Shown: positions 1 through 64,000 of the stretch, piece after piece
Layout: each line of letters opens with the position of its first letter
Numbering within the stretch: position 1 is the first letter of the stretch
Assembly: GCA_905181885.1 (NCBI GenBank)
Contig: CAJIZI010000003.1
Location: 248,001-312,000, forward strand
Origin: an uncultured Gammaproteobacteria bacterium
GTDB lineage: Bacteria; Pseudomonadota; Gammaproteobacteria; Nitrosococcales; Methylophagaceae
DNA: 64,000 bases
Direction of reading: 5' to 3'
Program-made: the position numbers and the translations under genes
The notes under the pieces: model-generated
Seen by the model: the letters and a program-made list of their open reading frames with translations, nothing else
Told to the model about the DNA's origin: nothing
Databases searched by the model: none

Positions 1-1052
1 GAAGAAAAATCCTTTGCTTGCTTGGCTAACCTTGCCGCAACTCGCGTTGCAATCAAACGATACGCTTTTGCAATCTCACCATCTGGGCTCACAGCTACTG
101 TTGGTTCTCCATTATCCGCGTTTTCCCTGATACGAATATCTAAAGGCAAGCCACCCAATAAATCAACATCATACTGGGACGCCATTTTCTGACCCCCACC
201 ACTTCCAAAGATGGCCTCTTCATGACCACATTGTCCACAAATGTGAGTGCTCATATTCTCGATGATACCCATTACCGGCACATTAACTTTTTCAAACATT
301 TTGAGTGCTTTTCTGGCATCTAATAGTGAAATGTCTTGTGGCGTAGTGACAATAACTGCACCACTGACTGGAACGCTTTGTGACAATGTCAGTTGAATAT
401 CACCAGTACCCGGCGGTAAGTCTATAACTAAGTAATCTAACTTATCCCAATTCGTATCATTGAGTAACTGTTGCAATGCTTGTGTGACCATTGGACCACG
501 CCAAATCATTGGTTCCTCTTCATCAATCAGATAACCAATGGACATGCTTTGCAGCCCGTAACTTTCAATTGGCTTTATACTTTTACCATCTGTTGTTTCA
601 GGTTTTTGACTTTTACCTAGCATCCTGGGGAGGCTTGGGCCATAGATGTCAGCATCTAAAATACCAACATTAGCACCTTCGGCAGCAAGTGCTAAGGCTA
701 AATTAACAGAGGTCGTTGACTTACCTACTCCCCCTTTACCTGACGCAACGGCAATAATGTTTTTTATACCCTCAAGCCCTTTTACACCCTGCTGCACTTT
801 ATGTTTAATAACCTGCCAGTCAATTGTGACAACCACCGACTGTAAATTGGTTTCCTTTTTTAATAAATTCAACAACTCTGAAACCAGCTGCTCTTTATGT
901 CCTTTAACTGGATAAGCCAATGTGATCAACACTGTTAACTTTTCACCATCTAGTTGGATGTCTGTCTTTGAGTGACTGTCTCCAAATGATACTAGGCTAA
1001 GTGGGTCTTCATAGTCGTTGATGATCTGTTTAATTTGGGCAGGGTTCAGCAT
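1..1052 (-). CDS. apbC: Iron-sulfur cluster carrier protein ApbC/Mrp (3' end cut by window edge)
   Basis: Mrp/NBP35-type P-loop ATPase that binds a [4Fe-4S] cluster at its dimer interface and delivers it to apoproteins in the cytoplasm. The ATG is at 1050-1052 and the frame stays open for 350 codons to base 1, so only the last few residues should be missing compared with the usual length of about 360. Seen: an N-terminal MIP18-like domain (residues 1-90), the deviant Walker A motif SGKGGVGKST (about 104-113), the switch region LDADIYGPS, the DLPPGTGD motif, and the CGQCG pair near residue 272 that would bind the cluster. It stands apart from the sdh operon by about 130 bases. Confidence 0.95.
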   Translation of the reverse strand, partial: MLNPAQIKQIINDYEDPLSLVSFGDSHSKTDIQLDGEKLTVLITLAYPVKGHKEQLVSELLNLLKKETNLQSVVVTIDWQVIKHKVQQGVKGLEGIKNIIAVASGKGGVGKSTTSVNLALALAAEGANVGILDADIYGPSLPRMLGKSQKPETTDGKSIKPIESYGLQSMSIGYLIDEEEPMIWRGPMVTQALQQLLNDTNWDKLDYLVIDLPPGTGDIQLTLSQSVPVSGAVIVTTPQDISLLDARKALKMFEKVNVPVMGIIENMSTHICGQCGHEEAIFGSGGGQKMASQYDVDLLGGLPLDIRIRENADNGEPTVAVSPDGEIAKAYRLIATRVAARLAKQAKDFS

Positions 1053-1183
1053 TAATCACTCCGAATGTATAGTTAGGCATTTGATATGAATGTTATTTTA
1101 TACTGCCTGACTCTTAACTTCACTCAATATCTCTGCTTTGACCACTATATTTCGGTTAAGTACCGGGCTTTCCTCAAAAAGTA

Positions 1184-1912
1184 TTATTTATTTTGATAAA
1201 GGAGTTTATTCATCTTCGTGATATTTACCACACTGATATCTTTTGGGCATGCGCGCTCACATTCCCGATAATTGCTACAGGTTCCAAATCCTTGACGCTC
1301 CATTTCTACCAACATTTTTTTAGGACGCTGCCTATCAATTTCTCCTTGTGGCAGTGTAGATAAATGATTTACTTTCGCTGCAACATATAACGTTGCGGAT
1401 GCATTTGGACAGACAGCGACACAAGCACCACAACCAATACAAGTTGCTGAGTCAAACGCACCATCGACCGTGTCTTTATCTATTGCAATAGTGTTAGCTT
1501 CAACAGCTGAACCCGTCCTCGAGGCAATATAACCGCCTGATTGAATTATTTTTTCAAAAGCTGATCTATCAACAATTAAATCTTTGACCACTGGAAAAGA
1601 GGTGGCTCGCCAGGGCTCTACCCACAACTCTGATTCATCTTTATAGTCACGCATATACAGTTGGCATGTTGTTGTCGAACGGGGCTTACCGTGTGCCGAG
1701 CCATTAATAACCAAACTACAAGAGCCGCAGATCCCCTCTCTACAATCAAAATCAAAAGCTACAGCATCATGACCATTTGATATGAGTTGCTCGTTTAATC
1801 CATCAAGCATCTCTAAAAAAGATGTACTTTCAGTAACATCTATTTGAAATTCTTCAAAGTAGCCCTGCGCTATGGCATTTTTTTGTCGCCAGATATGTAA
1901 AGTAAAAGTCAT
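1184..1912 (-). CDS. sdhB: Succinate dehydrogenase/fumarate reductase iron-sulfur subunit
   Basis: Electron-transfer subunit of respiratory complex II, passing electrons from the flavoprotein to the quinone site. The 242 residues carry all three cluster-binding sets: C57, C62, C65 and C83 for [2Fe-2S]; C158, C161 and C164 with C222 for [4Fe-4S]; C168, C212 and C218 for [3Fe-4S] (assignment of the last two sets follows the family pattern). The start overlaps the sdhA stop by 4 bases (ATGA), so translation is coupled. It is the last gene of a minus-strand unknown-sdhC-sdhA-sdhB operon. The order and style match the type B enzymes with one membrane anchor, not the sdhCDAB arrangement of Escherichia coli. 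Direction of catalysis (succinate oxidation or fumarate reduction) cannot be read from sequence. Confidence 0.95.
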
Positions 1913-3849
1913 CGATAACTTCTTCTGTTTGGCCGCACGAATTCGAAATTTAATTCTTCTTTATATAAGGTAGGCATGCTGGGTTTCCCACTATATTGCC
2001 AAGCTGCGACATAGGAAAATTCTTCGTCATTGCGCTTTGCTTCTCCATCCTCGTTGAGATGCTCTTCTCTTGCGTGAGATCCGCAAGATTCTTCTCGCGC
2101 TATAGCATCAATACACATCAGCTCTGCTAATTCAAAGAAATCAGCAACGCGACCAGCTCTCTCTAAAGTTTGATTTAACTCCTCATTATCTCCCGTCACT
2201 TTGACTTGTTGCCAGAACTCCTCATTCAACGATTTTATCTCAGCTAATGCTTTTTCTAGTGCTACTTTCTCACGAACCATGCCGCAAGAATCCCATAAAA
2301 TACTGCCTAATAGCCTGTGAAACTCATCTGGAGTTTTTTTCGGAAAAGGAGCGTTAAGCAATTTGTTTATCCTAGATTCATTAGCTTTTAGTACTTTCAT
2401 AGCTTCGGGATAGTTTTTAGTTAAATCTAATGGCTTTTGCTCTGCTAAATAATTAGAAATCGTAGTAGGTAATACAAAATAACCATCAGCTAAACCTTGC
2501 ATTAAAGCACTAGCTCCAAGCCTATTAGCACCGTGGTCTGAAAAATTAGTTTCTCCGCCTGCGAATAAACCATCTAGTGACGTCATTAAATTATAATCAA
2601 CCCACAAGCCACCCATCGTGTAATGGACTGCGGGATATATACGCATTGGTGTTTCACTAGGGTTTTCATTAGTAATACGCTGATACATCTCAAATAAATT
2701 GCCATACTTTTCGCTAATGGTCTCTATCCCTTGTTCATTAATAGCTTCGGCAAAATCAAGGTAAACACCGAGTTTTTTCCCATCTATAGCATTACCAACA
2801 CCACGACCTTCATCACATATCGACTTCACCGCTCTGGAGGCAATATCACGAGGGACTAAATTACCAAAAGCTGGATACATCCGTTCTAGAAAGTAATCAC
2901 GATCCTCTTCTGCAATTTGTTCAGGCTTCTTAGCACAATCTTTAATATTTTTTGGAGCCCATACACGGCCATCATTTCGCAGAGATTCACTCATTAAAGT
3001 TAGCTTAGATTGCAGAGCCCCATGTTGTGGAATGCAGGTTGGGTGGATCTGAGTAAAACAAGGATTGGCAAAGAGCGCGCCTTGTTTGTGAGCTCGCCAT
3101 GCAGCAGACGCATTACAACCTTTAGCATTAGTCGATAAGTGAAAGACATTACTATAACCGCCTGTACACAAGACAACACAGTCGGCTAAGTGGCTCTCCA
3201 ATCCACCGGTTACTAAGTCTCGCGTAACGATGCCTTTGGCTTGACCATCGATCATAATCAAGTCTTGCATTTCACAACGAGAACGATGGGTAATGCTACC
3301 TGCTTCAATTTCTTTGCTCATGGCTTGATAAGCCCCTAGCAATAATTGTTGACCAGTTTGGCCCCTGGCATAAAAAGTACGAGAAACTTGTGCGCCACCA
3401 AAAGACCTATTGGCTAAATAACCACTGTATTCACGAGCAAAAGGTACTCCTTGAGAAACTGCTTGGTCAATAATGTTATTACTTAATTCTGCTAAGCGAA
3501 AAACATTCGACTCTCGCGATCTAAAGTCACCACCTTTGATGGTATCGTAGAATAATCGCCAGACACTATCGCCATCATTATGGTAGTTTTTAGAGCCATT
3601 GATGCCGCCTTGAGCAGCAATACTATGTGCCCTTCTAGGGCTATCTTGATAGCAGAAAGTCTTAACGTTATAGCCCATTTCCCCTAATGACGCCGCAGCG
3701 GAAGCTCCTGCCAGCCCTGTTCCAACAATGATGATAGTATATTTTTTTCTATTTGCTGGGCTGACAATTTTTAGGTTAAATTTATGTTGAGTCCATCTGT
3801 TTTCTAGACTGCCTTTAGGCGTCATACCATCTAATATAAAGTCTGTCAT
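1909..3849 (-). CDS. sdhA: Succinate dehydrogenase/fumarate reductase flavoprotein subunit
   Basis: Catalytic subunit of complex II, interconverting succinate and fumarate with covalently bound FAD. The longest open frame runs to 3918, but the start at 3847-3849 (protein [13 protein letters not shown]) is preferred: it overlaps the sdhC stop by 4 bases (ATGA), while the longer form would run 24 codons into sdhC. This gives 646 residues. Seen: the Rossmann [10 protein letters not shown] motif near residue 30, the flavin-attachment histidine in [10 protein letters not shown], the substrate-loop IHPT, and the long insertion [13 protein letters not shown] typical of the type B/Bacteroidetes-Campylobacter group. 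Closest relatives should be type B enzymes; a phylogeny would settle whether the operon was acquired. Confidence 0.95.
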
Positions 3850-4436
3850 TGCATTACAAAATAAATATAAATTGGTAACAATGCAAAACCAGCAGCTAAT
3901 GACAGTGTCACCAGCCATGCTAAAGATTGAGAAGTAACAGAAGTTTTTCCTAAGGTTTGCATCACATTAGCCAAAGAATGTTGTAGATGCATACTCAAAA
4001 CAAATAAGCCTGCTATATAAAAAATGAGCATCCAAAAGGATTGAAACAATATAACCGTTTCTTGATGCACATCGACAGTACTGAAGCCTAAAGTTTGAAT
4101 CACATGAATGATAATGAAAAACAACAAAAACAACAGACTTGCAGTAACTACGAAGGCAGGTAGCTTGACCTTATCGTGTCGATAATAGTTAACGCTTCTA
4201 GCATTGGCACTGATAACCCTTATTTTCAACGCTGTTCTAACATGCACCCCTATAACAACAACCATGACAGACAATACTAGCCATCTAATAATGCCAGCGT
4301 TATACCATTGATAAAATTCATTAAAGAGTTCTTTGGAGAAAAAAGTCAAATTCGATAACATATGGAATATTAAATAGCCAAACATCACAAGCCCAGCGAT
4401 AGCCATTGTTCGTTTCTGCAATTGCATTAAATGCAT
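3846..4436 (-). CDS. sdhC: Succinate dehydrogenase cytochrome b subunit, single di-heme-type anchor
   Basis: Membrane anchor of complex II that should bind heme b and the quinone. The 196-residue protein has about five hydrophobic segments (near residues 12-32, 50-70, 95-115, 128-148 and 170-192) with histidines near the membrane faces (for example in FHMLSN, GVHVRT, IIHVIQ and SMHLQHS), as in type B anchors that carry two hemes in one polypeptide. No sdhD is present. The stop overlaps the sdhA start. The symbol is used in the broad sense; frdC would be an equivalent name. Confidence 0.85.
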
Positions 4437-4439
4437 TTC

Positions 4440-4943
4440 TTAACTTTCCATATCCGTAAGTATGTGGTCATTGTCTTGCCTAGGCTTTAGCTTTTCTTTT
4501 TCAATGGTACGAATACAACTATTTTGACGTAAAATCGCATCATCATTATGAACCGGGCTGTGCTGTTCAGCCTGTTGATATTCTGCCATCGCTTCAATGA
4601 AATAATCATAAGCAAAGGTTTGTGACATAGGCTGACTTACCAAGAACCTAGCCCGACGTTCACTGAGAATACCACTGTAGTAATATCGCTCATACATACT
4701 AGACAGCCGGTTTATGGTTGCTTTTATATCTCTTATTTGGGATTGTTTTTCTGTGTGATGTAATTGATCTGTTAGCGCTAAGATATAAATCACTAAAGCT
4801 TGCTGATTATCCTGCTCTATATTTAAGATATCAAGGCAAATACTTTCTGCAATTTCCGGCTCTAACAGGGAACGATATTGACGTGCTTTAACTAGCGCTA
4901 ACTCTATTGCATCAACATGAATATCATGTGGTTTAAGTTCCAT
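4440..4943 (-). CDS. Unknown helical (TPR-like) protein leading the sdh operon
   Basis: The first gene of the operon, ending 3 bases before sdhC. The open frame extends to 5045, but the ATG at 4941-4943 is chosen because an AAGGAT ribosome site lies just before it; this gives 167 residues beginning MELKPHDIHVDAIELALVKA. The protein is charged, soluble and predicted to be all helical. The stretches ALVKARQYRSLLEPEIAES and AFDYFIEAMAEYQQAEQH-like segment near residue 120 resemble tetratricopeptide helices, and Y and Q are frequent. I do not recognise a named family. Its position suggests a role in assembly or stability of this complex II, which is inference from context only. Confidence 0.75.
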   Translation of the reverse strand: MELKPHDIHVDAIELALVKARQYRSLLEPEIAESICLDILNIEQDNQQALVIYILALTDQLHHTEKQSQIRDIKATINRLSSMYERYYYSGILSERRARFLVSQPMSQTFAYDYFIEAMAEYQQAEQHSPVHNDDAILRQNSCIRTIEKEKLKPRQDNDHILTDMES

Positions 4944-5143
4944 CTTTATCCTTCCGTCTAAGACTGAACAAACTCCAAAAATTAGTCGCTTCTTGTCTAT
5001 CAGCCAATCTAATTCAAACTGTTTAACAATGCAAACCTTAAACAATCAAATCTTTGTTTTTTTTGTTGGCTCCAATGGTGTCAACGTGCACATTCTGGTA
5101 TCTTTACCGCATTACTAACACCTCATACTCAACCGGTTAATCA

Positions 5144-6805
5144 ATGCAAAGAAAAATTCTTGTTACTAGCGCCTTGCCTTATGCTAACGGTTCTATTCAC
5201 CTAGGCCACCTTGTTGAATATATTCAAACAGATATATGGGTAAGATTTCAGAAAATGCAGGGCCATGAATGTCATTATGTATGCGCTGATGATGCTCACG
5301 GCACACCAATTATGCTAAGAGCTCAAAGTGAGGGCATTACACCTGAAACGCTCATTGCTAATATTGCAAAAGAACACCAGACAGACTTTAAAGATTTCTC
5401 CATCGGTTTTGATAATTTTCACAGTACTCATAGTGATGAAAACAAAGCTCTTGCTCAACAAATTTATCTTGCGAATCGTGAAGCTGGCCATATCACCACT
5501 AGAACGATCAGCCAAGCTTATGATCCCGAAAAAGAAATGTTTCTCCCTGACCGTTTTATAAAAGGAGAATGCCCGAAATGTGGTGCGAATGACCAATATG
5601 GTGACAATTGTGAAGTATGTGGTGCGACATACGCTCCGACCGATTTGATTAATCCAATTTCAGCAGTATCTGGTGCAACTCCTATTACTAAGGAATCTGA
5701 GCACTATTTCTTCAAGTTGGCTAATTTTGAGTCTGCACTAAAATCATGGACAACTGGCGGACATTTACAGGATGAAGTCAGTAATAAATTAGACGAGTGG
5801 CTTGAAAGTGGTCTACGTGACTGGGATATATCACGCGATGCTCCTTATTTTGGATTTGAAATACCAGATGCACCAGATAAATTCTTTTACGTTTGGTTAG
5901 ATGCACCTATTGGTTATCTTGCTAGTTTCAAACATTATTGTGAGAGGACTGGTGTCGACTTTGATGAATATATGAAGCCTGATAGCACAACTGAAATGGT
6001 CCATTTTATTGGTAAAGATATCATTTATTTTCATGCTCTATTTTGGCCAGCCATGCTTCAGGGAGCTAATTTCCGTCTACCTAACAACATCTATGCTCAT
6101 GGGTTTTTAACTGTCGATGGTAAAAAAATGTCTAAGTCGCGAGGCACTTTTATAAATGCTCGTACGTACTTAAACTATTTAAACCCTGAATATTTGCGTT
6201 ACTACTACGCAGCAAAACTAAGTTCTGGTATTGAAGATATCGACCTTAACCTTGAAGATTTTCAGAACAGAATCAACTCCGACCTCGTAGGTAAAGTAAT
6301 TAATATTGCAAGTAGATGTGCAGGGTTTATCAATAAAGGATTTGAGGGAAAACTTTCCAGCTCCCTCTCTGAACCCATTTTATTTAAAGAGTTTGTAGAT
6401 AAATCAACCGCTATCGCTGACAAAATGGAAAACCGCGAATTTGGTCATGCCATGAGAGAAATTATTGGATTAGCCGATAAAGCTAACCAGTATATCGATG
6501 AAAAAAAACCCTGGACTTTAGCTAAAGAAGAAGGTCAAGAACAACAGGTTCAGGATATTTGCACCATGGGGATCAACCTATTCCGTGTATTAATTATTTA
6601 TTTAAAACCAGTCCTGCCCGAAACAGCGAAGCAAGCAGAAACTTTTTTAAATATATCTCCTCTTCAATGGGCTGACATTCCAAATCCTATACTTAGTCAG
6701 GGTATAAACAAATTTAAGCCCCTAATGACTCGAGTTGAATCAGAAAAAATACAATCCATACAAGAAGACTCTATAGAAACAATGTCCACTTCTACGGAGT
6801 CTTAA
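5144..6805 (+). CDS. metG: Methionyl-tRNA synthetase
   Basis: Class I aminoacyl-tRNA synthetase charging tRNA-Met and initiator tRNA. The 553 residues show the HIGH-like HLGH motif near residue 20, a zinc knuckle with CPKC and CEVC pairs near residues 143-160, and KMSKS near residue 327. The C-terminal EMAP/Trbp111 dimerisation domain of the 677-residue E. coli enzyme is absent; the protein instead ends in a short acidic serine/threonine-rich tail (residues about 535-553). The start at 5144 has only a weak ribosome site but matches the family N-terminus ([15 protein letters not shown]). It is divergent from the sdh operon, with about 200 bases for both promoters. Confidence 0.97.
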
Positions 6806-6837
6806 TACAAGATGGCTGCTCGCTCTGGCCCTCCCAA

Positions 6838-6942
6838 CTAGTAATTCTGATAAGCAGGAAATGAAATAACGGCTAGAATTGCAATAATTGCAACAACTAT
6901 TATTAGTTCGGTGAAGGTAAAACTCTGTTCTGTATTTTTCAT
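6838..6942 (-). pseudogene. Truncated type IV pilin / pseudopilin N-terminus
   Basis: Reading leftward from ATG 6940-6942 gives a 34-residue peptide that is unmistakably the N-terminal helix of a type IV pilin: FTFTELIIVVAIIAILAVIS followed by FPAYQNY and then a TAG stop. The +5 glutamate after the cleavage site is present, but the usual glycine at -1 is serine (QS|FTF), which should impair prepilin peptidase cleavage. In the next frame after the stop one reads [13 protein letters not shown], resembling the continuation of a pilin, so a frameshift near 6840 probably ended the gene. The rest would run into the end of metG, so the C-terminal domain is gone. No ribosome site of note. It is a relic, or less likely a tiny membrane peptide. 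Confidence 0.7.
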
Positions 6943-7147
6943 TATGATCCATTATCTTTTTATATAAATTAGCAAGTAAATATGCTGTTTCATTATGAGC
7001 GCTTATCCTTAAGAGCATTATATAATATTGTTTATGATGAGATTTTCTCTTTTTAACTGCCTATTTAGCAATAGCTACAAAATCATATAAGTTACATTCA
7101 CATCAAATCACTCTGAACAACAAACCAATCTTTCAGAAATTCAATGG

Positions 7148-8263
7148 TTAACTAAATATAACTATTGGATCAAAATACTTATAATCATGTGCTGTCGCTA
7201 CCGCTTGATGTGTGACTTTCCCTTCGTGAATATTGAGCCCTTTGAGCAAATACTTATCTTTTTTTAAAGCTGCCTTTAGACCTTGATTGGCCAACCCGAT
7301 GATGGCAGCACAAGTCACATTAGTTAATGCATATGTCGCTGTATTTGCAACAGCACCAGGCATATTCGGGACACAATAATGAATAATATTTTGTTCAACA
7401 AAAGTTGGGTTTTCATGCGTTGTAACTCTTGATGTTTCAAAGCAACCACCTTGATCAATAGATACATCAACTAACACTGCCTTAGGTTTAATTAACCTTA
7501 GCATTTTTTTAGTGATTATTTTTGGTGCTTTTGCACCAGGGATCAGAACGGCACCAATTACTAGATCTGCATCATTAATGGCTAATTCAACGGCATCATG
7601 GCTGGCAAACAGTGTTTTCATTTGTGGACCAAAATGCGTATCAAGCTGCCTAAGTCGGGTTAATGATTTATCAATCACAGTAGTATCACCACCCAAGCAC
7701 AGTGAGAGCCTAGCAGCTTGTTCGCCAACAACTCCTCCACCCAAAACAACGACTTTAGCAGGCTCTACACCCACAGCTCCGCCCAATAATGTACCATTAC
7801 CACCTTGAGGGTTTTCTAAGGCATGAATTCCAGCCTGTATCGACATTCTCCCGGCGATTTCACTCATAGGAGCCAATAAAGGCAAGTCACCATTTCTCCC
7901 TGTGACTGTTTCATAAGCCATACAACTCGCCCCTGACTCGAGAAGATCCTGAGTTAATTCCCTGCTTGCAGCCAAATGTAAGAAGGTGAATAAAACTTGA
8001 CCTGGGTGAAGCCATTGACACTCTTTCTTTTGAGGTTCCTTTACCTTTACGATTATGTCTGCTTGGGCATATATCTCTTCAGCAGAATCAAGGATGTCTG
8101 CACCTGATTGTCTGTACAACTCATCTGTCAGCCCTATTAGACCACCTGCATCAGACTCAACTAAGACTTGATGGCCTGCTCTGATCAGCTCATGAACACC
8201 CGCAGGAGTGAGCCCAACCCTACATTCATTGCTCTTAATTTCTTTCGGTATGCCTATCAACAT
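7148..8263 (-). CDS. ald: Alanine dehydrogenase
   Basis: NAD-dependent enzyme interconverting L-alanine with pyruvate plus ammonia. It is 371 residues, the usual length. Seen: the N-terminal MLIGIPKEIKSNECRVGLTP signature, the catalytic-lysine region IVKVKEPQ near residue 74, the histidine-containing LFTFLHLAA near residue 95, and the Rossmann motif VLGGGVVGEQAA near residue 173. It is divergently arranged with selO, with a gap of about 80 bases between the likely starts. Single gene; no regulator is adjacent. Confidence 0.97.
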   Translation of the reverse strand: MLIGIPKEIKSNECRVGLTPAGVHELIRAGHQVLVESDAGGLIGLTDELYRQSGADILDSAEEIYAQADIIVKVKEPQKKECQWLHPGQVLFTFLHLAASRELTQDLLESGASCMAYETVTGRNGDLPLLAPMSEIAGRMSIQAGIHALENPQGGNGTLLGGAVGVEPAKVVVLGGGVVGEQAARLSLCLGGDTTVIDKSLTRLRQLDTHFGPQMKTLFASHDAVELAINDADLVIGAVLIPGAKAPKIITKKMLRLIKPKAVLVDVSIDQGGCFETSRVTTHENPTFVEQNIIHYCVPNMPGAVANTATYALTNVTCAAIIGLANQGLKAALKKDKYLLKGLNIHEGKVTHQAVATAHDYKYFDPIVIFS

Positions 8264-8341
8264 TATTTTTCTCCAGTTTTATATTGCAAACTTTTCTGTT
8301 CTAATGGTAATGACAAACTTAAATCAAACAAATGTGAACCT

Positions 8342-9949
8342 TTGACTAATCAATTAAAACACGTCTCAACGTTGCCACTCCAGTTTAATTATCGTTTCAA
8401 TGATGAATTACCTGCTGATATTGAGACTGACAATCATCTCCGTATAGTTGCAGCTGCTTGCTTTTCTTACGTTAACCCTAAAGCTGTCAAGGCACCGAAA
8501 TTGGTGGCTTATTCAAAAGAAGTTGCCACGAATATAGGTTTATCTGACAGACACTGTGAATCTGACATATTTGTTGATGTCTTCTCTGGTAATACCCTAT
8601 TGAAAGGCATGCAGCCATATGCTCAATGCTATGGAGGTCACCAATTTGGTCATTGGGCTGGACAGTTAGGGGATGGTCGAGCTATTAATCTAGGAGAGAT
8701 CATAAATGATGCGGGCGAGCACCACCTATTACAACTTAAAGGGGCTGGTCCTACTCCTTATTCTCGAAATGCAGATGGTTTAGCAGTCCTACGCTCTTCA
8801 GTCCGAGAGTTTATTTGTAGTGAGGCGATGTACCATTTAGGTGTTCCAACTACTCGCGCGCTCAGTTTAGTTCTGACAGGTGAAGAAGTTATTAGAGATA
8901 TGTTCTACGATGGCAATCCTAAACCTGAGCAAGGAGCAATTGTTTGCCGTTCAGCACCCTCTTTTTTACGCTTTGGTAGTTATGAAATCTTTGCAGCTCA
9001 GGGAGATCTTGACACTTTACGTCGTTTAGTCGACTACACCATCAAAACTGACTTTCCACATCTTGGTAAGCCCTCTATTGAAGTTTATATCAGCTGGTTT
9101 AATGAGGTGTGTGAGCTTACCGTTAAAATGGTCGTTCACTGGATGCGAGTAGGTTTTGTCCATGGCGTTATGAATACCGACAATATGTCCATATTGGGTT
9201 TAACAATTGATTATGGCCCTTATGGCTGGCTTGAAAGCTATGACCCTAATTGGACACCAAATACTACTGATGCATCGAACAAGCGATACCGTTATAGCCA
9301 TCAAGCACAAATAGCACAGTGGAATTTAGTACAGCTCGCTAACGCTCTATATCCTTTAATTGAAGATACCGAGCCCCTAAAGCGTTGTATTAATGACTTC
9401 GCTACAAATTATGCTGCACAGCTTGAAACAATGCGAGCTGCTAAGCTTGGATTAGTAGCCTACCGCGAAAGTGATAACTCCTTAATTGCAAACCTACACA
9501 AAATATTACAACTTGTTGAAACCGACATGACTTTATTTTATAGAGGATTGGCTGATTTAAAAGTTTACCAACAAGACCAGACTGATGCGCAACTAATGGC
9601 TCCACTTGCGCAAGCTTATTATGTGGATGCACAGTTAACAACAGAAAACAAAACCCAGATCTGCCAATGGTTACGGGAGTATCAGCAACGAGTTCGTCTT
9701 GATGGAATAACGGACGAGAGTCGTCGAAAAGCAATGAACACTGTTAATCCCAAATATGTTTTTCGTAATTACTTGGCACAGCTCGCTACCGATAAGGCAG
9801 AACAAGGTGATTTCAGTTTAGTTAAAGAGTTGCTAGAAGTACTTCGCCATCCATACGATGAGCAGCCAGATAAAGCTCACTTTTCGATTAAGCGACCTGA
9901 TTGGGCAAGACAGCGTGCGGGATGCTCTATGTTGTCGTGCAGTTCATAA
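8342..9949 (+). CDS. selO: Protein adenylyltransferase SelO (YdiU/UPF0061 family)
   Basis: Pseudokinase-fold enzyme that transfers AMP to protein hydroxyl groups and takes part in the oxidative stress response. Seen: QLKGAGPTPYSRNADG with the ATP-binding lysine near residue 133, the long conserved RSSVREFICSEAM helix, NTDN near residue 280 and DYGP ten residues later (metal/active-site aspartates), and the C-terminal cysteine-bearing tail CSMLSCSS. The start is uncertain. The frame is open back to 8168, but that would overlap ald; no ATG lies between 8264 and the conserved region, and TTG at 8342 (535 residues) is the nearest in-frame candidate matching family length. It has no clear ribosome site. 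Confidence 0.9.
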   Translation: MTNQLKHVSTLPLQFNYRFNDELPADIETDNHLRIVAAACFSYVNPKAVKAPKLVAYSKEVATNIGLSDRHCESDIFVDVFSGNTLLKGMQPYAQCYGGHQFGHWAGQLGDGRAINLGEIINDAGEHHLLQLKGAGPTPYSRNADGLAVLRSSVREFICSEAMYHLGVPTTRALSLVLTGEEVIRDMFYDGNPKPEQGAIVCRSAPSFLRFGSYEIFAAQGDLDTLRRLVDYTIKTDFPHLGKPSIEVYISWFNEVCELTVKMVVHWMRVGFVHGVMNTDNMSILGLTIDYGPYGWLESYDPNWTPNTTDASNKRYRYSHQAQIAQWNLVQLANALYPLIEDTEPLKRCINDFATNYAAQLETMRAAKLGLVAYRESDNSLIANLHKILQLVETDMTLFYRGLADLKVYQQDQTDAQLMAPLAQAYYVDAQLTTENKTQICQWLREYQQRVRLDGITDESRRKAMNTVNPKYVFRNYLAQLATDKAEQGDFSLVKELLEVLRHPYDEQPDKAHFSIKRPDWARQRAGCSMLSCSS

Positions 9950-10110
9950 CCACATGATTTCAGCATAAAGTGTAAAATATAAAAGTATTATTTTTAATAA
10001 CTCACCCAAACATAGGCGTTTAGTACTTTCAAATTATGAGCTAGCGAAAATAGCCCCTATAAGTAGATAGCGTGAATAATGCATTAGGCATTCTTTCTCA
10101 TCCACAAAAT

Positions 10111-10578
10111 TTAATACCGAATTGCCAGAATAACGTAATTTTTTCTACCATTTTGTACTTGAATGGTAATCTCATCCGTGACCTGTTTTGACAATAAAGC
10201 TATAGCAAGTGGTGAGTCTAGACTAATATTACCTTTTTGCTGATCAATTTCATCAGGACCGACTATTCGGTATTCAACATCTCCACCTTGCTCTGTTCTA
10301 AGCTTTACCCAAGCAGCAAAAAAAACTGTATCTATATCATCCGGTGACTCAGATATGACTCTTAAGTCTGGCATTCTCTTTTGCAAATAACGTATGCGAC
10401 GATCTATCTCTCGTAACTCTTTTTTTCTATATATATATTCGGCATTCTCTGATCTATCACCTTCAGCTGCTGCTGCCGATAAAGCTTTTACAACTTCCCT
10501 CCTTCTTTTCCATCGCGCCTCTAGTTCTTGATTTAGGCAGGTCATGCCCTGAGTAGTAATGTACGGAGAAGAGCTCAT
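10111..10578 (-). CDS. greB: Transcription elongation factor GreB
   Basis: Binds the RNA polymerase secondary channel and stimulates cleavage of backtracked transcripts. The 155-residue protein has the N-terminal antiparallel coiled coil (residues 10-80) with the acidic tip GDRSENAEY, and the FKBP-like C-terminal domain. The RWKRRREVVKALSAAAAEGD helix and the motif SENAEYIYRKKELREID favour GreB over GreA. It stands alone and divergently from the B12 locus. Confidence 0.93.
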   Translation of the reverse strand: MSSSPYITTQGMTCLNQELEARWKRRREVVKALSAAAAEGDRSENAEYIYRKKELREIDRRIRYLQKRMPDLRVISESPDDIDTVFFAAWVKLRTEQGGDVEYRIVGPDEIDQQKGNISLDSPLAIALLSKQVTDEITIQVQNGRKNYVILAIRY

Positions 10579-10840
10579 AAAAAAAAGGCACCTCTATATT
10601 TTGTCACGCTAATATTAAATAACATTATATTTACCAGCTAAGTATATGATTAATAGAAATTAAGTTGTTTTAAGAATTTATTTGTTATTGGTGCCCTGCA
10701 GCTGTAGTTTGCTATGAAAAAGGAGTTAAATCTAACATATTTTGCTTTATCTAAAGTAAATAATCATCATTTAATATAGCGGTAATTGCTAGGCACTTCT
10801 AACAATATTTATTAACGTTATTCATACCTATCTCTATCCA

Positions 10841-10869
10841 TTGACATCCTCCTCAATACCTATTAATCT
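10841..10869 (+). promoter_or_regulatory. Predicted sigma-70 promoter of the B12 riboswitch transcript
   Basis: A perfect -35 TTGACA (10841-10846) is followed after 17 bases by a poor -10 TAATCT (10864-10869). The start of transcription would fall near 10876, just ahead of the riboswitch aptamer. Position, not match quality, is the main support. The preceding 260 bases to greB hold no gene that I can see. Confidence 0.45.
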
Positions 10870-10880
10870 CCTCGTCTCTA

Positions 10881-11075
10881 GGTGCTTTCATATATAGTAT
10901 TTTGAAAGATAATCGGGAAGTTGGTGAAAAATCCAACACTGCCCCCGCAACGGTAATTGAGTTAAACATCTGATAAGCCACTGTGTTTTTTGACATGGGA
11001 AGGCCATTTGTTTTTAGCCTCATTAGTCCGGAGACCGGCCTAGTTCGAGGGACCCTATTGCGGTGGGCAATACTA
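10881..11075 (+). promoter_or_regulatory. Cobalamin (adenosylcobalamin-class) riboswitch
   Basis: The aptamer core is clear: GGGAAG near 10915, GGTGAAAAATCCAACACTGC (10923-10942), CCCGCAACGG, GCCACTG near 10977, GGGAAGGC near 10997, and the B12 box AGTCCGGAGACCGGCC (11025-11040). CCGCAA in the L5 loop (10945-10950) is complementary to TTGCGG (11058-11063) in a small downstream hairpin, which is the L5-L13 kissing interaction by which these riboswitches mask expression when ligand is bound. It lies 100 bases before btuB and should repress btuB, and probably cobO, when B12 is plentiful. The leader also holds a GTCATT/AATGAC hairpin at 11121-11134 just before the ribosome site. Confidence 0.95.
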
Positions 11076-11175
11076 TGAATTGAAGACACTAATTTTCATA
11101 GAGTTATCTGCTAATATTCGGTCATTTTAATGACTTGACCCGGGAGGATGTCGAGTATTATTTAAGGCAGGATTT

Positions 11176-13224
11176 ATGTTACCAAAATTTAATTTTTTAC
11201 CCCTTGCGGCTCTTCTTTCTTTTACTCCTCAAGCCATCGCTAATGATAGCTATGATCTAGACTCCCTAGTTGTTACGGCCAGTCGACTCGGTGATTTTTC
11301 AACATTACCAAACAGTATTAGCGTTATCACGGCAGACGATATTAAACGCAGTCCTGCCAATACGCTACCAGAACTCCTCTCTGAGCATGTGGGAGTGTCA
11401 ACTAATAGTCTCTACGGCCATGGTAGTAGAGCTTCAGTTGGGTTGAGAACCTTTGGTGAAACGGCCACTCAAAATACTTTGATCCTACTTGATGGGCGTC
11501 GTTTAAATGATATTGATCTTTCCTCTGTAAATTATGCAGCAATTAGTATAGACAATATTAAACGAATTGAAATTACGCGAGGCAGTGGCGGCATTCTTTA
11601 TGGAGACGGTGCAACGACTGGAACAATCAATATCATTACCAAGGACCCACGTGAATCTGAAAACTACGCTCTAATTAGTCAAACTTTTGGCTCTTTTGAT
11701 TACAGGGAAACTAATGCTTTTTTTAGTCATTCGAGTGAGGGATTTTCCATCACAGGTAATATCAATGGTCGTGAAGATGCTGGTTATCGTGATAATAATA
11801 ACTTCCATCAAGATACAGGCCAGTTCGATTTAAGAGTACCTTTTGGTGGTGCGGCTGAGTTCTATATCAAAGCTGGCGCCTTCGTTCAAGACACAGAGCT
11901 GCCTGGTGAGCGTGTTGTTAACCCTGCTAACAACGTTAATGAGTTATCTTCAGATAGAACGGGCACAACGAACCCAAATGATTGGACTGATGAATACACA
12001 GAATTCACTACAATTGGTTTAAGTACTCGTTTAAATCAGAACGATAGCTTAATTATTGATGCTGGTTATCGTCGTAAGCGTCAACGTTCAATGTTTTTTG
12101 ACTATGACGGCTACAATGGTGATGCCTACACAGAAACAGCATTACAAACACTATCTTTAACGCCCCACCTAACTTTGGATAGAGCATTTTGGGATCGCAC
12201 TGTTAGCATGGTGATTGGAGCAGATTTTTATCTCTATCAATATGACTCTTCACGTTCAAATTTCAAGCGAAATATCAATCAGCAATCTCATAAGCTAGCT
12301 GCTGATCAAAAAAGCTTTGCTCTTTATAGCCAAGCAACTATTGGACTAACAGATAAGGCTAACTTAACTGCAGGAATACGAAATCAGAAAACACAGATCC
12401 AAGCACGTGATGATTATGATCCTACAGCACCTGGCTCTACATATGGTTCACAAGCTGCAGATTTCAATGAGTCAGATCGTAAGACAGGTTTTGAGCTAGG
12501 TTTACAATATACTTTTACCGATGAACTAAGTGCATACGGTCGCTTTGCTCGTGGTACTCGTTTTGGCACTATTGATGAGCTCTTTGAGTTAAACTCAAGC
12601 TTTCAACAGGTTTTTTCTCAGCTCAAGCCACAAGTTTCTGATGATATAGAATTTGGTGCTAGTTATAAAAGTAGACACTTAGAAACAAGCATTTCTTTAT
12701 TTCATCAGACTATTGAAAATGAAATACACTTCGATGCAATTACATTTCAAAATGTTAACCTAGAAAATACCCAACATGACGGTGTTGAGTTAACACTAAC
12801 TATAGATCCATACGCAGACCTCTCTATAAATGCTAATTACACTTACCTTAAAGCAGAGTTTACCGAAGGTAATAATAAAGCCAATGACATTCCACTAATT
12901 CCAACTAATTCAGCGAATATTACTGTACTTGCATCACTCCCTGCTAACTTTAAAAGCTCAATTAGTTTTAATTATGTTGGTAGCACATTGCTAGCCAACG
13001 ATCTCAACAATAGTTTTGATAAAAAAATACCCTCATATAAAACTGTTGATTTTAAATTATCTAAACAAATAGGTAATATTGCTTTAGCTTTACAAATTAA
13101 CAATTTGTTTAACGAGCAGTATTTTAACTATGCTATAGGAAGCACTTTCACGGCTGGTCTTTTCAATGCTTACCCTCTTCCAGAAAGAACATCATATCTA
13201 ACAGCCTCATACAAATTTAACTAG
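11176..13224 (+). CDS. btuB: TonB-dependent vitamin B12 outer membrane receptor
   Basis: Outer membrane beta-barrel that imports cobalamin using energy from TonB. The 682-residue precursor has a signal peptide (about residues 1-22, ending AIAND), a TonB box (DSLVVTASR), a plug domain (about 35-150, with IKRIEITRGSGGILYGDGAT) and a barrel ending in YLTASYKFN, one residue past the usual terminal aromatic. The ribosome site AAGGCAGGA precedes the ATG. The cobalamin riboswitch in its leader and the cobO gene 80 bases downstream make B12 the likely substrate. No btuCDF transporter is in the window. Confidence 0.92.
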   Translation: MLPKFNFLPLAALLSFTPQAIANDSYDLDSLVVTASRLGDFSTLPNSISVITADDIKRSPANTLPELLSEHVGVSTNSLYGHGSRASVGLRTFGETATQNTLILLDGRRLNDIDLSSVNYAAISIDNIKRIEITRGSGGILYGDGATTGTINIITKDPRESENYALISQTFGSFDYRETNAFFSHSSEGFSITGNINGREDAGYRDNNNFHQDTGQFDLRVPFGGAAEFYIKAGAFVQDTELPGERVVNPANNVNELSSDRTGTTNPNDWTDEYTEFTTIGLSTRLNQNDSLIIDAGYRRKRQRSMFFDYDGYNGDAYTETALQTLSLTPHLTLDRAFWDRTVSMVIGADFYLYQYDSSRSNFKRNINQQSHKLAADQKSFALYSQATIGLTDKANLTAGIRNQKTQIQARDDYDPTAPGSTYGSQAADFNESDRKTGFELGLQYTFTDELSAYGRFARGTRFGTIDELFELNSSFQQVFSQLKPQVSDDIEFGASYKSRHLETSISLFHQTIENEIHFDAITFQNVNLENTQHDGVELTLTIDPYADLSINANYTYLKAEFTEGNNKANDIPLIPTNSANITVLASLPANFKSSISFNYVGSTLLANDLNNSFDKKIPSYKTVDFKLSKQIGNIALALQINNLFNEQYFNYAIGSTFTAGLFNAYPLPERTSYLTASYKFN

Positions 13225-13304
13225 ACAATATAGACACTCCCGAACTCAGTAGTACCTATATTTCCTTTATTGCCCTACTCCTTAATGTAAAACGGAGCAT
13301 AAAC

Positions 13305-13910
13305 ATGATTGATAAACAGTCACAACGACACAAAAAGAGAATGGAACGACAAAAAGCTATTGTCGATGAGCAAGTGCAAAAAGCAGATGACGACAAAGGT
13401 TTATTGCTCGTTATTACAGGTAATGGTAAAGGCAAAAGTTCATCCGGCTTTGGCATGGTCGCACGTTCATTAGGTCACAATATGAAAGTTGGAGTTGTTC
13501 AGTTTATTAAAGGTGCTTTTAGTACCGGAGAAGAGACTTTTTTTAGGCGATTTCCTAATGATGTTGAATATCACGTCATGGGGGATGGCTTTACTTGGGA
13601 TACACAGAATTTAGAACAAGATATTGCATCAGCAGAAGCAGGTTGGGCTGTATGTAAAAAGTTACTTCAAGACCCAACAGTTCATGTCATTTTACTAGAC
13701 GAGCTTAATATTGTTTTAAAAATGAATTATTTGAATACTGAAATGGTATTAAAAGATATTGCAAGCCGTCCTCCTATGCAACATGTCATAGTAACGGGAC
13801 GAGGGGCACCCGATGCTGTGTTGGATGCTGCTGATACTGTAAGTAGAATTGATGATGTGAAGCATGCATTTCGGGCAGGCATAAAGGCACAGAAAGGCAT
13901 AGAGCTCTAA
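13305..13910 (+). CDS. cobO: Cob(I)yrinic acid a,c-diamide adenosyltransferase
   Basis: CobA/CobO/BtuR family enzyme that adenosylates the cobalt of corrinoids to make the coenzyme form. It is 201 residues, with the P-loop GNGKGKSSSGFG near residue 45 and the conserved VVQFIKGAFSTGEE and LDELNIVLKMNY stretches. The N-terminal 40 residues are charged and helical, as in the E. coli protein. It follows btuB by 80 bases on the same strand, so it is likely co-transcribed under the riboswitch. With no corrin-ring synthesis genes nearby it serves salvage (inference). The symbols btuR and cobA are equivalents. Confidence 0.95.
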   Translation: MIDKQSQRHKKRMERQKAIVDEQVQKADDDKGLLLVITGNGKGKSSSGFGMVARSLGHNMKVGVVQFIKGAFSTGEETFFRRFPNDVEYHVMGDGFTWDTQNLEQDIASAEAGWAVCKKLLQDPTVHVILLDELNIVLKMNYLNTEMVLKDIASRPPMQHVIVTGRGAPDAVLDAADTVSRIDDVKHAFRAGIKAQKGIEL

Positions 13911-14248
13911 TCTTTTTTATCTTAACGGAACTTTTTTAAATAGCTATAAAGTTACTAACAATTTCTGTGGATAAGTCTGTGGTTAACTCAACTGTCACTC
14001 GTCAAACTATTTGTATATAGGCGTTCAGCATACATTGTTCACAATTTGAACAATCATGATAAGCTCAATATAATCAATAGGTTAGCAATGTCTTTTATTT
14101 ATCAATAGCTTAGCTATGTTTTGTTAAGGCTAAATAATTATCTGCTTTTTAACTTGAATAACTTTTAAATTGTCAATAGTTATTTTATGATTACTCATCT
14201 GTACATAATCGATAGTGACTACTATTTATCGTAAAAACTTACCTTCTT
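13911..14248 (+). other. Non-coding gap between convergent genes with DnaA-box-like sites and repeats
   Basis: No gene is visible in these 338 bases, which separate the 3' ends of cobO and clpA and so need no promoter. They contain TGTGGATAA (13966-13974, a perfect DnaA box on the minus strand) and TGTGGTTAA (13978-13986, one mismatch) 12 bases apart; a palindrome ATTGTTCA-5-TGAACAAT (14034-14054); two imperfect 19-base direct repeats beginning ATCAATAG (14073-14091 and 14101-14119, 17 of 19 identical, 28-base period), a further TCAATAG at 14173-14179, and a very AT-rich tail. The function is unknown. Confidence 0.5.
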
Positions 14249-16498
14249 TTAGACAGATTCTGTCTCATTTTCAAAGTCGATGATTAATTCACTATCCACC
14301 AGTGTAATTCGAGCATGGCCACCCTTACTTAATTTGCCAAAAAGTAACTCATCTGCCAAGGGTCTTTTTATTTTTTCTTGGACTAGTCTAGCCATTGGTC
14401 TTGCTCCCATACTCTGGTCATATCCGTTTTCAGCAAGCCATTCCCTAGCCTCATCTTCAACTTCTAAGGTTACGTTCTTTTCATGTAATAACATTTCAAG
14501 TTCAAGCACTGCTTTATCTGCAACACGTAAAATAGCAGCTTTAGCTAGAGATTTAAATTGAATAATACCATCCAAACGGTTGCGGAATTCAGGAGTAAAT
14601 GCACGTTTAATAACTTCCATTCCATCAGCTTGATGATTCTGCTCAGTAAACCCCATTGAAGCACGGCCCATTTCATGCGCACCGGCATTACTAGTCATTA
14701 CCAGCACAACGTGTCTAAAATCTGCTTTTCGACCATTGTTGTCGGTTAAAGTACCGTGATCCATAACTTGTAACAATAAATTGAAAACATCTGGATGAGC
14801 TTTTTCAATTTCATCTAGTAATAGGACAGCGTGAGGCTGTTTACTAACCGCTTCTGTTAGTAGTCCACCTTGATCATAGCCTACATAACCAGGAGGAGCA
14901 CCAATCAACCTGGAGACCGTATGACTTTCCATATACTCAGACATATCAAATCGTATAAGCTCAACACCCAAATTATGTGCTAATTGCCGCGTAACTTCAG
15001 TTTTACCCACACCAGTTGGGCCTGTAAATAAAAATGCACCTGTAGGACGCTCAGGGTGCCCTAGACCAGATCTGCCCATTTTGATAGCCGAGGACAAAGT
15101 TGCTATGGCTTCATCTTGTCCAAAGATGACATGTTTAAGATTCTTTTCAAGGTTTCTCAGTGTATCTTTATCTGTGTCATTAACTGTTTTGGCTGGTATC
15201 CGGGCAATCTTTGCTACTATTGCCTGTATATCATTCACCCCAATCATCTTCTTACGTTTAGACTTAGGTAAAATACGCTGAGCAGCCCCAACTTCATCTA
15301 AAACATCTATAGCTTTATCGGGTAAAAAACGATCATTAATGTAGCGATCTGATAATTCTGCTGCCTGCTCTATTGCCGCAATGGTGTACCTTACGTCGTG
15401 ATGTTCTTCAAGCCCTACTTTCAGCCCTTTCAAAATCTTTTTCGTTTCTTCAACAGATGGCTCAGATACATCAATTTTTTGAAAACGTCGCGTTAACGCG
15501 TGGTCATGTTCAAAAATACCTCGGTATTCTTGGTACGTCGTTGAGCCAATACATTTCAATTCACCTGTAGCTAATAGTGGTTTTAGCAAGTTAGCAGCAT
15601 CCATTGCTGAATTGCCTGCAGAACCAGCACCAATTAAAGTGTGAATTTCATCTATGAAAAGTATTGCACCACTTTTCTCTTTAATTTCTCGTAAAAGTGC
15701 TTTTAAACGTTTTTCGAAGTCACCACGATACTTAGTCCCTGCTACCAGTGCTCCCATATCAAGTGAGTAAATCACGGCATCACTTAATATATCGGGTACC
15801 TCATTAAGCACTATACGTCTGGCAAGGCCCTCTGCTAATGCTGTTTTGCCAACTCCTGCTTCTCCTACAAATAAGGGGTTATTTTTTCGTCGTCGACATA
15901 AAATCTGTAATGTTCTCTCAACTTCGTACTCACGGCCAATTAAGGGATCGATCTTGCCTGCAATTGCTAATGTATTAAGATTTGTTGCGTATAACGATAG
16001 TGGATTGTTACTTTCGTTATCGCCCTCACCCTGCTCAATATCGATGTCGGCTTGTAAATTTAATGGCCCTTCGTCTGTACTTTGGCTAATTGCATTCACA
16101 ACATCAAGACGTTTTACATCTTGCTTTTGTAACAAATAAACGGCTTGGGCTTGTTGTTCAGAAAAAATGGAAACTAAAACATTGGCACCTGTAACTTCAA
16201 CGCCAGCTGATGACTGAACATGCATCACTGCGCGTTGTAATACTCTTTGAAAAGCTAGCGTTGGCTGTGTCTCACGCTCACTATCCTCAGCAAGTATAGG
16301 TAAGTTATCACTTAAAAAACCAGTCAACTCTTCTTGCAATATTGTGATATCAACATCACAAGCTTTTAAAACAGTAAGGGCTTGGCTATTTTCGAGAAGT
16401 GCAAATAGTAAATGCTCTATTGTAAGAAATTCATGGCCAGCTTTTCTGGCATGACTAAATGCCTGACTGAGTGTTTGTTCTAACTCTTTACTTAGCAT
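14249..16498 (-). CDS. clpA: ATP-dependent Clp protease ATP-binding subunit ClpA
   Basis: AAA+ unfoldase that feeds substrates, including N-end-rule proteins delivered by ClpS, to ClpP. It has 749 residues, with the Clp N-domain repeats (about 1-145), the first AAA module with Walker A GEAGVGKT (about 210), and the second with GPTGVGKT (about 490) and LLLDEIEKAHPDVFN. The IGAPPGYVGYDQGG loop and the absence of a long middle coiled-coil domain separate it from ClpB. It lies directly downstream of clpS (34-base gap), the classical pairing. Confidence 0.97.
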   Translation of the reverse strand: MLSKELEQTLSQAFSHARKAGHEFLTIEHLLFALLENSQALTVLKACDVDITILQEELTGFLSDNLPILAEDSERETQPTLAFQRVLQRAVMHVQSSAGVEVTGANVLVSIFSEQQAQAVYLLQKQDVKRLDVVNAISQSTDEGPLNLQADIDIEQGEGDNESNNPLSLYATNLNTLAIAGKIDPLIGREYEVERTLQILCRRRKNNPLFVGEAGVGKTALAEGLARRIVLNEVPDILSDAVIYSLDMGALVAGTKYRGDFEKRLKALLREIKEKSGAILFIDEIHTLIGAGSAGNSAMDAANLLKPLLATGELKCIGSTTYQEYRGIFEHDHALTRRFQKIDVSEPSVEETKKILKGLKVGLEEHHDVRYTIAAIEQAAELSDRYINDRFLPDKAIDVLDEVGAAQRILPKSKRKKMIGVNDIQAIVAKIARIPAKTVNDTDKDTLRNLEKNLKHVIFGQDEAIATLSSAIKMGRSGLGHPERPTGAFLFTGPTGVGKTEVTRQLAHNLGVELIRFDMSEYMESHTVSRLIGAPPGYVGYDQGGLLTEAVSKQPHAVLLLDEIEKAHPDVFNLLLQVMDHGTLTDNNGRKADFRHVVLVMTSNAGAHEMGRASMGFTEQNHQADGMEVIKRAFTPEFRNRLDGIIQFKSLAKAAILRVADKAVLELEMLLHEKNVTLEVEDEAREWLAENGYDQSMGARPMARLVQEKIKRPLADELLFGKLSKGGHARITLVDSELIIDFENETESV

Positions 16499-16532
16499 GT
16501 TTTATCTCTCTATCTAACTTAACAACTGACGT

Positions 16533-16859
16533 TTATTCTTCTTCCATTGTGCATTGGAGCGGATGGCCATGCTGTTGAGCGTAGCTATTAGCTTGTTCTA
16601 CTTTGGCCTCTGCGATCTCAAATGTATAAACACCGCATTGTGCAAGCCCTTCGGTATGTACTTGAAGCATTGTACGAGTAGCACTCTCATGTTCCATTCT
16701 AAATAAGCCTTCTAGCACTTTGATTACAAAATCCATTGGCGTGTAGTCATCATTGAGCATCAATACTTGATACTTTGGCGGTTGTTTTAAGTCTGGCTTT
16801 ACTGGTGAGACGGTTAAACCGTTATCACTCTGCCAATCGTTGTCTTGCTCATCGCTCAT
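16533..16859 (-). CDS. clpS: ATP-dependent Clp protease adaptor ClpS
   Basis: Small adaptor that recognises N-terminal bulky residues and delivers proteins to ClpA. The 108 residues show the core YQVLMLNDDYTPMDFVIKVL (about 31-50) and the later GVYTFEIAEAKVEQ. The disordered acidic N-terminus is normal for the family. Its gene lies between grxD (5-base gap) and clpA, all on the minus strand, so the three probably form one transcript. Confidence 0.96.
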   Translation of the reverse strand: MSDEQDNDWQSDNGLTVSPVKPDLKQPPKYQVLMLNDDYTPMDFVIKVLEGLFRMEHESATRTMLQVHTEGLAQCGVYTFEIAEAKVEQANSYAQQHGHPLQCTMEEE

Positions 16860-16864
16860 ATCTT

Positions 16865-17179
16865 TTACTTACCTACTTGTTCAACCATTTTTTTCAATTC
16901 GCCATTCTCATAAAGCTCCATAACGATATCGCAACCGCCAACTAACTCACTAGCTATATAAAGTTGAGGAAAGGTCGGCCAATCAGCATAACGATGTAAA
17001 TTTTCGCGCACCTCTGGCTCAGCCAATACATTAATAAACGAGAACTCTACACCACACTCTGTAAGCGCTGCTGACGAACGACTTGAAAAGCCACATTGTG
17101 GAAAATCAGGCGTACCTTTCATAAACAAAATGATATCGTTAGTCTCAATAGCCTGCTTAATTCGTTCCATTACATCCAT
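16865..17179 (-). CDS. grxD: Monothiol glutaredoxin (Grx4/GrxD type)
   Basis: CGFS-type glutaredoxin that carries [2Fe-2S] clusters with glutathione and takes part in iron-sulfur trafficking. The 104 residues contain KGTPDFPQCGFSSR (active cysteine about residue 28), the TFPQLYI motif with cis-proline, and GGCDIVMEL. It sits just upstream of clpS with 5 bases between. The window also encodes IscA and ApbC, other Fe-S carriers. Confidence 0.96.
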   Translation of the reverse strand: MDVMERIKQAIETNDIILFMKGTPDFPQCGFSSRSSAALTECGVEFSFINVLAEPEVRENLHRYADWPTFPQLYIASELVGGCDIVMELYENGELKKMVEQVGK

Positions 17180-17267
17180 CGTACGACCTCTATTAAAATA
17201 ATTAGTTAATCCCGTTAAAATATATGGGGACTATGTTGTTAATTTCAAGCTTATGCTAGTTAAAAAA

Positions 17268-18101
17268 CTACTGCAACATTCCTAAGACACCTTCTAAGCC
17301 ACAATAATTTAAAACTACATCGGCTTCTGACTGAACTTTAGCTTTTGCATGGTAGGCAATACTCAAACCAGCCTCTTTCATCATAGACAAGTCGTTGGCT
17401 CCATCGCCCATTGCGACAACTTGTAAAGTACTTATTCCTAATTTTTCACACTGTGTGATTAGAAAGTCTGCTTTTGCTTGTTCCCCACAAATTGCACCTG
17501 AAACTTCACCTGTTAATTTGCCATTTTTTTCTGTTAAAACATTAGCCATTGTATAATCTAGACCTAATTGCTCTTTCAATCGTTCCGTAAAAAACGTGAA
17601 GCCTCCTGAAACTAATGCTGTCTTTATTCCTTTTTCTTTTAATCCCTTTAGCATGCTTTCGGCTCCGGGATTAAGTTTAAGCCTTTCCTCAAATACTCGC
17701 TCTAATACCGATGTATCTAGCCCTTTAAGTAAGGCAACACGCTGGCGTAATGACGTTTCAAAATTGATATCTCCACGCATAGCGGCATCAGTAATAGCTG
17801 AAACCTCTGGTTTAGCATTAATAAAGTCTGCTATTTCATCAACACACTCAATACTGATTAAGGTCGAGTCCATATCTGTGACCAGTAACCTCACTTCCTT
17901 AGGCTCAAACTGTTCTGGAATAATATTGATGTCAAAATCATATCGCTGACGTAAATTAGACAATTGATCTGGCAACATATTTTGAGGAAAAGTAATCTTG
18001 ATGCAGCCAATATAGGGCTCTAATATTCCATTTAACTTGTCACTTATTTCTAGTGCCATCGAATTTGTTAAATTTTTGCCTTGTAATACTAATATTGCCA
18101 T
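17268..18101 (-). CDS. serB: Phosphoserine phosphatase
   Basis: HAD-superfamily hydrolase for the last step of L-serine synthesis. It has 277 residues. The HAD motif I DMDSTLISIECVDEIAD (about residue 75) carries the nucleophile and acid aspartates; motif II is VSGGFTFF (about 165) and motif III/IV is VAMGDGANDLSMMKEAG (about 230-246). The first 70 residues form the variable N-terminal domain. It follows ppa on the same strand, but a strong hairpin at 18125-18158 lies between them, so it may be separately expressed or attenuated. Confidence 0.96.
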   Translation of the reverse strand: MAILVLQGKNLTNSMALEISDKLNGILEPYIGCIKITFPQNMLPDQLSNLRQRYDFDINIIPEQFEPKEVRLLVTDMDSTLISIECVDEIADFINAKPEVSAITDAAMRGDINFETSLRQRVALLKGLDTSVLERVFEERLKLNPGAESMLKGLKEKGIKTALVSGGFTFFTERLKEQLGLDYTMANVLTEKNGKLTGEVSGAICGEQAKADFLITQCEKLGISTLQVVAMGDGANDLSMMKEAGLSIAYHAKAKVQSEADVVLNYCGLEGVLGMLQ

Positions 18102-18124
18102 TATCTGCCCTATTTAAATACAAC

Positions 18125-18158
18125 TTCGGCGAGACTGATTAATAACCAGCTCGCCGAA
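18125..18158 (-). terminator. Strong hairpin after ppa, likely terminator or attenuator
   Basis: TTCGGCGAG (18125-18133) and CTCGCCGAA (18150-18158) are perfect 9-base complements around a 16-base loop, 32 bases past the ppa stop. The inner loop can add a few pairs. On the minus strand it is followed by GTTGTATTT rather than a clean T run, so termination may be partial. Confidence 0.55.
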
Positions 18159-18189
18159 ATGAAATACTACCTTCAAATACCGTCAGGCA

Positions 18190-18729
18190 CTAGAAGTTCG
18201 GCTTAACGGGGGCCTCATTGAAACGAGTAACACTTGCTATGATCTCAGCTTTTGCCTCATCTATACCCACCCAACCCTCTACTTTGACCCATTTATTTTC
18301 TTCTAAATCTTTGTAATGCTCAAAAAAATGAGCAAGTTGTGCTAGTAGTCGGGGTGAGATATCTGTCACATCATGCACATCCTCGTACATTGAATCATGT
18401 GGTACCGCAATAATTTTAGCATCCTCACCCGACTCATCTGTCATTTTTAACATACCTACTGGACGACATTGCACAACAGAACCGCTTATTAAAGAATAAG
18501 GACTCATGACCAAAACATCCACAGGATCACCATCGTCTGATAGTGTATGGGGAACATAGCCATAATTGCAGGGATAAAACATTGCTGTGTTCATAAAGCG
18601 ATCCACAAATAACGCACCTGTCTCCTTATCAACTTCGTACTTTACTGGGTCTGAATGAGAAGGAATTTCAATAATAACGTTAATATCTTCAGGCAAATTT
18701 TTGCCTGAACCCACACGGTCAAGATTCAT
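18190..18729 (-). CDS. ppa: Soluble inorganic pyrophosphatase (family I)
   Basis: Cytoplasmic magnesium-dependent enzyme that hydrolyses pyrophosphate and pulls biosynthetic reactions forward. It is 179 residues long, with the family signature [10 protein letters not shown] (about 65-75), the upstream [16 protein letters not shown] stretch and the NYGYVPHT loop. A second, membrane-bound pyrophosphatase (hppA) begins about 0.8 kb away on the other strand. Confidence 0.97.
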
Positions 18730-18820
18730 ATTAGGTAAAGCTCCAAAATTGGTATGTGATTAAACTTACTAATTATATAAGAATTTGGCTAGCTATTATA
18801 CTTAAGTCAACAATAGTTTC

Positions 18821-18988
18821 TTATTCGAGAACGACCATATCAAAATCCTCTTTACCAACCGAGCAATCGGGACAAAGCCAATCATCAGGAACATCACTCC
18901 AAAGAGTACCCGGGGCAATACCCTCCTCTGGCAACCCTTTTTCCTCATCATAGATAAAGCCACACACTGTACAAATCCACTTTTTCAT
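18821..18988 (-). CDS. rubA: Rubredoxin
   Basis: A 55-residue one-iron electron carrier. The sequence shows both knuckles, CTVCGFIYD (C6, C9) and CPDCSVGKEDF (C39, C42), around the typical GIAPGTLWSDVPDDWLCP core. Start ATG 18986-18988, stop TAA 18821-18823. Its redox partner is not in the window. It is a single gene; the 400 bases upstream (18989-19396) hold no other gene that I can see and must contain its promoter. Confidence 0.95.
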   Translation of the reverse strand: MKKWICTVCGFIYDEEKGLPEEGIAPGTLWSDVPDDWLCPDCSVGKEDFDMVVLE

Positions 18989-19396
18989 TTTTAAATTCCT
19001 GCTAATCGAAGAGTAGTGATACTGACACTGATATCAGCACTAAAGAAAATAATCACTCTAATAATTTTATCCGTAAGTATTTAGCACCTTTCACTCCTAA
19101 TGGTACAAAACAATACTGGTACTAAGCCCTAAAAGTGCTTTCCATTGAATAAACCTGTTTACCATTCATCAGTTACCGCTTGGTGTTCACCAAAAATAAG
19201 GAATCCTAACACACCAGATTTTGCAATGAAGAGCGCAAGCTGCAAAGATCCCTATCGATCACTGAATGTTTTGTCTTACTAACAATAAATATGACACAGT
19301 CATTATACCTCCCATACCCACGAGCAAAGCTACACTCCCAAAAACACTCCTGACCGCTCATTAATCCACTATTCTAACCTTAAACTGATGTGTAAC

Positions 19397-19426
19397 TTTA
19401 CACGCTAGTCTAATACAAGGTATAAG
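19397..19426 (+). promoter_or_regulatory. Predicted sigma-70 promoter of hppA
   Basis: TTTACA (19397-19402, five of six bases) and TATAAG (19421-19426, five of six) are separated by 18 bases, predicting a start near 19433 and a leader of about 65 bases before the hppA ATG. It is the best candidate in the roughly 500-base gap between rubA and hppA, which otherwise shows nothing distinctive. Confidence 0.45.
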
Positions 19427-19498
19427 AAGTGAAACTTGTTTGAAGTCACAACATCGTTACGCTATTTGTCTACTAACAATCAACGTGGGGTTTTGCTT

Positions 19499-21511
19499 AT
19501 GTCAACATTCAGTTACCTGCCAACGCTATTAGGTGCTTTCGGTCTCTATTGCGCATATCTAGTTTACGGTATTGTTAAACGTGCACCAGCAGGCTCAGGC
19601 AAGGTTGTTGATATTGGAGACCAAATACATCTCGGTGCAATGGTGTTTATGAAAGCTGAATATAATCGACTTGGTATTTTTTGTACGGCCGTCTTTTTAG
19701 CTATTTGGCTTAGTGATCTTGGTGGTGCTACTGCTTTTGCATTCTTACTAGGTGCACTTTGTTCCGGTTCGGCAGGGTATATTGGTATGTATACAGCGAC
19801 TCAAGCAAATGTTCGCACAGCAACAGCAGCACAAGATAGGGGCCCCTCAGCAGCATTAAGCATAGCCTTTTACGGCGGTTCAATTATGGGCTTAACAGTC
19901 GCTTCAATGGGCCTCTTGGGCTTAGGTGTGCTGTATTTAATGTTCGGAGCAGATCCACATACAGTCCATATTCTTCACGGCTTTGGTATGGGCGCCTCTT
20001 CTGTAGCGTTATTCTCTCGTGTAGGCGGCGGTATTTTCACTAAAAGTGCCGATGTTGGTGCAGATTTAGTGGGTAAACTTGAAGCAGGTATTCCTGAAGA
20101 TGACCCCAGAAACCCTGGCGTTATTGCTGATAATGTCGGTGACAATGTAGGAGATGTTGCTGGTATGGGTTCTGATATATTTGAATCATACTGTGGTTCA
20201 ATGATCGCAAGTCTAACTATTGCTTCAACTATGAGTTTAACTGCTATACACACACTTGCAGCTGATCAACAATCATTGATGTTTATGCCACTTGCGTTGG
20301 CTTCTCTCGGTTTATTATGCTCGATAGCCGGCATTTATGCGGTCAAGTGTTTTGCTGGAAAAAGTCCTGAAGTTGCACTTCGAATTGGCACAATGGGCTC
20401 ATCTCTTCTCTTCATAACGATTGCTTTGGCAATGATTGTGACAATGGGCGGTACAATTAATTTATGGATCGCTGTCCTGTCAGGAGCTATTGGAGGAATT
20501 ATTATTGGCCTTATCACAGAATATTATACTGGTGGTGCACCTGTAATAAAATTGGCTAAGGATGGTGAAACTGGACCAGCTACAGTCATGATTAGTGGTT
20601 TAGCCCTCGGCATGCAGTCTGTCGCCATTCCCGTTGTAACTATTGCTGCTATTATATTTATCTCCAGTCATTATGCTGGTCTATATGGTGTCGGAATTGC
20701 TGCTGTTGGTATGTTAGCAACTGTTGGTATCACTATGGCTATTGATGCTTATGGTCCTATAGCTGACAATGCTGGCGGTATTGCTGAAATGGCAGAAATG
20801 GGGCAGAAAACTCGTGAAATAACTGACTCCCTAGACGAACTCGGTAATACAACCGCGGCTATTGGTAAGGGCTTTGCGATTGGTGCCGCTGCTTTAGCTG
20901 CATTAGCGTTAATCAGTGCTTTTATTGAAACTATTAATCAAAGTAATCCTGAGTTTCAATTGTTACTTAATGATCCTATTGTCTTAGTTGGAATGTTCTT
21001 AGGTGGTACCTTTCCATTTTTAGTTAGTGCCCTAACTATGACTGCGGTCGGCGATGCGGCATTCGAAATGATTCATGAAATTCGTCGCCAATTTCGTGAT
21101 ATACCCGGTTTATTGGAAGGCACAGCTAAACCAGATACTGCACGATGCATTGATATCGCCACTAAAGCCGCGCTTGATAAAATGATCTTACCTGGTGTTT
21201 TAGCAATACTCGCACCAGTAGTTGTTGGTTTTGGACTAGGGCCAGAAGCTCTCGGAGGTATGTTAGGCGGGGCACTAATTACTGGTGTGATGATGGCTCT
21301 AATGATGGCTAATGCCGGAGGAGCTTGGGACAATGCAAAAAAATATGTTGAAAAAGGCAATTTGGGAGGCAAAGGCTCTCCCGTTCATACAGCCGTTGTT
21401 GTGGGGGACACAGTGGGCGATCCTTTAAAAGATACTTCAGGTCCCGCTATGAATATTTTAATAAATGTAATGGCAATAGTAAGTTTAGTTATCGCACCAC
21501 TATTAGTTTGA
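19499..21511 (+). CDS. hppA: Membrane-bound ion-pumping pyrophosphatase, K+-dependent type
   Basis: Integral membrane enzyme that couples pyrophosphate hydrolysis to outward pumping of H+ (or Na+). The ATG at 19499 (GTGGGG ribosome site) gives 670 residues and is preferred to an upstream TTG at 19436. About 16 membrane segments are apparent. Seen: the substrate loop DVGADLVGKLEAGIPEDDPR, DNVGDNVGDVAGMGSD, a second DAYGPIADNAGG, and the C-terminal GDTVGDPLKDTSGP. The key position in GNTTAA (about residue 453) is alanine, which marks the K+-dependent subfamily; K+-independent pumps have lysine. Whether H+ or Na+ is moved cannot be told with confidence. Its close neighbour ppa is the soluble counterpart. 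Confidence 0.95.
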   Translation: MSTFSYLPTLLGAFGLYCAYLVYGIVKRAPAGSGKVVDIGDQIHLGAMVFMKAEYNRLGIFCTAVFLAIWLSDLGGATAFAFLLGALCSGSAGYIGMYTATQANVRTATAAQDRGPSAALSIAFYGGSIMGLTVASMGLLGLGVLYLMFGADPHTVHILHGFGMGASSVALFSRVGGGIFTKSADVGADLVGKLEAGIPEDDPRNPGVIADNVGDNVGDVAGMGSDIFESYCGSMIASLTIASTMSLTAIHTLAADQQSLMFMPLALASLGLLCSIAGIYAVKCFAGKSPEVALRIGTMGSSLLFITIALAMIVTMGGTINLWIAVLSGAIGGIIIGLITEYYTGGAPVIKLAKDGETGPATVMISGLALGMQSVAIPVVTIAAIIFISSHYAGLYGVGIAAVGMLATVGITMAIDAYGPIADNAGGIAEMAEMGQKTREITDSLDELGNTTAAIGKGFAIGAAALAALALISAFIETINQSNPEFQLLLNDPIVLVGMFLGGTFPFLVSALTMTAVGDAAFEMIHEIRRQFRDIPGLLEGTAKPDTARCIDIATKAALDKMILPGVLAILAPVVVGFGLGPEALGGMLGGALITGVMMALMMANAGGAWDNAKKYVEKGNLGGKGSPVHTAVVVGDTVGDPLKDTSGPAMNILINVMAIVSLVIAPLLV

Positions 21512-21565
21512 GAGCTTAAGGTATAATCCGACGAACCATAAATCATCGTTTTAAATTTTTTTAAT

Positions 21566-21596
21566 AAAAAAGTCGCGAAGAGAAACGCGGCTTTTT
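21566..21596 (+). terminator. Rho-independent terminator of hppA
   Basis: AAAAAAGTCGCG (21566-21577) pairs with CGCGGCTTTTT (21586-21596) across an 8-base loop; the stem includes one T-G pair and ends in a T run on the + strand. The A run on the other side would also give a T run in the opposite direction. It lies 55 bases past hppA and 13 bases before the MATE gene. Confidence 0.85.
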
Positions 21597-21608
21597 CCAT
21601 CGGAAAGT

Positions 21609-22934
21609 ATGCTTAAGCAACCAGACAATATCCCGGTTACCCACCATAAGATATGGCAAATAGCAGGGCCTATGATTTTAGCCAATATCTCAGTACCTCT
21701 CTTGGGTATGGTCGATACTGCTGTCATGGGCCATTTAAATAGCCCACACTTTTTAGGTGCCGTTGCTGTAGGTACTCTCATCTTTAGTTTTTTGTTTTGG
21801 GGCTTTGGTTTTCTAAGAATGGCTACAACTGGCTTGATTGCTCAAGCTGTTGGCCACAATGACCCAGAACTTCACCAGCAACTACTTCTTCAAAGAACAC
21901 TCTTATTTGCATTATTTATTGCTAGTTTGCTACTGCTCTTCCAATCACCCCTCTCACATCTCGCTTTTTATGCTATGGGAGCTAGTGATTTAGTCACGCA
22001 ATACGGACAAGAATATTTCTCGATTAGGATCTGGAGTGCACCAGCCATTTTGGCTAATTACGTTATTCTGGGCTGTCTTATAGGCCTATCTGCCACTCGC
22101 TCAGCCTTAATTTTAGTTCTTACAATTAATATCGTTAATATAGCCTTGGATCTGTTGTTTGTTATTGTCTTTGACATGGCCGTTGAAGGTGTTGCATTAG
22201 CTTCAGTATTTGCTGAGTACCTGGGCCTCGTAATCAGTTACAGACTGCTAAAAACAAACCGCATCAAGCTATTACCTCTTAAGTTTACATTTAGTTTTCA
22301 GGTTGATTATGAGTTACACCGACTATTACAGCTACATGGCAACATTTTTATTCGCACTTTATGTTTAATGTTTAGTTTTGCTTTTTTTATGGCGCAAAGT
22401 GCAAAGCAAGGAGATATCGTACTTGCTGCAAATGCAGTGTTACTTCACTTCATCACTTTTATGGCATTTTTCTTGGATGGATTTGCAAATGCAACCGAAG
22501 TAATAACCGGCAATGCTATTGGTAATAAAGATAAGTACCAGCTCAAACGCGGCCTTACTTATACCGCTCTTTGGTCTGGTGTAATTGCTACACTGTTTAG
22601 CTTTGGTTATTATTTCTGGGGAGCCACAATCATTAACCTTTTAACGACTATTCCATCAGTTATTACTGTTGCCAATGAATACTTGCTCTGGTTAATAATA
22701 GCACCCATTATCGGCGTTTGGAGTTACTTATTAGATGGTCTCTTTATTGGTGCCACTCGAAGTGCAGAAATGCGTAACACCATGATTTTTTCAACCCTAG
22801 TTTGCTATTTACCTGCATGGTACTTTTTACAAGAATTAGGTAATCATGGTTTGTGGTTAGCGCTGATTATCTTTTTAGCATCTCGTGCTATTGGTCAAGC
22901 TTGCTACCTTCCAAAAATATTATCTAATGTATAA
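21609..22934 (+). CDS. MATE-family efflux transporter (DinF-like)
   Basis: Twelve-helix multidrug and toxin extrusion carrier expected to export cationic compounds in exchange for H+ or Na+. It has 441 residues. The N-terminal HKIWQIAGPMILANISVPLL and GMVDTAVMGHL motifs, and the repeat of the same architecture in the second half (from about residue 235), match the DinF branch. It starts right after the hppA terminator, so its own promoter must lie within or beside that hairpin, or it depends on read-through. The substrate cannot be inferred. Confidence 0.9.
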   Translation: MLKQPDNIPVTHHKIWQIAGPMILANISVPLLGMVDTAVMGHLNSPHFLGAVAVGTLIFSFLFWGFGFLRMATTGLIAQAVGHNDPELHQQLLLQRTLLFALFIASLLLLFQSPLSHLAFYAMGASDLVTQYGQEYFSIRIWSAPAILANYVILGCLIGLSATRSALILVLTINIVNIALDLLFVIVFDMAVEGVALASVFAEYLGLVISYRLLKTNRIKLLPLKFTFSFQVDYELHRLLQLHGNIFIRTLCLMFSFAFFMAQSAKQGDIVLAANAVLLHFITFMAFFLDGFANATEVITGNAIGNKDKYQLKRGLTYTALWSGVIATLFSFGYYFWGATIINLLTTIPSVITVANEYLLWLIIAPIIGVWSYLLDGLFIGATRSAEMRNTMIFSTLVCYLPAWYFLQELGNHGLWLALIIFLASRAIGQACYLPKILSNV

Positions 22935-22963
22935 GGTTATCTCTTGTGCTCTTATACGAGAGA

Positions 22964-22982
22964 CTATATGATAATCATTATG
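22964..22982 (+). promoter_or_regulatory. Fur box upstream of feoAB
   Basis: The 19 bases match the Fur consensus GATAATGATAATCATTATC at 14 positions, including a continuous run of 14 (ATGATAATCATTAT, 22968-22981). It ends 20 bases before the feoA start, where bound Fur would block transcription under iron sufficiency. Confidence 0.8.
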
Positions 22983-23002
22983 ATTTAGATTCGGAATAAG
23001 CA

Positions 23003-23236
23003 ATGAAGATTATACAACGTCTCTCGGAAATGCAAGTAGGCCAAACAGCAACTATTCAAGCTTTTCATGTCGATACAGCATTTAAATACCGCCTAAATGG
23101 CCTTGGCTTACGCGTTGGTAAAAAACTCGAAGTTATTAGACATGCTCCATTTGATGGCCCTTATCAGCTACGCATTGGAAGTACCGAGCTAATGTTACGA
23201 AAACGAGATGCCCATATGATCGAGGTGTTAATGTGA
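23003..23236 (+). CDS. feoA: Ferrous iron transport protein A
   Basis: Small SH3-like cytoplasmic protein required for FeoB function. The 77 residues include RLSEMQVGQTATIQ, the GLGLRVGKKLEVIRHAPFDG core and the LRKRDAHMIEV end. The stop overlaps the feoB start by 4 bases (23233-23236), so they are coupled. A Fur box lies just upstream. Confidence 0.95.
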   Translation: MKIIQRLSEMQVGQTATIQAFHVDTAFKYRLNGLGLRVGKKLEVIRHAPFDGPYQLRIGSTELMLRKRDAHMIEVLM

Positions 23237-25020
23237 AGCGTATTGCCTTAATAGGTATGCCTAACGCAGGGAAATCAACACTTTTTAATCGCATGAGTGG
23301 TGGCAGTGCAAAAGTAGCAAACTGGCCAGGAGTCACTGTTGATCTACTAAGTTCAAAGCTGCTTTTGGACGGTGGTATGGTTGAGATTGTCGATCTACCC
23401 GGTATTTATGATCTCCATGGCTTTTCTGATGATGAACAAGTGGTCCGTCATTTTTTAGCTAATAATACTGTTGATTTAGTATTAATGGTTGTGAATGCTT
23501 CCCAAATCGACCGGCAATTAAGCCTTACATTACAATTAAAATCACTGAATATGCCGGCTGTTATTTTACTTAATATGGCTGATGAAGCAAAAAAATCAGG
23601 CATCAGCATCGATACAGAAAAAATCTCTGTCGAACTTGGTTACTCCACACTATTATTAAGTGCAAAGTATGGCCAAGGCTATTCTGAGGCCTATAACGCC
23701 ATCGAAGCAACTCTTCGAACAAGTAAGGCTAGGCCTGCTCGTGCCTTAGAACAAGACTTTGCTGTTGATAAGGCTATGGAAACTGAACTTGATAATCTAG
23801 TGAAGCACAGTGTCGATTTCCCAGCACAAATAGGCAGCACAATGACTGAAAAAATTGATAGTGTCGCCTTGCACCCAGTGTTTGGTTTACCACTTTTCTT
23901 TGGCTTTATGTTTGTGATATTTCAAGCCGTTTATACTATTGGCGGACCTTTACAAGAGGGCATGGCATGGCTATTTGAAACTTTTAGAGATCTTGCCCTC
24001 GTCCCACTCCTTTCCGGTTTACCCGCCTTACTCAATGGTTTCCTAATTGGTGGCGTCTTTGATGGTCTTGCAACCGTAGCTTCATTTGTTCCAATTGTTA
24101 TCGTTTTCTTTTTATTTATGGCTTTTGTTGAAGACAGCGGTTATTTATCACGTGCTGCTTTTTTAATGGATTCCTTAATGAGCCGTATGGGCCTTGATGG
24201 CCGAAGCTTTGTAATGCTACTAATGGGTTTTGGTTGTAATGTTCCTGCCTTAATGGGCACTAGAACCATGCGTAGTCGTGGTTTACGGCTTTTGACAATG
24301 TTAGTTATCCCCTTTTCACTTTGTAGTGCTCGCCTGCAAGTTTTTGTCTTTATGACAACGGCTTTATTTTCACCACAACATGCACCAATTGTACTATTCA
24401 GTTTATATATAATGACTTTTGTAGTTGTTATTCTGACAGCCTTACTCTTCAAAGGACATTTCAATAGTCAAGAGCCTTTTGCTCTCGAGTTACCTCCATA
24501 TCGCTTACCCACTTATCGTCAAATGTTATTTCGCGGCTGGCATGAGGTTGCTGTCTTTATAAAACGTGCTACCAAATTCATCACCATTGGTGTAGTAATG
24601 GTTTGGGTTTTAACTAACATGCCTTATGGAGTCGAGCCCGCTAGTGCATCCAGTTGGTCCGGTATAATTGGTGAGTTCATGTCACCAGTCCTATCTCCAG
24701 CAGGTATTAATCCTGAACTAACCATCGCCTTAATATTTGGCTTTGTCGCAAAAGAAATTGTGATCGGAGCCTTAGCAGTCATTTATGGATTGGAAGGCTC
24801 TGCCCTCATGACTGGTATCGCTGACCAAATAGACTGGGTTCAGGCCTATAGCTTCATGCTATTTACCCTTATTTACACCCCTTGCTTATCTACTATTGCA
24901 ACTATACGCACAGAAGCTAAATCAGGGTGGTTCACAACAGTGTCACTGGTGTGGCCATTAACCTTAGCATGGGTTGTTAGTGCAGGCTTCTATCAAGCAG
25001 CACGCTTTTTGGGATATTAA
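23233..25020 (+). CDS. feoB: Ferrous iron transporter FeoB (short form)
   Basis: Inner membrane Fe(II) permease with an N-terminal GTPase domain. Seen: G1 GMPNAGKST (about residue 8), the switch I T in WPGVTVD, G3 DLPGIYDL (about 55) and G4 NMAD (about 115), then two Gate regions with GFGCNVPALMGTRTM (about 335) and the later FVAKEIVIGAL (about 508). At 595 residues it is shorter than the roughly 770-residue E. coli protein; the loss is mainly in the post-GTPase and C-terminal parts, and no feoC follows. The initiation codon appears to be GTG at 23233. It converges on the pseudouridine synthase gene 8 bases downstream. Confidence 0.95.
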   Translation: MKRIALIGMPNAGKSTLFNRMSGGSAKVANWPGVTVDLLSSKLLLDGGMVEIVDLPGIYDLHGFSDDEQVVRHFLANNTVDLVLMVVNASQIDRQLSLTLQLKSLNMPAVILLNMADEAKKSGISIDTEKISVELGYSTLLLSAKYGQGYSEAYNAIEATLRTSKARPARALEQDFAVDKAMETELDNLVKHSVDFPAQIGSTMTEKIDSVALHPVFGLPLFFGFMFVIFQAVYTIGGPLQEGMAWLFETFRDLALVPLLSGLPALLNGFLIGGVFDGLATVASFVPIVIVFFLFMAFVEDSGYLSRAAFLMDSLMSRMGLDGRSFVMLLMGFGCNVPALMGTRTMRSRGLRLLTMLVIPFSLCSARLQVFVFMTTALFSPQHAPIVLFSLYIMTFVVVILTALLFKGHFNSQEPFALELPPYRLPTYRQMLFRGWHEVAVFIKRATKFITIGVVMVWVLTNMPYGVEPASASSWSGIIGEFMSPVLSPAGINPELTIALIFGFVAKEIVIGALAVIYGLEGSALMTGIADQIDWVQAYSFMLFTLIYTPCLSTIATIRTEAKSGWFTTVSLVWPLTLAWVVSAGFYQAARFLGY

Positions 25021-25028
25021 TTCTCGGT

Positions 25029-25871
25029 TTATTCAGGGTCCAACAAATTAAAAACTTGCTGCTTTTGTGAAAATGGACACTTAAATGCAAGATAGTATGC
25101 CGTTAATTGTAAATTATCAGAAACACTAATATTGCTGTATAACCTATCCCCAACAATAGGGAAACCTAGTTCTGCACTATGACGCCTGACTTGATGTTTT
25201 CTACCTGTTTCAATATTAACATCCAACAAAGATTGGTTTTTTTCAGGATCATATTTAACAAACGAAAAATGACTCTTAGCATCCCGCTCATCAATCTTAC
25301 TCTCAATACTCATCGGTTTTTCAAGTGTTATTTCTTTATCAAATTGGCCATGTACCAAAACTCGATAACGTTTATCAATTTGACGTCGCTGAAATAAATC
25401 CGATAACGCAGCTGCAGCTTTTTTTTCATGCGCTACGATAATTAAACCATTTGCAGCCCGATCTAATCGATGCACAGTAAAACTATTTCGTTGAGGTGAT
25501 AAATATTGTTCTGCCCATCGTGTAATCGTGCAGTGGTCACCCCACTTTGACCCTTGGGACAACATGCCATAAGGCTTGTGCCACACACTATAGTACCCTT
25601 CATCTGCAAGGAGTCTGGGCTCGGGAGGAATCATATCAAGTACTACTTTATCGTAGTATATGTGAAGCGTTGCACCACACCTTAAAGTTTTTTTAGCTCG
25701 ACGTAAACGCTGGGTTTTTTTGCCTATTGTCTGCCAAACAGCCCCTTTTCGCATTAGCTTCTTGATTAATTGCTTCGATAAACCAGATTCTAATGCCAAA
25801 AAATCAACTGCAATACTGTCTTTATCTGTCACTTGAATATGCTTTTCGAACTGGTTTGGCAACTCAGACAT
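25029..25871 (-). CDS. RluA-family RNA pseudouridine synthase
   Basis: Converts uridine to pseudouridine in rRNA or tRNA. It has 280 residues. The catalytic motif VHRLDRAANGLIIVAHEKKA (about residue 135) and the C-terminal ETGRKHQVRRHSAELGFPIV (about 220) are typical. An S4-like N-terminal part (residues 20-70, with SKQLIKKLMRKGAV) precedes them. It is not close enough by eye to RluA, RluC or RluD to name the target site. Confidence 0.88.
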   Translation of the reverse strand: MSELPNQFEKHIQVTDKDSIAVDFLALESGLSKQLIKKLMRKGAVWQTIGKKTQRLRRAKKTLRCGATLHIYYDKVVLDMIPPEPRLLADEGYYSVWHKPYGMLSQGSKWGDHCTITRWAEQYLSPQRNSFTVHRLDRAANGLIIVAHEKKAAAALSDLFQRRQIDKRYRVLVHGQFDKEITLEKPMSIESKIDERDAKSHFSFVKYDPEKNQSLLDVNIETGRKHQVRRHSAELGFPIVGDRLYSNISVSDNLQLTAYYLAFKCPFSQKQQVFNLLDPE

Positions 25872-26012
25872 GTTATGTTCCGTAACTTTAACGTAAAATT
25901 ATAATACTACCCAATCATCAGAGAATACATTAGGGTTGACGAAAATGCTTGCCAAGCTATGATTTAGCTACTAAAAGAAATAATAAAAGTTATTACTAAT
26001 AAGGAAAACATC

Positions 26013-26348
26013 ATGCCCTATTTAAATATTGTGATTAATAAACCCGTTAATAATGAAGCTCTATTATTAAAAGCTGCTAGTCAAGCAGTAAGCGAAGCAA
26101 CTGGTAAGGCTGAAACCTATGTAATGGTGAGTCTTGATACCCAACCAAATATGATAATGGCAGGTACTGATGATGTTCTTGCTTTCTTAGATTATCGAGC
26201 ACTTGGATTACCAACTGACCGAAATGCTTTCTCAGCTGCTCTCTGCCAAATGATTGCAGACCAATTATCTATTCCTGGCGAACGTATATATATAAGCATG
26301 ACAGACTCTGAACGCCAAAATTGGGGGTGGAACCACCAAACGTTCTAA
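26013..26348 (+). CDS. MIF/phenylpyruvate tautomerase family protein
   Basis: Small trimeric tautomerase of the macrophage migration inhibitory factor family. The 111 residues start MPYLNIV, leaving the catalytic proline at the mature N-terminus, and show EATGKAETYVMVSL, the RNAFSAALCQMIADQLSI helix, RIYISMTD and the terminal GWNHQTF, which align well with MIF. The biological substrate in bacteria is unclear. The ribosome site AAGGAAAA is good. It lies 57 bases before proS on the same strand. Confidence 0.9.
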   Translation: MPYLNIVINKPVNNEALLLKAASQAVSEATGKAETYVMVSLDTQPNMIMAGTDDVLAFLDYRALGLPTDRNAFSAALCQMIADQLSIPGERIYISMTDSERQNWGWNHQTF

Positions 26349-26405
26349 ATATTTTAATTACAACATACTTATTCACCCCCCATTTCATAGGAAGACAGGC
26401 CGCTC

Positions 26406-28118
26406 ATGCGTAGCTCACAAGTTTTAATCGCCACATTAAAAGAAACACCCGCTGATGCAGAAATCATCAGTCATCAGTTAATGCTTCGTGCTGGACTAGT
26501 TCGTCGTTTAGCATCAGGGCTGTACACCTGGCTACCAATGGGATTGAAAGTATTACGTAAAGCTGAAGCAATTGTTCGTGAGGAGATGGATAGTGCTGGC
26601 GCGCAAGAGCTCTTAATGCCCTCTATACAACCCGCAGAACTTTGGCAAAAGACTGGCCGTTGGAGTAAATATGGTCCTGAATTGCTTCGACTAAAAGACC
26701 GCCATGGTCGAGAGTTTTGTTATGGACCAACACACGAAGAAGTTATTACAGAATTGGTAGGACAGGAAGTTCGAAGTTATAAGCAGTTACCTATTACTTT
26801 TTATCAAATTCAAACTAAGTTCCGCGATGAGATTCGACCACGTTTTGGTCTAATGCGAGCCCGCGAATTTTTAATGAAAGATGCTTATTCTTTTCATCTT
26901 GATCAAAAGTCACTTCAGAAGACCTATGACGCAATGTTTGCTGCTTACTCAAGAGTTTTTGAAAGGATGGGGCTCGATTTCCGTCCAGTGCAAGCCGATA
27001 CGGGAAGCATTGGTGGTAATACTTCCCATGAATTCCATGTGTTAGCGAGTTCGGGTGAAGATGCCATTGCCTTCAGTAATCAAAGCCAATATGCAGCTAA
27101 TATTGAACTTGCAGAAGCACTAGCACCCTCGGGTGAGCGGCCTCATGCAGTTGTAAACATGACTATGGTTTACACACCTAAGAAACACACGATTGATGAA
27201 GTCTGTGAGTATCTCGATATCATCCCAGCTCAATGCCTCAAAACATTATTAGTACAAGGTTCTGAAGAAGGATCCGTTGTCGCTCTGGTTATTCGTGGAG
27301 ATCATGAACTAAATGAAGTGAAAGCTGAAAAAAACACGCTCATTGCCGCACCTTTAACCTTTTGTACGCCCGAGCAAGTCACTGTGGCTTGCGGTGCTAG
27401 TATCGGTTCTATTGGCCCTGTTGGCCTCACAATTCCCATATTAGTGGATAGGGCTGCAGCAAATGTCGCCAACTTTGTGTGCGGATCAAATCAAAATGGT
27501 CAACATTTTTCTGGTGTAAACTGGGCACGTGATTTACCCGAGCCAGAAACTGCCGATTTACGTAATGTTATCGCCGGTGACCCCAGCCCAGATGGTGAAG
27601 GGTCATTAGAGATTGCACGAGGTATAGAAGTCGGTCATATATTCCAGCTTGGTGATAATTACAGCCAAAAACTTAATGCAAATGTTTTAGCAGAGTCTGG
27701 CAAATCACAAATATTAAAGATGGGTTGTTATGGCATTGGTGTCTCTCGTGTCGTTGCTGCAACCATTGAACAACATCATGATGAGCGGGGGATTACATGG
27801 CCATTAGCACTGGCACCTTTTCAAGTGGTCTTAGTTCCTATCAATGCCCACAAGTCTATCCGTTTACGTGAAGCAGCTGATGCTCTTTATCAACAGCTAC
27901 TTGATGCTGGGTTTGATATCCTATTTGATGATCGTGGTCAAAGGCCTGGTGTAGCTTTTGCAGATATGGACTTAATTGGTATTCCTCACAGACTTATACT
28001 TGGTGAGCGAGGCTTAGATAATGGAATGGTCGAATATAAGTGTAGAGCTGATGGTAATGAATCTGAATTTCCTATTGTTGATGTAGTTGAAGAACTCCGT
28101 AAAAGACTTACAATCTAA
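26406..28118 (+). CDS. proS: Prolyl-tRNA synthetase (bacterial type)
   Basis: Class IIa synthetase charging tRNA-Pro. The 570 residues include motif 1 near residues 50-80 ([20 protein letters not shown]), motif 2 ([21 protein letters not shown] region, about 138-158), a YbaK-like editing insertion (about 225-400, containing [11 protein letters not shown]) and motif 3 [14 protein letters not shown] (about 445). The end is the anticodon-binding domain with [18 protein letters not shown]. The start of fumarase is only 7 bases past the stop. Confidence 0.97.
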
Positions 28119-28125
28119 ATTGACC

Positions 28126-29655
28126 ATGGCTCTTATAACTAAAAAAGACTTTATTGATAGTATTACAGATGCATTACAGTATATCGCCTGTTACCACTCT
28201 AAAGACTTCATTGAAGCGATGTCCACTGCTTATGAAAAGGAAAAGTCCCCGGCAGCTAAAGATGCCATTGCCCAGATCCTTATTAATTCGCGAATGTGTG
28301 CAGAAGATCAACGCCCTATTTGCCAAGACACTGGTATTGTAAATGTCTTCATAAAAGTTGGTATGTCCGTCCACTGGGATACTGACCAAAGCGTTGAAGA
28401 TATGGTCAATGAGGGCGTTCGGCGTGCTTACACACACCCCGATAATATTTTGCGTGCTTCTATCGTCAGCGGCCCTATTCACTCACGAGAAAACACAGGA
28501 GATAACACGCCTGCCGTCGTTCACACTGAAGTTGTACTCGGAAATAAAGTTGATATTCATATTGCTGCTAAAGGTGCGGGTTCTGAAAACAAAGCCAAAT
28601 TTACAGTACTAAATCCTAGTGATAATTTAGTAGATTGGATTTTAACGACTATTTCGAAAATGGGTGCTGGATGGTGTCCACCAGGAATGATTGGCGTCGG
28701 CGTCGGTGGTACAGCCGAAAAGGCGATGTTAATGGCAAAAGAATCGTTAATGGAACCTATCAACATACAAGCACTAATAGCAAGTGGCCCTGTAACGGAG
28801 GCTGAAAAATTAAGAATTGAACTCTACAATAAAATAAACCAAATGGGTATTGGTGCTCAAGGTATGGGTGGGCTAACGACCGTATTAGATGTCAAAGTTA
28901 ATGACTATCCTACTCACGCTGCATCCTTACCTGTAGCTATTATTCCAAACTGTGCCGCCACAAGACATAATCACTTTGTATTAGATGGCTCTGGTCCCGC
29001 TGAGTTTACGCCTCCATCGCTATCAGACTGGCCCGAAGTTACGCGCCAAATCGCCTCTAATACCCGCCATATAAACTTAGATACCATCACTGCAAATGAT
29101 ATTCGTACATGGCAACCTGGGGATACATTATTACTGAGCGGTCACCTATTAACTGGACGAGATACTGCACATAAAAAAATTGCTGAGCTAATAAACAATA
29201 AGCAACCTCTGCCTAAAGGCCTGTGCTTCAAAGGTCGCTTTATTTATTATGTAGGCCCTGTTGAACCTGTTAAAGGTGAAGTAGTAGGCCCTGCAGGTCC
29301 AACGACAGCCACTCGCATGGACAAATTCACTGATATGATGCTAGGTCAAGCCGGGTTGCTAGGTATGATTGGCAAGGCAGAGCGTGGCCCATCAGCCATT
29401 GCTGCCATCAAGAAATATCGATCAGTATCCTTAATTGCTGTAGGCGGCTCAGCTTATTTAGTATCAAAAGCTATCAAGTCTTCGCGTATAGTAGCTTTTG
29501 AAGAATTAGGTATGGAAGCAATTAGAGAATTTTATGTTGAAAATATGCCCGTAACTGTTGCTGTCGATAATCTTGGACAATCCGTTCATGAGTCGGGCCC
29601 CAAAGAATGGCGCCTTAAGATTTCACAAATGTCCATTAAACCACGTCTTTTATAG
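28126..29655 (+). CDS. fumA: Fumarate hydratase, class I (iron-sulfur)
   Basis: Oxygen-sensitive [4Fe-4S] enzyme hydrating fumarate to malate. The frame opens at 28087, but ATG 28126 is chosen because the earlier start overlaps proS; this gives 509 residues. Seen: the first cluster cysteine in the RPICQDTG stretch (about residue 67), SGPIHSRENTGDNTPAVVHTE-type substrate region, IPNCAATRHNHF (about 282), and the C-terminal beta domain with VVGPAGPTTATRMDKF and SGPKEW. Both the alpha and beta parts are fused, as in E. coli FumA. It makes the product step after SdhCAB in the TCA cycle. The symbol follows E. coli usage. Confidence 0.95.
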   Translation: MALITKKDFIDSITDALQYIACYHSKDFIEAMSTAYEKEKSPAAKDAIAQILINSRMCAEDQRPICQDTGIVNVFIKVGMSVHWDTDQSVEDMVNEGVRRAYTHPDNILRASIVSGPIHSRENTGDNTPAVVHTEVVLGNKVDIHIAAKGAGSENKAKFTVLNPSDNLVDWILTTISKMGAGWCPPGMIGVGVGGTAEKAMLMAKESLMEPINIQALIASGPVTEAEKLRIELYNKINQMGIGAQGMGGLTTVLDVKVNDYPTHAASLPVAIIPNCAATRHNHFVLDGSGPAEFTPPSLSDWPEVTRQIASNTRHINLDTITANDIRTWQPGDTLLLSGHLLTGRDTAHKKIAELINNKQPLPKGLCFKGRFIYYVGPVEPVKGEVVGPAGPTTATRMDKFTDMMLGQAGLLGMIGKAERGPSAIAAIKKYRSVSLIAVGGSAYLVSKAIKSSRIVAFEELGMEAIREFYVENMPVTVAVDNLGQSVHESGPKEWRLKISQMSIKPRLL

Positions 29656-29668
29656 CTTAGGAGTTACT

Positions 29669-30118
29669 ATGCTCGCCATTACAATGCATCTTCTTGCTGC
29701 CGTTATCTGGGTTGGTGGAATGTTCTTCGCCTATATGGCAATGCGTCCGGCTGCACACTTTTTAGATCCAGCAATGCAATTAACACTCTGGTCTAATACC
29801 TTTAAACGTTTTTTTCCATGGGTCTGGTTATCTATCATCACTATCTTAATTAGTGGTTTTTGGTTGATAGCTCTATCTGGTGGCATGGGAGCTGTCGGCA
29901 CCCACATCCATATCATGCTTTTACTTGGCATCATTATGATGTTGATATTCATGCATGTTTTTTTTGCTCCCTATAAAAAGCTAATTCACTCTGTTAAAAG
30001 TGAAGATTGGGAAACAGGCACTAAGGCCCTAGGCCAAATAAGGTTCTTGATATTTATCAATCTAACGATAGGTCTCTTTGTCACTTTTATTGGCAGTGCT
30101 GGTCAATATTATATTTAA
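29669..30118 (+). CDS. CopD-like integral membrane protein
   Basis: A 149-residue membrane protein of the CopD/heme-binding four-helix type. The frame opens at 29558 inside fumA, but ATG 29669 has a clear ribosome site (TTAGGAG) and gives the usual N-terminus MLAITMHLLAAVIWVGGMFFA. Four hydrophobic segments are seen (about 1-22, 48-70, 80-102 and 125-147), with histidines at H7, in THIHIMLLLG and in FMHVFFAPY that could bind heme or copper. The related family name is from copper resistance, but many single-copy members have no proven copper role. It lies 13 bases after fumA. Confidence 0.8.
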   Translation: MLAITMHLLAAVIWVGGMFFAYMAMRPAAHFLDPAMQLTLWSNTFKRFFPWVWLSIITILISGFWLIALSGGMGAVGTHIHIMLLLGIIMMLIFMHVFFAPYKKLIHSVKSEDWETGTKALGQIRFLIFINLTIGLFVTFIGSAGQYYI

Positions 30119-30222
30119 ACTCTCTTGATAGGCCTTGTGTTGCTAATCATACCCCCACTCGATTGACTTTACTTCCATGAGAATTAAATATACCTAAAAT
30201 GATGACACACTCTCTAGATAGC

Positions 30223-30336
30223 TTAGTTACTAAAGCCAAATAGTGGTAATATTACATTTGTAATTCCTATCACAATCCCAATGCTGAGCAGTCCATAGCT
30301 ATAAGGCAGTTTCCCTTATAGAAATAATAAAATTAA
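30223..30336 (-). pseudogene. Possible remnant of a membrane protein gene
   Basis: In the 269-base gap after the CopD-like gene, the minus strand reads LILLFL, a stop (30316-30318), then the 30-residue hydrophobic stretch beginning GKLPYSYGLLSIGIVIG and ending in GFSN with a stop at 30223-30225. No start codon or ribosome site is apparent. It resembles the tail of a membrane protein broken by a stop, but no family was recognised, and AT-rich DNA can mimic this. Confidence 0.2.
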
Positions 30337-30387
30337 TGTCGAGCGTGTTGGCATTTCTCACCGTCGATACAAACAAGTACTCTAATC

Positions 30388-30660
30388 ATGAAAAGCATCA
30401 AAAAATTTCTAGCTGAAAATGACAACCTCATTCATGCAACCATGCAAAAAATTTCCTCTCATGTGCAGCGACGTAAAGGCGAGTGGGTTTTCAATACCGT
30501 CTTAATTGAGGGCCAAGAAGTCCCATTCAAATACAAACGCCAAAAAGATTATAAGTCTCTTCAGGGTGCTTCTGTTGATATGATCTACTACCCAGACAAA
30601 GAAACTATAGCTGGCATGGAGTTTGAGTATATGAAGGTCGTGAAAATAAATATTTCTTAA
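30388..30660 (+). CDS. Conserved-looking small protein of unknown function
   Basis: A 90-residue basic protein, beginning MKSIKKFLAENDNLIHATMQ. It reads as a helical N-terminus (residues 1-25) followed by a beta-rich part with VLIEGQEVPFKYKRQKDYKS and YYPDKETIAGMEFEYMKVVK. No membrane segment or signal peptide is seen. I do not recognise a named family. It lies 33 bases before the HugZ-like gene on the same strand and may share its transcript. The clear codon structure and ordered hydrophobic pattern argue for a real gene. Confidence 0.75.
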   Translation: MKSIKKFLAENDNLIHATMQKISSHVQRRKGEWVFNTVLIEGQEVPFKYKRQKDYKSLQGASVDMIYYPDKETIAGMEFEYMKVVKINIS

Positions 30661-30693
30661 TATATAAATCATGACATACGCTAAGGACATAAC

Positions 30694-31401
30694 ATGAGTA
30701 AAAATAACCAAGCAGCACTAAAAGCTAGAACACTCTTCAACACCCGCTGCGATGGTGTTTTAAGCACTCATTCAATTGATCTACCAGGTTATCCTTTCGG
30801 CTCGATTACTCCTTATTGTTTTAATCGCCATGGCCAAGCGGTGATTCTAATTAGCACCATTGCCCAACATACCAAAAACATCAAGGCTAATAACAAAGTT
30901 TCTCTCATTGCATTTGATGATGCTACAGATAGCCAAGCCGCAGGACGTGTAACCTACATTGGTGATGCTAAGCCTGTTAATGACGATGAAATAGCCGAAC
31001 GATACTACCGGTTTTTTCCAGACTCGCGTAATTTTCATAAAACTCATGATTTCAATTTCTACCTTATTGAATTTGTTAGAGCCCGCTACATTGGTGGTTT
31101 TGGACAAATATTTTGGGTCGAGAACAGTGATTTCATCAAAGCCAACCCGTTTAGTTTTGAAGAGGAAACTGGAATGGTCGACCATATGAATGCCGACCAC
31201 CTTGATGCGATACGGCACTACTGTGACTTATTTGATATTACTTACAATCCTAAAGAGCAACCAACCCTAGTTGGAGTTGATAGTGAAGGTTTTCATCTTC
31301 GAGTCAAGGGCAGTATTTATCGCCTCGGATTTAATCACCCTGTGAGCAATACCTCAGAAGCTCGAGCAGCTCTAGTCGAGTTAGCAAGAAGGCCCAAATA
31401 A
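30694..31401 (+). CDS. HugZ-like flavin-reductase-fold protein (PNPOx-like domain plus DUF2470)
   Basis: The 235-residue protein has an N-terminal split-barrel domain related to pyridoxamine 5'-phosphate oxidase (about 1-150, with TRCDGVLSTHSIDLPGYPFG) and a C-terminal DUF2470 domain (about 160-235) starting with the hallmark DHMNADHLDAIRHYC. This two-domain layout is shared with HugZ heme oxygenases and related flavin- or heme-binding proteins. Heme degradation is a possible function; nothing nearby proves it. The ribosome site AAGGACAT precedes the ATG. Confidence 0.85.
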   Translation: MSKNNQAALKARTLFNTRCDGVLSTHSIDLPGYPFGSITPYCFNRHGQAVILISTIAQHTKNIKANNKVSLIAFDDATDSQAAGRVTYIGDAKPVNDDEIAERYYRFFPDSRNFHKTHDFNFYLIEFVRARYIGGFGQIFWVENSDFIKANPFSFEEETGMVDHMNADHLDAIRHYCDLFDITYNPKEQPTLVGVDSEGFHLRVKGSIYRLGFNHPVSNTSEARAALVELARRPK

Positions 31402-31546
31402 ATATAATTCTGTAAACATAGTTATCGGTATTTTTAAAAGTTTCACGCTGTACAATCTAAAAATAAAAAAGGAAACCTGTGACTTTGAATCTCACTAAAA
31501 TGTACATGCCTATAAAGTTACAAGTACACCAGCTAATAATTTATCA

Positions 31547-32179
31547 ATGAAACTTAATATGCACATATTAGTTATTTTTGTGGTTTTTTTTATATCGTCA
31601 TGTTCTTCTTCGCTAGTATATAACCTACACGATTCCCGTTATGACGACCTTCTCGAGAATATAAAATTAGAGCCTAATCTAACTGCAGTTAGAGAGTTAA
31701 GACATGTTTATATCTTAACGCAACGTTATAAAAAAAATATTAATGAAGAAAAAGCAAACCACCCTCAATTTCAAGCTCTGGTCCATGAGGACTTAAATAC
31801 TACTCTTCTCAAGGCTTACGTGGCTTTAGAGAAGAACTATACCAGTTTAAATGGCCATTATTGGGCAATGGCAACTAGTTTTGAATTGGGTGAAAAAGAA
31901 AAAAGTAAGTATCATCAATCACTATTAAACATACTATTGGAAGCAATTTGGGCTTCGGGAGATGGCAGATCAATTACAACGGCCTTCTTTTCGACCAGCA
32001 CTCGGGAGATACATTCTTTTATAGAGTTACATGGATTAGACATAATTAGCCACACCTTGATACACAGAGATGAAAAATCATATGATCAGGTCAAAATAAA
32101 GGATTTAAAAACCGGCCAACTCTTCGATTGGTATTTTGATATAAGCGCTCAGAAAAACGTAACAATAAGCATTCAATGA
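31547..32179 (+). CDS. Predicted lipoprotein of unknown function
   Basis: A 210-residue protein with an N-terminal signal (residues 1-18) and the lipobox ISSC, followed by SSSLVYN, so it should be lipid-anchored to a membrane. The rest is soluble: a helical middle (about 60-135) and a C-terminal part with HREKSYDQVKIKD-like and LFDWYFDIS stretches. The pattern near the end (a G followed by an FDIS strand) loosely recalls DUF4919 proteins, but this is weak. It is a single gene with 145 bases upstream and converges on bioA. Confidence 0.7.
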   Translation: MKLNMHILVIFVVFFISSCSSSLVYNLHDSRYDDLLENIKLEPNLTAVRELRHVYILTQRYKKNINEEKANHPQFQALVHEDLNTTLLKAYVALEKNYTSLNGHYWAMATSFELGEKEKSKYHQSLLNILLEAIWASGDGRSITTAFFSTSTREIHSFIELHGLDIISHTLIHRDEKSYDQVKIKDLKTGQLFDWYFDISAQKNVTISIQ

Positions 32180-32222
32180 TTTTTAAATTAACTACCATAC
32201 ACAAAGTGTTAGCTTTCTATTT

Positions 32223-33527
32223 TTAAATCACTTTTTCTGTTAATACTTCAATTATTTTACCCATCGCCGTCGTTAATTGGCTTAGGTCCTCAGAGTTAAT
32301 AATATAAGGTGGCATAATATATATTAAGTTTCTAAAGGGCCGTATCCAAACACCTTGTTCGACAATATACATTGGTAACCAATTCATCTGTTCCGACAAT
32401 TCATCGTTTAACTCTATAACACCAATTGCACCTTTGACTCTAACTTCCTTAACCAGCGTATGTTTTTTGTAAGGTAATAATTCTGTTAATAACTGTTCCT
32501 CGATATCTTGGATCTGCTGTTCCCAATTTGACTCTAATAGAATATCAAGACTTTCACAAGCAACACGACATGCTAATGGGTTCGCCATAAAAGTTGGACC
32601 ATGCATTAATACTCCACTACCATCTGCACTGATCCCTGTTGCAACCTCAACACTGCATAAGGTCGCGGCCAGTGACATATAGCCTCCTGTTAAAGCTTTT
32701 CCCAAACAGAGAATATCTGGGCAGATACCTGCTTGTTCATAAGCAAACAATGTACCTGTACGACCAAAACCTGTAGCTATTTCATCTAAAATTAATAACA
32801 CATCATACTGGTCACAAAGTGATCTCACTTGCCGCAAATATTCAGGGCAATAAAACTTCATTCCACCAGCACCCTGAACTAGAGGTTCTAGTATCACAGC
32901 AGCTAATTCTTGGTGATTAGTACTAATAAGTTGTTTAAAGACTGCAATATCTTCAGGTTTCCAATCTTCATCAAGTTGGCAGCTTGGTGCTGGGGCAAAA
33001 ATATGTTTTGCCAAAACATCTTCAAACAAATAATGCATGCCATTATCGGGATCACTTACAGACATGGCGCCAAAAGTGTCTCCGTGGTAACCATTCCTAA
33101 CCGTTAGTAACCGCCGTTTATCAGTTTTTCCTTGAGCAAACCAATATTGTATTGCCATCTTCACAGCGACTTCTACAGAAACTGAACCCGAGTCAGCAAA
33201 AAAGACCTTTTGTAATGGTTCAGCTGTAATAGAAATTAACTTTCTTGCGAGTTCAATAGCTGGCGAGTGTGTTAATCCACCAAACATGACATGTGACATA
33301 TTGTCTATTTGCTGTTTAGCAGCCTGGTTTAATCGTGGATGATTGTATCCGTGAATAGCTGACCACCAAGATGACATACCATCAATAATTTCACGGCCAT
33401 CTGCCAAGGTAAGTTTTACCCCTCGTGCTGATAAAACCTCGTGTGTCGGTGATGGCTTTGTGACACTGCTGTATGGATGCCATATATGTTCTGCGTCAAA
33501 TATTAAATTGTCTGATTTTTGCATCAT
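32223..33527 (-). CDS. bioA: Adenosylmethionine-8-amino-7-oxononanoate aminotransferase
   Basis: PLP enzyme that converts KAPA to DAPA in biotin synthesis, using S-adenosylmethionine as amino donor. The 434 residues show WHPYSSVTKP near the start, the substrate-site DGMSSWWSAIHGYNHP, the FADSGSVSVEVA cofactor region, ILDEIATGFGRTGTLF and the PLP lysine in CLGKALTGGYMSLAA (about residue 278). No other bio genes are in the window. It ends 43 bases from the convergent lipoprotein gene. Confidence 0.96.
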   Translation of the reverse strand: MMQKSDNLIFDAEHIWHPYSSVTKPSPTHEVLSARGVKLTLADGREIIDGMSSWWSAIHGYNHPRLNQAAKQQIDNMSHVMFGGLTHSPAIELARKLISITAEPLQKVFFADSGSVSVEVAVKMAIQYWFAQGKTDKRRLLTVRNGYHGDTFGAMSVSDPDNGMHYLFEDVLAKHIFAPAPSCQLDEDWKPEDIAVFKQLISTNHQELAAVILEPLVQGAGGMKFYCPEYLRQVRSLCDQYDVLLILDEIATGFGRTGTLFAYEQAGICPDILCLGKALTGGYMSLAATLCSVEVATGISADGSGVLMHGPTFMANPLACRVACESLDILLESNWEQQIQDIEEQLLTELLPYKKHTLVKEVRVKGAIGVIELNDELSEQMNWLPMYIVEQGVWIRPFRNLIYIMPPYIINSEDLSQLTTAMGKIIEVLTEKVI

Positions 33528-33634
33528 TAGATCATAGCAGTTGTCGCTAGAAGAACTATTAAAAATTTACTTTATTTTCAATCAAACTGCCTTTACAGCT
33601 CAGTTAATAGTAAAGTGCTCAGTTCTACTCCACT

Positions 33635-33961
33635 TCATTTAGTGATGCTAAAACTCTCACCACAGCCACATTCAGATGTAGCATTTGGATTATTAAACCT
33701 AAAGTTTTGGTTTAAACCATCTTTCACATAATCAACTTCTGTATCACCAATTATTGCCAGACTCTTTTGATCTATTACTACTTTAGCTCCATCACGTTCG
33801 ATCACAATGTCGGTATCCGCCAGAGCCTCAGCATAATCTAATGCATATTTGTACCCAGAACAGCCACTTTCTGTCACTCCTACGCGTAAGCCAATGCCTG
33901 AACCTCGTTTTCTTATCATGTCATGAATACGTGTAGCAGCCGACTCAGTTAAGGTAATCAT
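33635..33961 (-). CDS. iscA: Iron-sulfur assembly protein IscA
   Basis: A-type carrier that holds iron or Fe-S clusters for transfer to apoproteins. The 108 residues contain the three ligand cysteines C34 (ESGCSGYKY), C98 and C100 (ECGCGESF). It sits downstream of queA-trmJ-cysE, where many gammaproteobacteria have iscR-iscS-iscU-iscA-hscBA-fdx, but here no other isc gene is present. Its start overlaps the stop of a 57-codon ORF by 4 bases, implying translational coupling. Confidence 0.93.
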   Translation of the reverse strand: MITLTESAATRIHDMIRKRGSGIGLRVGVTESGCSGYKYALDYAEALADTDIVIERDGAKVVIDQKSLAIIGDTEVDYVKDGLNQNFRFNNPNATSECGCGESFSITK

Positions 33962-34131
33962 TTGTCTGATGCTATTTCTAGATTGATAAGTTGTTCAGCA
34001 CCAAAGTCATTTTGATGCTCAAAAAGTCCTGATAAAGTAACCGGTACAATGCCATAGTCTTGAGCTTGCTCTAATATCGCTCTGTGCGTATAAAGGCTAT
34101 TTGTAGAGTGACACATATAAAATACCAACAT
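33958..34131 (-). CDS. Small 57-residue ORF translationally coupled to iscA
   Basis: ATG 34129-34131 to TGA 33958-33960, with the stop overlapping the iscA start as ATGA. The peptide begins MLVFYMCHSTNSLYTHRAIL and includes YGIVPVTLSGLFEHQNDFG. It has one cysteine and no signal or long membrane segment. A stop codon lies two codons before the ATG and no ribosome site is obvious. It may be a genuine small protein, or the surviving tail of a larger gene lost from the usual isc region. No family was recognised. Confidence 0.5.
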   Translation of the reverse strand: MLVFYMCHSTNSLYTHRAILEQAQDYGIVPVTLSGLFEHQNDFGAEQLINLEIASDK

Positions 34132-34262
34132 AATTTAGAAACACCCACTTACTATAAACCTATTTTCACAAATCGGCCTTAATTTATGACGGGGTATTAG
34201 TTAGTTAGCATTAATAAAATGCTTATAACTTAACACTACTCACCACAAGTGTACCTATTTGA

Positions 34263-35066
34263 TCATTTATTCTTTTTTTTATTAGCTACCTTGTCTTCTA
34301 TGTCATGCTCTAGATCACAATCTGCTAGATCAGGCATTTTTACATCGGAAATTTCACCGCCCATTTTATGTATCGTATCGCACAAGCTGTCAACACGTTT
34401 ATCCATAATGTGAATATGCTCAATTAACCCATGGATTGCAGTTGCTACTGGATCTAAAGTTTCACTAGATGTTCCATATGCATCAAAACCAACTGATTGA
34501 GCAAGTTTTTGTTTCTGCTTCTGATCTTCCGTTAAGGAATTTTTTACAATGCGACCAGGTACTCCTACAACAGTTTCTTCTGCTAAGACATCTTTCGTTA
34601 CTACCGCATTTGAACCAATACGAGCGCCATCATGAAGAGTAATAGGCCCCAATACTTTTGCCCCCGCACCAACCACAATATTATTGCCTAATGTTGGGTG
34701 ACGTTTCCCCTCTTTCCATGATGTACCTCCCAATGTCACTCCATGGTAAAGCGTGCAATCATCACCAATTTCAGCTGTTTCACCGATCACAACGCCCATG
34801 CCATGATCGATAAAAAACCGTCTCCCTATCTTAGCTGCAGGATGAATTTCAATTCCAGTCAACCAACGACTAAACATAGATAAGAAGCGCGCAAACCACT
34901 TAATTTCATGTTTCCATAAATAGTGGCTTAAACGGTGCCATTGGATCGCGTGCAGTCCTGGGTAAGTAGTAACCACTTCAAAAGTTGTTCTTGCAGCAGG
35001 ATCACGATCAAAAACACATTTGATATCTTCCTTAAACCTCTGCCAAGCATTGATTTCCTTGATCAT
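34263..35066 (-). CDS. cysE: Serine O-acetyltransferase
   Basis: Makes O-acetyl-L-serine for cysteine synthesis. It has 267 residues: a helical N-terminal domain (about 1-70) and a left-handed beta-helix of hexapeptide repeats (about 75-175) with [16 protein letters not shown] and GVTLGGTSW. The C-terminus (after about 190) is longer than in many homologues and ends in a charged lysine-rich tail. Its start overlaps the trmJ stop by 4 bases. The partner synthase, cysM, is 7 kb away. Confidence 0.96.
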
Positions 35067-35797
35067 TCAGCTTCTCCTTTACTTTTTTCAGCAGCACGTA
35101 AAATACCATGCAAAATTTGTAATTCATTACGATCTAAATCGGCGCGATTAAATAGTCGCCTCAAGCGGCGCATTAAGTTTTTTGGGTTATAAGGATCTAA
35201 AAAACCAATTGCCATTAGACTCTCTTCAAAATGACTATATAAGTGTTCTAGATCTTTAGCATCAATAGCCTCACGATCTTCACCAACTCGACCGACCTTA
35301 ATCTCGGGATTAAAACTCATCTTAAGTTCATAAGCAAACACTTGTACTGCAGCTGCCAAGTTTAATGAACTATACGCCTCATTAGCAGGTATATTAATCA
35401 AGTTTTGACAACGATCAAGCTCGTCATTTGATAAACCTGAATGTTCTCGACCAAATACAATTGCCACTTGAGTCCCATCATGATGTTGCTGGATCTGCTC
35501 GACTGCTTGACGAGGATCGACAACGGGTACCGGTAAATGGCGTAATCGGGCACTCATCCCATAAACTTGATGACATCCCTCTATTGCTGATTGCAAATTA
35601 TCATGCACAACGGCACTGGCCAGTAAATCATCTGCTCCAGAAGCTCTTGCTGTCGCTTCAGCACTCGGGTAGTGCATGGGTTCTACCAAATGTAAATTTG
35701 ATATACCCATTGTCTTCATTGCTCGCGCTGACGCCCCAATGTTTCCCGGGTGCGTCGTGCCAACTAATACAAAACGGATATTATCTAACGTCTTCAT
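35063..35797 (-). CDS. trmJ: tRNA (cytidine/uridine-32-2'-O-)-methyltransferase
   Basis: SPOUT methyltransferase for ribose methylation at position 32 in the anticodon loop. The 244 residues include the N-terminal [20 protein letters not shown] motif, [20 protein letters not shown] and the knot motif [20 protein letters not shown]. The trmJ-cysE neighbourhood is classical for gammaproteobacteria. It overlaps queA upstream and cysE downstream by ATGA junctions, so all three should be translated together. Confidence 0.96.
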
Positions 35798-36825
35798 TGT
35801 TGGTCCCTAGTCAAGAACATGGCATCGCCATAACTAAAAAAGCGGTATTGCTGCTCAATCGCGTGTTGGTAAGCAGCTAGGATATTTTCTCTCCCTGAAA
35901 AAGCTGAAACTAGCATTAATAAGGTTGATTCAGACAAATGAAAATTAGTTATCATGGCATCAACATATTTAAACTGGTAGCCCGGATAAATAAAAATATC
36001 TGTTTCTCCCATATAAGGTTTGATTTCACCTGATGTAGATGCGCTCTCTATCGCTCTAACACTAGTCGTTCCCACTGCAATGACTCTGCCCCCCCTTTCA
36101 CGTGCTGATTTTATTTGTTCACACACTTTTTCTGACACATTAATACGTTCTGAATGCATTTGATGGGTTTTAACATTCTCTACTCGCACCGGTTGAAATG
36201 TCCCAGCACCCACGTGTAATGTGACCTGTCCTGTTTCAATGCCTAAGGATAATAAAGAATCGAGCATTGCATGATCAAAATGTAAGCCCGCTGTTGGAGC
36301 AGCTACCGCACCGATATGCTCTGCATAAACTGTTTGATACCTCTCTATATCAGCAGCATCAATTTCTCTTTCAATATAAGGTGGCAATGGTAAACGACCA
36401 TACTCTTCTAATAAATCAATAACATCTACGTCACTGTGGAAATATAATTCAAATAAAGTATCTTGCCTACCCAGTACCTCGACATCGAGGTTTTCTTCTA
36501 GCAGTAGATGACGACCAGCCGCAGGTGACTTGCTACTTCGAACATGTGCCAAGACTCTACGTTCATCTAATATTCTTTCTACTAAGACCTCCACTTTACC
36601 TCCACTTTCTTTTTTACCTAGTAAGCGAGCAGGTATCACTTTGGTATTATTAAACACCAACAGATCATCAGGGTTTAGTAATGATAATAAGTTTGAAAAC
36701 TGTAAGTCTTGTAATTCTCCACTCAAGCCCTCTAGTGCCAATAAGCGGCTTGCAGTTCTCTCGTCTGTTGGATGTTGAGCTATAAGCTCCCGTGGTAAAT
36801 CAAATTGAAAGTCAGTTAAATTCAT
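35794..36825 (-). CDS. queA: S-adenosylmethionine:tRNA ribosyltransferase-isomerase
   Basis: Transfers and rearranges the ribosyl part of SAM onto preQ1-modified tRNA in queuosine synthesis. The frame opens at 36852, but ATG 36823-36825 ([19 protein letters not shown]) fits the family N-terminus and gives 343 residues. Seen: the [21 protein letters not shown]-type core near residue 60, [11 protein letters not shown] (about 168) and [20 protein letters not shown]-type C-terminal region. It heads a queA-trmJ-cysE coupled unit. No tgt follows, unlike the common queA-tgt pairing. Confidence 0.95.
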
Positions 36826-36978
36826 CTCGAGATCATAACAAACAAACTTCATTTTTCATTCTTTGCATTCAATATTAACTTTAATATAATGTGGGTTAAC
36901 TCAAGCTATCACAAGATTTATCATAAAATAAGACTTCCATAATGAATTCGAGATCGATATAATTCAGTGCTTGAATTT

Positions 36979-37063
36979 GCCGGGGTGGCGGAACTGGTAG
37001 ACGCGCTGGATTCAAAATCCAGTTTCTTCGGAAGTGTCGGTTCGATTCCGACCCTCGGTACCA
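36979..37063 (+). tRNA. tRNA-Leu (anticodon CAA)
   Basis: An 85-base gene with encoded CCA. The acceptor stem GCCGGGG pairs with CCTCGGT (two G-U pairs) before A-CCA; the D arm has GGTAGACG; the anticodon stem CTGGA/TCCAG encloses loop TTCAAAA with anticodon CAA at 37013-37015; a long variable arm (TTTCTTCGGAAGT region) marks it as a class II tRNA; the T arm is GTCGGTTCGATTCCGAC. It decodes UUG. No repeated tRNA end or integrase was found nearby, so it shows no sign of being an integration site. Confidence 0.97.
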
Positions 37064-37670
37064 ATTCAAATACAGAGCAGATAATATAAAGTTGCTCATT
37101 ACTCATGTAAGAAAAACCTCAACAAAGCCTTTCATCTGCGGCTAACTCTCTACTATTAAATACTCTATGAGATAGCCCCATTTAAATATATTGCCAGTTT
37201 CAGCTGCTTTGATTAACTATAAAAGATTCATATTTAGGCCGACATATATTTAGGTTAGTTCCGCTTCATGCTGCCAATACCCGTGCCCCCTACTTACTTC
37301 TTAGTTAACAATTAAGGACAAGAATCGTTAGAATTATTTTTTTCATTGTTGATTAATAATAACAACTCATTAGAATAAAAGCATCGAAGAGCTGACAATA
37401 AAACAACTATCCTACTGAAATTAAATGACTTTTACCCTCCACAAAATATACATTACAGTCAGGCCTCCTGATACGTCCCTACTGAGCATTCAATAACAAA
37501 TAATTTCACACGAAATATGCTAATTAACTACCCTTCGTATTTCATCAAAAGTACTCGCATAAAGCATCTATAACTGATATCTTTCTGTCCTTGCTAATTA
37601 AAAAATGGCCAATGTTGTTCATCTTGAAAACGCTTGCCATCTGAATAATAAATGATTTGGGGTACTGTAA
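37064..37670 (+). other. Long intergenic region before ppsA
   Basis: About 600 bases without a convincing gene on either strand. Only short inverted repeats were seen (for example TCAGG-CCT-CCTGA at 37459-37471). A possible ppsA promoter is TTGAAA (37624-37629) and TAATAA (37646-37651) with 16-base spacing, which would leave only a short leader before the ATG at 37671. The region may hold ppsA control sites or an unrecognised small RNA. Confidence 0.5.
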
Positions 37671-40082
37671 ATGAACTATCAATATATTCGATTCTTTTCT
37701 GAGATTGGTATTGATGATGTCGACATTGTCGGCGGTAAAAATGCCTCTTTAGGCGAAATGTACACCGAACTGAGCCGTGAGGGTGTCAATATCCCTAATG
37801 GGTTTGCCACAACGGCTGAAGCCTATCGTGACTTTCTTGATCATAATGATCTTGTCGGCCCAATTACCACTGCATTAGACAAATTAAATGTTGATGACAC
37901 CAAAGCGCTGGCAAAAACAGGCGAATACATACGCACATTGATTAATCAAGCTGCTGTTCCTGAAGCTATCGTTAGTGAAATTGAACACGCATACGGCCAA
38001 TTGGAGGTCGAATATGGTAACAATGTAGATGTAGCGGTTCGTAGCTCTGCAACCGCAGAAGACCTTCCTGATGCTTCATTTGCTGGTCAACAGGAATCTC
38101 ACCTTAACATCACAGGCACCGCTAATTTGATTAATAGCTGCCGCCAAATATTTGCTTCTTTATTCACTAATAGAGCAATTTCTTATCGTGTCCACCAAGG
38201 CTTCGACCACATGAGTGTAGCATTAGCCATTGCTGTGCAAAAAATGGTCCGTTCAGATAAAGCCTCTTCCGGTGTCATGTTTTCAATTGATACTGAAAGT
38301 GGATTCCGAGATATCGTTTTCATCACCGGTGCTTGGGGCCTTGGTGAAAATGTTGTACAAGGTGCAGTAAATCCAGATGAGTTTTATGTATTCAAGCCCA
38401 CTTTAAATACACAATACCAACCAATTATTAAGCATCAGCTCGGAAGTAAAGCCTTAAAAATGATTTACGCCAAAAGTACCTCTACTATTGGTGCAACAGG
38501 TTCAGTAGTTAATACTGACGTTTCTCCTGAGATGCAGGGGCAATTTTGTATTAACGACGATGAAGTACTAGAACTTGCAAAAACAGCTGTCATAATTGAA
38601 AAACATTATTCGAAAAAAGCCGGTCGTCCGATGCCAATGGATATCGAATGGGCAAAAGATGGTGATAGTGGCCAGTTGTTTATCGTTCAAGCTCGTCCCG
38701 AAACGGTTGAATCTGGTAAATCTCTACATGCACTCGAAAACCATGTCCTCGATGCAAAAGGTAAAGTTATTATCGAAGGTAAAAGCGTCGGTAGTAAAGT
38801 TGCCAGCGGTAAAGCACGAGTTATTCTTAAGACAAGTCAAATGGCGGACTTAAAGCCTGGCGAAATATTAGTTACAGACATTACCGACCCAGATTGGGAA
38901 CCTGTCATGAAGATTGCGGGGGCTATTGTTACCAACCGTGGTGGTCGAACCTGCCATGCAGCTATTATTGCAAGAGAATTGGGCATCGCTGCTATAGTTA
39001 GCACCAACAATGCAACTAAAGTCATCAAAACAGGTGATATTGTCACTGTTAGTTGTGCCGATGGTGATACAGGTACAGTTTACCAAGGCGATCTTCCTCA
39101 CCATGTCGAAAACATTGATATATCAACTATTCCAGAACCAAAAAATACCGGCATCATGCTGAACTTAGCTAATCCTGAAATCGCATTTAAAACTAGTAGC
39201 CTTCCTAACTCTGGTGTTGGTTTGGCCAGAATGGAATTTATTATCAACAATAGTATAGGTGTCCACCCGAATGCTTTAATCGATTTTGATGACCTTCCTA
39301 AGCCCCTCCAAAAGCAGATTTCCCCGAGAATGGCAGGTTACCCCAACCCAATTTCATTCTATGTTCACAAATTAGCAGAGGGTATAGCTACTATAGCTTC
39401 TGCATTTTATCCTAAACCAGTTATTGTTCGTCTTAGTGATTTTAAATCAAATGAATATGCTAATTTAATAGGTGGAAATCTATATGAACCCGAAGAAGAA
39501 AATCCAATGCTTGGCTTTCGTGGAGCAACACGTTATTTAAGTGAGGAATTTAGTGAAGCATTCGCTTTAGAATGTAATGCCTTACGCATTGCACGCACAA
39601 CAATGGGCTTAGATAACATAACTGTGATGATTCCATTCGCTAGAACCGTCTCTGAGACAAAAAAAGTTATCGAGTTAATGGCATCTCATGGCTTAGTTCG
39701 AGGTAAAAGAGGCCTTAAAATTTATCTCATGTGTGAGATCCCAGCTAATGTCATTTTAGCTGATAAATTCCTTGAGCTCGTTGATGGTTTTTCTATTGGT
39801 TCAAATGATTTGACTCAGCTTACACTCGGCGCTGATAGGGACTCAAGTCTACTTGGGCACTATGATGAACGCAATGAGGCAGTACTAAAAATGCTAGAGA
39901 TGGCTATTGCAGCTTGTAAGAAAGCAGGAAAATATGTTGGTATTTGTGGACAAGCACCATCTGATTTTCCTGAAATAACTAAATTCCTTGTAGAGCAAGG
40001 CGTCAGTACTATCTCTGTCAACCCAGATAGTGTAGTTCAAATGGCACATGTTATCTCTGAGATGGAAAACAAAGCTAAATAA
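37671..40082 (+). CDS. ppsA: Phosphoenolpyruvate synthase
   Basis: Converts pyruvate and ATP to PEP, AMP and phosphate, the entry to gluconeogenesis from C3 compounds. The 803 residues hold the ATP-grasp nucleotide domain (about 1-360, with GGKNASLGEMY and RSSATAEDLPDASFAGQQES), the swivelling phosphohistidine domain with H429 in GGRTCHAAIIAREL, and the PEP/pyruvate barrel (about 480-800, ending with CGQAPSD). PEP synthase rather than pyruvate phosphate dikinase is indicated by length and by the VNTDVSPEMQ region. The gene is alone, with a long upstream region. Confidence 0.96.
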   Translation: MNYQYIRFFSEIGIDDVDIVGGKNASLGEMYTELSREGVNIPNGFATTAEAYRDFLDHNDLVGPITTALDKLNVDDTKALAKTGEYIRTLINQAAVPEAIVSEIEHAYGQLEVEYGNNVDVAVRSSATAEDLPDASFAGQQESHLNITGTANLINSCRQIFASLFTNRAISYRVHQGFDHMSVALAIAVQKMVRSDKASSGVMFSIDTESGFRDIVFITGAWGLGENVVQGAVNPDEFYVFKPTLNTQYQPIIKHQLGSKALKMIYAKSTSTIGATGSVVNTDVSPEMQGQFCINDDEVLELAKTAVIIEKHYSKKAGRPMPMDIEWAKDGDSGQLFIVQARPETVESGKSLHALENHVLDAKGKVIIEGKSVGSKVASGKARVILKTSQMADLKPGEILVTDITDPDWEPVMKIAGAIVTNRGGRTCHAAIIARELGIAAIVSTNNATKVIKTGDIVTVSCADGDTGTVYQGDLPHHVENIDISTIPEPKNTGIMLNLANPEIAFKTSSLPNSGVGLARMEFIINNSIGVHPNALIDFDDLPKPLQKQISPRMAGYPNPISFYVHKLAEGIATIASAFYPKPVIVRLSDFKSNEYANLIGGNLYEPEEENPMLGFRGATRYLSEEFSEAFALECNALRIARTTMGLDNITVMIPFARTVSETKKVIELMASHGLVRGKRGLKIYLMCEIPANVILADKFLELVDGFSIGSNDLTQLTLGADRDSSLLGHYDERNEAVLKMLEMAIAACKKAGKYVGICGQAPSDFPEITKFLVEQGVSTISVNPDSVVQMAHVISEMENKAK

Positions 40083-40190
40083 TCAGCTTAGCTTGTTTTT
40101 CACATAAGCATAAAAAGCCCAACTTATTCTTCTAGTTTATATTTAACCTAAATAACTGGAATAATCACTAGCCTCTATATTGATAATTAC

Positions 40191-41522
40191 TTACTGTTTA
40201 ATGAGTAATGCTATTGATTCCACATGACTTGTATGTGGAAACATATCCATAATTCCAGCGGAAACTAGTGTATAACCGTGCTTATGTACCAATTCACCAG
40301 CATCTCTAGCTAATGTTGCTGGGTTACAAGAAACATATACAATCCGTTCGGCACCTAGATCTACTAATTGGGGCAATACCTCAAAGGCACCACTACGCGG
40401 TGGATCAAGTAGTATTTTATTAAAACCACCTTTTGCCCAAGAGTAATCTTTCAAAGCAGTTTTAGTTAAGTCGGCTTGCTCAAAAGTGGCATTATCTAAT
40501 TGATTTAGCTTTGCATTATTTTGCGCGTGTTTAACTAAGGCTGCATCAGCCTCTACACCTACAAGTGCATTGACACGTTTTGCTAAAGGTAAACTAAAAT
40601 TACCCAAGCCACAAAATAGATCTAAAACACGATCTTCTGCACACACTTCAAGTAATGCCATGGCACGTTGAATCATATTTTGATTAATCGTATCATTGAC
40701 TTGAGTAAAGTCACTTGGCTCAAAGATTAAGTTTACATCTGGCTCAGGCGTATAGCTCAATTGTGGTGACGTTGGCCAAATTGCTGTAATAGTGTCTGGG
40801 CCACCTGATTGTAGATAGATCCACAAATCATTTTTTTGACCATAAGCTATTAGTAATTTTTGATCTGATTCAGAGAGAGGATCTAAATTTCTAAATACTA
40901 AGGCTGTATGCTTATCATCCATCGCAACTTCTATCTGAGCTATACGGTTATACGCTGCTAAAGTTGCAATCATAATACCTAACTCACCTAAACGAGTTCC
41001 TATTCTTGGATCTAGCACTTCACATTTATCTAATAATGCTAGGTATGGTGTCCCTTTCTCTCTAAACCCAACTAAGACACGCTCTTTCTTAGGAACATGC
41101 TTGACACCCAGACGAGCTTTTCGTCTATAGCCCCATAATGGTCCTGTCATCGGTTCAATCCATTGTTCTGGCTCTATATGACCAAAATGATTCATTTGTT
41201 CCATTAATGTTTTTTGTTTTAAGACAAGTTGGGCTTCTGGGGCCATATGCATCAAGCTACAACCACCACAAACTCCATAATGTTGGCACTTTGCTTCAAC
41301 CCTATCTGGAGCTGAAGTTAAGATTTCAACAACACGTCCTTCATCATATTTACTATGTTTCTTACTGTATCGAAACTTGACTCTTTCACCCCCTAAGGCG
41401 CCATCGATAAAAACAGTCTTTCCATCAATTCTAGCTACGCCACGCCCATCATGTGACAAAGATTCAATCTGAGTTTCGACTGGATCTAGTGGTAATTTAC
41501 TACGACGGTTACGTCTTGCCAT
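40191..41522 (-). CDS. rlmD: 23S rRNA (uracil-1939-C5)-methyltransferase
   Basis: Methylates U1939 of 23S rRNA using SAM. It has 443 residues: an N-terminal TRAM domain (about 10-70), a [4Fe-4S] cluster site with C79, C85 and C88 (CQHYGVCGGC) plus a later cysteine in LLDKCEVLD, the SAM motif VLDLFCGLGNFSLPLA (about 295), the PPRSGA motif and the nucleophile in YVSCNPATLARD (about 400). It depends on an iron-sulfur supply. Alone on the minus strand. Confidence 0.96.
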   Translation of the reverse strand: MARRNRRSKLPLDPVETQIESLSHDGRGVARIDGKTVFIDGALGGERVKFRYSKKHSKYDEGRVVEILTSAPDRVEAKCQHYGVCGGCSLMHMAPEAQLVLKQKTLMEQMNHFGHIEPEQWIEPMTGPLWGYRRKARLGVKHVPKKERVLVGFREKGTPYLALLDKCEVLDPRIGTRLGELGIMIATLAAYNRIAQIEVAMDDKHTALVFRNLDPLSESDQKLLIAYGQKNDLWIYLQSGGPDTITAIWPTSPQLSYTPEPDVNLIFEPSDFTQVNDTINQNMIQRAMALLEVCAEDRVLDLFCGLGNFSLPLAKRVNALVGVEADAALVKHAQNNAKLNQLDNATFEQADLTKTALKDYSWAKGGFNKILLDPPRSGAFEVLPQLVDLGAERIVYVSCNPATLARDAGELVHKHGYTLVSAGIMDMFPHTSHVESIALLIKQ

Positions 41523-41865
41523 GATTGGATCTCTTAATTATGCTGGGAATAGAAAACCAGCAATTTTACAGCATCACTAGTTGATTTAGTTAATTCACTC
41601 TTAATTTAAATGATGTTGTGGCAGGAAAGCTTTATAATCACTATATACATGATTTTATGGATAAAATTGCTGGTGTCTTAAATGCTTGAGTGAGTAATAT
41701 GTAAATCCGCGTGACTTTAGGGCACGAATTACTCGAGTTCAATATTCATGAGATATTTTTTTCACTTTAGTAATACTAAAACACCCTGCACAAACCCGCT
41801 GATTGTTTAATCATGCTAATTTGTAATTTATGAGAAAAATAGAAAAAATTGAAACTAAAACGGTA
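41523..41865 (-). other. Intergenic region between rlmD and cysM
   Basis: About 340 bases with no gene seen on either strand. It must contain the rlmD promoter and the end of the cysM transcript. A small GCTGG/CCAGC hairpin (41541-41562 region) close to the rlmD start is the only structure I noticed. Confidence 0.5.
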
Positions 41866-42750
41866 TTAAGCAGGGAAAACACCTGTTGATAGATATCTGT
41901 CACCCCTATCACAAATAATCGCAACAATAAGTGCATTGCTTACTTGTTCTGATAAACGTAGGGCTGCTGCAACATTACCACCTGAAGATACACCACAGAA
42001 TATACCCTCTTGTATCGCTAGCTTTCTCATCATATCCTCTGCAACATCTTGTTCCATATCAAGTGTCTTATCAACACGCTCTGGCTCAAAGATGCTAGGT
42101 AAATAGGCTTTTGGCCAACGACGAATCCCAGGAATAGCGCTGCCCTCTGTTGGTTGAACCCCGATAATTTTGATATCTTGATTTTGTTCTTTCAAGTATC
42201 GTGATACACCCATGATAGTGCCCGTTGTCCCCATTGCGCTGACAAAGTGAGTGATTTTTCCCTTTGTATCTTTCCAAATCTCAGGTCCAGTAGTCTCATA
42301 ATGAGCTAAAGGGTTATCCATATTGCCAAATTGATTTAATACTTTACCTCTTCCCTTTTTTTCCATTTCACTAGCTAAATCGCGAGATGACTCTATTGAG
42401 TCAGTCAATATAATCTCAGCTCCATATGCCTTCATGGAGGCACGACGTTCTATACTCATATTTTCGGGCATAATTAACACCATTCTATAACCTAAAATGG
42501 CTGATATCATGGCAAGTGCGATGCCAGTATTACCGCTAGTAGCTTCAATAAGGGTATCACCTGGCGTTATATCGCCCCTTTCTTGAGCTCGTCTGATCAT
42601 ACTAATAACAGGCCTATCTTTCAAAGATCCAGCAGGATTATCCCCCTCCAATTTCACCAAAATAGTATTACTTGTTTCCCCCTGTAAACGCTGCAATTTG
42701 ACTAAGGGCGTGTTACCAATGCAATCATCAATTGTCAGATAAGATGTCAT
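41866..42750 (-). CDS. cysM: Cysteine synthase B
   Basis: PLP enzyme joining O-acetylserine with sulfide or thiosulfate. The 294 residues contain GNTPLVKLQRL, the cofactor lysine K44 in NPAGSLKDRP, the substrate loop EATSGNTGIALAM (about 69-81), and GTTGTIMGVSRYLKE. The GDNPAGSLKDRPV context favours CysM over CysK. The start overlaps the acpS end by 23 bases. It works with CysE of this window. Confidence 0.95.
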   Translation of the reverse strand: MTSYLTIDDCIGNTPLVKLQRLQGETSNTILVKLEGDNPAGSLKDRPVISMIRRAQERGDITPGDTLIEATSGNTGIALAMISAILGYRMVLIMPENMSIERRASMKAYGAEIILTDSIESSRDLASEMEKKGRGKVLNQFGNMDNPLAHYETTGPEIWKDTKGKITHFVSAMGTTGTIMGVSRYLKEQNQDIKIIGVQPTEGSAIPGIRRWPKAYLPSIFEPERVDKTLDMEQDVAEDMMRKLAIQEGIFCGVSSGGNVAAALRLSEQVSNALIVAIICDRGDRYLSTGVFPA

Positions 42751-43132
42751 CTTCTTTCTCCATCAATGTCACGTAAGCAATAGCATAGTTTTCTTCATCA
42801 CTCAGACTAATAAAGCTACGACCAACATTTAGTTCAGATAATAATTTTTCAGCACGATGCTCAAAAATAAGTCCAGGGCGCCCAAGCTCATTATTTTGCA
42901 CTGAAATATGGCATAAATTAAGACCGTCTCGAAAACCTGTTCCTAACGCTTTGGCTGTAGCTTCTTTAGCCGCAAACCGTTTAGCTAAAAAAGCTGCTGG
43001 TTTAACTGATTTATTAAAGCCAATTAGTTCTGTTTTACTTAGTATTTTTTTTGCAATTTTGTCACCTCGCTTATCAAGCATCGCTTGTATACGAGGAATA
43101 CTAACAATATCCGCCCCAATACCGAAAATCAT
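42728..43132 (-). CDS. acpS: Holo-[acyl-carrier-protein] synthase
   Basis: Transfers 4'-phosphopantetheine from CoA to acyl carrier protein. The 134 residues show [14 protein letters not shown] (magnesium-binding aspartate near residue 8) and [17 protein letters not shown] (about 48-64, glutamate ligand), as in all AcpS. It overlaps pdxJ by ATGA and cysM by 23 bases; pdxJ-acpS is a standard gammaproteobacterial pair. Confidence 0.96.
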
Positions 43133-43857
43133 CGACGGGCTGCTATCATCAATTCTTTCATTTCCCGTACGGCAACTTTCAGCCCAGTGAAAACTGAACG
43201 TGCAATGATCGCATGGCCAATATTGAGCTCAAAAATATCAGGTATCTTAGCGATCGCAGTTGTGTTGTGATAGTTAAGACCATGGCCCGCATTAACTCTT
43301 AGACCAGCTTGCTTTGCATATTCAACTGCTTTTACAAGAACTTGCAACTCATGCTGCGCAGCTCCATGTGATGGTGCATCGGCATAAGCACCAGTATGAA
43401 GTTCAATCACAGGTACTCCACAAGCTACTGCAGCATCGATCTGAGCATTATCAGGATCAATGAACAGAGAAACATTGATATTTGCATCTGATAGACGTTC
43501 ACAAGCCACTTTTAGTTTTGTAAGTTGGCCAACGACATCTAATCCACCCTCTGTAGTCAGCTCTTGTCTTTTCTCTGGAACTAAGCAACAATCTGGAGGA
43601 GAGTATTTTTCTGCAATCGCTATCATCTCATCTGTGACAGCCATCTCTAAATTCATTTTTGTTTGTAAAATATCAGATAGCATCATAACATCACGCTCTT
43701 GTATATGACGCCTGTCTTCACGCAAATGAATGGTAATCCCATCAGCACCTGCCTGTTCAGATTCAATTGCAGCCTGTACAGGATCTGGATACATTGTGCC
43801 TCTTGCCTGCCTCAATGTTGCAATATGATCAATATTGACCCCTAACTTTATACTCAT
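43129..43857 (-). CDS. pdxJ: Pyridoxine 5'-phosphate synthase
   Basis: Condenses 1-deoxyxylulose 5-phosphate with aminoacetone 3-phosphate to make vitamin B6. The frame opens at 43941, but ATG 43855-43857 fits the family N-terminus ([20 protein letters not shown]) and avoids overlap with recO; this gives 242 residues. Seen: [20 protein letters not shown] (about 46-65), ELHTGAYAD and [11 protein letters not shown] (about 190-200). It lies 19 bases after recO and is coupled to acpS. Confidence 0.96.
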
Positions 43858-43876
43858 TTTACTCTGTGACCCTATA

Positions 43877-44596
43877 TTATTTATGTGTTGATGCATCATG
43901 TAGCTGACTAAATAATTCCCGGCTTCGTAAAGGCTTATCACCCAAGTAGAAATGTATCACCATTCGCATTAATTGTTTAATTTCATTAAGACTTTTTTCA
44001 TCAAAACCTTGCTCTGTTACTAAATGTTGTAGGCTTCGACCTGAAATACGATTTCTTTCTTGTCCTGACTGCCAACGATAAAGACCTGCATCCGCGACAT
44101 AATAATAGTCTTTTCCTTTATCTATTGATTCACCCGTTTCAACATCTTGGTCTAATACTAATCCATAGCCCAAGTGGCCTAATAATTGTTTCTCAAATAA
44201 ACGTAAAGTTATTTCATTTTGTAGAGCTTCTTGCAACCCAAAAAGTGCTTTTTGATAATCGATATATAAGTTTGCTTCTGGTTCACCCAAGGGTAATAAC
44301 TTCATCATTAATTCATTAATGTAGAGTCCACATAAGGCAGACTCTCCGCGTAATAAATAAGCTGGCCCATTAGACTCTACAGCCGTTAATGTTTGTAGAT
44401 CTCTTCTACCTTGCCATGACAATAGCAATGGCTGATAGATCTGTAGCAATCCCGCTTGACTACGTTTTTGCTTGCGCACTCCCTTTGCAACTAAGCTTAT
44501 GCGGCCATAGTCTCTGCTAACGATATCCAAAAGTAAACTACTCTCTCTAAATACTCGTTGATGTAAAATAAAAGCTGGACTGAAATCAACCGTCAC
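43877..44596 (-). CDS. recO: DNA repair protein RecO
   Basis: RecFOR pathway protein that loads RecA onto SSB-coated single-stranded DNA. The 239 residues have an OB-fold N-terminus (about 8-85, with [20 protein letters not shown] and [20 protein letters not shown]) and a helical C-terminal part with [15 protein letters not shown]. Order era-recO-pdxJ is the classical arrangement. An 11-base gap follows era. Confidence 0.95.
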
Positions 44597-44607
44597 TAAA
44601 GTTCTCT

Positions 44608-45513
44608 TTAAAGCTCGTCGTTATAACCTAAATTTTTCAACATACGTTCATTATCACCCCAGCCTTCACGTACTTTAACCCATAAGCGTAAAAAGACTTT
44701 ATGTCCGAATAAACTTTGCATTTCGATCCTAGCATCTTTACCAACAGATTTTAATAAGTCGCCTTTTTTACCAATCACAATTGCTTTTTGACCGTCACGC
44801 TCAACATAAATTACCGCCCCAATGCGATAAAGATCTTTTTCATCATCAAACTGTTCTATTTCAACAGTGATTGAATATGGTAATTCCTGTCCTAAATGTC
44901 TAAACAATTGCTCCCTAACTAGTTCTGCAGCTAGAAATCGTGAACTGCGGTCAGTAATCTGATCTTCAGGGAAAATCAAATCACCTTCGGGTACTAACTG
45001 TTTTATCTGTTTTTCTAACTCGTCTAGGTTCATACCCTTTCGAGCAGATATAGGAAATACATTGGCATAGTCAAATTGCGCTGAAAGTTTTTGAATATGT
45101 GGCAGCATTACTTCTTTATCAGCTAGTTTATCCATCTTATTGATAACTAATATAACTGGGGCCTTAGCACTAACTTTTAATCGCTCAAGTACTTTTTCAT
45201 CTTCATCCGTCCAGTTCATCCCATCGACTACAAATAAAATCACATCAACATCATCAATTGATGATGCTGCTGCCCGATTCATATATCGGTTCATCGCTTT
45301 TTTATCATCAATATGGAGTCCGGGTGTATCTACATAGATAAGCTGACTATCATCGTCAGTCTTAATGCCTAATATCCTGTGCCGCGTAGTTTGGGGGCGC
45401 CGCGAGGTAATACATAATTTCTGTCCTAAGACACGGTTAATTAAGGTGGACTTACCTACATTAGGGCGACCTATAATCGCAACATAGCCAGATCTAAATT
45501 CTTTTCCTGTCAT
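44608..45513 (-). CDS. era: GTPase Era
   Basis: Essential GTPase that binds 16S rRNA and aids 30S subunit maturation. The 301 residues show G1 [10 protein letters not shown] (about 14), the effector region [11 protein letters not shown]3 DTPGLH (about 60), G4 NKMD (about 124), G5 [12 protein letters not shown], and a C-terminal KH domain with [20 protein letters not shown] (about 245). Coupled to rnc by an ATGA overlap. Confidence 0.97.
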
Positions 45514-46196
45514 AATATTTCTTCTAATAATGTTAGTGCACGCTCAGCAGATTTTTGCTCTGCTTTACGATGACTATTACCTTTAGCCATAACAACTTTA
45601 CTTAATAACCCTACTTGGCATGATGCTTCAAACAAAGGAGATTCTTGTTCTGAGGTTTTTACTTCATTGACACTATACAATGGTAGAGGTTGTTTACGAC
45701 TTTGCAGTAATTCTTGTAGACGTGTTTTTGGGTCCTTAATAGCCTCATCTATGTCTATCGAAGCTAATCTCTCGTCATACAACCTCAAAATAAGGTTCTT
45801 AACTTGCTCGATACCACCGTCCAAATAAACGGCGCCTAATATAGCTTCTACGGTATCAGCCAAGATAGATTCTCGCCTAAACCCACCACTTTTTAATTCA
45901 CCAGGACCTAGAATCAAAACCTCGCTCAGTCTTAACTCACGACCTATTTCCGCTAAAGTTATACCTTTAACTAAAGAGGCACGAAGACGGCTTAGTTTCC
46001 CTTCTTTTACTTGTGGGAATCGTTCAAATAGAGCTTCAGCAATTACAAAACTCAAAATTGCATCGCCCAAATATTCAAACCTTTCATTATTGAGAATGTC
46101 AGCGCTACGGTGTGTAAGAGCCTGCTCCAAGAGCTGGTGGGCCTTAAATTCATACTTTAGAAGGGTGAGTAGCTTATTCTGACTTTGCGTTATCAT
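45510..46196 (-). CDS. rnc: Ribonuclease III
   Basis: Double-stranded RNA endonuclease that processes rRNA precursors and some mRNAs. The 228 residues contain the catalytic signature [20 protein letters not shown] (about 37-56), the second acidic patch [18 protein letters not shown] (about 110-127) and a C-terminal dsRNA-binding domain (about 155-226). It starts 1 base after lepB and overlaps era. Confidence 0.97.
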
Positions 46197-46197
46197 C

Positions 46198-46965
46198 TTA
46201 GTGAATTAAGCCACCTAGACGCTTCCAGCCAATGCAACTCCAACTTGCATTACAATCCCAGCTCATCCAAATATAAAACGCTTTACCTACTAAATTACCC
46301 TCTGGTACCGTACCCCAAAAACGGCTGTCGCTACTGTTATCACGATTATCGCCCATCACAAAATACTCCCCTTCAGGAATGATCTCGTCAATCATAACTC
46401 TCTGCCTTCTTGGTGCAAGAGCAATTTCATGGCTTTTATCACCTAACTGTTCAGACAAAACTTTATTGTTTATTGGAACAACCCCAAACAGTTCAGAATT
46501 TTTCTCAAGTAGGCTCTGCTTCATGACTTCGCCATTAATATAAAGCGTTTTGTTATTATACTGCACATGATCACCAGGTAGACCTACAACACGTTTAATA
46601 TAGTCTACTTCTGGCTGCGGCGGGTATCTAAAAACGACTACATCACCACGCTCTGGCTTTGAAACATTTATAAGTTTTATATTTACAACAGGTAAACGTA
46701 TGCCATAACTATGTTTATTGACTAAGATAAAATCACCTATATGCAGTGTAGGCACCATGGATGCGGATGGTATCCTAAAAGGTTCATACAAGAAGGAGCG
46801 TATGACTAATACCACCAAAATAATTGGGAAAAATGATTTGGCATATTCAACTATCATAGGATCGGCTTGACTAGGAGATCTCTTGTCAGACCACATTATT
46901 TTATCAACTAGCCAGATTAAACCCGTTACAACAACAAGACTGACCATTAAAGCTGGAAAACTCAC
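46198..46965 (-). CDS. lepB: Signal peptidase I
   Basis: Inner membrane protease that removes signal peptides from secreted proteins. The 255 residues have two N-terminal hydrophobic segments (about 2-22 and 48-66), the catalytic serine in PSASMVPTL (about residue 91), the catalytic lysine in YIKRVVGLPGDHV (about 146) and the box E MGDNRDNSSDSRFWG. It lies 16 bases after lepA, the standard order. Confidence 0.97.
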   Translation of the reverse strand: MSFPALMVSLVVVTGLIWLVDKIMWSDKRSPSQADPMIVEYAKSFFPIILVVLVIRSFLYEPFRIPSASMVPTLHIGDFILVNKHSYGIRLPVVNIKLINVSKPERGDVVVFRYPPQPEVDYIKRVVGLPGDHVQYNNKTLYINGEVMKQSLLEKNSELFGVVPINNKVLSEQLGDKSHEIALAPRRQRVMIDEIIPEGEYFVMGDNRDNSSDSRFWGTVPEGNLVGKAFYIWMSWDCNASWSCIGWKRLGGLIH

Positions 46966-46981
46966 TCTACACTTCCTTCAA

Positions 46982-48853
46982 TTAAGATTTTTTAGACAAT
47001 TGTAATACTGCTAAGAATGCTTCTTGTGGAACATCGACTTTGCCGATCGATTTCATTCGTTTTTTACCTTTCTTTTGTTTTTCTAGTAACTTCCTTTTTC
47101 GAGATACATCACCGCCATAACATTTTGCTAAGACATTTTTCCGCATCGCTTTGACTGTTGAACGCGAAATAATATGACCTCCGATAGCTGCTTGAATTGC
47201 GATATCGAACATTTGACGAGGGATCAACTCTTTCATTTTCTCAACCAAGTCACGACCTCGGCCAATACTTTGTTCCTTATGAACAATCATTGATAAGGCA
47301 TCAACTCGTTCACCATTAATCAAAACATCTAGTTTAACAAGGTCTGCTACTTGGAACCGAGTGAAATGATAATCCAGCGAGGCATAACCACGACTAACAG
47401 ATTTTAAACGATCAAAGAAATCTATTACGACCTCATTCATTGGTATCTCATAACTCACAGCCACCTGTTTGCCCATGTACTGCATAGAGACTTGAACACC
47501 ACGCTTTTCAATACACAATGTGATTACAGAGCCAAGATGTTCTTGTGGTACTAAGATATCTGCGATGACAATGGGTTCACGAATTTCATCAATCGTGCCC
47601 ACATCTGGTAATAATGATGGGTTTTCAATATGAACTTCTTCGCCTTTGCGGTTTAACACTTCAAAAACCACGGTCGGTGCAGTAGTAATTAAATCTAGAT
47701 CATATTCCCGCTCTAAACGTTCTTGAATAATTTCCATATGGAGTAAACCAAGGAAGCCACAACGAAAGCCGAAGCCTAGTGCTTGTGAATTTTCTGGTTC
47801 AAAAAATAATGATGCATCATTAAGTCTTAATTTTCCGAGTGCTTCACGAAAAGCTTCAAAGTCATCCGAGCTCACTGGAAATATGCCTGCATAAACTTGT
47901 GGAGTAACAGCTTTAAATCCCGGCAACATTTCTGTCGCACCATGATTTGAATGCGTTAATGTATCACCCACGGGTGCACCGTCGATATCTTTAACACCCG
48001 ATATGACATATCCAACCTCTCCACAGAACAAACCATCTTGCTTGGTTCGCTTAGGGGTAAACACACCTACTTGTTCTACCTGATATTCATGTCCTGTCGA
48101 CATGACTTTTATCTTATCCTTGCCCTTGATGGAGCCCTGCATAATCCTAACCAATGAGATCACACCCACATAGCTGTCAAACCATGAATCAATTATTAAG
48201 GCTTGTAACGGACCTTCGGCATCACCTTTTGGTGCTGGTATTCGAGCCACCAAAACTTCTAATAGATCTTCGATACCTAACCCGGTTTTGGCACTACATT
48301 GGACAGCGTCGAGAGCATCAACACCAATAATATCCTCTATTTCTTGTGCAACTCGCTCAGGCTCAGCTGAAGGTAAGTCAATTTTATTTAGAACAGGTAA
48401 GACTTCTAAATCTAAATCTATTGCTGTATAGCAGTTTGCAACACTCTGTGCTTCAACTCCCTGCGCAGCATCAACTACTAATAGTGCACCTTCACATGCT
48501 GCAAGTGAACGTGAAACTTCGTATGAAAAATCTACATGTCCAGGCGTATCAATGAAATTGAGATGATAAACTTCCCCATCACGAGCTCTGTAGTCCAAAG
48601 AGACACATTGGGCTTTAATCGTAATGCCCCGTTCACGCTCGATGTCCATTGAATCTAAAACTTGTGATGACATTTCGCGAGCTGTTAGCCCCCCGCAAAC
48701 TTGTATAAATCGATCTGCAATAGTAGATTTACCGTGATCAATATGTGCAATGATTGAAAAGTTTCGTATGTTCTTGATATTTATAGCCTTTGTTCTTTTA
48801 AACCACGAGGAATTATTCTTAAGCACACAACTAGGTTTAGACTCTTGATTCAA
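46982..48853 (-). CDS. lepA: Elongation factor 4 (LepA)
   Basis: Translational GTPase linked to ribosome back-translocation and initiation efficiency. Seen: G1 [29 protein letters not shown], the LepA-specific [16 protein letters not shown] and the C-terminal [20 protein letters not shown]. The start is unusual. The homologous first codon (E. coli [12 protein letters not shown]) is ATC here (48776-48778), preceded at good spacing by AAAGG, and no in-frame ATG exists upstream. The longest frame begins with TTG 48851-48853 (623 residues), with a GTG nine codons later; both lack a clear ribosome site. From the ATC the length would be 598, matching the family. Confidence 0.95.
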
Positions 48854-49051
48854 CCCAAATTCGCACGTAAACTTTTCAAGTTATGGATGTACCCATATTA
48901 AACTCAGTTCACATCAATATTTATTGTAGAAACCCTAGTCTACAAATGAAGTACCGACTAGTTGTATTATTTTAACTCGTAAATTTTACGGCAAAAAAGG
49001 CTGGCTGTCCTGATTTGGGAATGTTTATTCTCGCTGTTCTTTTACTAAACT

Positions 49052-50485
49052 TTATTCTTCATCTAATCTTAGGGCCAAAAATATTGCACCTTGTTGTCTT
49101 TGGACCAGTACAGGAATAGCCTTATTTTCAGGTAAACCACGTGCAATAACCAAAAATTGCTTAGTATTTTCAACTGTTTCATTATCGATGCTGACGATAA
49201 CGTCTCCCCTTCTAATGCCCGCTTTACCTGCAGCACCCTGTTTAACCTCAACAATAAAAACTCCTCCTTTTTTTAGGCCGTAGTCTTCACGTTGTTTCTC
49301 TGTGAGTTCAGCAACTTGGACTGCAAGACGTTCATCCATCATTTTACTCGGCTTGTTTCTAGTTTTAATAACTTTGCTTGCATCTTGCGGTAATGTCTCG
49401 ATTATCACTTTTAGTGTTTTTTCTCTATTGTTGCGCATCACAACAACTGGCACTGACTCACCAATTTTTGTTCTCCCCACAATAGGAGGTAATGATGATG
49501 ACGTTATAATTTCCTTACCATCAAATCGTAAAATAATGTCACCGGTAACTATTCCTGCTTTGCCAGCAGGGCTTCCTGGCATGATCCTAGACACTAAAGC
49601 ACCTTGTGGCTTATCTAACCCAAATGACTCAGCTAATTCTCGCGTTACATTCTGTATCACAACACCTAGCCACCCTCTACTGACAAAACCTTGGGACTTG
49701 ATTTGTGACACAACATCCATGACAACATCCATTGGAATGGCAAATGACACTCCCATAAATCCTCCCGTTCGGCTATAAATTTGTGAGTTAATACCAATTA
49801 CTTCGCCGTCTAAATTAAATAATGGGCCACCTGAATTACCTGGGTTGATCGCCACATCTGTCTGGATAAAAGGCACATAATTATCGCTTGGTAAATTTCG
49901 GCCTAAAGCACTCACAATACCTGCTGTAGCTGAAGCATCAAACCCAAAGGGTGAGCCAATAGCTAATACCCATTCGCCAACTTTTAAGGCATTTGAGTCC
50001 CCAAGTTTTACAGCTTTCAACCCTGTAGCTTCGACTTTTAACAAGGCTATATCGCTACCCTTATCACTACCTAACACTTTCGCTTCCATTTCATTTCTAT
50101 CATTGAAGCGTACGATGATTTCATCAGCATCTTTAATAACATGATGATTAGTCAAAATATAACCATCTGATGAAAGTACAAAGCCTGAGCCTAGCGAATG
50201 TGTCTCATATGGTTGTTGTCGCTGACCGCTTCCGCCTGGTGGGAAAAAGTGCTTAAACATTTCATCGAAAGGTGTTCCTTCAGGTATTTTCATCCCTGGT
50301 GGTAAGCCACGCCTATTGTTAACCTGGGGCTTATTTTTTTTTGTTGTGCTTATATTAATTACTGCGTCACTATTTTCTGAGACCAACTCCGTGAACTCAG
50401 GCAGTCCGCTAGCTTGTGTCATTACACTCATAAATGAGGTCACTAAAAGGGCGGCAATTATTGCCCACGTTTTATGATGCATCAT
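49052..50485 (-). CDS. mucD: Periplasmic serine endoprotease MucD/DegP-like
   Basis: HtrA-family protease and chaperone that clears misfolded envelope proteins. It has 477 residues: a signal peptide (about 1-25, ending TQASG), a trypsin-like domain with the His in ILTNHHVI, Asp in SDIALLKV and Ser in NPGNSGGPLF (about 213), and two PDZ domains (about 265-355 and 385-470). It is the last gene of the sigma-E operon, the layout known as algU-mucABCD in Pseudomonas, hence the symbol. A 7-base inverted repeat (48924-48945) lies past its end. Confidence 0.94.
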   Translation of the reverse strand: MMHHKTWAIIAALLVTSFMSVMTQASGLPEFTELVSENSDAVINISTTKKNKPQVNNRRGLPPGMKIPEGTPFDEMFKHFFPPGGSGQRQQPYETHSLGSGFVLSSDGYILTNHHVIKDADEIIVRFNDRNEMEAKVLGSDKGSDIALLKVEATGLKAVKLGDSNALKVGEWVLAIGSPFGFDASATAGIVSALGRNLPSDNYVPFIQTDVAINPGNSGGPLFNLDGEVIGINSQIYSRTGGFMGVSFAIPMDVVMDVVSQIKSQGFVSRGWLGVVIQNVTRELAESFGLDKPQGALVSRIMPGSPAGKAGIVTGDIILRFDGKEIITSSSLPPIVGRTKIGESVPVVVMRNNREKTLKVIIETLPQDASKVIKTRNKPSKMMDERLAVQVAELTEKQREDYGLKKGGVFIVEVKQGAAGKAGIRRGDVIVSIDNETVENTKQFLVIARGLPENKAIPVLVQRQQGAIFLALRLDEE

Positions 50486-50488
50486 TAT

Positions 50489-50908
50489 CTATTCCTCTAG
50501 AACTTTGGCCTGAATGCCATCTTTCTTATTTCTTAAATTCTCTTTAACCACTGCAAACCCAGTTACTAGGCCAGTTAATCCTGCCAGTATTTCAGCTCCT
50601 TCTCCCAGATCGAAAGAGCGTGTAATGATAGAGAACAAAAATAACAATGTAAGGGGCAGTAAATACATTAAAGCAGCTCCTTGTAATAAAGCCTCCTCAG
50701 GTATCACTAACATTACTACTTCGCCCATTGTCGTATCTGTAGTTTTGTGAACTGATATTTTTGAAAACTTTTTGCCAACATGTTTTGCTAGTAAACCCGT
50801 CCCACAACCTTGTTTCACCTGACAATCACTGCACGTAGATTCCCGCTCTGCTTCTAACCAAACCGTATCACCATCAATTTCGATAACTCTCGCTTGCTGC
50901 TCAATCAT
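50489..50908 (-). CDS. rseC: Sigma-E regulator RseC/MucC family protein
   Basis: Inner membrane protein of the RseC/MucC family that modulates sigma-E and is also linked to redox and SoxR reduction. ATG 50906-50908 gives 139 residues beginning MIEQQARVIEIDGDTVWLEA; an in-frame TTG lies 9 bases earlier. Cysteines CSDCQVKQGCG (about 25-36) match the family's cysteine-rich N-terminus, and two membrane helices (about 72-112) follow. It overlaps rseB by 8 bases and precedes mucD by 3. Confidence 0.92.
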   Translation of the reverse strand: MIEQQARVIEIDGDTVWLEAERESTCSDCQVKQGCGTGLLAKHVGKKFSKISVHKTTDTTMGEVVMLVIPEEALLQGAALMYLLPLTLLFLFSIITRSFDLGEGAEILAGLTGLVTGFAVVKENLRNKKDGIQAKVLEE

Positions 50909-51896
50909 AATTAACAAGTTTAATTGAAAGACCTACTTTCTCGACCGTACGAGCTGGAACTTGACCTACTACCGTTAAGAAATGTATGGGGGCAATCAGG
51001 CCAAAGGCATTTATTGCTCCCATAGCGGAAACCCCTTCGAGATGCCGGTGCCCTTGATTACGTTTTTCAATAAAAAATGATAATGAACTTAATCCGTCAC
51101 TGTATACACGTTGTTCAACTAGTGTCCCATCTTGCGATTTACGACGACTTTGTTCTGCTACTAACATAAAGCCCTCTGGCAACCAATCCACTTCCCATAC
51201 GAGACCCTGCTTCAGAGCATCTTCTTTATTTTTAAGATTATTAACCGGTTCAGTTTTATTACGAGTCCACGTCAGTTCTTCGCCTCTTATATGAGGCTGC
51301 AATAAAGAATCAGGGATTTCCACGCCCAGCTTTATCGATGAAAAGGCAAAACTCTCGAGTACTACCCCTCCATCAGCTAATAAGTTTGACTGCAATAACA
51401 AGTCTGTTTCCTCGTCAACCCATAGGTGGTATCCATAGCGATAATTATCACTAGGTGTTACTAATAGTTTTTTTGCGCTGCGATCCGCTACTCTAGCCTC
51501 TTCACCTAAGGTTATCTCGTAGTATGGAGTTGCTGAACCCAAGCGGCTTAACAAATCACTCGGGAAACCCCGCCCTAACGGGCGACGATCAACGTTAACC
51601 TGCTTGCCTTCAGGAAAGATACATGTAACGATATCATTTGTCCTAACGAGTTCTCTCGCTGCACCATTTAATGACAGTAATCGCTCTACTTCACCTTTAC
51701 TATTAGTTTTATGGATAATTCGAATTGCTTGTAATTTTGTGCCTGTTTGGTAGGTAAACACACCATCATAATCTAACTTTTTAGCAGCGACACCCATTTT
51801 CTCTAGTAAGACTACTGCTTCTAGGTCTTCGGCATGACTATAAGCAGAACTCAAGCCAAGGCATAATACTAAGTAAAGTTTGATTAAATTGCGCAT
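50901..51896 (-). CDS. rseB: Periplasmic sigma-E regulator RseB/MucB
   Basis: Periplasmic protein that binds RseA and protects it from proteolysis, and that senses lipoprotein or LPS signals. It has 331 residues with a signal peptide (about 1-22, ending YSHAED). The LolA-like N-terminal domain (about 25-215, with DGVFTYQTGTKLQAIRIIHK) and the smaller C-terminal domain (about 225-320) are both present. It lies 3 bases after rseA. Confidence 0.93.
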   Translation of the reverse strand: MRNLIKLYLVLCLGLSSAYSHAEDLEAVVLLEKMGVAAKKLDYDGVFTYQTGTKLQAIRIIHKTNSKGEVERLLSLNGAARELVRTNDIVTCIFPEGKQVNVDRRPLGRGFPSDLLSRLGSATPYYEITLGEEARVADRSAKKLLVTPSDNYRYGYHLWVDEETDLLLQSNLLADGGVVLESFAFSSIKLGVEIPDSLLQPHIRGEELTWTRNKTEPVNNLKNKEDALKQGLVWEVDWLPEGFMLVAEQSRRKSQDGTLVEQRVYSDGLSSLSFFIEKRNQGHRHLEGVSAMGAINAFGLIAPIHFLTVVGQVPARTVEKVGLSIKLVNYD

Positions 51897-51899
51897 TAC

Positions 51900-52505
51900 T
51901 TATTGGCCCGATTCATAAGCAACTACACGGGCATTAGAAAAAATATCTGACACGCCCGCATACTCATTATGGTCAACTAAATATATATTTAGCCTGTCTT
52001 CTATTTCCTGCTCTTCTACCGTCCATCGATTGCCTGAGTTTAGCGGCAAAGCCCCTGCTTTTGATGCGGCTACAGTTATTTCCGCTGGATCTAACCCTTG
52101 TGTTGATTCTAATGCTGCCATTGGTGTTATTGAGACAGGTTGTATCTTGGGTTGTGTCATAACTCCAACAACCGCCAAAGCACCTATTGAAGCAGCTACT
52201 GCTAAGCTGAGCGATTGCTGCCAGAACGTAATAGGTAGAGAAATAACATTTGTTTTTCCTACAGCTTGTACATTGACAGGCTTGTGTTTAGCCTCTAGCA
52301 ATATTGCTGCAGATATTTTTTGTGTCGCACGTGCTTGTTGTTTAGTTCCATAACCATGGAATGCGTCTCTGCTAATTTGGTAGCGCTGTAAGCATTCTCT
52401 TGCACTCTGATCTTTACTTAACAAAGCCAATGCTTTATCTAGCTCACGTCCTCGTAGTTCCCCATCAACTAACGCAGACAATAATTCATTGTCATCAGTC
52501 GTCAT
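51900..52505 (-). CDS. rseA: Anti-sigma-E factor RseA/MucA
   Basis: Inner membrane protein that holds sigma-E inactive until regulated proteolysis. The 201 residues have an N-terminal cytoplasmic sigma-binding domain (about 1-80, LLSALVDGELRGRELDKALA), one membrane helix (about 96-116, LSLAVAASIGALAVVGVM) and a periplasmic tail (about 117-201). It overlaps the rpoE stop by ATGA, so the sigma factor and its antagonist are translated in proportion. Confidence 0.93.
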   Translation of the reverse strand: MTTDDNELLSALVDGELRGRELDKALALLSKDQSARECLQRYQISRDAFHGYGTKQQARATQKISAAILLEAKHKPVNVQAVGKTNVISLPITFWQQSLSLAVAASIGALAVVGVMTQPKIQPVSITPMAALESTQGLDPAEITVAASKAGALPLNSGNRWTVEEQEIEDRLNIYLVDHNEYAGVSDIFSNARVVAYESGQ

Positions 52506-53083
52506 TGCTCTTCCCCTTCGGTCATTACCTGCTGTATTCTCTGATCAATTGCTTCACGTGCACGAAAAATTCTCGAACGCACTGTACCAATAGGACAGTC
52601 CATTGTCTCAGAAATTTCCTCGTAACTCATTCCTTCAAACTCCCGTAACTTAATTGCCATCGCTGTATCTTCTTGTAATTCGCCAATGGCGTCGTGAATT
52701 GTTTGTTCTAATTCACTTCGCATTAAATTACTTTCAGGCGTTTCAAATTCTTTTAGCTCTGGCGCATCAAAAGTGTTTGTTGCATCCGCAGCATCAACAT
52801 CGCTTGTCGGCGGTCTTCTAGCCCTTGCCGTTAAATAATTTTTTGATGTATTAATCGCAATTCGGTAAAGCCACGTATAAAAAGCACTATCTCCTCTGAA
52901 ATTTGGGATGGCTCTGTAAGCTTTAATGAAAGCTTCTTGAGCAACATCTTGTGCTTCTATAGGATCATGAACAAAGCCAGTGATCACATGCACAATCCGC
53001 TGCTGATATTTCATTATCAGCACATCAAATGCACGTTTATCTCCTGCCTGTACACGCTGTACCAGCTCTTGATCCATGCTCAT
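52502..53083 (-). CDS. rpoE: RNA polymerase sigma-E factor (RpoE/AlgU)
   Basis: ECF sigma factor for envelope stress genes. The frame opens at 53341, but the ATG at 53081-53083 fits the family N-terminus (MSMDQELVQRVQAGDKRAFD) and gives 193 residues. Region 2 has AQDVAQEAFIKAYRAIPNFR and FYTWLYRIAINTSKNYL; region 4 has MSYEEISETMDCPIGTVRSR. The RGDSAFYTWLYRIA and RRPPTSDVDA stretches are nearly as in E. coli RpoE. A sigma-E-type promoter lies upstream, consistent with autoregulation. Confidence 0.96.
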   Translation of the reverse strand: MSMDQELVQRVQAGDKRAFDVLIMKYQQRIVHVITGFVHDPIEAQDVAQEAFIKAYRAIPNFRGDSAFYTWLYRIAINTSKNYLTARARRPPTSDVDAADATNTFDAPELKEFETPESNLMRSELEQTIHDAIGELQEDTAMAIKLREFEGMSYEEISETMDCPIGTVRSRIFRAREAIDQRIQQVMTEGEEQ

Positions 53084-53134
53084 CTCTCTATCTCGGTTAC
53101 TTCCGATTATTCGGAGATTATTATTTATTTCTGT

Positions 53135-53163
53135 TTTTGACCAGCAAGGCCATGATTCGTTCC
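53135..53163 (-). promoter_or_regulatory. Predicted sigma-E-dependent promoter of rpoE
   Basis: On the minus strand GGAACGA (53157-53163) is followed after exactly 16 bases by TCAAAA (53135-53140), close to the sigma-E consensus GGAACTT-N16-TCNAA. It would start transcription near 53128, about 45 bases before the rpoE ATG, so sigma-E should activate its own operon. The rest of the 287-base gap to nadB shows no gene. Confidence 0.75.
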
Positions 53164-53370
53164 CAAATTGACTATCATTAAAAAAGAGTTTATTACTTTT
53201 TGGAAAAATAATAGACAAATAGCTTCTCTGATACGCTTTTACTACACAATATACATAGATTAGCAGCATCTTATCAAAAGAAACTCCTTCACTTTCCCCA
53301 CCAACTTTCATATCCACTGTTATATAATCAAATTTAGACAATTAATTAACAAGTATAATATTCATAATAC

Positions 53371-54972
53371 ATGGCAACACATTCAGACTTTGACATCTTG
53401 ATTATTGGGAGTGGCACTGCTGGCCTTACGCTAGCGTTGCAACTTGCAGATCACGCTCGTGTTGCTGTCCTATCAAAAGGTCAATTAGAAGAAAGTGCCT
53501 CTTTATACGCACAAGGTGGCATTTCCGTAGTACTAGACCAAGCTGACTCAATAGAATCGCATATCGACGATACCTTAACTGCTGGCGCAGGTTTATGCGA
53601 TGAAGGCAGCGTTCGTTTCACCGTCGAGAACGCACGTGAAAGTATTGAATGGCTTATAGATCAAGGCGCTTCATTTACTAAAGATGGTGTGACATCTGAA
53701 ACCTACCACCTAACCCAAGAAGGTGGCCACAGTCATCGTAGAATTATTCATTCAGCTGATGCCACTGGTCGCGAAGTCGAAACAACATTATTAGCAAAAG
53801 CAGTTGCCCACGACAATATCGTATTATTTCCATTCCATATAGGAATTGAGTTAATCACTACTCGCAGGCAAGTGGGCGAGCTCGAAAACCACTGCCTCGG
53901 CTGTTATGTACTGGACATTAAATCAGATACGACCCATTCATTTGTTGCGCCCATCACCGTCATGGCTACTGGTGGTGCTGGTAAAGTTTATCTCTATACA
54001 AGTAACCCAGATGTGTCCACCGGTGATGGTATTGCTATGGGTTGGCGTGCTGGGTGTGATGTTGCCAATATGGAGTTCATCCAGTTCCACCCAACCTGTC
54101 TTTACCATCCTAAAGCAAAGTCATTTCTAATTAGTGAATCACTACGTGGCGAGGGAGCGAAACTTCTTTTAGCAAATGGAAAGCAGTTCATGTCTCGATT
54201 CCATGAGCAGAAAGAGTTGGCTCCAAGGGATATTGTTGCAAGGGCCATTGATTATGAAATGAAGCGTTTAGGAGATGATTGCGTCTATCTAGACATCAGC
54301 CATAAGTCCCGAGAGTTTATTGAGTCTCATTTCCCAACTATTTACCGACGCTGTCTTGAGCTTGGCATAGATATGACACGTGACCCGATCCCAGTAGTGC
54401 CTGCAGCGCATTATACTTGTGGGGGCCTAGTTGTAGACAGAGTAGGACAAACTAGTATCACAGGTCTTTACGCTGTGGGGGAAACGGCCTCTACCGGTTT
54501 ACATGGCGCTAACCGCATGGCTAGTAATTCATTATTAGAATGCCTTGTTTACGCTAATTCAGCTGCAAAGCATATCCGCAGCCAGTTGCCTTTTAAACAC
54601 TTTCACCCAATTATTCCTGACTGGGATGCTAGTAGGGCTCGTCCCGCCAAGGAGGCTATTGCCATTAGTCATAATTGGGATGAGTTACGCCGCTTTATGT
54701 GGGATTATGTTGGTATCGTTCGTACTGATGATAGGCTAAACAGGGCCCAGTCTCGCCTTCGCTTATTGCAACAAGAGATTAATGAATATTACCAACAACA
54801 TCATATAACGAGTGACTTACTCGAGCTACGTAATTTAGCAGATGTTGCTGATCTTATTATTCAGTCAGCATTAAAAAGAAAAGAAAGTCGTGGCTTACAT
54901 TACACGCTGGACTACCCAAATATTAATATTAAAGATAGTCCTCAAAACACAATTATTGCCGGAAAGCACTGA
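53371..54972 (+). CDS. nadB: L-aspartate oxidase
   Basis: FAD enzyme oxidising aspartate to iminoaspartate, the first step of NAD synthesis. It has 533 residues. Seen: the dinucleotide motif IIGSGTAGLTLALQLAD (about 11-27), SLYAQGGISVVLD, the substrate region FIQFHPTCLYHP (about 232) and the capping-domain region VPAAHYTCGGLVVD (about 346), GANRMASNSLLECLVY. It is divergent from rpoE, the usual neighbour. nadA and nadC are not in the window. Confidence 0.96.
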   Translation: MATHSDFDILIIGSGTAGLTLALQLADHARVAVLSKGQLEESASLYAQGGISVVLDQADSIESHIDDTLTAGAGLCDEGSVRFTVENARESIEWLIDQGASFTKDGVTSETYHLTQEGGHSHRRIIHSADATGREVETTLLAKAVAHDNIVLFPFHIGIELITTRRQVGELENHCLGCYVLDIKSDTTHSFVAPITVMATGGAGKVYLYTSNPDVSTGDGIAMGWRAGCDVANMEFIQFHPTCLYHPKAKSFLISESLRGEGAKLLLANGKQFMSRFHEQKELAPRDIVARAIDYEMKRLGDDCVYLDISHKSREFIESHFPTIYRRCLELGIDMTRDPIPVVPAAHYTCGGLVVDRVGQTSITGLYAVGETASTGLHGANRMASNSLLECLVYANSAAKHIRSQLPFKHFHPIIPDWDASRARPAKEAIAISHNWDELRRFMWDYVGIVRTDDRLNRAQSRLRLLQQEINEYYQQHHITSDLLELRNLADVADLIIQSALKRKESRGLHYTLDYPNINIKDSPQNTIIAGKH

Positions 54973-55089
54973 AGCAAAAGATAATTGCTATTCAATCTTG
55001 TCACCCCCTCCTAATGTCATTAGCTTTGTTTTTAAATCTATTGCTTTTTTAAGCTACAATAATTACATGTTTAAAAAAATAGACAGAAA

Positions 55090-56023
55090 ATGGCGGCATT
55101 TATGAAAAACCCAATTCAACACGGCGCAAGCAATGGAAGTAATTATAGTACTTTAAGTACTACTCACCTGCTTTATCGCTCCTAGGGCACCTTGGTGTGA
55201 TTTCAGTATCTGGCGATGATGCTCAGGTTTATTTACAAAGCTTACTCAGTAACGACATCAAGTTACTTAATATCAATGAAAGCCAATATAGTAGCCTTTG
55301 TACACCTAAAGGACGTTTACTCGCCCTCTTTCTCATTATTCGTACAGATAAGAATACCTATCAACTAATTTTGCCCGACGGTCTTTGTGAATCCATAAAA
55401 ACACGACTGACCATGTACATATTAAGGTCAAAAGTCACCGTGGCCAATACTTCTGAAAATATGATTTGCATAGGTTTGACACAAGATAAACCTAGTCTAC
55501 CAATCAATACCAGTTATCACACATTACCCAACATATTTTATCGAGGCATAGCAATTAGCCCCGCTAATGAAGTTGACGCCTTATGTAACTCATTAATTCA
55601 ACAACAATACCAGCCTATGCCTTCAGGCTTATTGGGAGTGGCTAGATATCACATCCGGCATTGCTAAAATCGAACCTCGAAACTCAAGAAAAATTCACAC
55701 CTCAACAACTTAACCTAGACATTACAAAAGCAGTCAACTTTCAAAAAGGCTGCTACCCGGGACAAGAAGTTGTCGCTCGCTTGCATTATTTAGGTAAGGC
55801 CAGTCGCCGATTATTCACTGCTAAAGCAAGTACATCAGTTTTACCTGAAACAGGCAGTGAAATAATGACAACTGAAGGTCAAGTGGCAGGGCATATTGTC
55901 TCAGCTCAGCAACAAGGGCAAGATGGCTTGGTATGTTTAGTTAGTATCAAGCTCGCCTGTTATGACTTTAGTTTGTTAATTGACCAATCCCCAATAACAT
56001 TGACAAGTGGCCTTGTGGACTAG
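55090..56023 (+). pseudogene. ygfZ: Broken ygfZ (tRNA-modifying, folate-binding GcvT-like protein)
   Basis: Remnant of the YgfZ/GcvT-like protein that uses folate to help repair Fe-S enzymes such as MiaB. One frame (55197-55667) encodes LGVISVSGDDAQVYLQSLLS and the body; a second short piece reads AYWEWLDITSGIAKIEP (about 55627-55676); a third frame (to 56023) carries the family signature KGCYPGQEVVARLHYLGKAS. Joining them needs frameshifts near 55620 and 55672 (an extra C in CCTCGAAACT would explain the second). The N-terminal part before LGH is separated by stops (a TAG in frame, and another after ATG 55102). At least three lesions make a sequencing error unlikely as the sole cause. Confidence 0.8.
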
Positions 56024-56038
56024 TAGGTTTAAAGCCGC

Positions 56039-57083
56039 TTAAGGTGAAGGGTTTGGGTATTTATTATGGACTTCTTCAATATCAGACCTTAACTCTCGGC
56101 TTAACTGAATATCAACACTAGCTATATTACTTTCCAATTGCAACATCGTTGTAGCCCCAATAATGTTACTGGCAACAAAGGCTTGCTCATTAACAAAAGC
56201 AAGCGCCATTTGTGCAGGATCTAACCCATACTTCATAGCTAAAGCCACATAGCTCCGAGTAGCAGCGGTACCTTGCTCGCTACTATATCTTGCATAGTTG
56301 GGCCACTTAGTAATTCTCGCTTCTGCAGGTTTTTTATTATTTAAATATTTTCCACTAAGCACACCAAATCCCAATGGAGAGTAAGCCAATAAACTGACAT
56401 TTTCTCTATGACTAATTTCAGCATTCCCTATTTCATAGGTACGATTCAATAAATTATATGGGTTTTGTACTGAAACAATAACAGGTAAGTCATACTCTTT
56501 TGCTAAAGTCAGAAATCGCATAATCTCCCCAAGGAGTTTCATTTGATAGGCCTACATATCTAATTTTTCCTGCTTCAACTTGTTTTTTAAGGGCACATAA
56601 GGTTTCTTTTATTGGCGTTAAGGCAGTCTCCTTGTCTTCAGCATCGTAACCCAACTTACCAAAATAATTAGTATTTCGCTCTGGCCAATGCAACTGGTAT
56701 AAATCAATATAGTCTGTTCTTAGGCGCTTTAAACTCGCCGATAATGCTTCAATTATGTAATCTTCAGTAAACCGTGTTTTACCACCACGAATATGATTAA
56801 CCCATTCACCACCCCCCGCAATTTTACTTGCCAAGATGACCTCATTTCGCCTGCCCCGCATAGAAAGCCATGAGCCTATAATAGACTCTGTCTTACCATA
56901 AGTCTCAACCTTCGGAGGAATAGCGTATAACTCTGCGCTGTCAATGAAATTAACTCCTTTATCGATAGCATAATCTAGCTGTCGATGGCCTTCTTTTTCA
57001 GTATTTTGCTCACCATAAGTCATCGTTCCTAAACAAATAATACTGACATTGATTCCCGAGTTTCCAAGCATTTTATAACGCAC
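56039..57083 (-). pseudogene. tas: Frameshifted aldo/keto reductase (Tas-like)
   Basis: NADPH-dependent oxidoreductase of the Tas branch, split into two overlapping frames. The N-terminal part (57083 to about 56525) has MLGNSGINVSIICLGTMTYG, the active-site DSAELYAIPP and the IDLYQLHWPERNTN stretch; the C-terminal part (about 56530 to 56039) has VIVSVQNPYNLLNRTYEIG, LLAYSPLGFGVLSGKYLNN and ANPSP-like end. Removing one A (opposite base 56524) turns WGDYAI into WGVMRF, exactly what homologues have, so a single-base insertion is the lesion. It could be a recent pseudogene or a read error. The full length would be about 347 residues, normal for the family. Confidence 0.85.
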
Positions 57084-57205
57084 AAATTTCCCCTTTTTTT
57101 ACAAAAAAAATAACATACTATATTCATGATGATAATAAAACATAACGTTAATCATATTAAGTTTATAACTCACTTTATAAGTTCTTTTAATTTTCTAAAA
57201 GTCTT

Positions 57206-58090
57206 ATGCAAAACCACATAAAAATTTATCTCGATGCAATAAATTCTCTTTCACAACGTGAAGATCGTTCGTTACCAGTTAAGGATTTATTAATCTGGGA
57301 AGATAAGCTAAAAAAACTCACTTGTTATTACGCCCCTTTCGAACATGTTAATCAACAAGCTGAAATTATCATTGTTGGGATCACACCCGGTAGAACTCAG
57401 ATGAACCGAGCGCTTAATGCCCTGAAACACTCTATGGACGACACTCATGATATAAATCAAACTACCGACACAGCATTTAAAACAGTCAAAAGACTTGCTA
57501 GCTTAAGTGGAAGTATGAGGCCTCGTATTATTGCAATGCTCAACCGCCTTGGCTACGCCAAATTATTAGGTATTAAATGTTGTAGTACCCTATGGACAGA
57601 AGACAATCACCTTGTCCATTTTTGTTCAGTACTAAAGTACCCTGTTTTCGTTACTGGCACCGATTATTGTGGTCAACCCAAATTATTCAATACTTCTAAA
57701 TTAGTGAGGCTCCTCTTCGAAGGGTTTGTTCACGATATGAGAACTATAAATCCTGAGGCTGTAATTGTCCCTTTGGGAGAAAGGGTCGCAGATATTTTAA
57801 CCACGCTTCACCAGAACGGTCATATACATCACAAACTGACCACTTTCGAAAATAAAGTTATTGCACCTCCACATCCTAGTGGAGCTAACGCAGAGTCCAT
57901 TGCCTTGTTATTAAGAGAAGATTACCCCACACTTATCAACTATCAAAATGAGATGTATAAACAATATCTCTTAAAACAAAGTTGGTTGAAGAAAAAGAAT
58001 GGTAAAGCTCAACCAAAAGAACACTACAAAAAAATGCGCGCCGCTCGTTGGCATACTATGCTCCTTGTTCGCAAGGCCTACAGTCTTTAA
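57206..58090 (+). CDS. Uracil-DNA-glycosylase-fold protein of unknown specificity
   Basis: The 294-residue protein keeps the two signature sites of the uracil-DNA glycosylase superfamily: IIIVGITPGRTQMN (about 52-65, motif A position) and APPHPSGANAESI (about 228-240, motif B position with histidine). Between them are a conserved SGSMRPRIIAMLNRLG helix and HFCSVLKYPVFV. It is not family 1 Ung by sequence (no GQDPYH motif). The C-terminal 35 residues are strongly basic. Whether it excises a base or only binds DNA is open. It heads a run of four same-strand genes, followed by a VF530-type DNA-binding protein 11 bases later. Confidence 0.7.
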   Translation: MQNHIKIYLDAINSLSQREDRSLPVKDLLIWEDKLKKLTCYYAPFEHVNQQAEIIIVGITPGRTQMNRALNALKHSMDDTHDINQTTDTAFKTVKRLASLSGSMRPRIIAMLNRLGYAKLLGIKCCSTLWTEDNHLVHFCSVLKYPVFVTGTDYCGQPKLFNTSKLVRLLFEGFVHDMRTINPEAVIVPLGERVADILTTLHQNGHIHHKLTTFENKVIAPPHPSGANAESIALLLREDYPTLINYQNEMYKQYLLKQSWLKKKNGKAQPKEHYKKMRAARWHTMLLVRKAYSL

Positions 58091-58101
58091 TGTAAACTTT
58101 A

Positions 58102-58326
58102 ATGATGACTATACAAACTAACAACCCTCTGCATGGCTTAACTCTCGAAACGCTTCTTGTTACACTAGTTGACCATTTTGGCTGGCAAGAATTAGGTAAG
58201 CGTATTAGTATTCGCTGTTTTACCAGTGAGCCATCTGTCAAATCCAGTTTGAAATTTTTAAGAAAAACACCTTGGGCTCGTCAAAAAGTCGAGGAGCTAT
58301 ACTTATTACACACTCGTAATGAATGA
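58102..58326 (+). CDS. VF530-family small DNA-binding protein (DUF2132)
   Basis: A 74-residue protein of the VF530 family named from Vibrio fischeri. Hallmarks: [35 protein letters not shown], and [20 protein letters not shown] with its basic helix. DNA binding is a family annotation; the role is unknown. The start is ATG 58102 (a second ATG follows at once). The stop region overlaps the next gene (ATGAATGA at 58319-58326). Confidence 0.92.
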
Positions 58327-59140
58327 ATTAATGACAAATCAACCCACAATTAGCGTTCTGGGTAGTGGCTGGTTGGGTTTCCCGCTAGCAGAATCACTTC
58401 TCGAACAAGACTATTACGTTAATTTATCAACACGTAACATAAGTAAGTTTTCATTACTCAAACAGACTGGAGCAAAACCCTTCTACTTTGAAATTGATAA
58501 CATCAACGACTACATGGCAGAGTTTCTCGTAGCAGATATTTTAATTATCAATATCACCTCAAAAAATATACCTAGCTTTCAGAATCTTATCAAGTACATA
58601 GCCCAATCACCTATCAAACATGTTCTCTTCATAAGCTCTACTTCAGTATACAAAAATAAAAACAGGGTAGTTACTGAATCCGATGGTGATGAATCAGCAG
58701 AATCACTCTTGTACCAAATTGAACAGTCTTTTCAAAAGTCTCTCGGCTTTGATACTACAATTTTAAGGCTTAGTGGTTTAATAGGCTACCAACGCCATCC
58801 AGGAAGGTTTTTCACTCATAACAAACCCATTTTAAATCCTGATGCACCCGTTAATTTAATTCATCGCGATGATTGTATTGGGTTAATCATTGCCATCATT
58901 ATAAAAGGTGCTTGGGGTGAAGTATTTAATGGCTGTGCTGATACTCACCCAAATAGGCGCGACTTTTATAGTTACGCTCGACAATTATTAGATGCACCAC
59001 CACCATTGTTTGCAGACACAACAGAAAGTCAGTACAAAATTGTTAGTAATGATAAAATAAAAGCACAAATAGGGTACCAGTTCCTATACCCGGATTTAAT
59101 GAACATTCACTTTAAAAAGATGGTTGATAAAAATGGCTAA
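58319..59140 (+). CDS. NAD(P)-dependent epimerase/dehydratase-like protein (YeeZ-like)
   Basis: A short, extended-SDR-fold protein of 273 residues. It begins with the cofactor motif [17 protein letters not shown] (about 11-27), followed by [12 protein letters not shown] (about 103-114, with the catalytic-like YxxxK replaced by SVYKNK) and [17 protein letters not shown]. This matches E. coli YeeZ-type proteins of unknown substrate. ATG 58319 overlaps the VF530 gene by 8 bases; ATG 58331 is an alternative start. The end overlaps the YchJ gene. Confidence 0.82.
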
Positions 59141-59627
59141 AATCACATACAAATGCCCTTGTACCAGTGGCAAAATTTATCCTGACTGTTGTGAATTGGT
59201 ACATAAAGGAAAAACGGACACGCCCGATGCTGAATATACTGTCCGTGCTCGTTACACTGCCTATTGCTACGGCAACATCGGCTATTTAGTTGATACAATG
59301 CACCCAAGAAAGCGACGTATCGGAGATTCATTCTCATTATCAAAATTAATCAAAAAGACTCGTTGGCTTGGCCTTAAAATTGTCTGCCATGATGCTGGTG
59401 ATGAGGTTTCTTACGTGGATTTTGTCGCTTACCGTCTTGAAAATGGCCTAATAGCACAACAGCACGAGCGTTCAAAATTTGTATTGATTGAAGGTAAATG
59501 GTTCTACTTCGATGGAGAAGAGCTACCCCCTTTAAAATTAGAACGTAATGAACTTTGCTTTTGCGGTAGCGGTAAGAAATTTAAAAAATGCCACGAAACC
59601 TTGCCGGCTAAAATAGAAGCAATGTAA
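59133..59627 (+). CDS. YchJ-family protein with two SEC-C motifs
   Basis: UPF0225 (YchJ) protein of unknown function. ATG 59133 gives 164 residues beginning [10 protein letters not shown]; an in-frame TTG lies 9 bases upstream. Zinc-binding SEC-C motifs sit at both ends: CPCTSGKIYPDCC (about 8-20) and CFCGSGKKFKKCH (about 146-158). The central domain contains AEYTVRARYTAYCYGNIGYL, FVLIEGKWFYFDG and EYVDFVAY-like strands. It overlaps the epimerase gene by 8 bases and converges on panD 2 bases away. Confidence 0.92.
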   Translation: MAKITYKCPCTSGKIYPDCCELVHKGKTDTPDAEYTVRARYTAYCYGNIGYLVDTMHPRKRRIGDSFSLSKLIKKTRWLGLKIVCHDAGDEVSYVDFVAYRLENGLIAQQHERSKFVLIEGKWFYFDGEELPPLKLERNELCFCGSGKKFKKCHETLPAKIEAM

Positions 59628-59629
59628 GC

Positions 59630-60010
59630 TCAAGCAGCCTGTACAGGTATCGAGTGACGCATTTGTGTTATGACATTATTTTCATCAAGATAGACTAATG
59701 TAGGCTTAAAGTTTGCCACTTCAACCTCATCTAAGTTTGCGTAAGCACAGATGATAATACGATCACCAGGAGCTGCTTTGTGTGCAGCTGCACCATTAAC
59801 TGAAACAATCCGAGATCCAGCTTCAGACCTTATTGCATATGTTGTGAAGCGTTCACCATTGGTGACATTATAAATTTGTATTTGCTCATACTCATTAATA
59901 CCTGCTGCTTTCAATAAGTCGCTGTCAATAGCACATGACCCCTCATATTCCAGCTCAGAATGTGTTACACAAGCGCGATGTAATTTTGTTTTTAATAACG
60001 TTAGTTGCAT
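59630..60010 (-). CDS. panD: Aspartate 1-decarboxylase
   Basis: Pyruvoyl enzyme making beta-alanine for pantothenate. The 126-residue proenzyme self-cleaves between G24 and S25 (YEGSCAID). Other marks are [20 protein letters not shown] and [20 protein letters not shown]. It is the last gene of the panB-panC-panD run on the minus strand, 50 bases after panC. Confidence 0.96.
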
Positions 60011-60060
60011 ATACAGTTAGTAATAGTAGAAATTGGCCTATTATCGCTTTTTACCTGATA

Positions 60061-60912
60061 TCAATCAAGGTGACAAGCGATATTATCAATAAGCCTCGTT
60101 TCTCCCAATTTTACTGCCATCATAATACGAAGAGCCTTGTCTTGATGATTTGCTGGCATTAAATCACTTTCACGACAAATTTCCACATACTCTGGAGCAA
60201 AACCACGCTCTTTTAAAACTTGTTTTGCCTCAGTGCAAAGCTCCGTATAGCTTTGTTCACTTTGGTGAAGTTGCAGCTTAACAGTCTGTAACATTTGATA
60301 AATTCCTGCAGCGATCATTCGTTCATCGCTGCTTAAATATTGATTACGGGAGCTCATTGCCAAGCCACTTTGTTCACGATAAGTTTCACTAGCGATAATT
60401 TCAATAGGCATATTAAGATCTTGCGTCAACTTTTTGATGAGCAATAATTGCTGATAATCTTTTTCACCAAAAACTGCACTGTCCGGTGCAACCATATTAA
60501 ATAATTTACTAACAATTGTTGCTACTCCCTCGAAGTGACCAGGACGATAGTGACCACATAGCCTTTCACCTATGGTGGGAACAGTCACTTTAGATTGGCC
60601 CTTCATCCCGTTCGGATAAATCGTGTCGACATCAGGAGTGAAAGCCATATCGCAATTTACTGAAGATAATTTTTTTATGTCAGCTTCGAGTGTCCTCGGG
60701 TAGGCAAGTAAGTCTGTTTTATCTTCAAACTGGAGGGGGTTTACAAAGACACTGACAACCACTTTGTCAGCCCTACTTTTAGCATGCTTTACCAGAGATA
60801 AATGACCTGTATGTAGGCTCCCCATAGTTGGAACTAACCCTATCTTCAACCCTTTTCGACGCCATGATAGGACTTTTTGTCTCAAGTCTCGGAGCGATGT
60901 TACTCTATCCAT
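60061..60912 (-). CDS. panC: Pantothenate synthetase
   Basis: Joins pantoate and beta-alanine with ATP. The 283 residues show GLVPTMGSLHTGHLSLVKHA (about 26-45, HxGH motif), VFVNPLQFEDKTDL, GERLCGHYRPGHFEGVATIV (about 120-139), GEKDYQQL and the KMSKS-like SGLAMSSRNQYLS. It overlaps the panB stop by 1 base, so the two are coupled. Confidence 0.97.
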   Translation of the reverse strand: MDRVTSLRDLRQKVLSWRRKGLKIGLVPTMGSLHTGHLSLVKHAKSRADKVVVSVFVNPLQFEDKTDLLAYPRTLEADIKKLSSVNCDMAFTPDVDTIYPNGMKGQSKVTVPTIGERLCGHYRPGHFEGVATIVSKLFNMVAPDSAVFGEKDYQQLLLIKKLTQDLNMPIEIIASETYREQSGLAMSSRNQYLSSDERMIAAGIYQMLQTVKLQLHQSEQSYTELCTEAKQVLKERGFAPEYVEICRESDLMPANHQDKALRIMMAVKLGETRLIDNIACHLD

Positions 60913-61706
60913 TAGTATTGCTGGTCTTCATTCGGAAATTCACCAGATTTAACTGCTTTTACATAATCTGAGATTGCAGCAGGAATACCTTTCCCTTGGA
61001 TTAGAAAATCCTGACTAAAACGAGGCCGTTTTCCTGAAGTAATACCCAACATATCGTACAGTACTAGAACTTGACCATCACACTCTCCACCAGCACCAAT
61101 CCCAATCACTGGAATATCAACAGCCGTTGTGATTAGTTTGCTTAAGGATGCCGGCACACATTCTAATACCAGCATTCCGGCACCTGCCTGTGCAAGCTGT
61201 TTAGCTTCTTCGACCAAAATTTTCGCCTGCTCTGGATCACGGCCCTGTATACGGTAGCCACCTATTTGATGAACTGATTGCGGTAATAACCCAAGGTGGC
61301 CACAAACTGGAATACCACGCTCTACCAATTTTTTTACTATATCAATATTGACAGACCCACCCTCTAACTTAACCATTTGTGCGCCCCCCTTCGCCATTAA
61401 TAGTGCCGCGTTAACGATCGCTTGATCATTATTGGCATAGCTCATAAAGGGCATATCAGCAATCACAAAGACCTCCCCACTTCCTCGTACTACATTTTGC
61501 GTGTGATAAACTATTTCATCAACAGTCACCGGCAAAGTACTTTCCTGGCCTTGAATCACCATTCCTAAAGAGTCACCTACTAATATGACGTCTATACCTG
61601 CTTCCTCAAGTATCAAACTGAAACTAGCATCATAAGCAGTTAATACTGCAATTTTCTCACCTGAAGCTTTCATCTGCCTCAATTGCGTTAATGTTAGGCG
61701 ACTCAT
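60912..61706 (-). CDS. panB: 3-methyl-2-oxobutanoate hydroxymethyltransferase
   Basis: First committed step of pantothenate synthesis, transferring a hydroxymethyl group from methylene-tetrahydrofolate. The 264 residues contain VLTAYDASFSLILEEAGIDV, the metal-binding LVGDSLGMVIQG, GHLGLLPQSVHQIGGY (about 136-151) and IGIGAGGECDGQVLV. It overlaps the kinase gene upstream by ATGA and panC downstream by 1 base. Confidence 0.97.
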   Translation of the reverse strand: MSRLTLTQLRQMKASGEKIAVLTAYDASFSLILEEAGIDVILVGDSLGMVIQGQESTLPVTVDEIVYHTQNVVRGSGEVFVIADMPFMSYANNDQAIVNAALLMAKGGAQMVKLEGGSVNIDIVKKLVERGIPVCGHLGLLPQSVHQIGGYRIQGRDPEQAKILVEEAKQLAQAGAGMLVLECVPASLSKLITTAVDIPVIGIGAGGECDGQVLVLYDMLGITSGKRPRFSQDFLIQGKGIPAAISDYVKAVKSGEFPNEDQQY

Positions 61707-62371
61707 TTTGGCTTTTCCATGACGGGTAGTGGATTATAATAATTACGACCACTATGACTAAGATTAATTTGGCTAATTAAATTCTCATAATCTTGCTCAC
61801 TGTCTACTAAATTAATTTGCTCTGCATTAACTATTAGCAATGGTGAAGCTTCATAGTAATGAAAAAAATCGGCATAACTTTCAGTTAAACGTTGCAAATA
61901 ACCATCTTCAATTCGTTGTTCGTAGCTTATTCCACGTTGTGAAACTCTATTTTTTAAAACAGCTAGAGGTGCTTGCAAGTAAATAACTAGATCAGGCTTA
62001 CGACTTTGCATTGTTAAATTGTCATAAACCATGTTGTACAAAGCTAGCTCATCATCATCTAGAGTGATTTGAGCAAATATTCGATCTTTATCAATCATAA
62101 AGTCAGAGATTTGCAAATCATTAAACAAATCATCTTGCTGTAGGTTTTTACTTAACTTAATACGTTGCATTAAGAAGCTCAGCTGTGTTGGCAAAGCAGA
62201 TTGACGGGGGTGAGTATAGAACTTTTCTAAAAAAGGGTTTCGTTCTGGTTCTTCAAGCAATGTTGTCCCTGAAAAGCTTGAAGCCAGGCGATTAGCTAAA
62301 TGGGTTTTCCCCACACCTATCGGGCCTTCAACAACAATATAACGATGTGGTAATGTTGTTTTTACATTCAT
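61703..62371 (-). CDS. Deoxynucleoside kinase family protein
   Basis: P-loop kinase of the deoxyadenosine/deoxyguanosine kinase family, expected to phosphorylate salvaged deoxynucleosides. The 222 residues include the Walker A VEGPIGVGKTHLANRLA (about 14-30), LLEEPERNPFLEKFY, the DRIFAQI segment and the LID-like VSQRGISYEQRIEDGYLQRL. The substrate is not certain. It is commonly found between folK and panB in gammaproteobacteria, as here, with ATGA overlaps at both ends. Confidence 0.9.
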   Translation of the reverse strand: MNVKTTLPHRYIVVEGPIGVGKTHLANRLASSFSGTTLLEEPERNPFLEKFYTHPRQSALPTQLSFLMQRIKLSKNLQQDDLFNDLQISDFMIDKDRIFAQITLDDDELALYNMVYDNLTMQSRKPDLVIYLQAPLAVLKNRVSQRGISYEQRIEDGYLQRLTESYADFFHYYEASPLLIVNAEQINLVDSEQDYENLISQINLSHSGRNYYNPLPVMEKPK

Positions 62372-62850
62372 TTACTTATCAACCGTTCTAAACCGTCTCG
62401 TGGACACTCTGCTAATAGATTTGTGATTAACCCTATACCGGGGATCATAATATCAGCATCAATTTCTGCTAAAGGATAAAGCACAAAGGCGCGTTGGGCT
62501 ATTCCTAAATGTGGTACTTTTAACCTAGCATCTGCTAACAGTTCGTCACCATATAATAACAAATCTAAGTCTATTGTCCGCTCGCCCCAGTGCCGTCCTT
62601 TGACTCGCCCTTGCTGCTGCTCTATTTTCTGTAAGCAATCAAGTAGGTCATGTGGTGATAATAACGTTTCTAACTCTGTGACAGCATTAATATAATCAGG
62701 CTGATCTTGTGGCCCCATTGGTGGGCTTTTATACATTGATGAGCATACTACGAACCGTGTCATTGGTAATGTCATTAGTGCTTGTTGCGCGGAATGAACC
62801 TGATTTTCAGGGTCAGCTATATTGCTACCTACACCTATAAAAACACGCAT
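62368..62850 (-). CDS. folK: 6-hydroxymethyl-7,8-dihydropterin pyrophosphokinase
   Basis: Folate-pathway enzyme adding pyrophosphate to the pterin. The 160 residues show FIGVGSNIADPENQV, YKSPPMGPQDQPDYINAV (about 43-60) and the signature WGERTIDLDLLLYGDELL (about 88-105). It overlaps pcnB by 1 base and the next kinase gene by 4 bases, so the set is one operon. Confidence 0.97.
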   Translation of the reverse strand: MRVFIGVGSNIADPENQVHSAQQALMTLPMTRFVVCSSMYKSPPMGPQDQPDYINAVTELETLLSPHDLLDCLQKIEQQQGRVKGRHWGERTIDLDLLLYGDELLADARLKVPHLGIAQRAFVLYPLAEIDADIMIPGIGLITNLLAECPRDGLERLISK

Positions 62851-64000
62851 TACGTTTTATTTTCAGCTACTTTCTTAACGCTAGGCTTTCTTCTCCGCCG
62901 ACGTTTTTTTTGCTTATCTGGTGCTAAGGCAGTTACCATTTTTTGCTGCTCATCTTCTGTAGAAAATTGAAAAGTTGTCCACCACTGAGCTAAATCCTCA
63001 TAAGGCTCTCCTGAATCAACACGAAGTAGTAAGAAATCATAGGCTGCACGAAACTTGGGATGCGTTAAGAGCCTATATCCACGTTTGCCTTGTCGCATAT
63101 TTAACCTTATCTGCATTATCCAGATATCTTTCGTAACCAACGTAAATCTTTTGGGAATAGCTACTCGCCGCACTTGCCTTGAAATAACATTTATTGCTGC
63201 CTGTTGTAAGGCCGGTATGGCGGGAATATTATGGTCCTGATTCTGTTGCCATTCTTTCGCAACAGGACCCCATAAGATAGCCGCAAACAAAAAAGCTGGT
63301 GTTACTGGTTTTGATTCTTCAATACGCTTATCCGTGTTCTCTAATGCTCTATTGAGTAACTTCACAGCTAATCCTTCGGGCTCTGTCTTCAATATGTTGC
63401 CAGTTTCGGGAAAAAGAAAATCGAATATGCCATATTGCACAAGCAACTTATGAGTTGACACCGCATTACCTGACAAATAAAGTTTCAAACACTCATCAAA
63501 TAGGCGTGCAGCAGGAATATTTACTAATAGCTTTGCTAGTTTAGGCAAGTGATGTTCAGTGTTTTCATCAAGCTTAAGATTTAGCTTCCCTACAAAGCGC
63601 AAGGCTCTCAACATGCGCACTGGATCTTCACGGTACCGTGTTTCAACATCACCAATTAGGCGTATTTTACCTGCTTGTAAATCAGCAATACCCCCAGTGT
63701 AATCAACTATTGAGAAATCACGAATATTGTAATACAAGGCATTGATCGTAAAGTCACGACGCCACGCGTCCTGTTCTAATGACCCAAAGACATTATCCTG
63801 AACGATCTTACCTTGCTCATCAATATGTTGTGTTGCTTCAGGTGGAGCCCTAAATGTAGCAACTTCAATAACATCTCTACCAAAGCCGACATGAACTAGT
63901 TTAAAACGCCTACCTATCAGACGACTTTTACGAAACAAACGATTCACCTGCTCAGGTGAAGCATTGGTGGCGACATCAAAGTCTTTGGGTTCATGACCCA
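62850..64000 (-). CDS. pcnB: Poly(A) polymerase I (5' end cut by window edge)
   Basis: Adds poly(A) tails to RNAs and so promotes their decay. The frame is open to base 64000; 383 codons are present and the N-terminal part lies outside. The visible part starts inside the nucleotidyltransferase domain with the catalytic DxD motif in PKDFDVATNASPEQV, followed by DAWRRDFTINALYYN and EDPVRMLRALRF (tRNA-nucleotidyltransferase/PAP signatures), and ends in a very basic tail (KKRRRRRKPSVKK) typical of PcnB rather than Cca. An internal GTG at 63945-63947 is not the true start. Confidence 0.94.
   Translation of the reverse strand, partial: GHEPKDFDVATNASPEQVNRLFRKSRLIGRRFKLVHVGFGRDVIEVATFRAPPEATQHIDEQGKIVQDNVFGSLEQDAWRRDFTINALYYNIRDFSIVDYTGGIADLQAGKIRLIGDVETRYREDPVRMLRALRFVGKLNLKLDENTEHHLPKLAKLLVNIPAARLFDECLKLYLSGNAVSTHKLLVQYGIFDFLFPETGNILKTEPEGLAVKLLNRALENTDKRIEESKPVTPAFLFAAILWGPVAKEWQQNQDHNIPAIPALQQAAINVISRQVRRVAIPKRFTLVTKDIWIMQIRLNMRQGKRGYRLLTHPKFRAAYDFLLLRVDSGEPYEDLAQWWTTFQFSTEDEQQKMVTALAPDKQKKRRRRRKPSVKKVAENKT

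Follow-up and report, generated by a model that had tools for sequence, protein, structure and literature searches.

The gap between the convergent genes cobO and clpA in an uncultured member of the Methylophagaceae very probably carries, judging from its sequence, a chromosomal element of the DARS type (DnaA-reactivating sequence), which would recharge the initiator DnaA. The gap lies at positions 13911-14248 of the window, the stretch of 64,000 nucleotides that was analysed (contig C3, 248001-312000, of genome G000, which comprises 1.50 Mb in three contigs). The geometry of a three-box core, the scores of a sequence profile (R1), the flank motifs of loci selected by DnaA boxes only and a differing order of the parts together point to an element of the DARS type whose architecture is different and widespread. 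The recharging of ADP-DnaA itself would proceed by analogy with E. coli.

Parts of the module in the cobO-clpA gap

The preliminary description had drawn attention to a perfect and a near-perfect DnaA box in tandem, an 8+8 palindrome and repeats with a 28-base period. All of these were found (palindrome arms 14034-14041 and 14047-14054; 22-nt repeats 14073-14094 and 14101-14122, 86% identical), together with a degenerate third box and a further box-like sequence that had been overlooked, the first and last boxes of the gap in the following list.

13305-13910, plus strand: cobO/cobA, cob(I)yrinic acid a,c-diamide adenosyltransferase gene, flank
13952-13960, plus strand: DnaA box I, TTACTAACA, degenerate (three mismatches), reversed relative to boxes II and III
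13966-13974, minus strand: DnaA box II, perfect, TTATCCACA, invariant across the 42-row alignment
13978-13986, minus strand: DnaA box III, TTAACCACA, one mismatch
14035-14043: weak DnaA box, TTGTTCACA, one mismatch from TTWTNCACA, overlapping the Fis site
14037-14051, no strand: perfect match to the Fis-binding consensus, GTTCACAATTTGAAC, within the palindrome 14034-14054, 50 nt past the core
14072-14084, plus strand: match to the IHF consensus, site 1, AATCAATAGGTTA
14100-14112, plus strand: match to the IHF consensus, site 2, TATCAATAGCTTA, 28 nt past site 1
14153-14161, minus strand: DnaA-box-like site IV, TTATTCAAG (TTATTCACN in most relatives with the module in this gap, at +166 to +169)
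14211-14226, no strand: weak stem, no better than shuffles in G000; a strong terminator-like hairpin here in some relatives, before the clpA stop
14249-16498, minus strand: clpA, convergent flank

The boxes of the core start at 0, +14 and +26 with the first one reversed, and this holds alike for the window, E. coli DARS1 and E. coli DARS2. Box I reads mostly TTAC[CT]CACA or TTATTCACA in relatives. The palindrome matches the Fis consensus GnnYAnnnnnTRnnC (PMC4245941), and most relatives have only two-mismatch versions of the DnaA box that overlaps it; site IV of G000 likewise has two mismatches. The repeats led by ATCAATAG had been labelled iteron-like, a label that we abandoned: as far as sequence can tell they are two perfect IHF sites, both fitting the consensus TAAnnnnTTGATW (PMC4245941) on the opposite strand.

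Single DnaA boxes in the window occur at chance level (23 with at most one mismatch observed, 21.7 expected), whereas their fixed arrangement in the gap and its conservation are beyond chance. Perfect boxes are rare, numbering five in the 744 kb of G000 that were sampled, three of them in the candidate origin described below and one in the gap. An Rfam search returned zero RNA matches within the gap, and a terminator consensus scan reached none there. The gene content of G000 provides what a DARS2-type site requires of its host (IHF, Fis and Hda): DnaA is encoded, Hda gave a match above the cut-off, Fis gave one match, and IhfA, the only IHF model used, gave a match above the cut-off and a further one below it at C3:359248. 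The nearest named records to cobO are uncultured Gammaproteobacteria MAGs (98 and 84% identity) and a Methylophaga sp. MAG (81%). Elsewhere in the window, a cobalamin riboswitch (120 bits, 10863-11057) precedes a TonB-dependent receptor gene and cobO, in what looks like a B12-uptake unit.

Conservation of sites A and B within the genus

The module of the gap, here called site A, was present in 24 of 25 same-genus genomes (G000 to G024); the remaining genome, G005, is 73% complete and has neither a site-A match nor cobO. Site A lies downstream of cobO; in G015, where cobO is on a different contig, it adjoins clpA, and in G022 it is split across two contigs. Convergent clpA was found in all 23 genomes readable on both sides, its stop 250-266 bp past the core (by a ClpA peptide motif, the strict version of which was found in 13 of the 23 and a looser version in all). 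The comparison across relatives that the preliminary description had suggested thus came out in favour of its boxes and repeats, which are conserved. On one contig (L038, G010:C37; box II at about 15656 and 16249) site A is tandemly duplicated, a piece of cobO separating the two copies. In G021, G020, G001, G006 and G002, a long terminator-like hairpin of variable stem sequence stands immediately before the clpA stop, recognised in three of these relatives by folding and in two by stem count.

A second site, B, occurs in at least 15 genomes, 13 of them recognised by DNA similarity and two (G013 and G000) by the profile, the other genomes of the genus having been checked by DNA similarity alone. 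It starts 29-43 bp past the stop of a glyoxalase-like gene, which was named by eye and located by a peptide motif, in 14 of the 15; this motif did not find the gene beside site B in G002. Site B is duplicated in five genomes, and G023 has one more pair of modules in a third location. In G000 itself, site B (C3:445861-446037) is degenerate, with TTATACCTA as box I, and likewise lies in a convergent gap.

Flank motifs were counted in 24 site-A copies (23 genomes, with G010 represented twice and the incomplete G022 excluded) and in 20 of site-B type. In all 44, row selection fixed the geometry of the core but left the flank motifs free. The Fis consensus lay at +49 to +51 in 23 of 24 site-A and 13 of 20 site-B copies; in 2000 shuffles it appeared at +50±1 in a mean of 0.05 and 0.04 copies, respectively, and in two at most. 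The first IHF site (+85) was perfect in 14 site-A and seven site-B copies and had at most one mismatch in 22 and 15; for the second (+114), the corresponding counts were 18 and eight perfect, and 23 and 13 with at most one mismatch. No flank-motif count exceeded three in any of the 2000 shuffles. Most site-A copies also have a fourth box resembling TTATTCACN at +166 to +169, and 20 of 23 site-A copies have, at +150 to +190, a box that departs from TTWTNCACA by at most one mismatch; in two of them it lies at +188.

Likeness to E. coli DARS and occurrence beyond the genus

The profile R1 was built from 42 genus copies, after the divergent pair on contig C64 of G023 had been dropped from the 44. 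For its comparison with E. coli, DARS1, DARS2 and datA were placed at the coordinates that we take to be theirs, and oriC at its annotated position. In 62 kb of chosen sequence, R1 scored 24.1 bits at DARS1, 20.0 at DARS2, 13.1 at oriC and 9.8 at datA, the last over 27 positions. DARS1 (bioD-uvrB), the highest-scoring of the E. coli regions tested, has the same core spacing and differs in being without a matching Fis or IHF consensus at +50 and +85; it works in vitro without added factors (PMC5742627).

Both E. coli cores are described as having a common spacing and orientation (PMC5742627), and the gap likewise holds three boxes at fixed spacing with box I, weak in G000, in the opposite orientation. 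The likeness to DARS2, whose core lies upstream of mutH with none between mutH and tas, extends to a flank with two IHF sites and a Fis site and to additional DnaA boxes downstream, the IHF and Fis sites of the gap being consensus matches only. The two differ in order. DARS2 is arranged core-IBS1-2-FBS2-3 with the Fis site as a feature of its own (PMC4245941), its two IHF sites 3 bp apart and, by our scan, in opposite orientation. The gap module, by contrast, has the core, Fis at +50 and then two IHF sites in the same orientation 28-29 bp apart, and neither the DARS2 order nor its conserved spacers were found. We therefore file it as a DARS-type element and not as DARS2. Against the DARS reading stand this order, the three mismatches of box I and the degenerate site B of G000.

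At E<=0.001 (E-values are rough), R1 matched 320 of the 369 genomes of the class examined; the 24 complete genomes had 46 such matches, with at least two in 16 of them. Because R1 includes the Fis and IHF columns, counting these motifs among its matches would be circular, and a set defined by boxes I and II only was used instead. This pattern occurs in 143 of 369 genomes, and the reversed pattern in none among the matches listed. The set comprised 90 of the first-listed loci, a non-random choice, of which 89 were counted after L302 had been removed for its short tail; related genomes among those compared are not independent. Box III was within two mismatches in 79 of the 89. The Fis motif lay at +49 to +53 in 45 (shuffles: mean 1.05, maximum 5) and was missing there in 44, and an IHF motif with at most one mismatch lay at +83 to +88 in 57 (shuffles: mean 0.57, maximum 4) and was missing in 32. 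Both were present in 35 loci, either in 67 and neither in 22. Five of these 22 carry a Fis or IHF motif displaced by about one helical turn. Such displacement was noted in L287, L288, L290 and L309, with both motifs affected in L287 and L288; at a few sites Fis and IHF had moved together, to +40 and to +74 or +75, respectively. A single IHF site is the rule in this set, and the second tandem site is typical of the genus studied here.

In a draw from the phylum, R1 matched 173 of 249 genomes, class members included; since matches occur outside the class, this is not a clean taxonomic negative control. Seven of 20 places outside the class come from one family (f200), and all seven have the core and a Fis motif at +50 or +51; among the other 13, the core was found in 11 and a Fis motif at +49 to +52 in six. 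Four phylum genomes outside the class (L268-L271) show a GC[CTA][TC]A-N5-TAGGC palindrome exactly 50 nt past a weak core. Two named Alphaproteobacteria genomes gave no R1 match, and five Marinomonas genomes gave weak matches in four and none in the fifth. A Methylophaga genome (G627) was not independent of R1. DnaA sites are unusually clustered on a contig of Methylophaga sp. 41_12_T18, where six module-like R1 matches fall inside 17 kb (G628:C16:11156-28469).

Alternative readings, proposed mechanism and implications

The preliminary description had seen in the gap something reminiscent of a replication origin, a DnaA-titration site or an integrated plasmid origin. What stands of this is the look of a DnaA-binding replication-control site with conserved boxes and repeats; neither an origin nor a plasmid relic is supported. 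As in oriC, AT-rich DNA occurs here together with DnaA boxes and with sites for IHF and Fis, and one weak R1 match in another genome (E 1.3e-4; G082:C1:1932299-1932443, at the extreme contig end) directly adjoins dnaA, where an origin region perhaps resembles the module. The GC-skew check, however, which had been proposed for the gap, led elsewhere. In the sampled stretches of G000, the skew turns from negative to positive on contig C1, with the cumulative minimum along a flat stretch at 528-556 kb, whereas in the window it is mostly negative and does not turn at the gap. An AT-rich gap at about 528.6 kb on C1 (528.5-529.0 kb) has five DnaA boxes with at most one mismatch, three of them perfect; R1 finds no match in it, and it is likely to be the chromosomal origin. 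By eye, this candidate (C1:528500-529000; about 3500-4000 of L114) lies between priA-like and folA-like genes. The module of G000 thus has the location outside oriC of a DARS. In the 24 complete genomes, 44 of the 46 R1 matches lie at least 75 kb away from dnaA, with one adjoining it and one on a second contig. That the gap is the chromosomal origin or a second one is accordingly very improbable.

Short repeats with a 28-bp period could also be the relic of an integrated iteron plasmid, but they fit the IHF consensus, and site A is present in 24 of 25 genomes, keeping one syntenic place beside clpA in all 23 that could be read through. As the preliminary description had already remarked, no replication gene is near: none was recognised by eye in the open reading frames of 8-22 kb, where an iteron origin would have a Rep gene beside its repeats. 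We give this origin of the gap practically no credence, and the same holds for an ordinary intergenic gap with chance boxes and terminators. The chance level of single boxes and the terminator-like hairpin of some relatives would suit the latter, yet the module is rigidly conserved. A datA-like or pure titration site, at which IHF-dependent binding would store DnaA or stimulate ATP hydrolysis, is unlikely but deserves more weight. datA, too, is a cluster of DnaA boxes with an IHF site (PMC4245941), and every DARS binds DnaA as well. Against this, the head-to-head spacing of the core is of the DARS type (PMC5742627), R1 ranks datA far below DARS1, and the Fis site belongs to DARS2 (PMC4245941). 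The action of datA is opposite to that of a DARS (PMC4245941).

On the DARS reading, ADP-DnaA would occupy the core of three boxes, with a head-to-head arrangement on boxes I and II. DNA bending by Fis, 50 bp further down, and by IHF, at one or both of the tandem sites, would fold the complex. In the folded complex DnaA would release ADP, and apo-DnaA would depart, load ATP and become competent for firing oriC. This follows the E. coli model, in which ADP is lost in the DARS complex and apo-DnaA reloads ATP (PMC5742627), and protein binding and nucleotide exchange at the module are proposed by analogy with it. The fixed spacing of the module fits the effects of shifted sites in E. coli DARS2, where a 5-bp shift did more harm than a 10-bp shift when the IHF sites went rightward or the Fis sites leftward, and leftward IHF-site shifts of both sizes were equally harmful (PMC4245941). 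Its position between convergent genes agrees with the harm that transcription across a DARS is reported to do in E. coli (PMC5010248). In that species weak boxes overlap the Fis region, and ATP-DnaA bound to them displaces Fis (PMC8682772); one may speculate that the same happens at TTGTTCACA. Many copies carry the Fis palindrome as TGGTTA-N5-TAACCA, the halves of which are DnaA-box-like.

According to a review, many proteobacteria have conserved sequences resembling DARS1 and DARS2 (PMC10380432); the spacers of DARS2 are reported to be conserved among beta- or gamma-proteobacteria close to E. coli (PMC5742627), and DARS2 has been compared among seven E. coli-proximal species (PMC8682772). A full-text literature search, its scope not extending to the original DARS paper (Fujimitsu 2009) or to the Kasho 2014 supplement, found no description of the core-Fis-IHF order or of a Methylophaga DARS. 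We tentatively suggest, as a reading that is plausible though not quite probable, that DARS elements of Gammaproteobacteria (perhaps of Pseudomonadota) ancestrally had a core followed after 50 bp by Fis and after another 35 bp by IHF, often in more than one copy per chromosome; that the order in E. coli DARS2 arose from this by rearrangement; that the box-like halves of the Fis palindrome form a competition switch in which ATP-DnaA evicts Fis; and that the joint shifts by about one turn reflect selection for helix face. Should the fixed module prove general across the class, it would make the sites that control replication timing readable in hundreds of genomes and provide a natural experiment on the spacings and orders that are functional. 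It would also open a route into the evolution of initiator recharging, including in a 1.5-Mb genome in which one box and a second site seem to have eroded.
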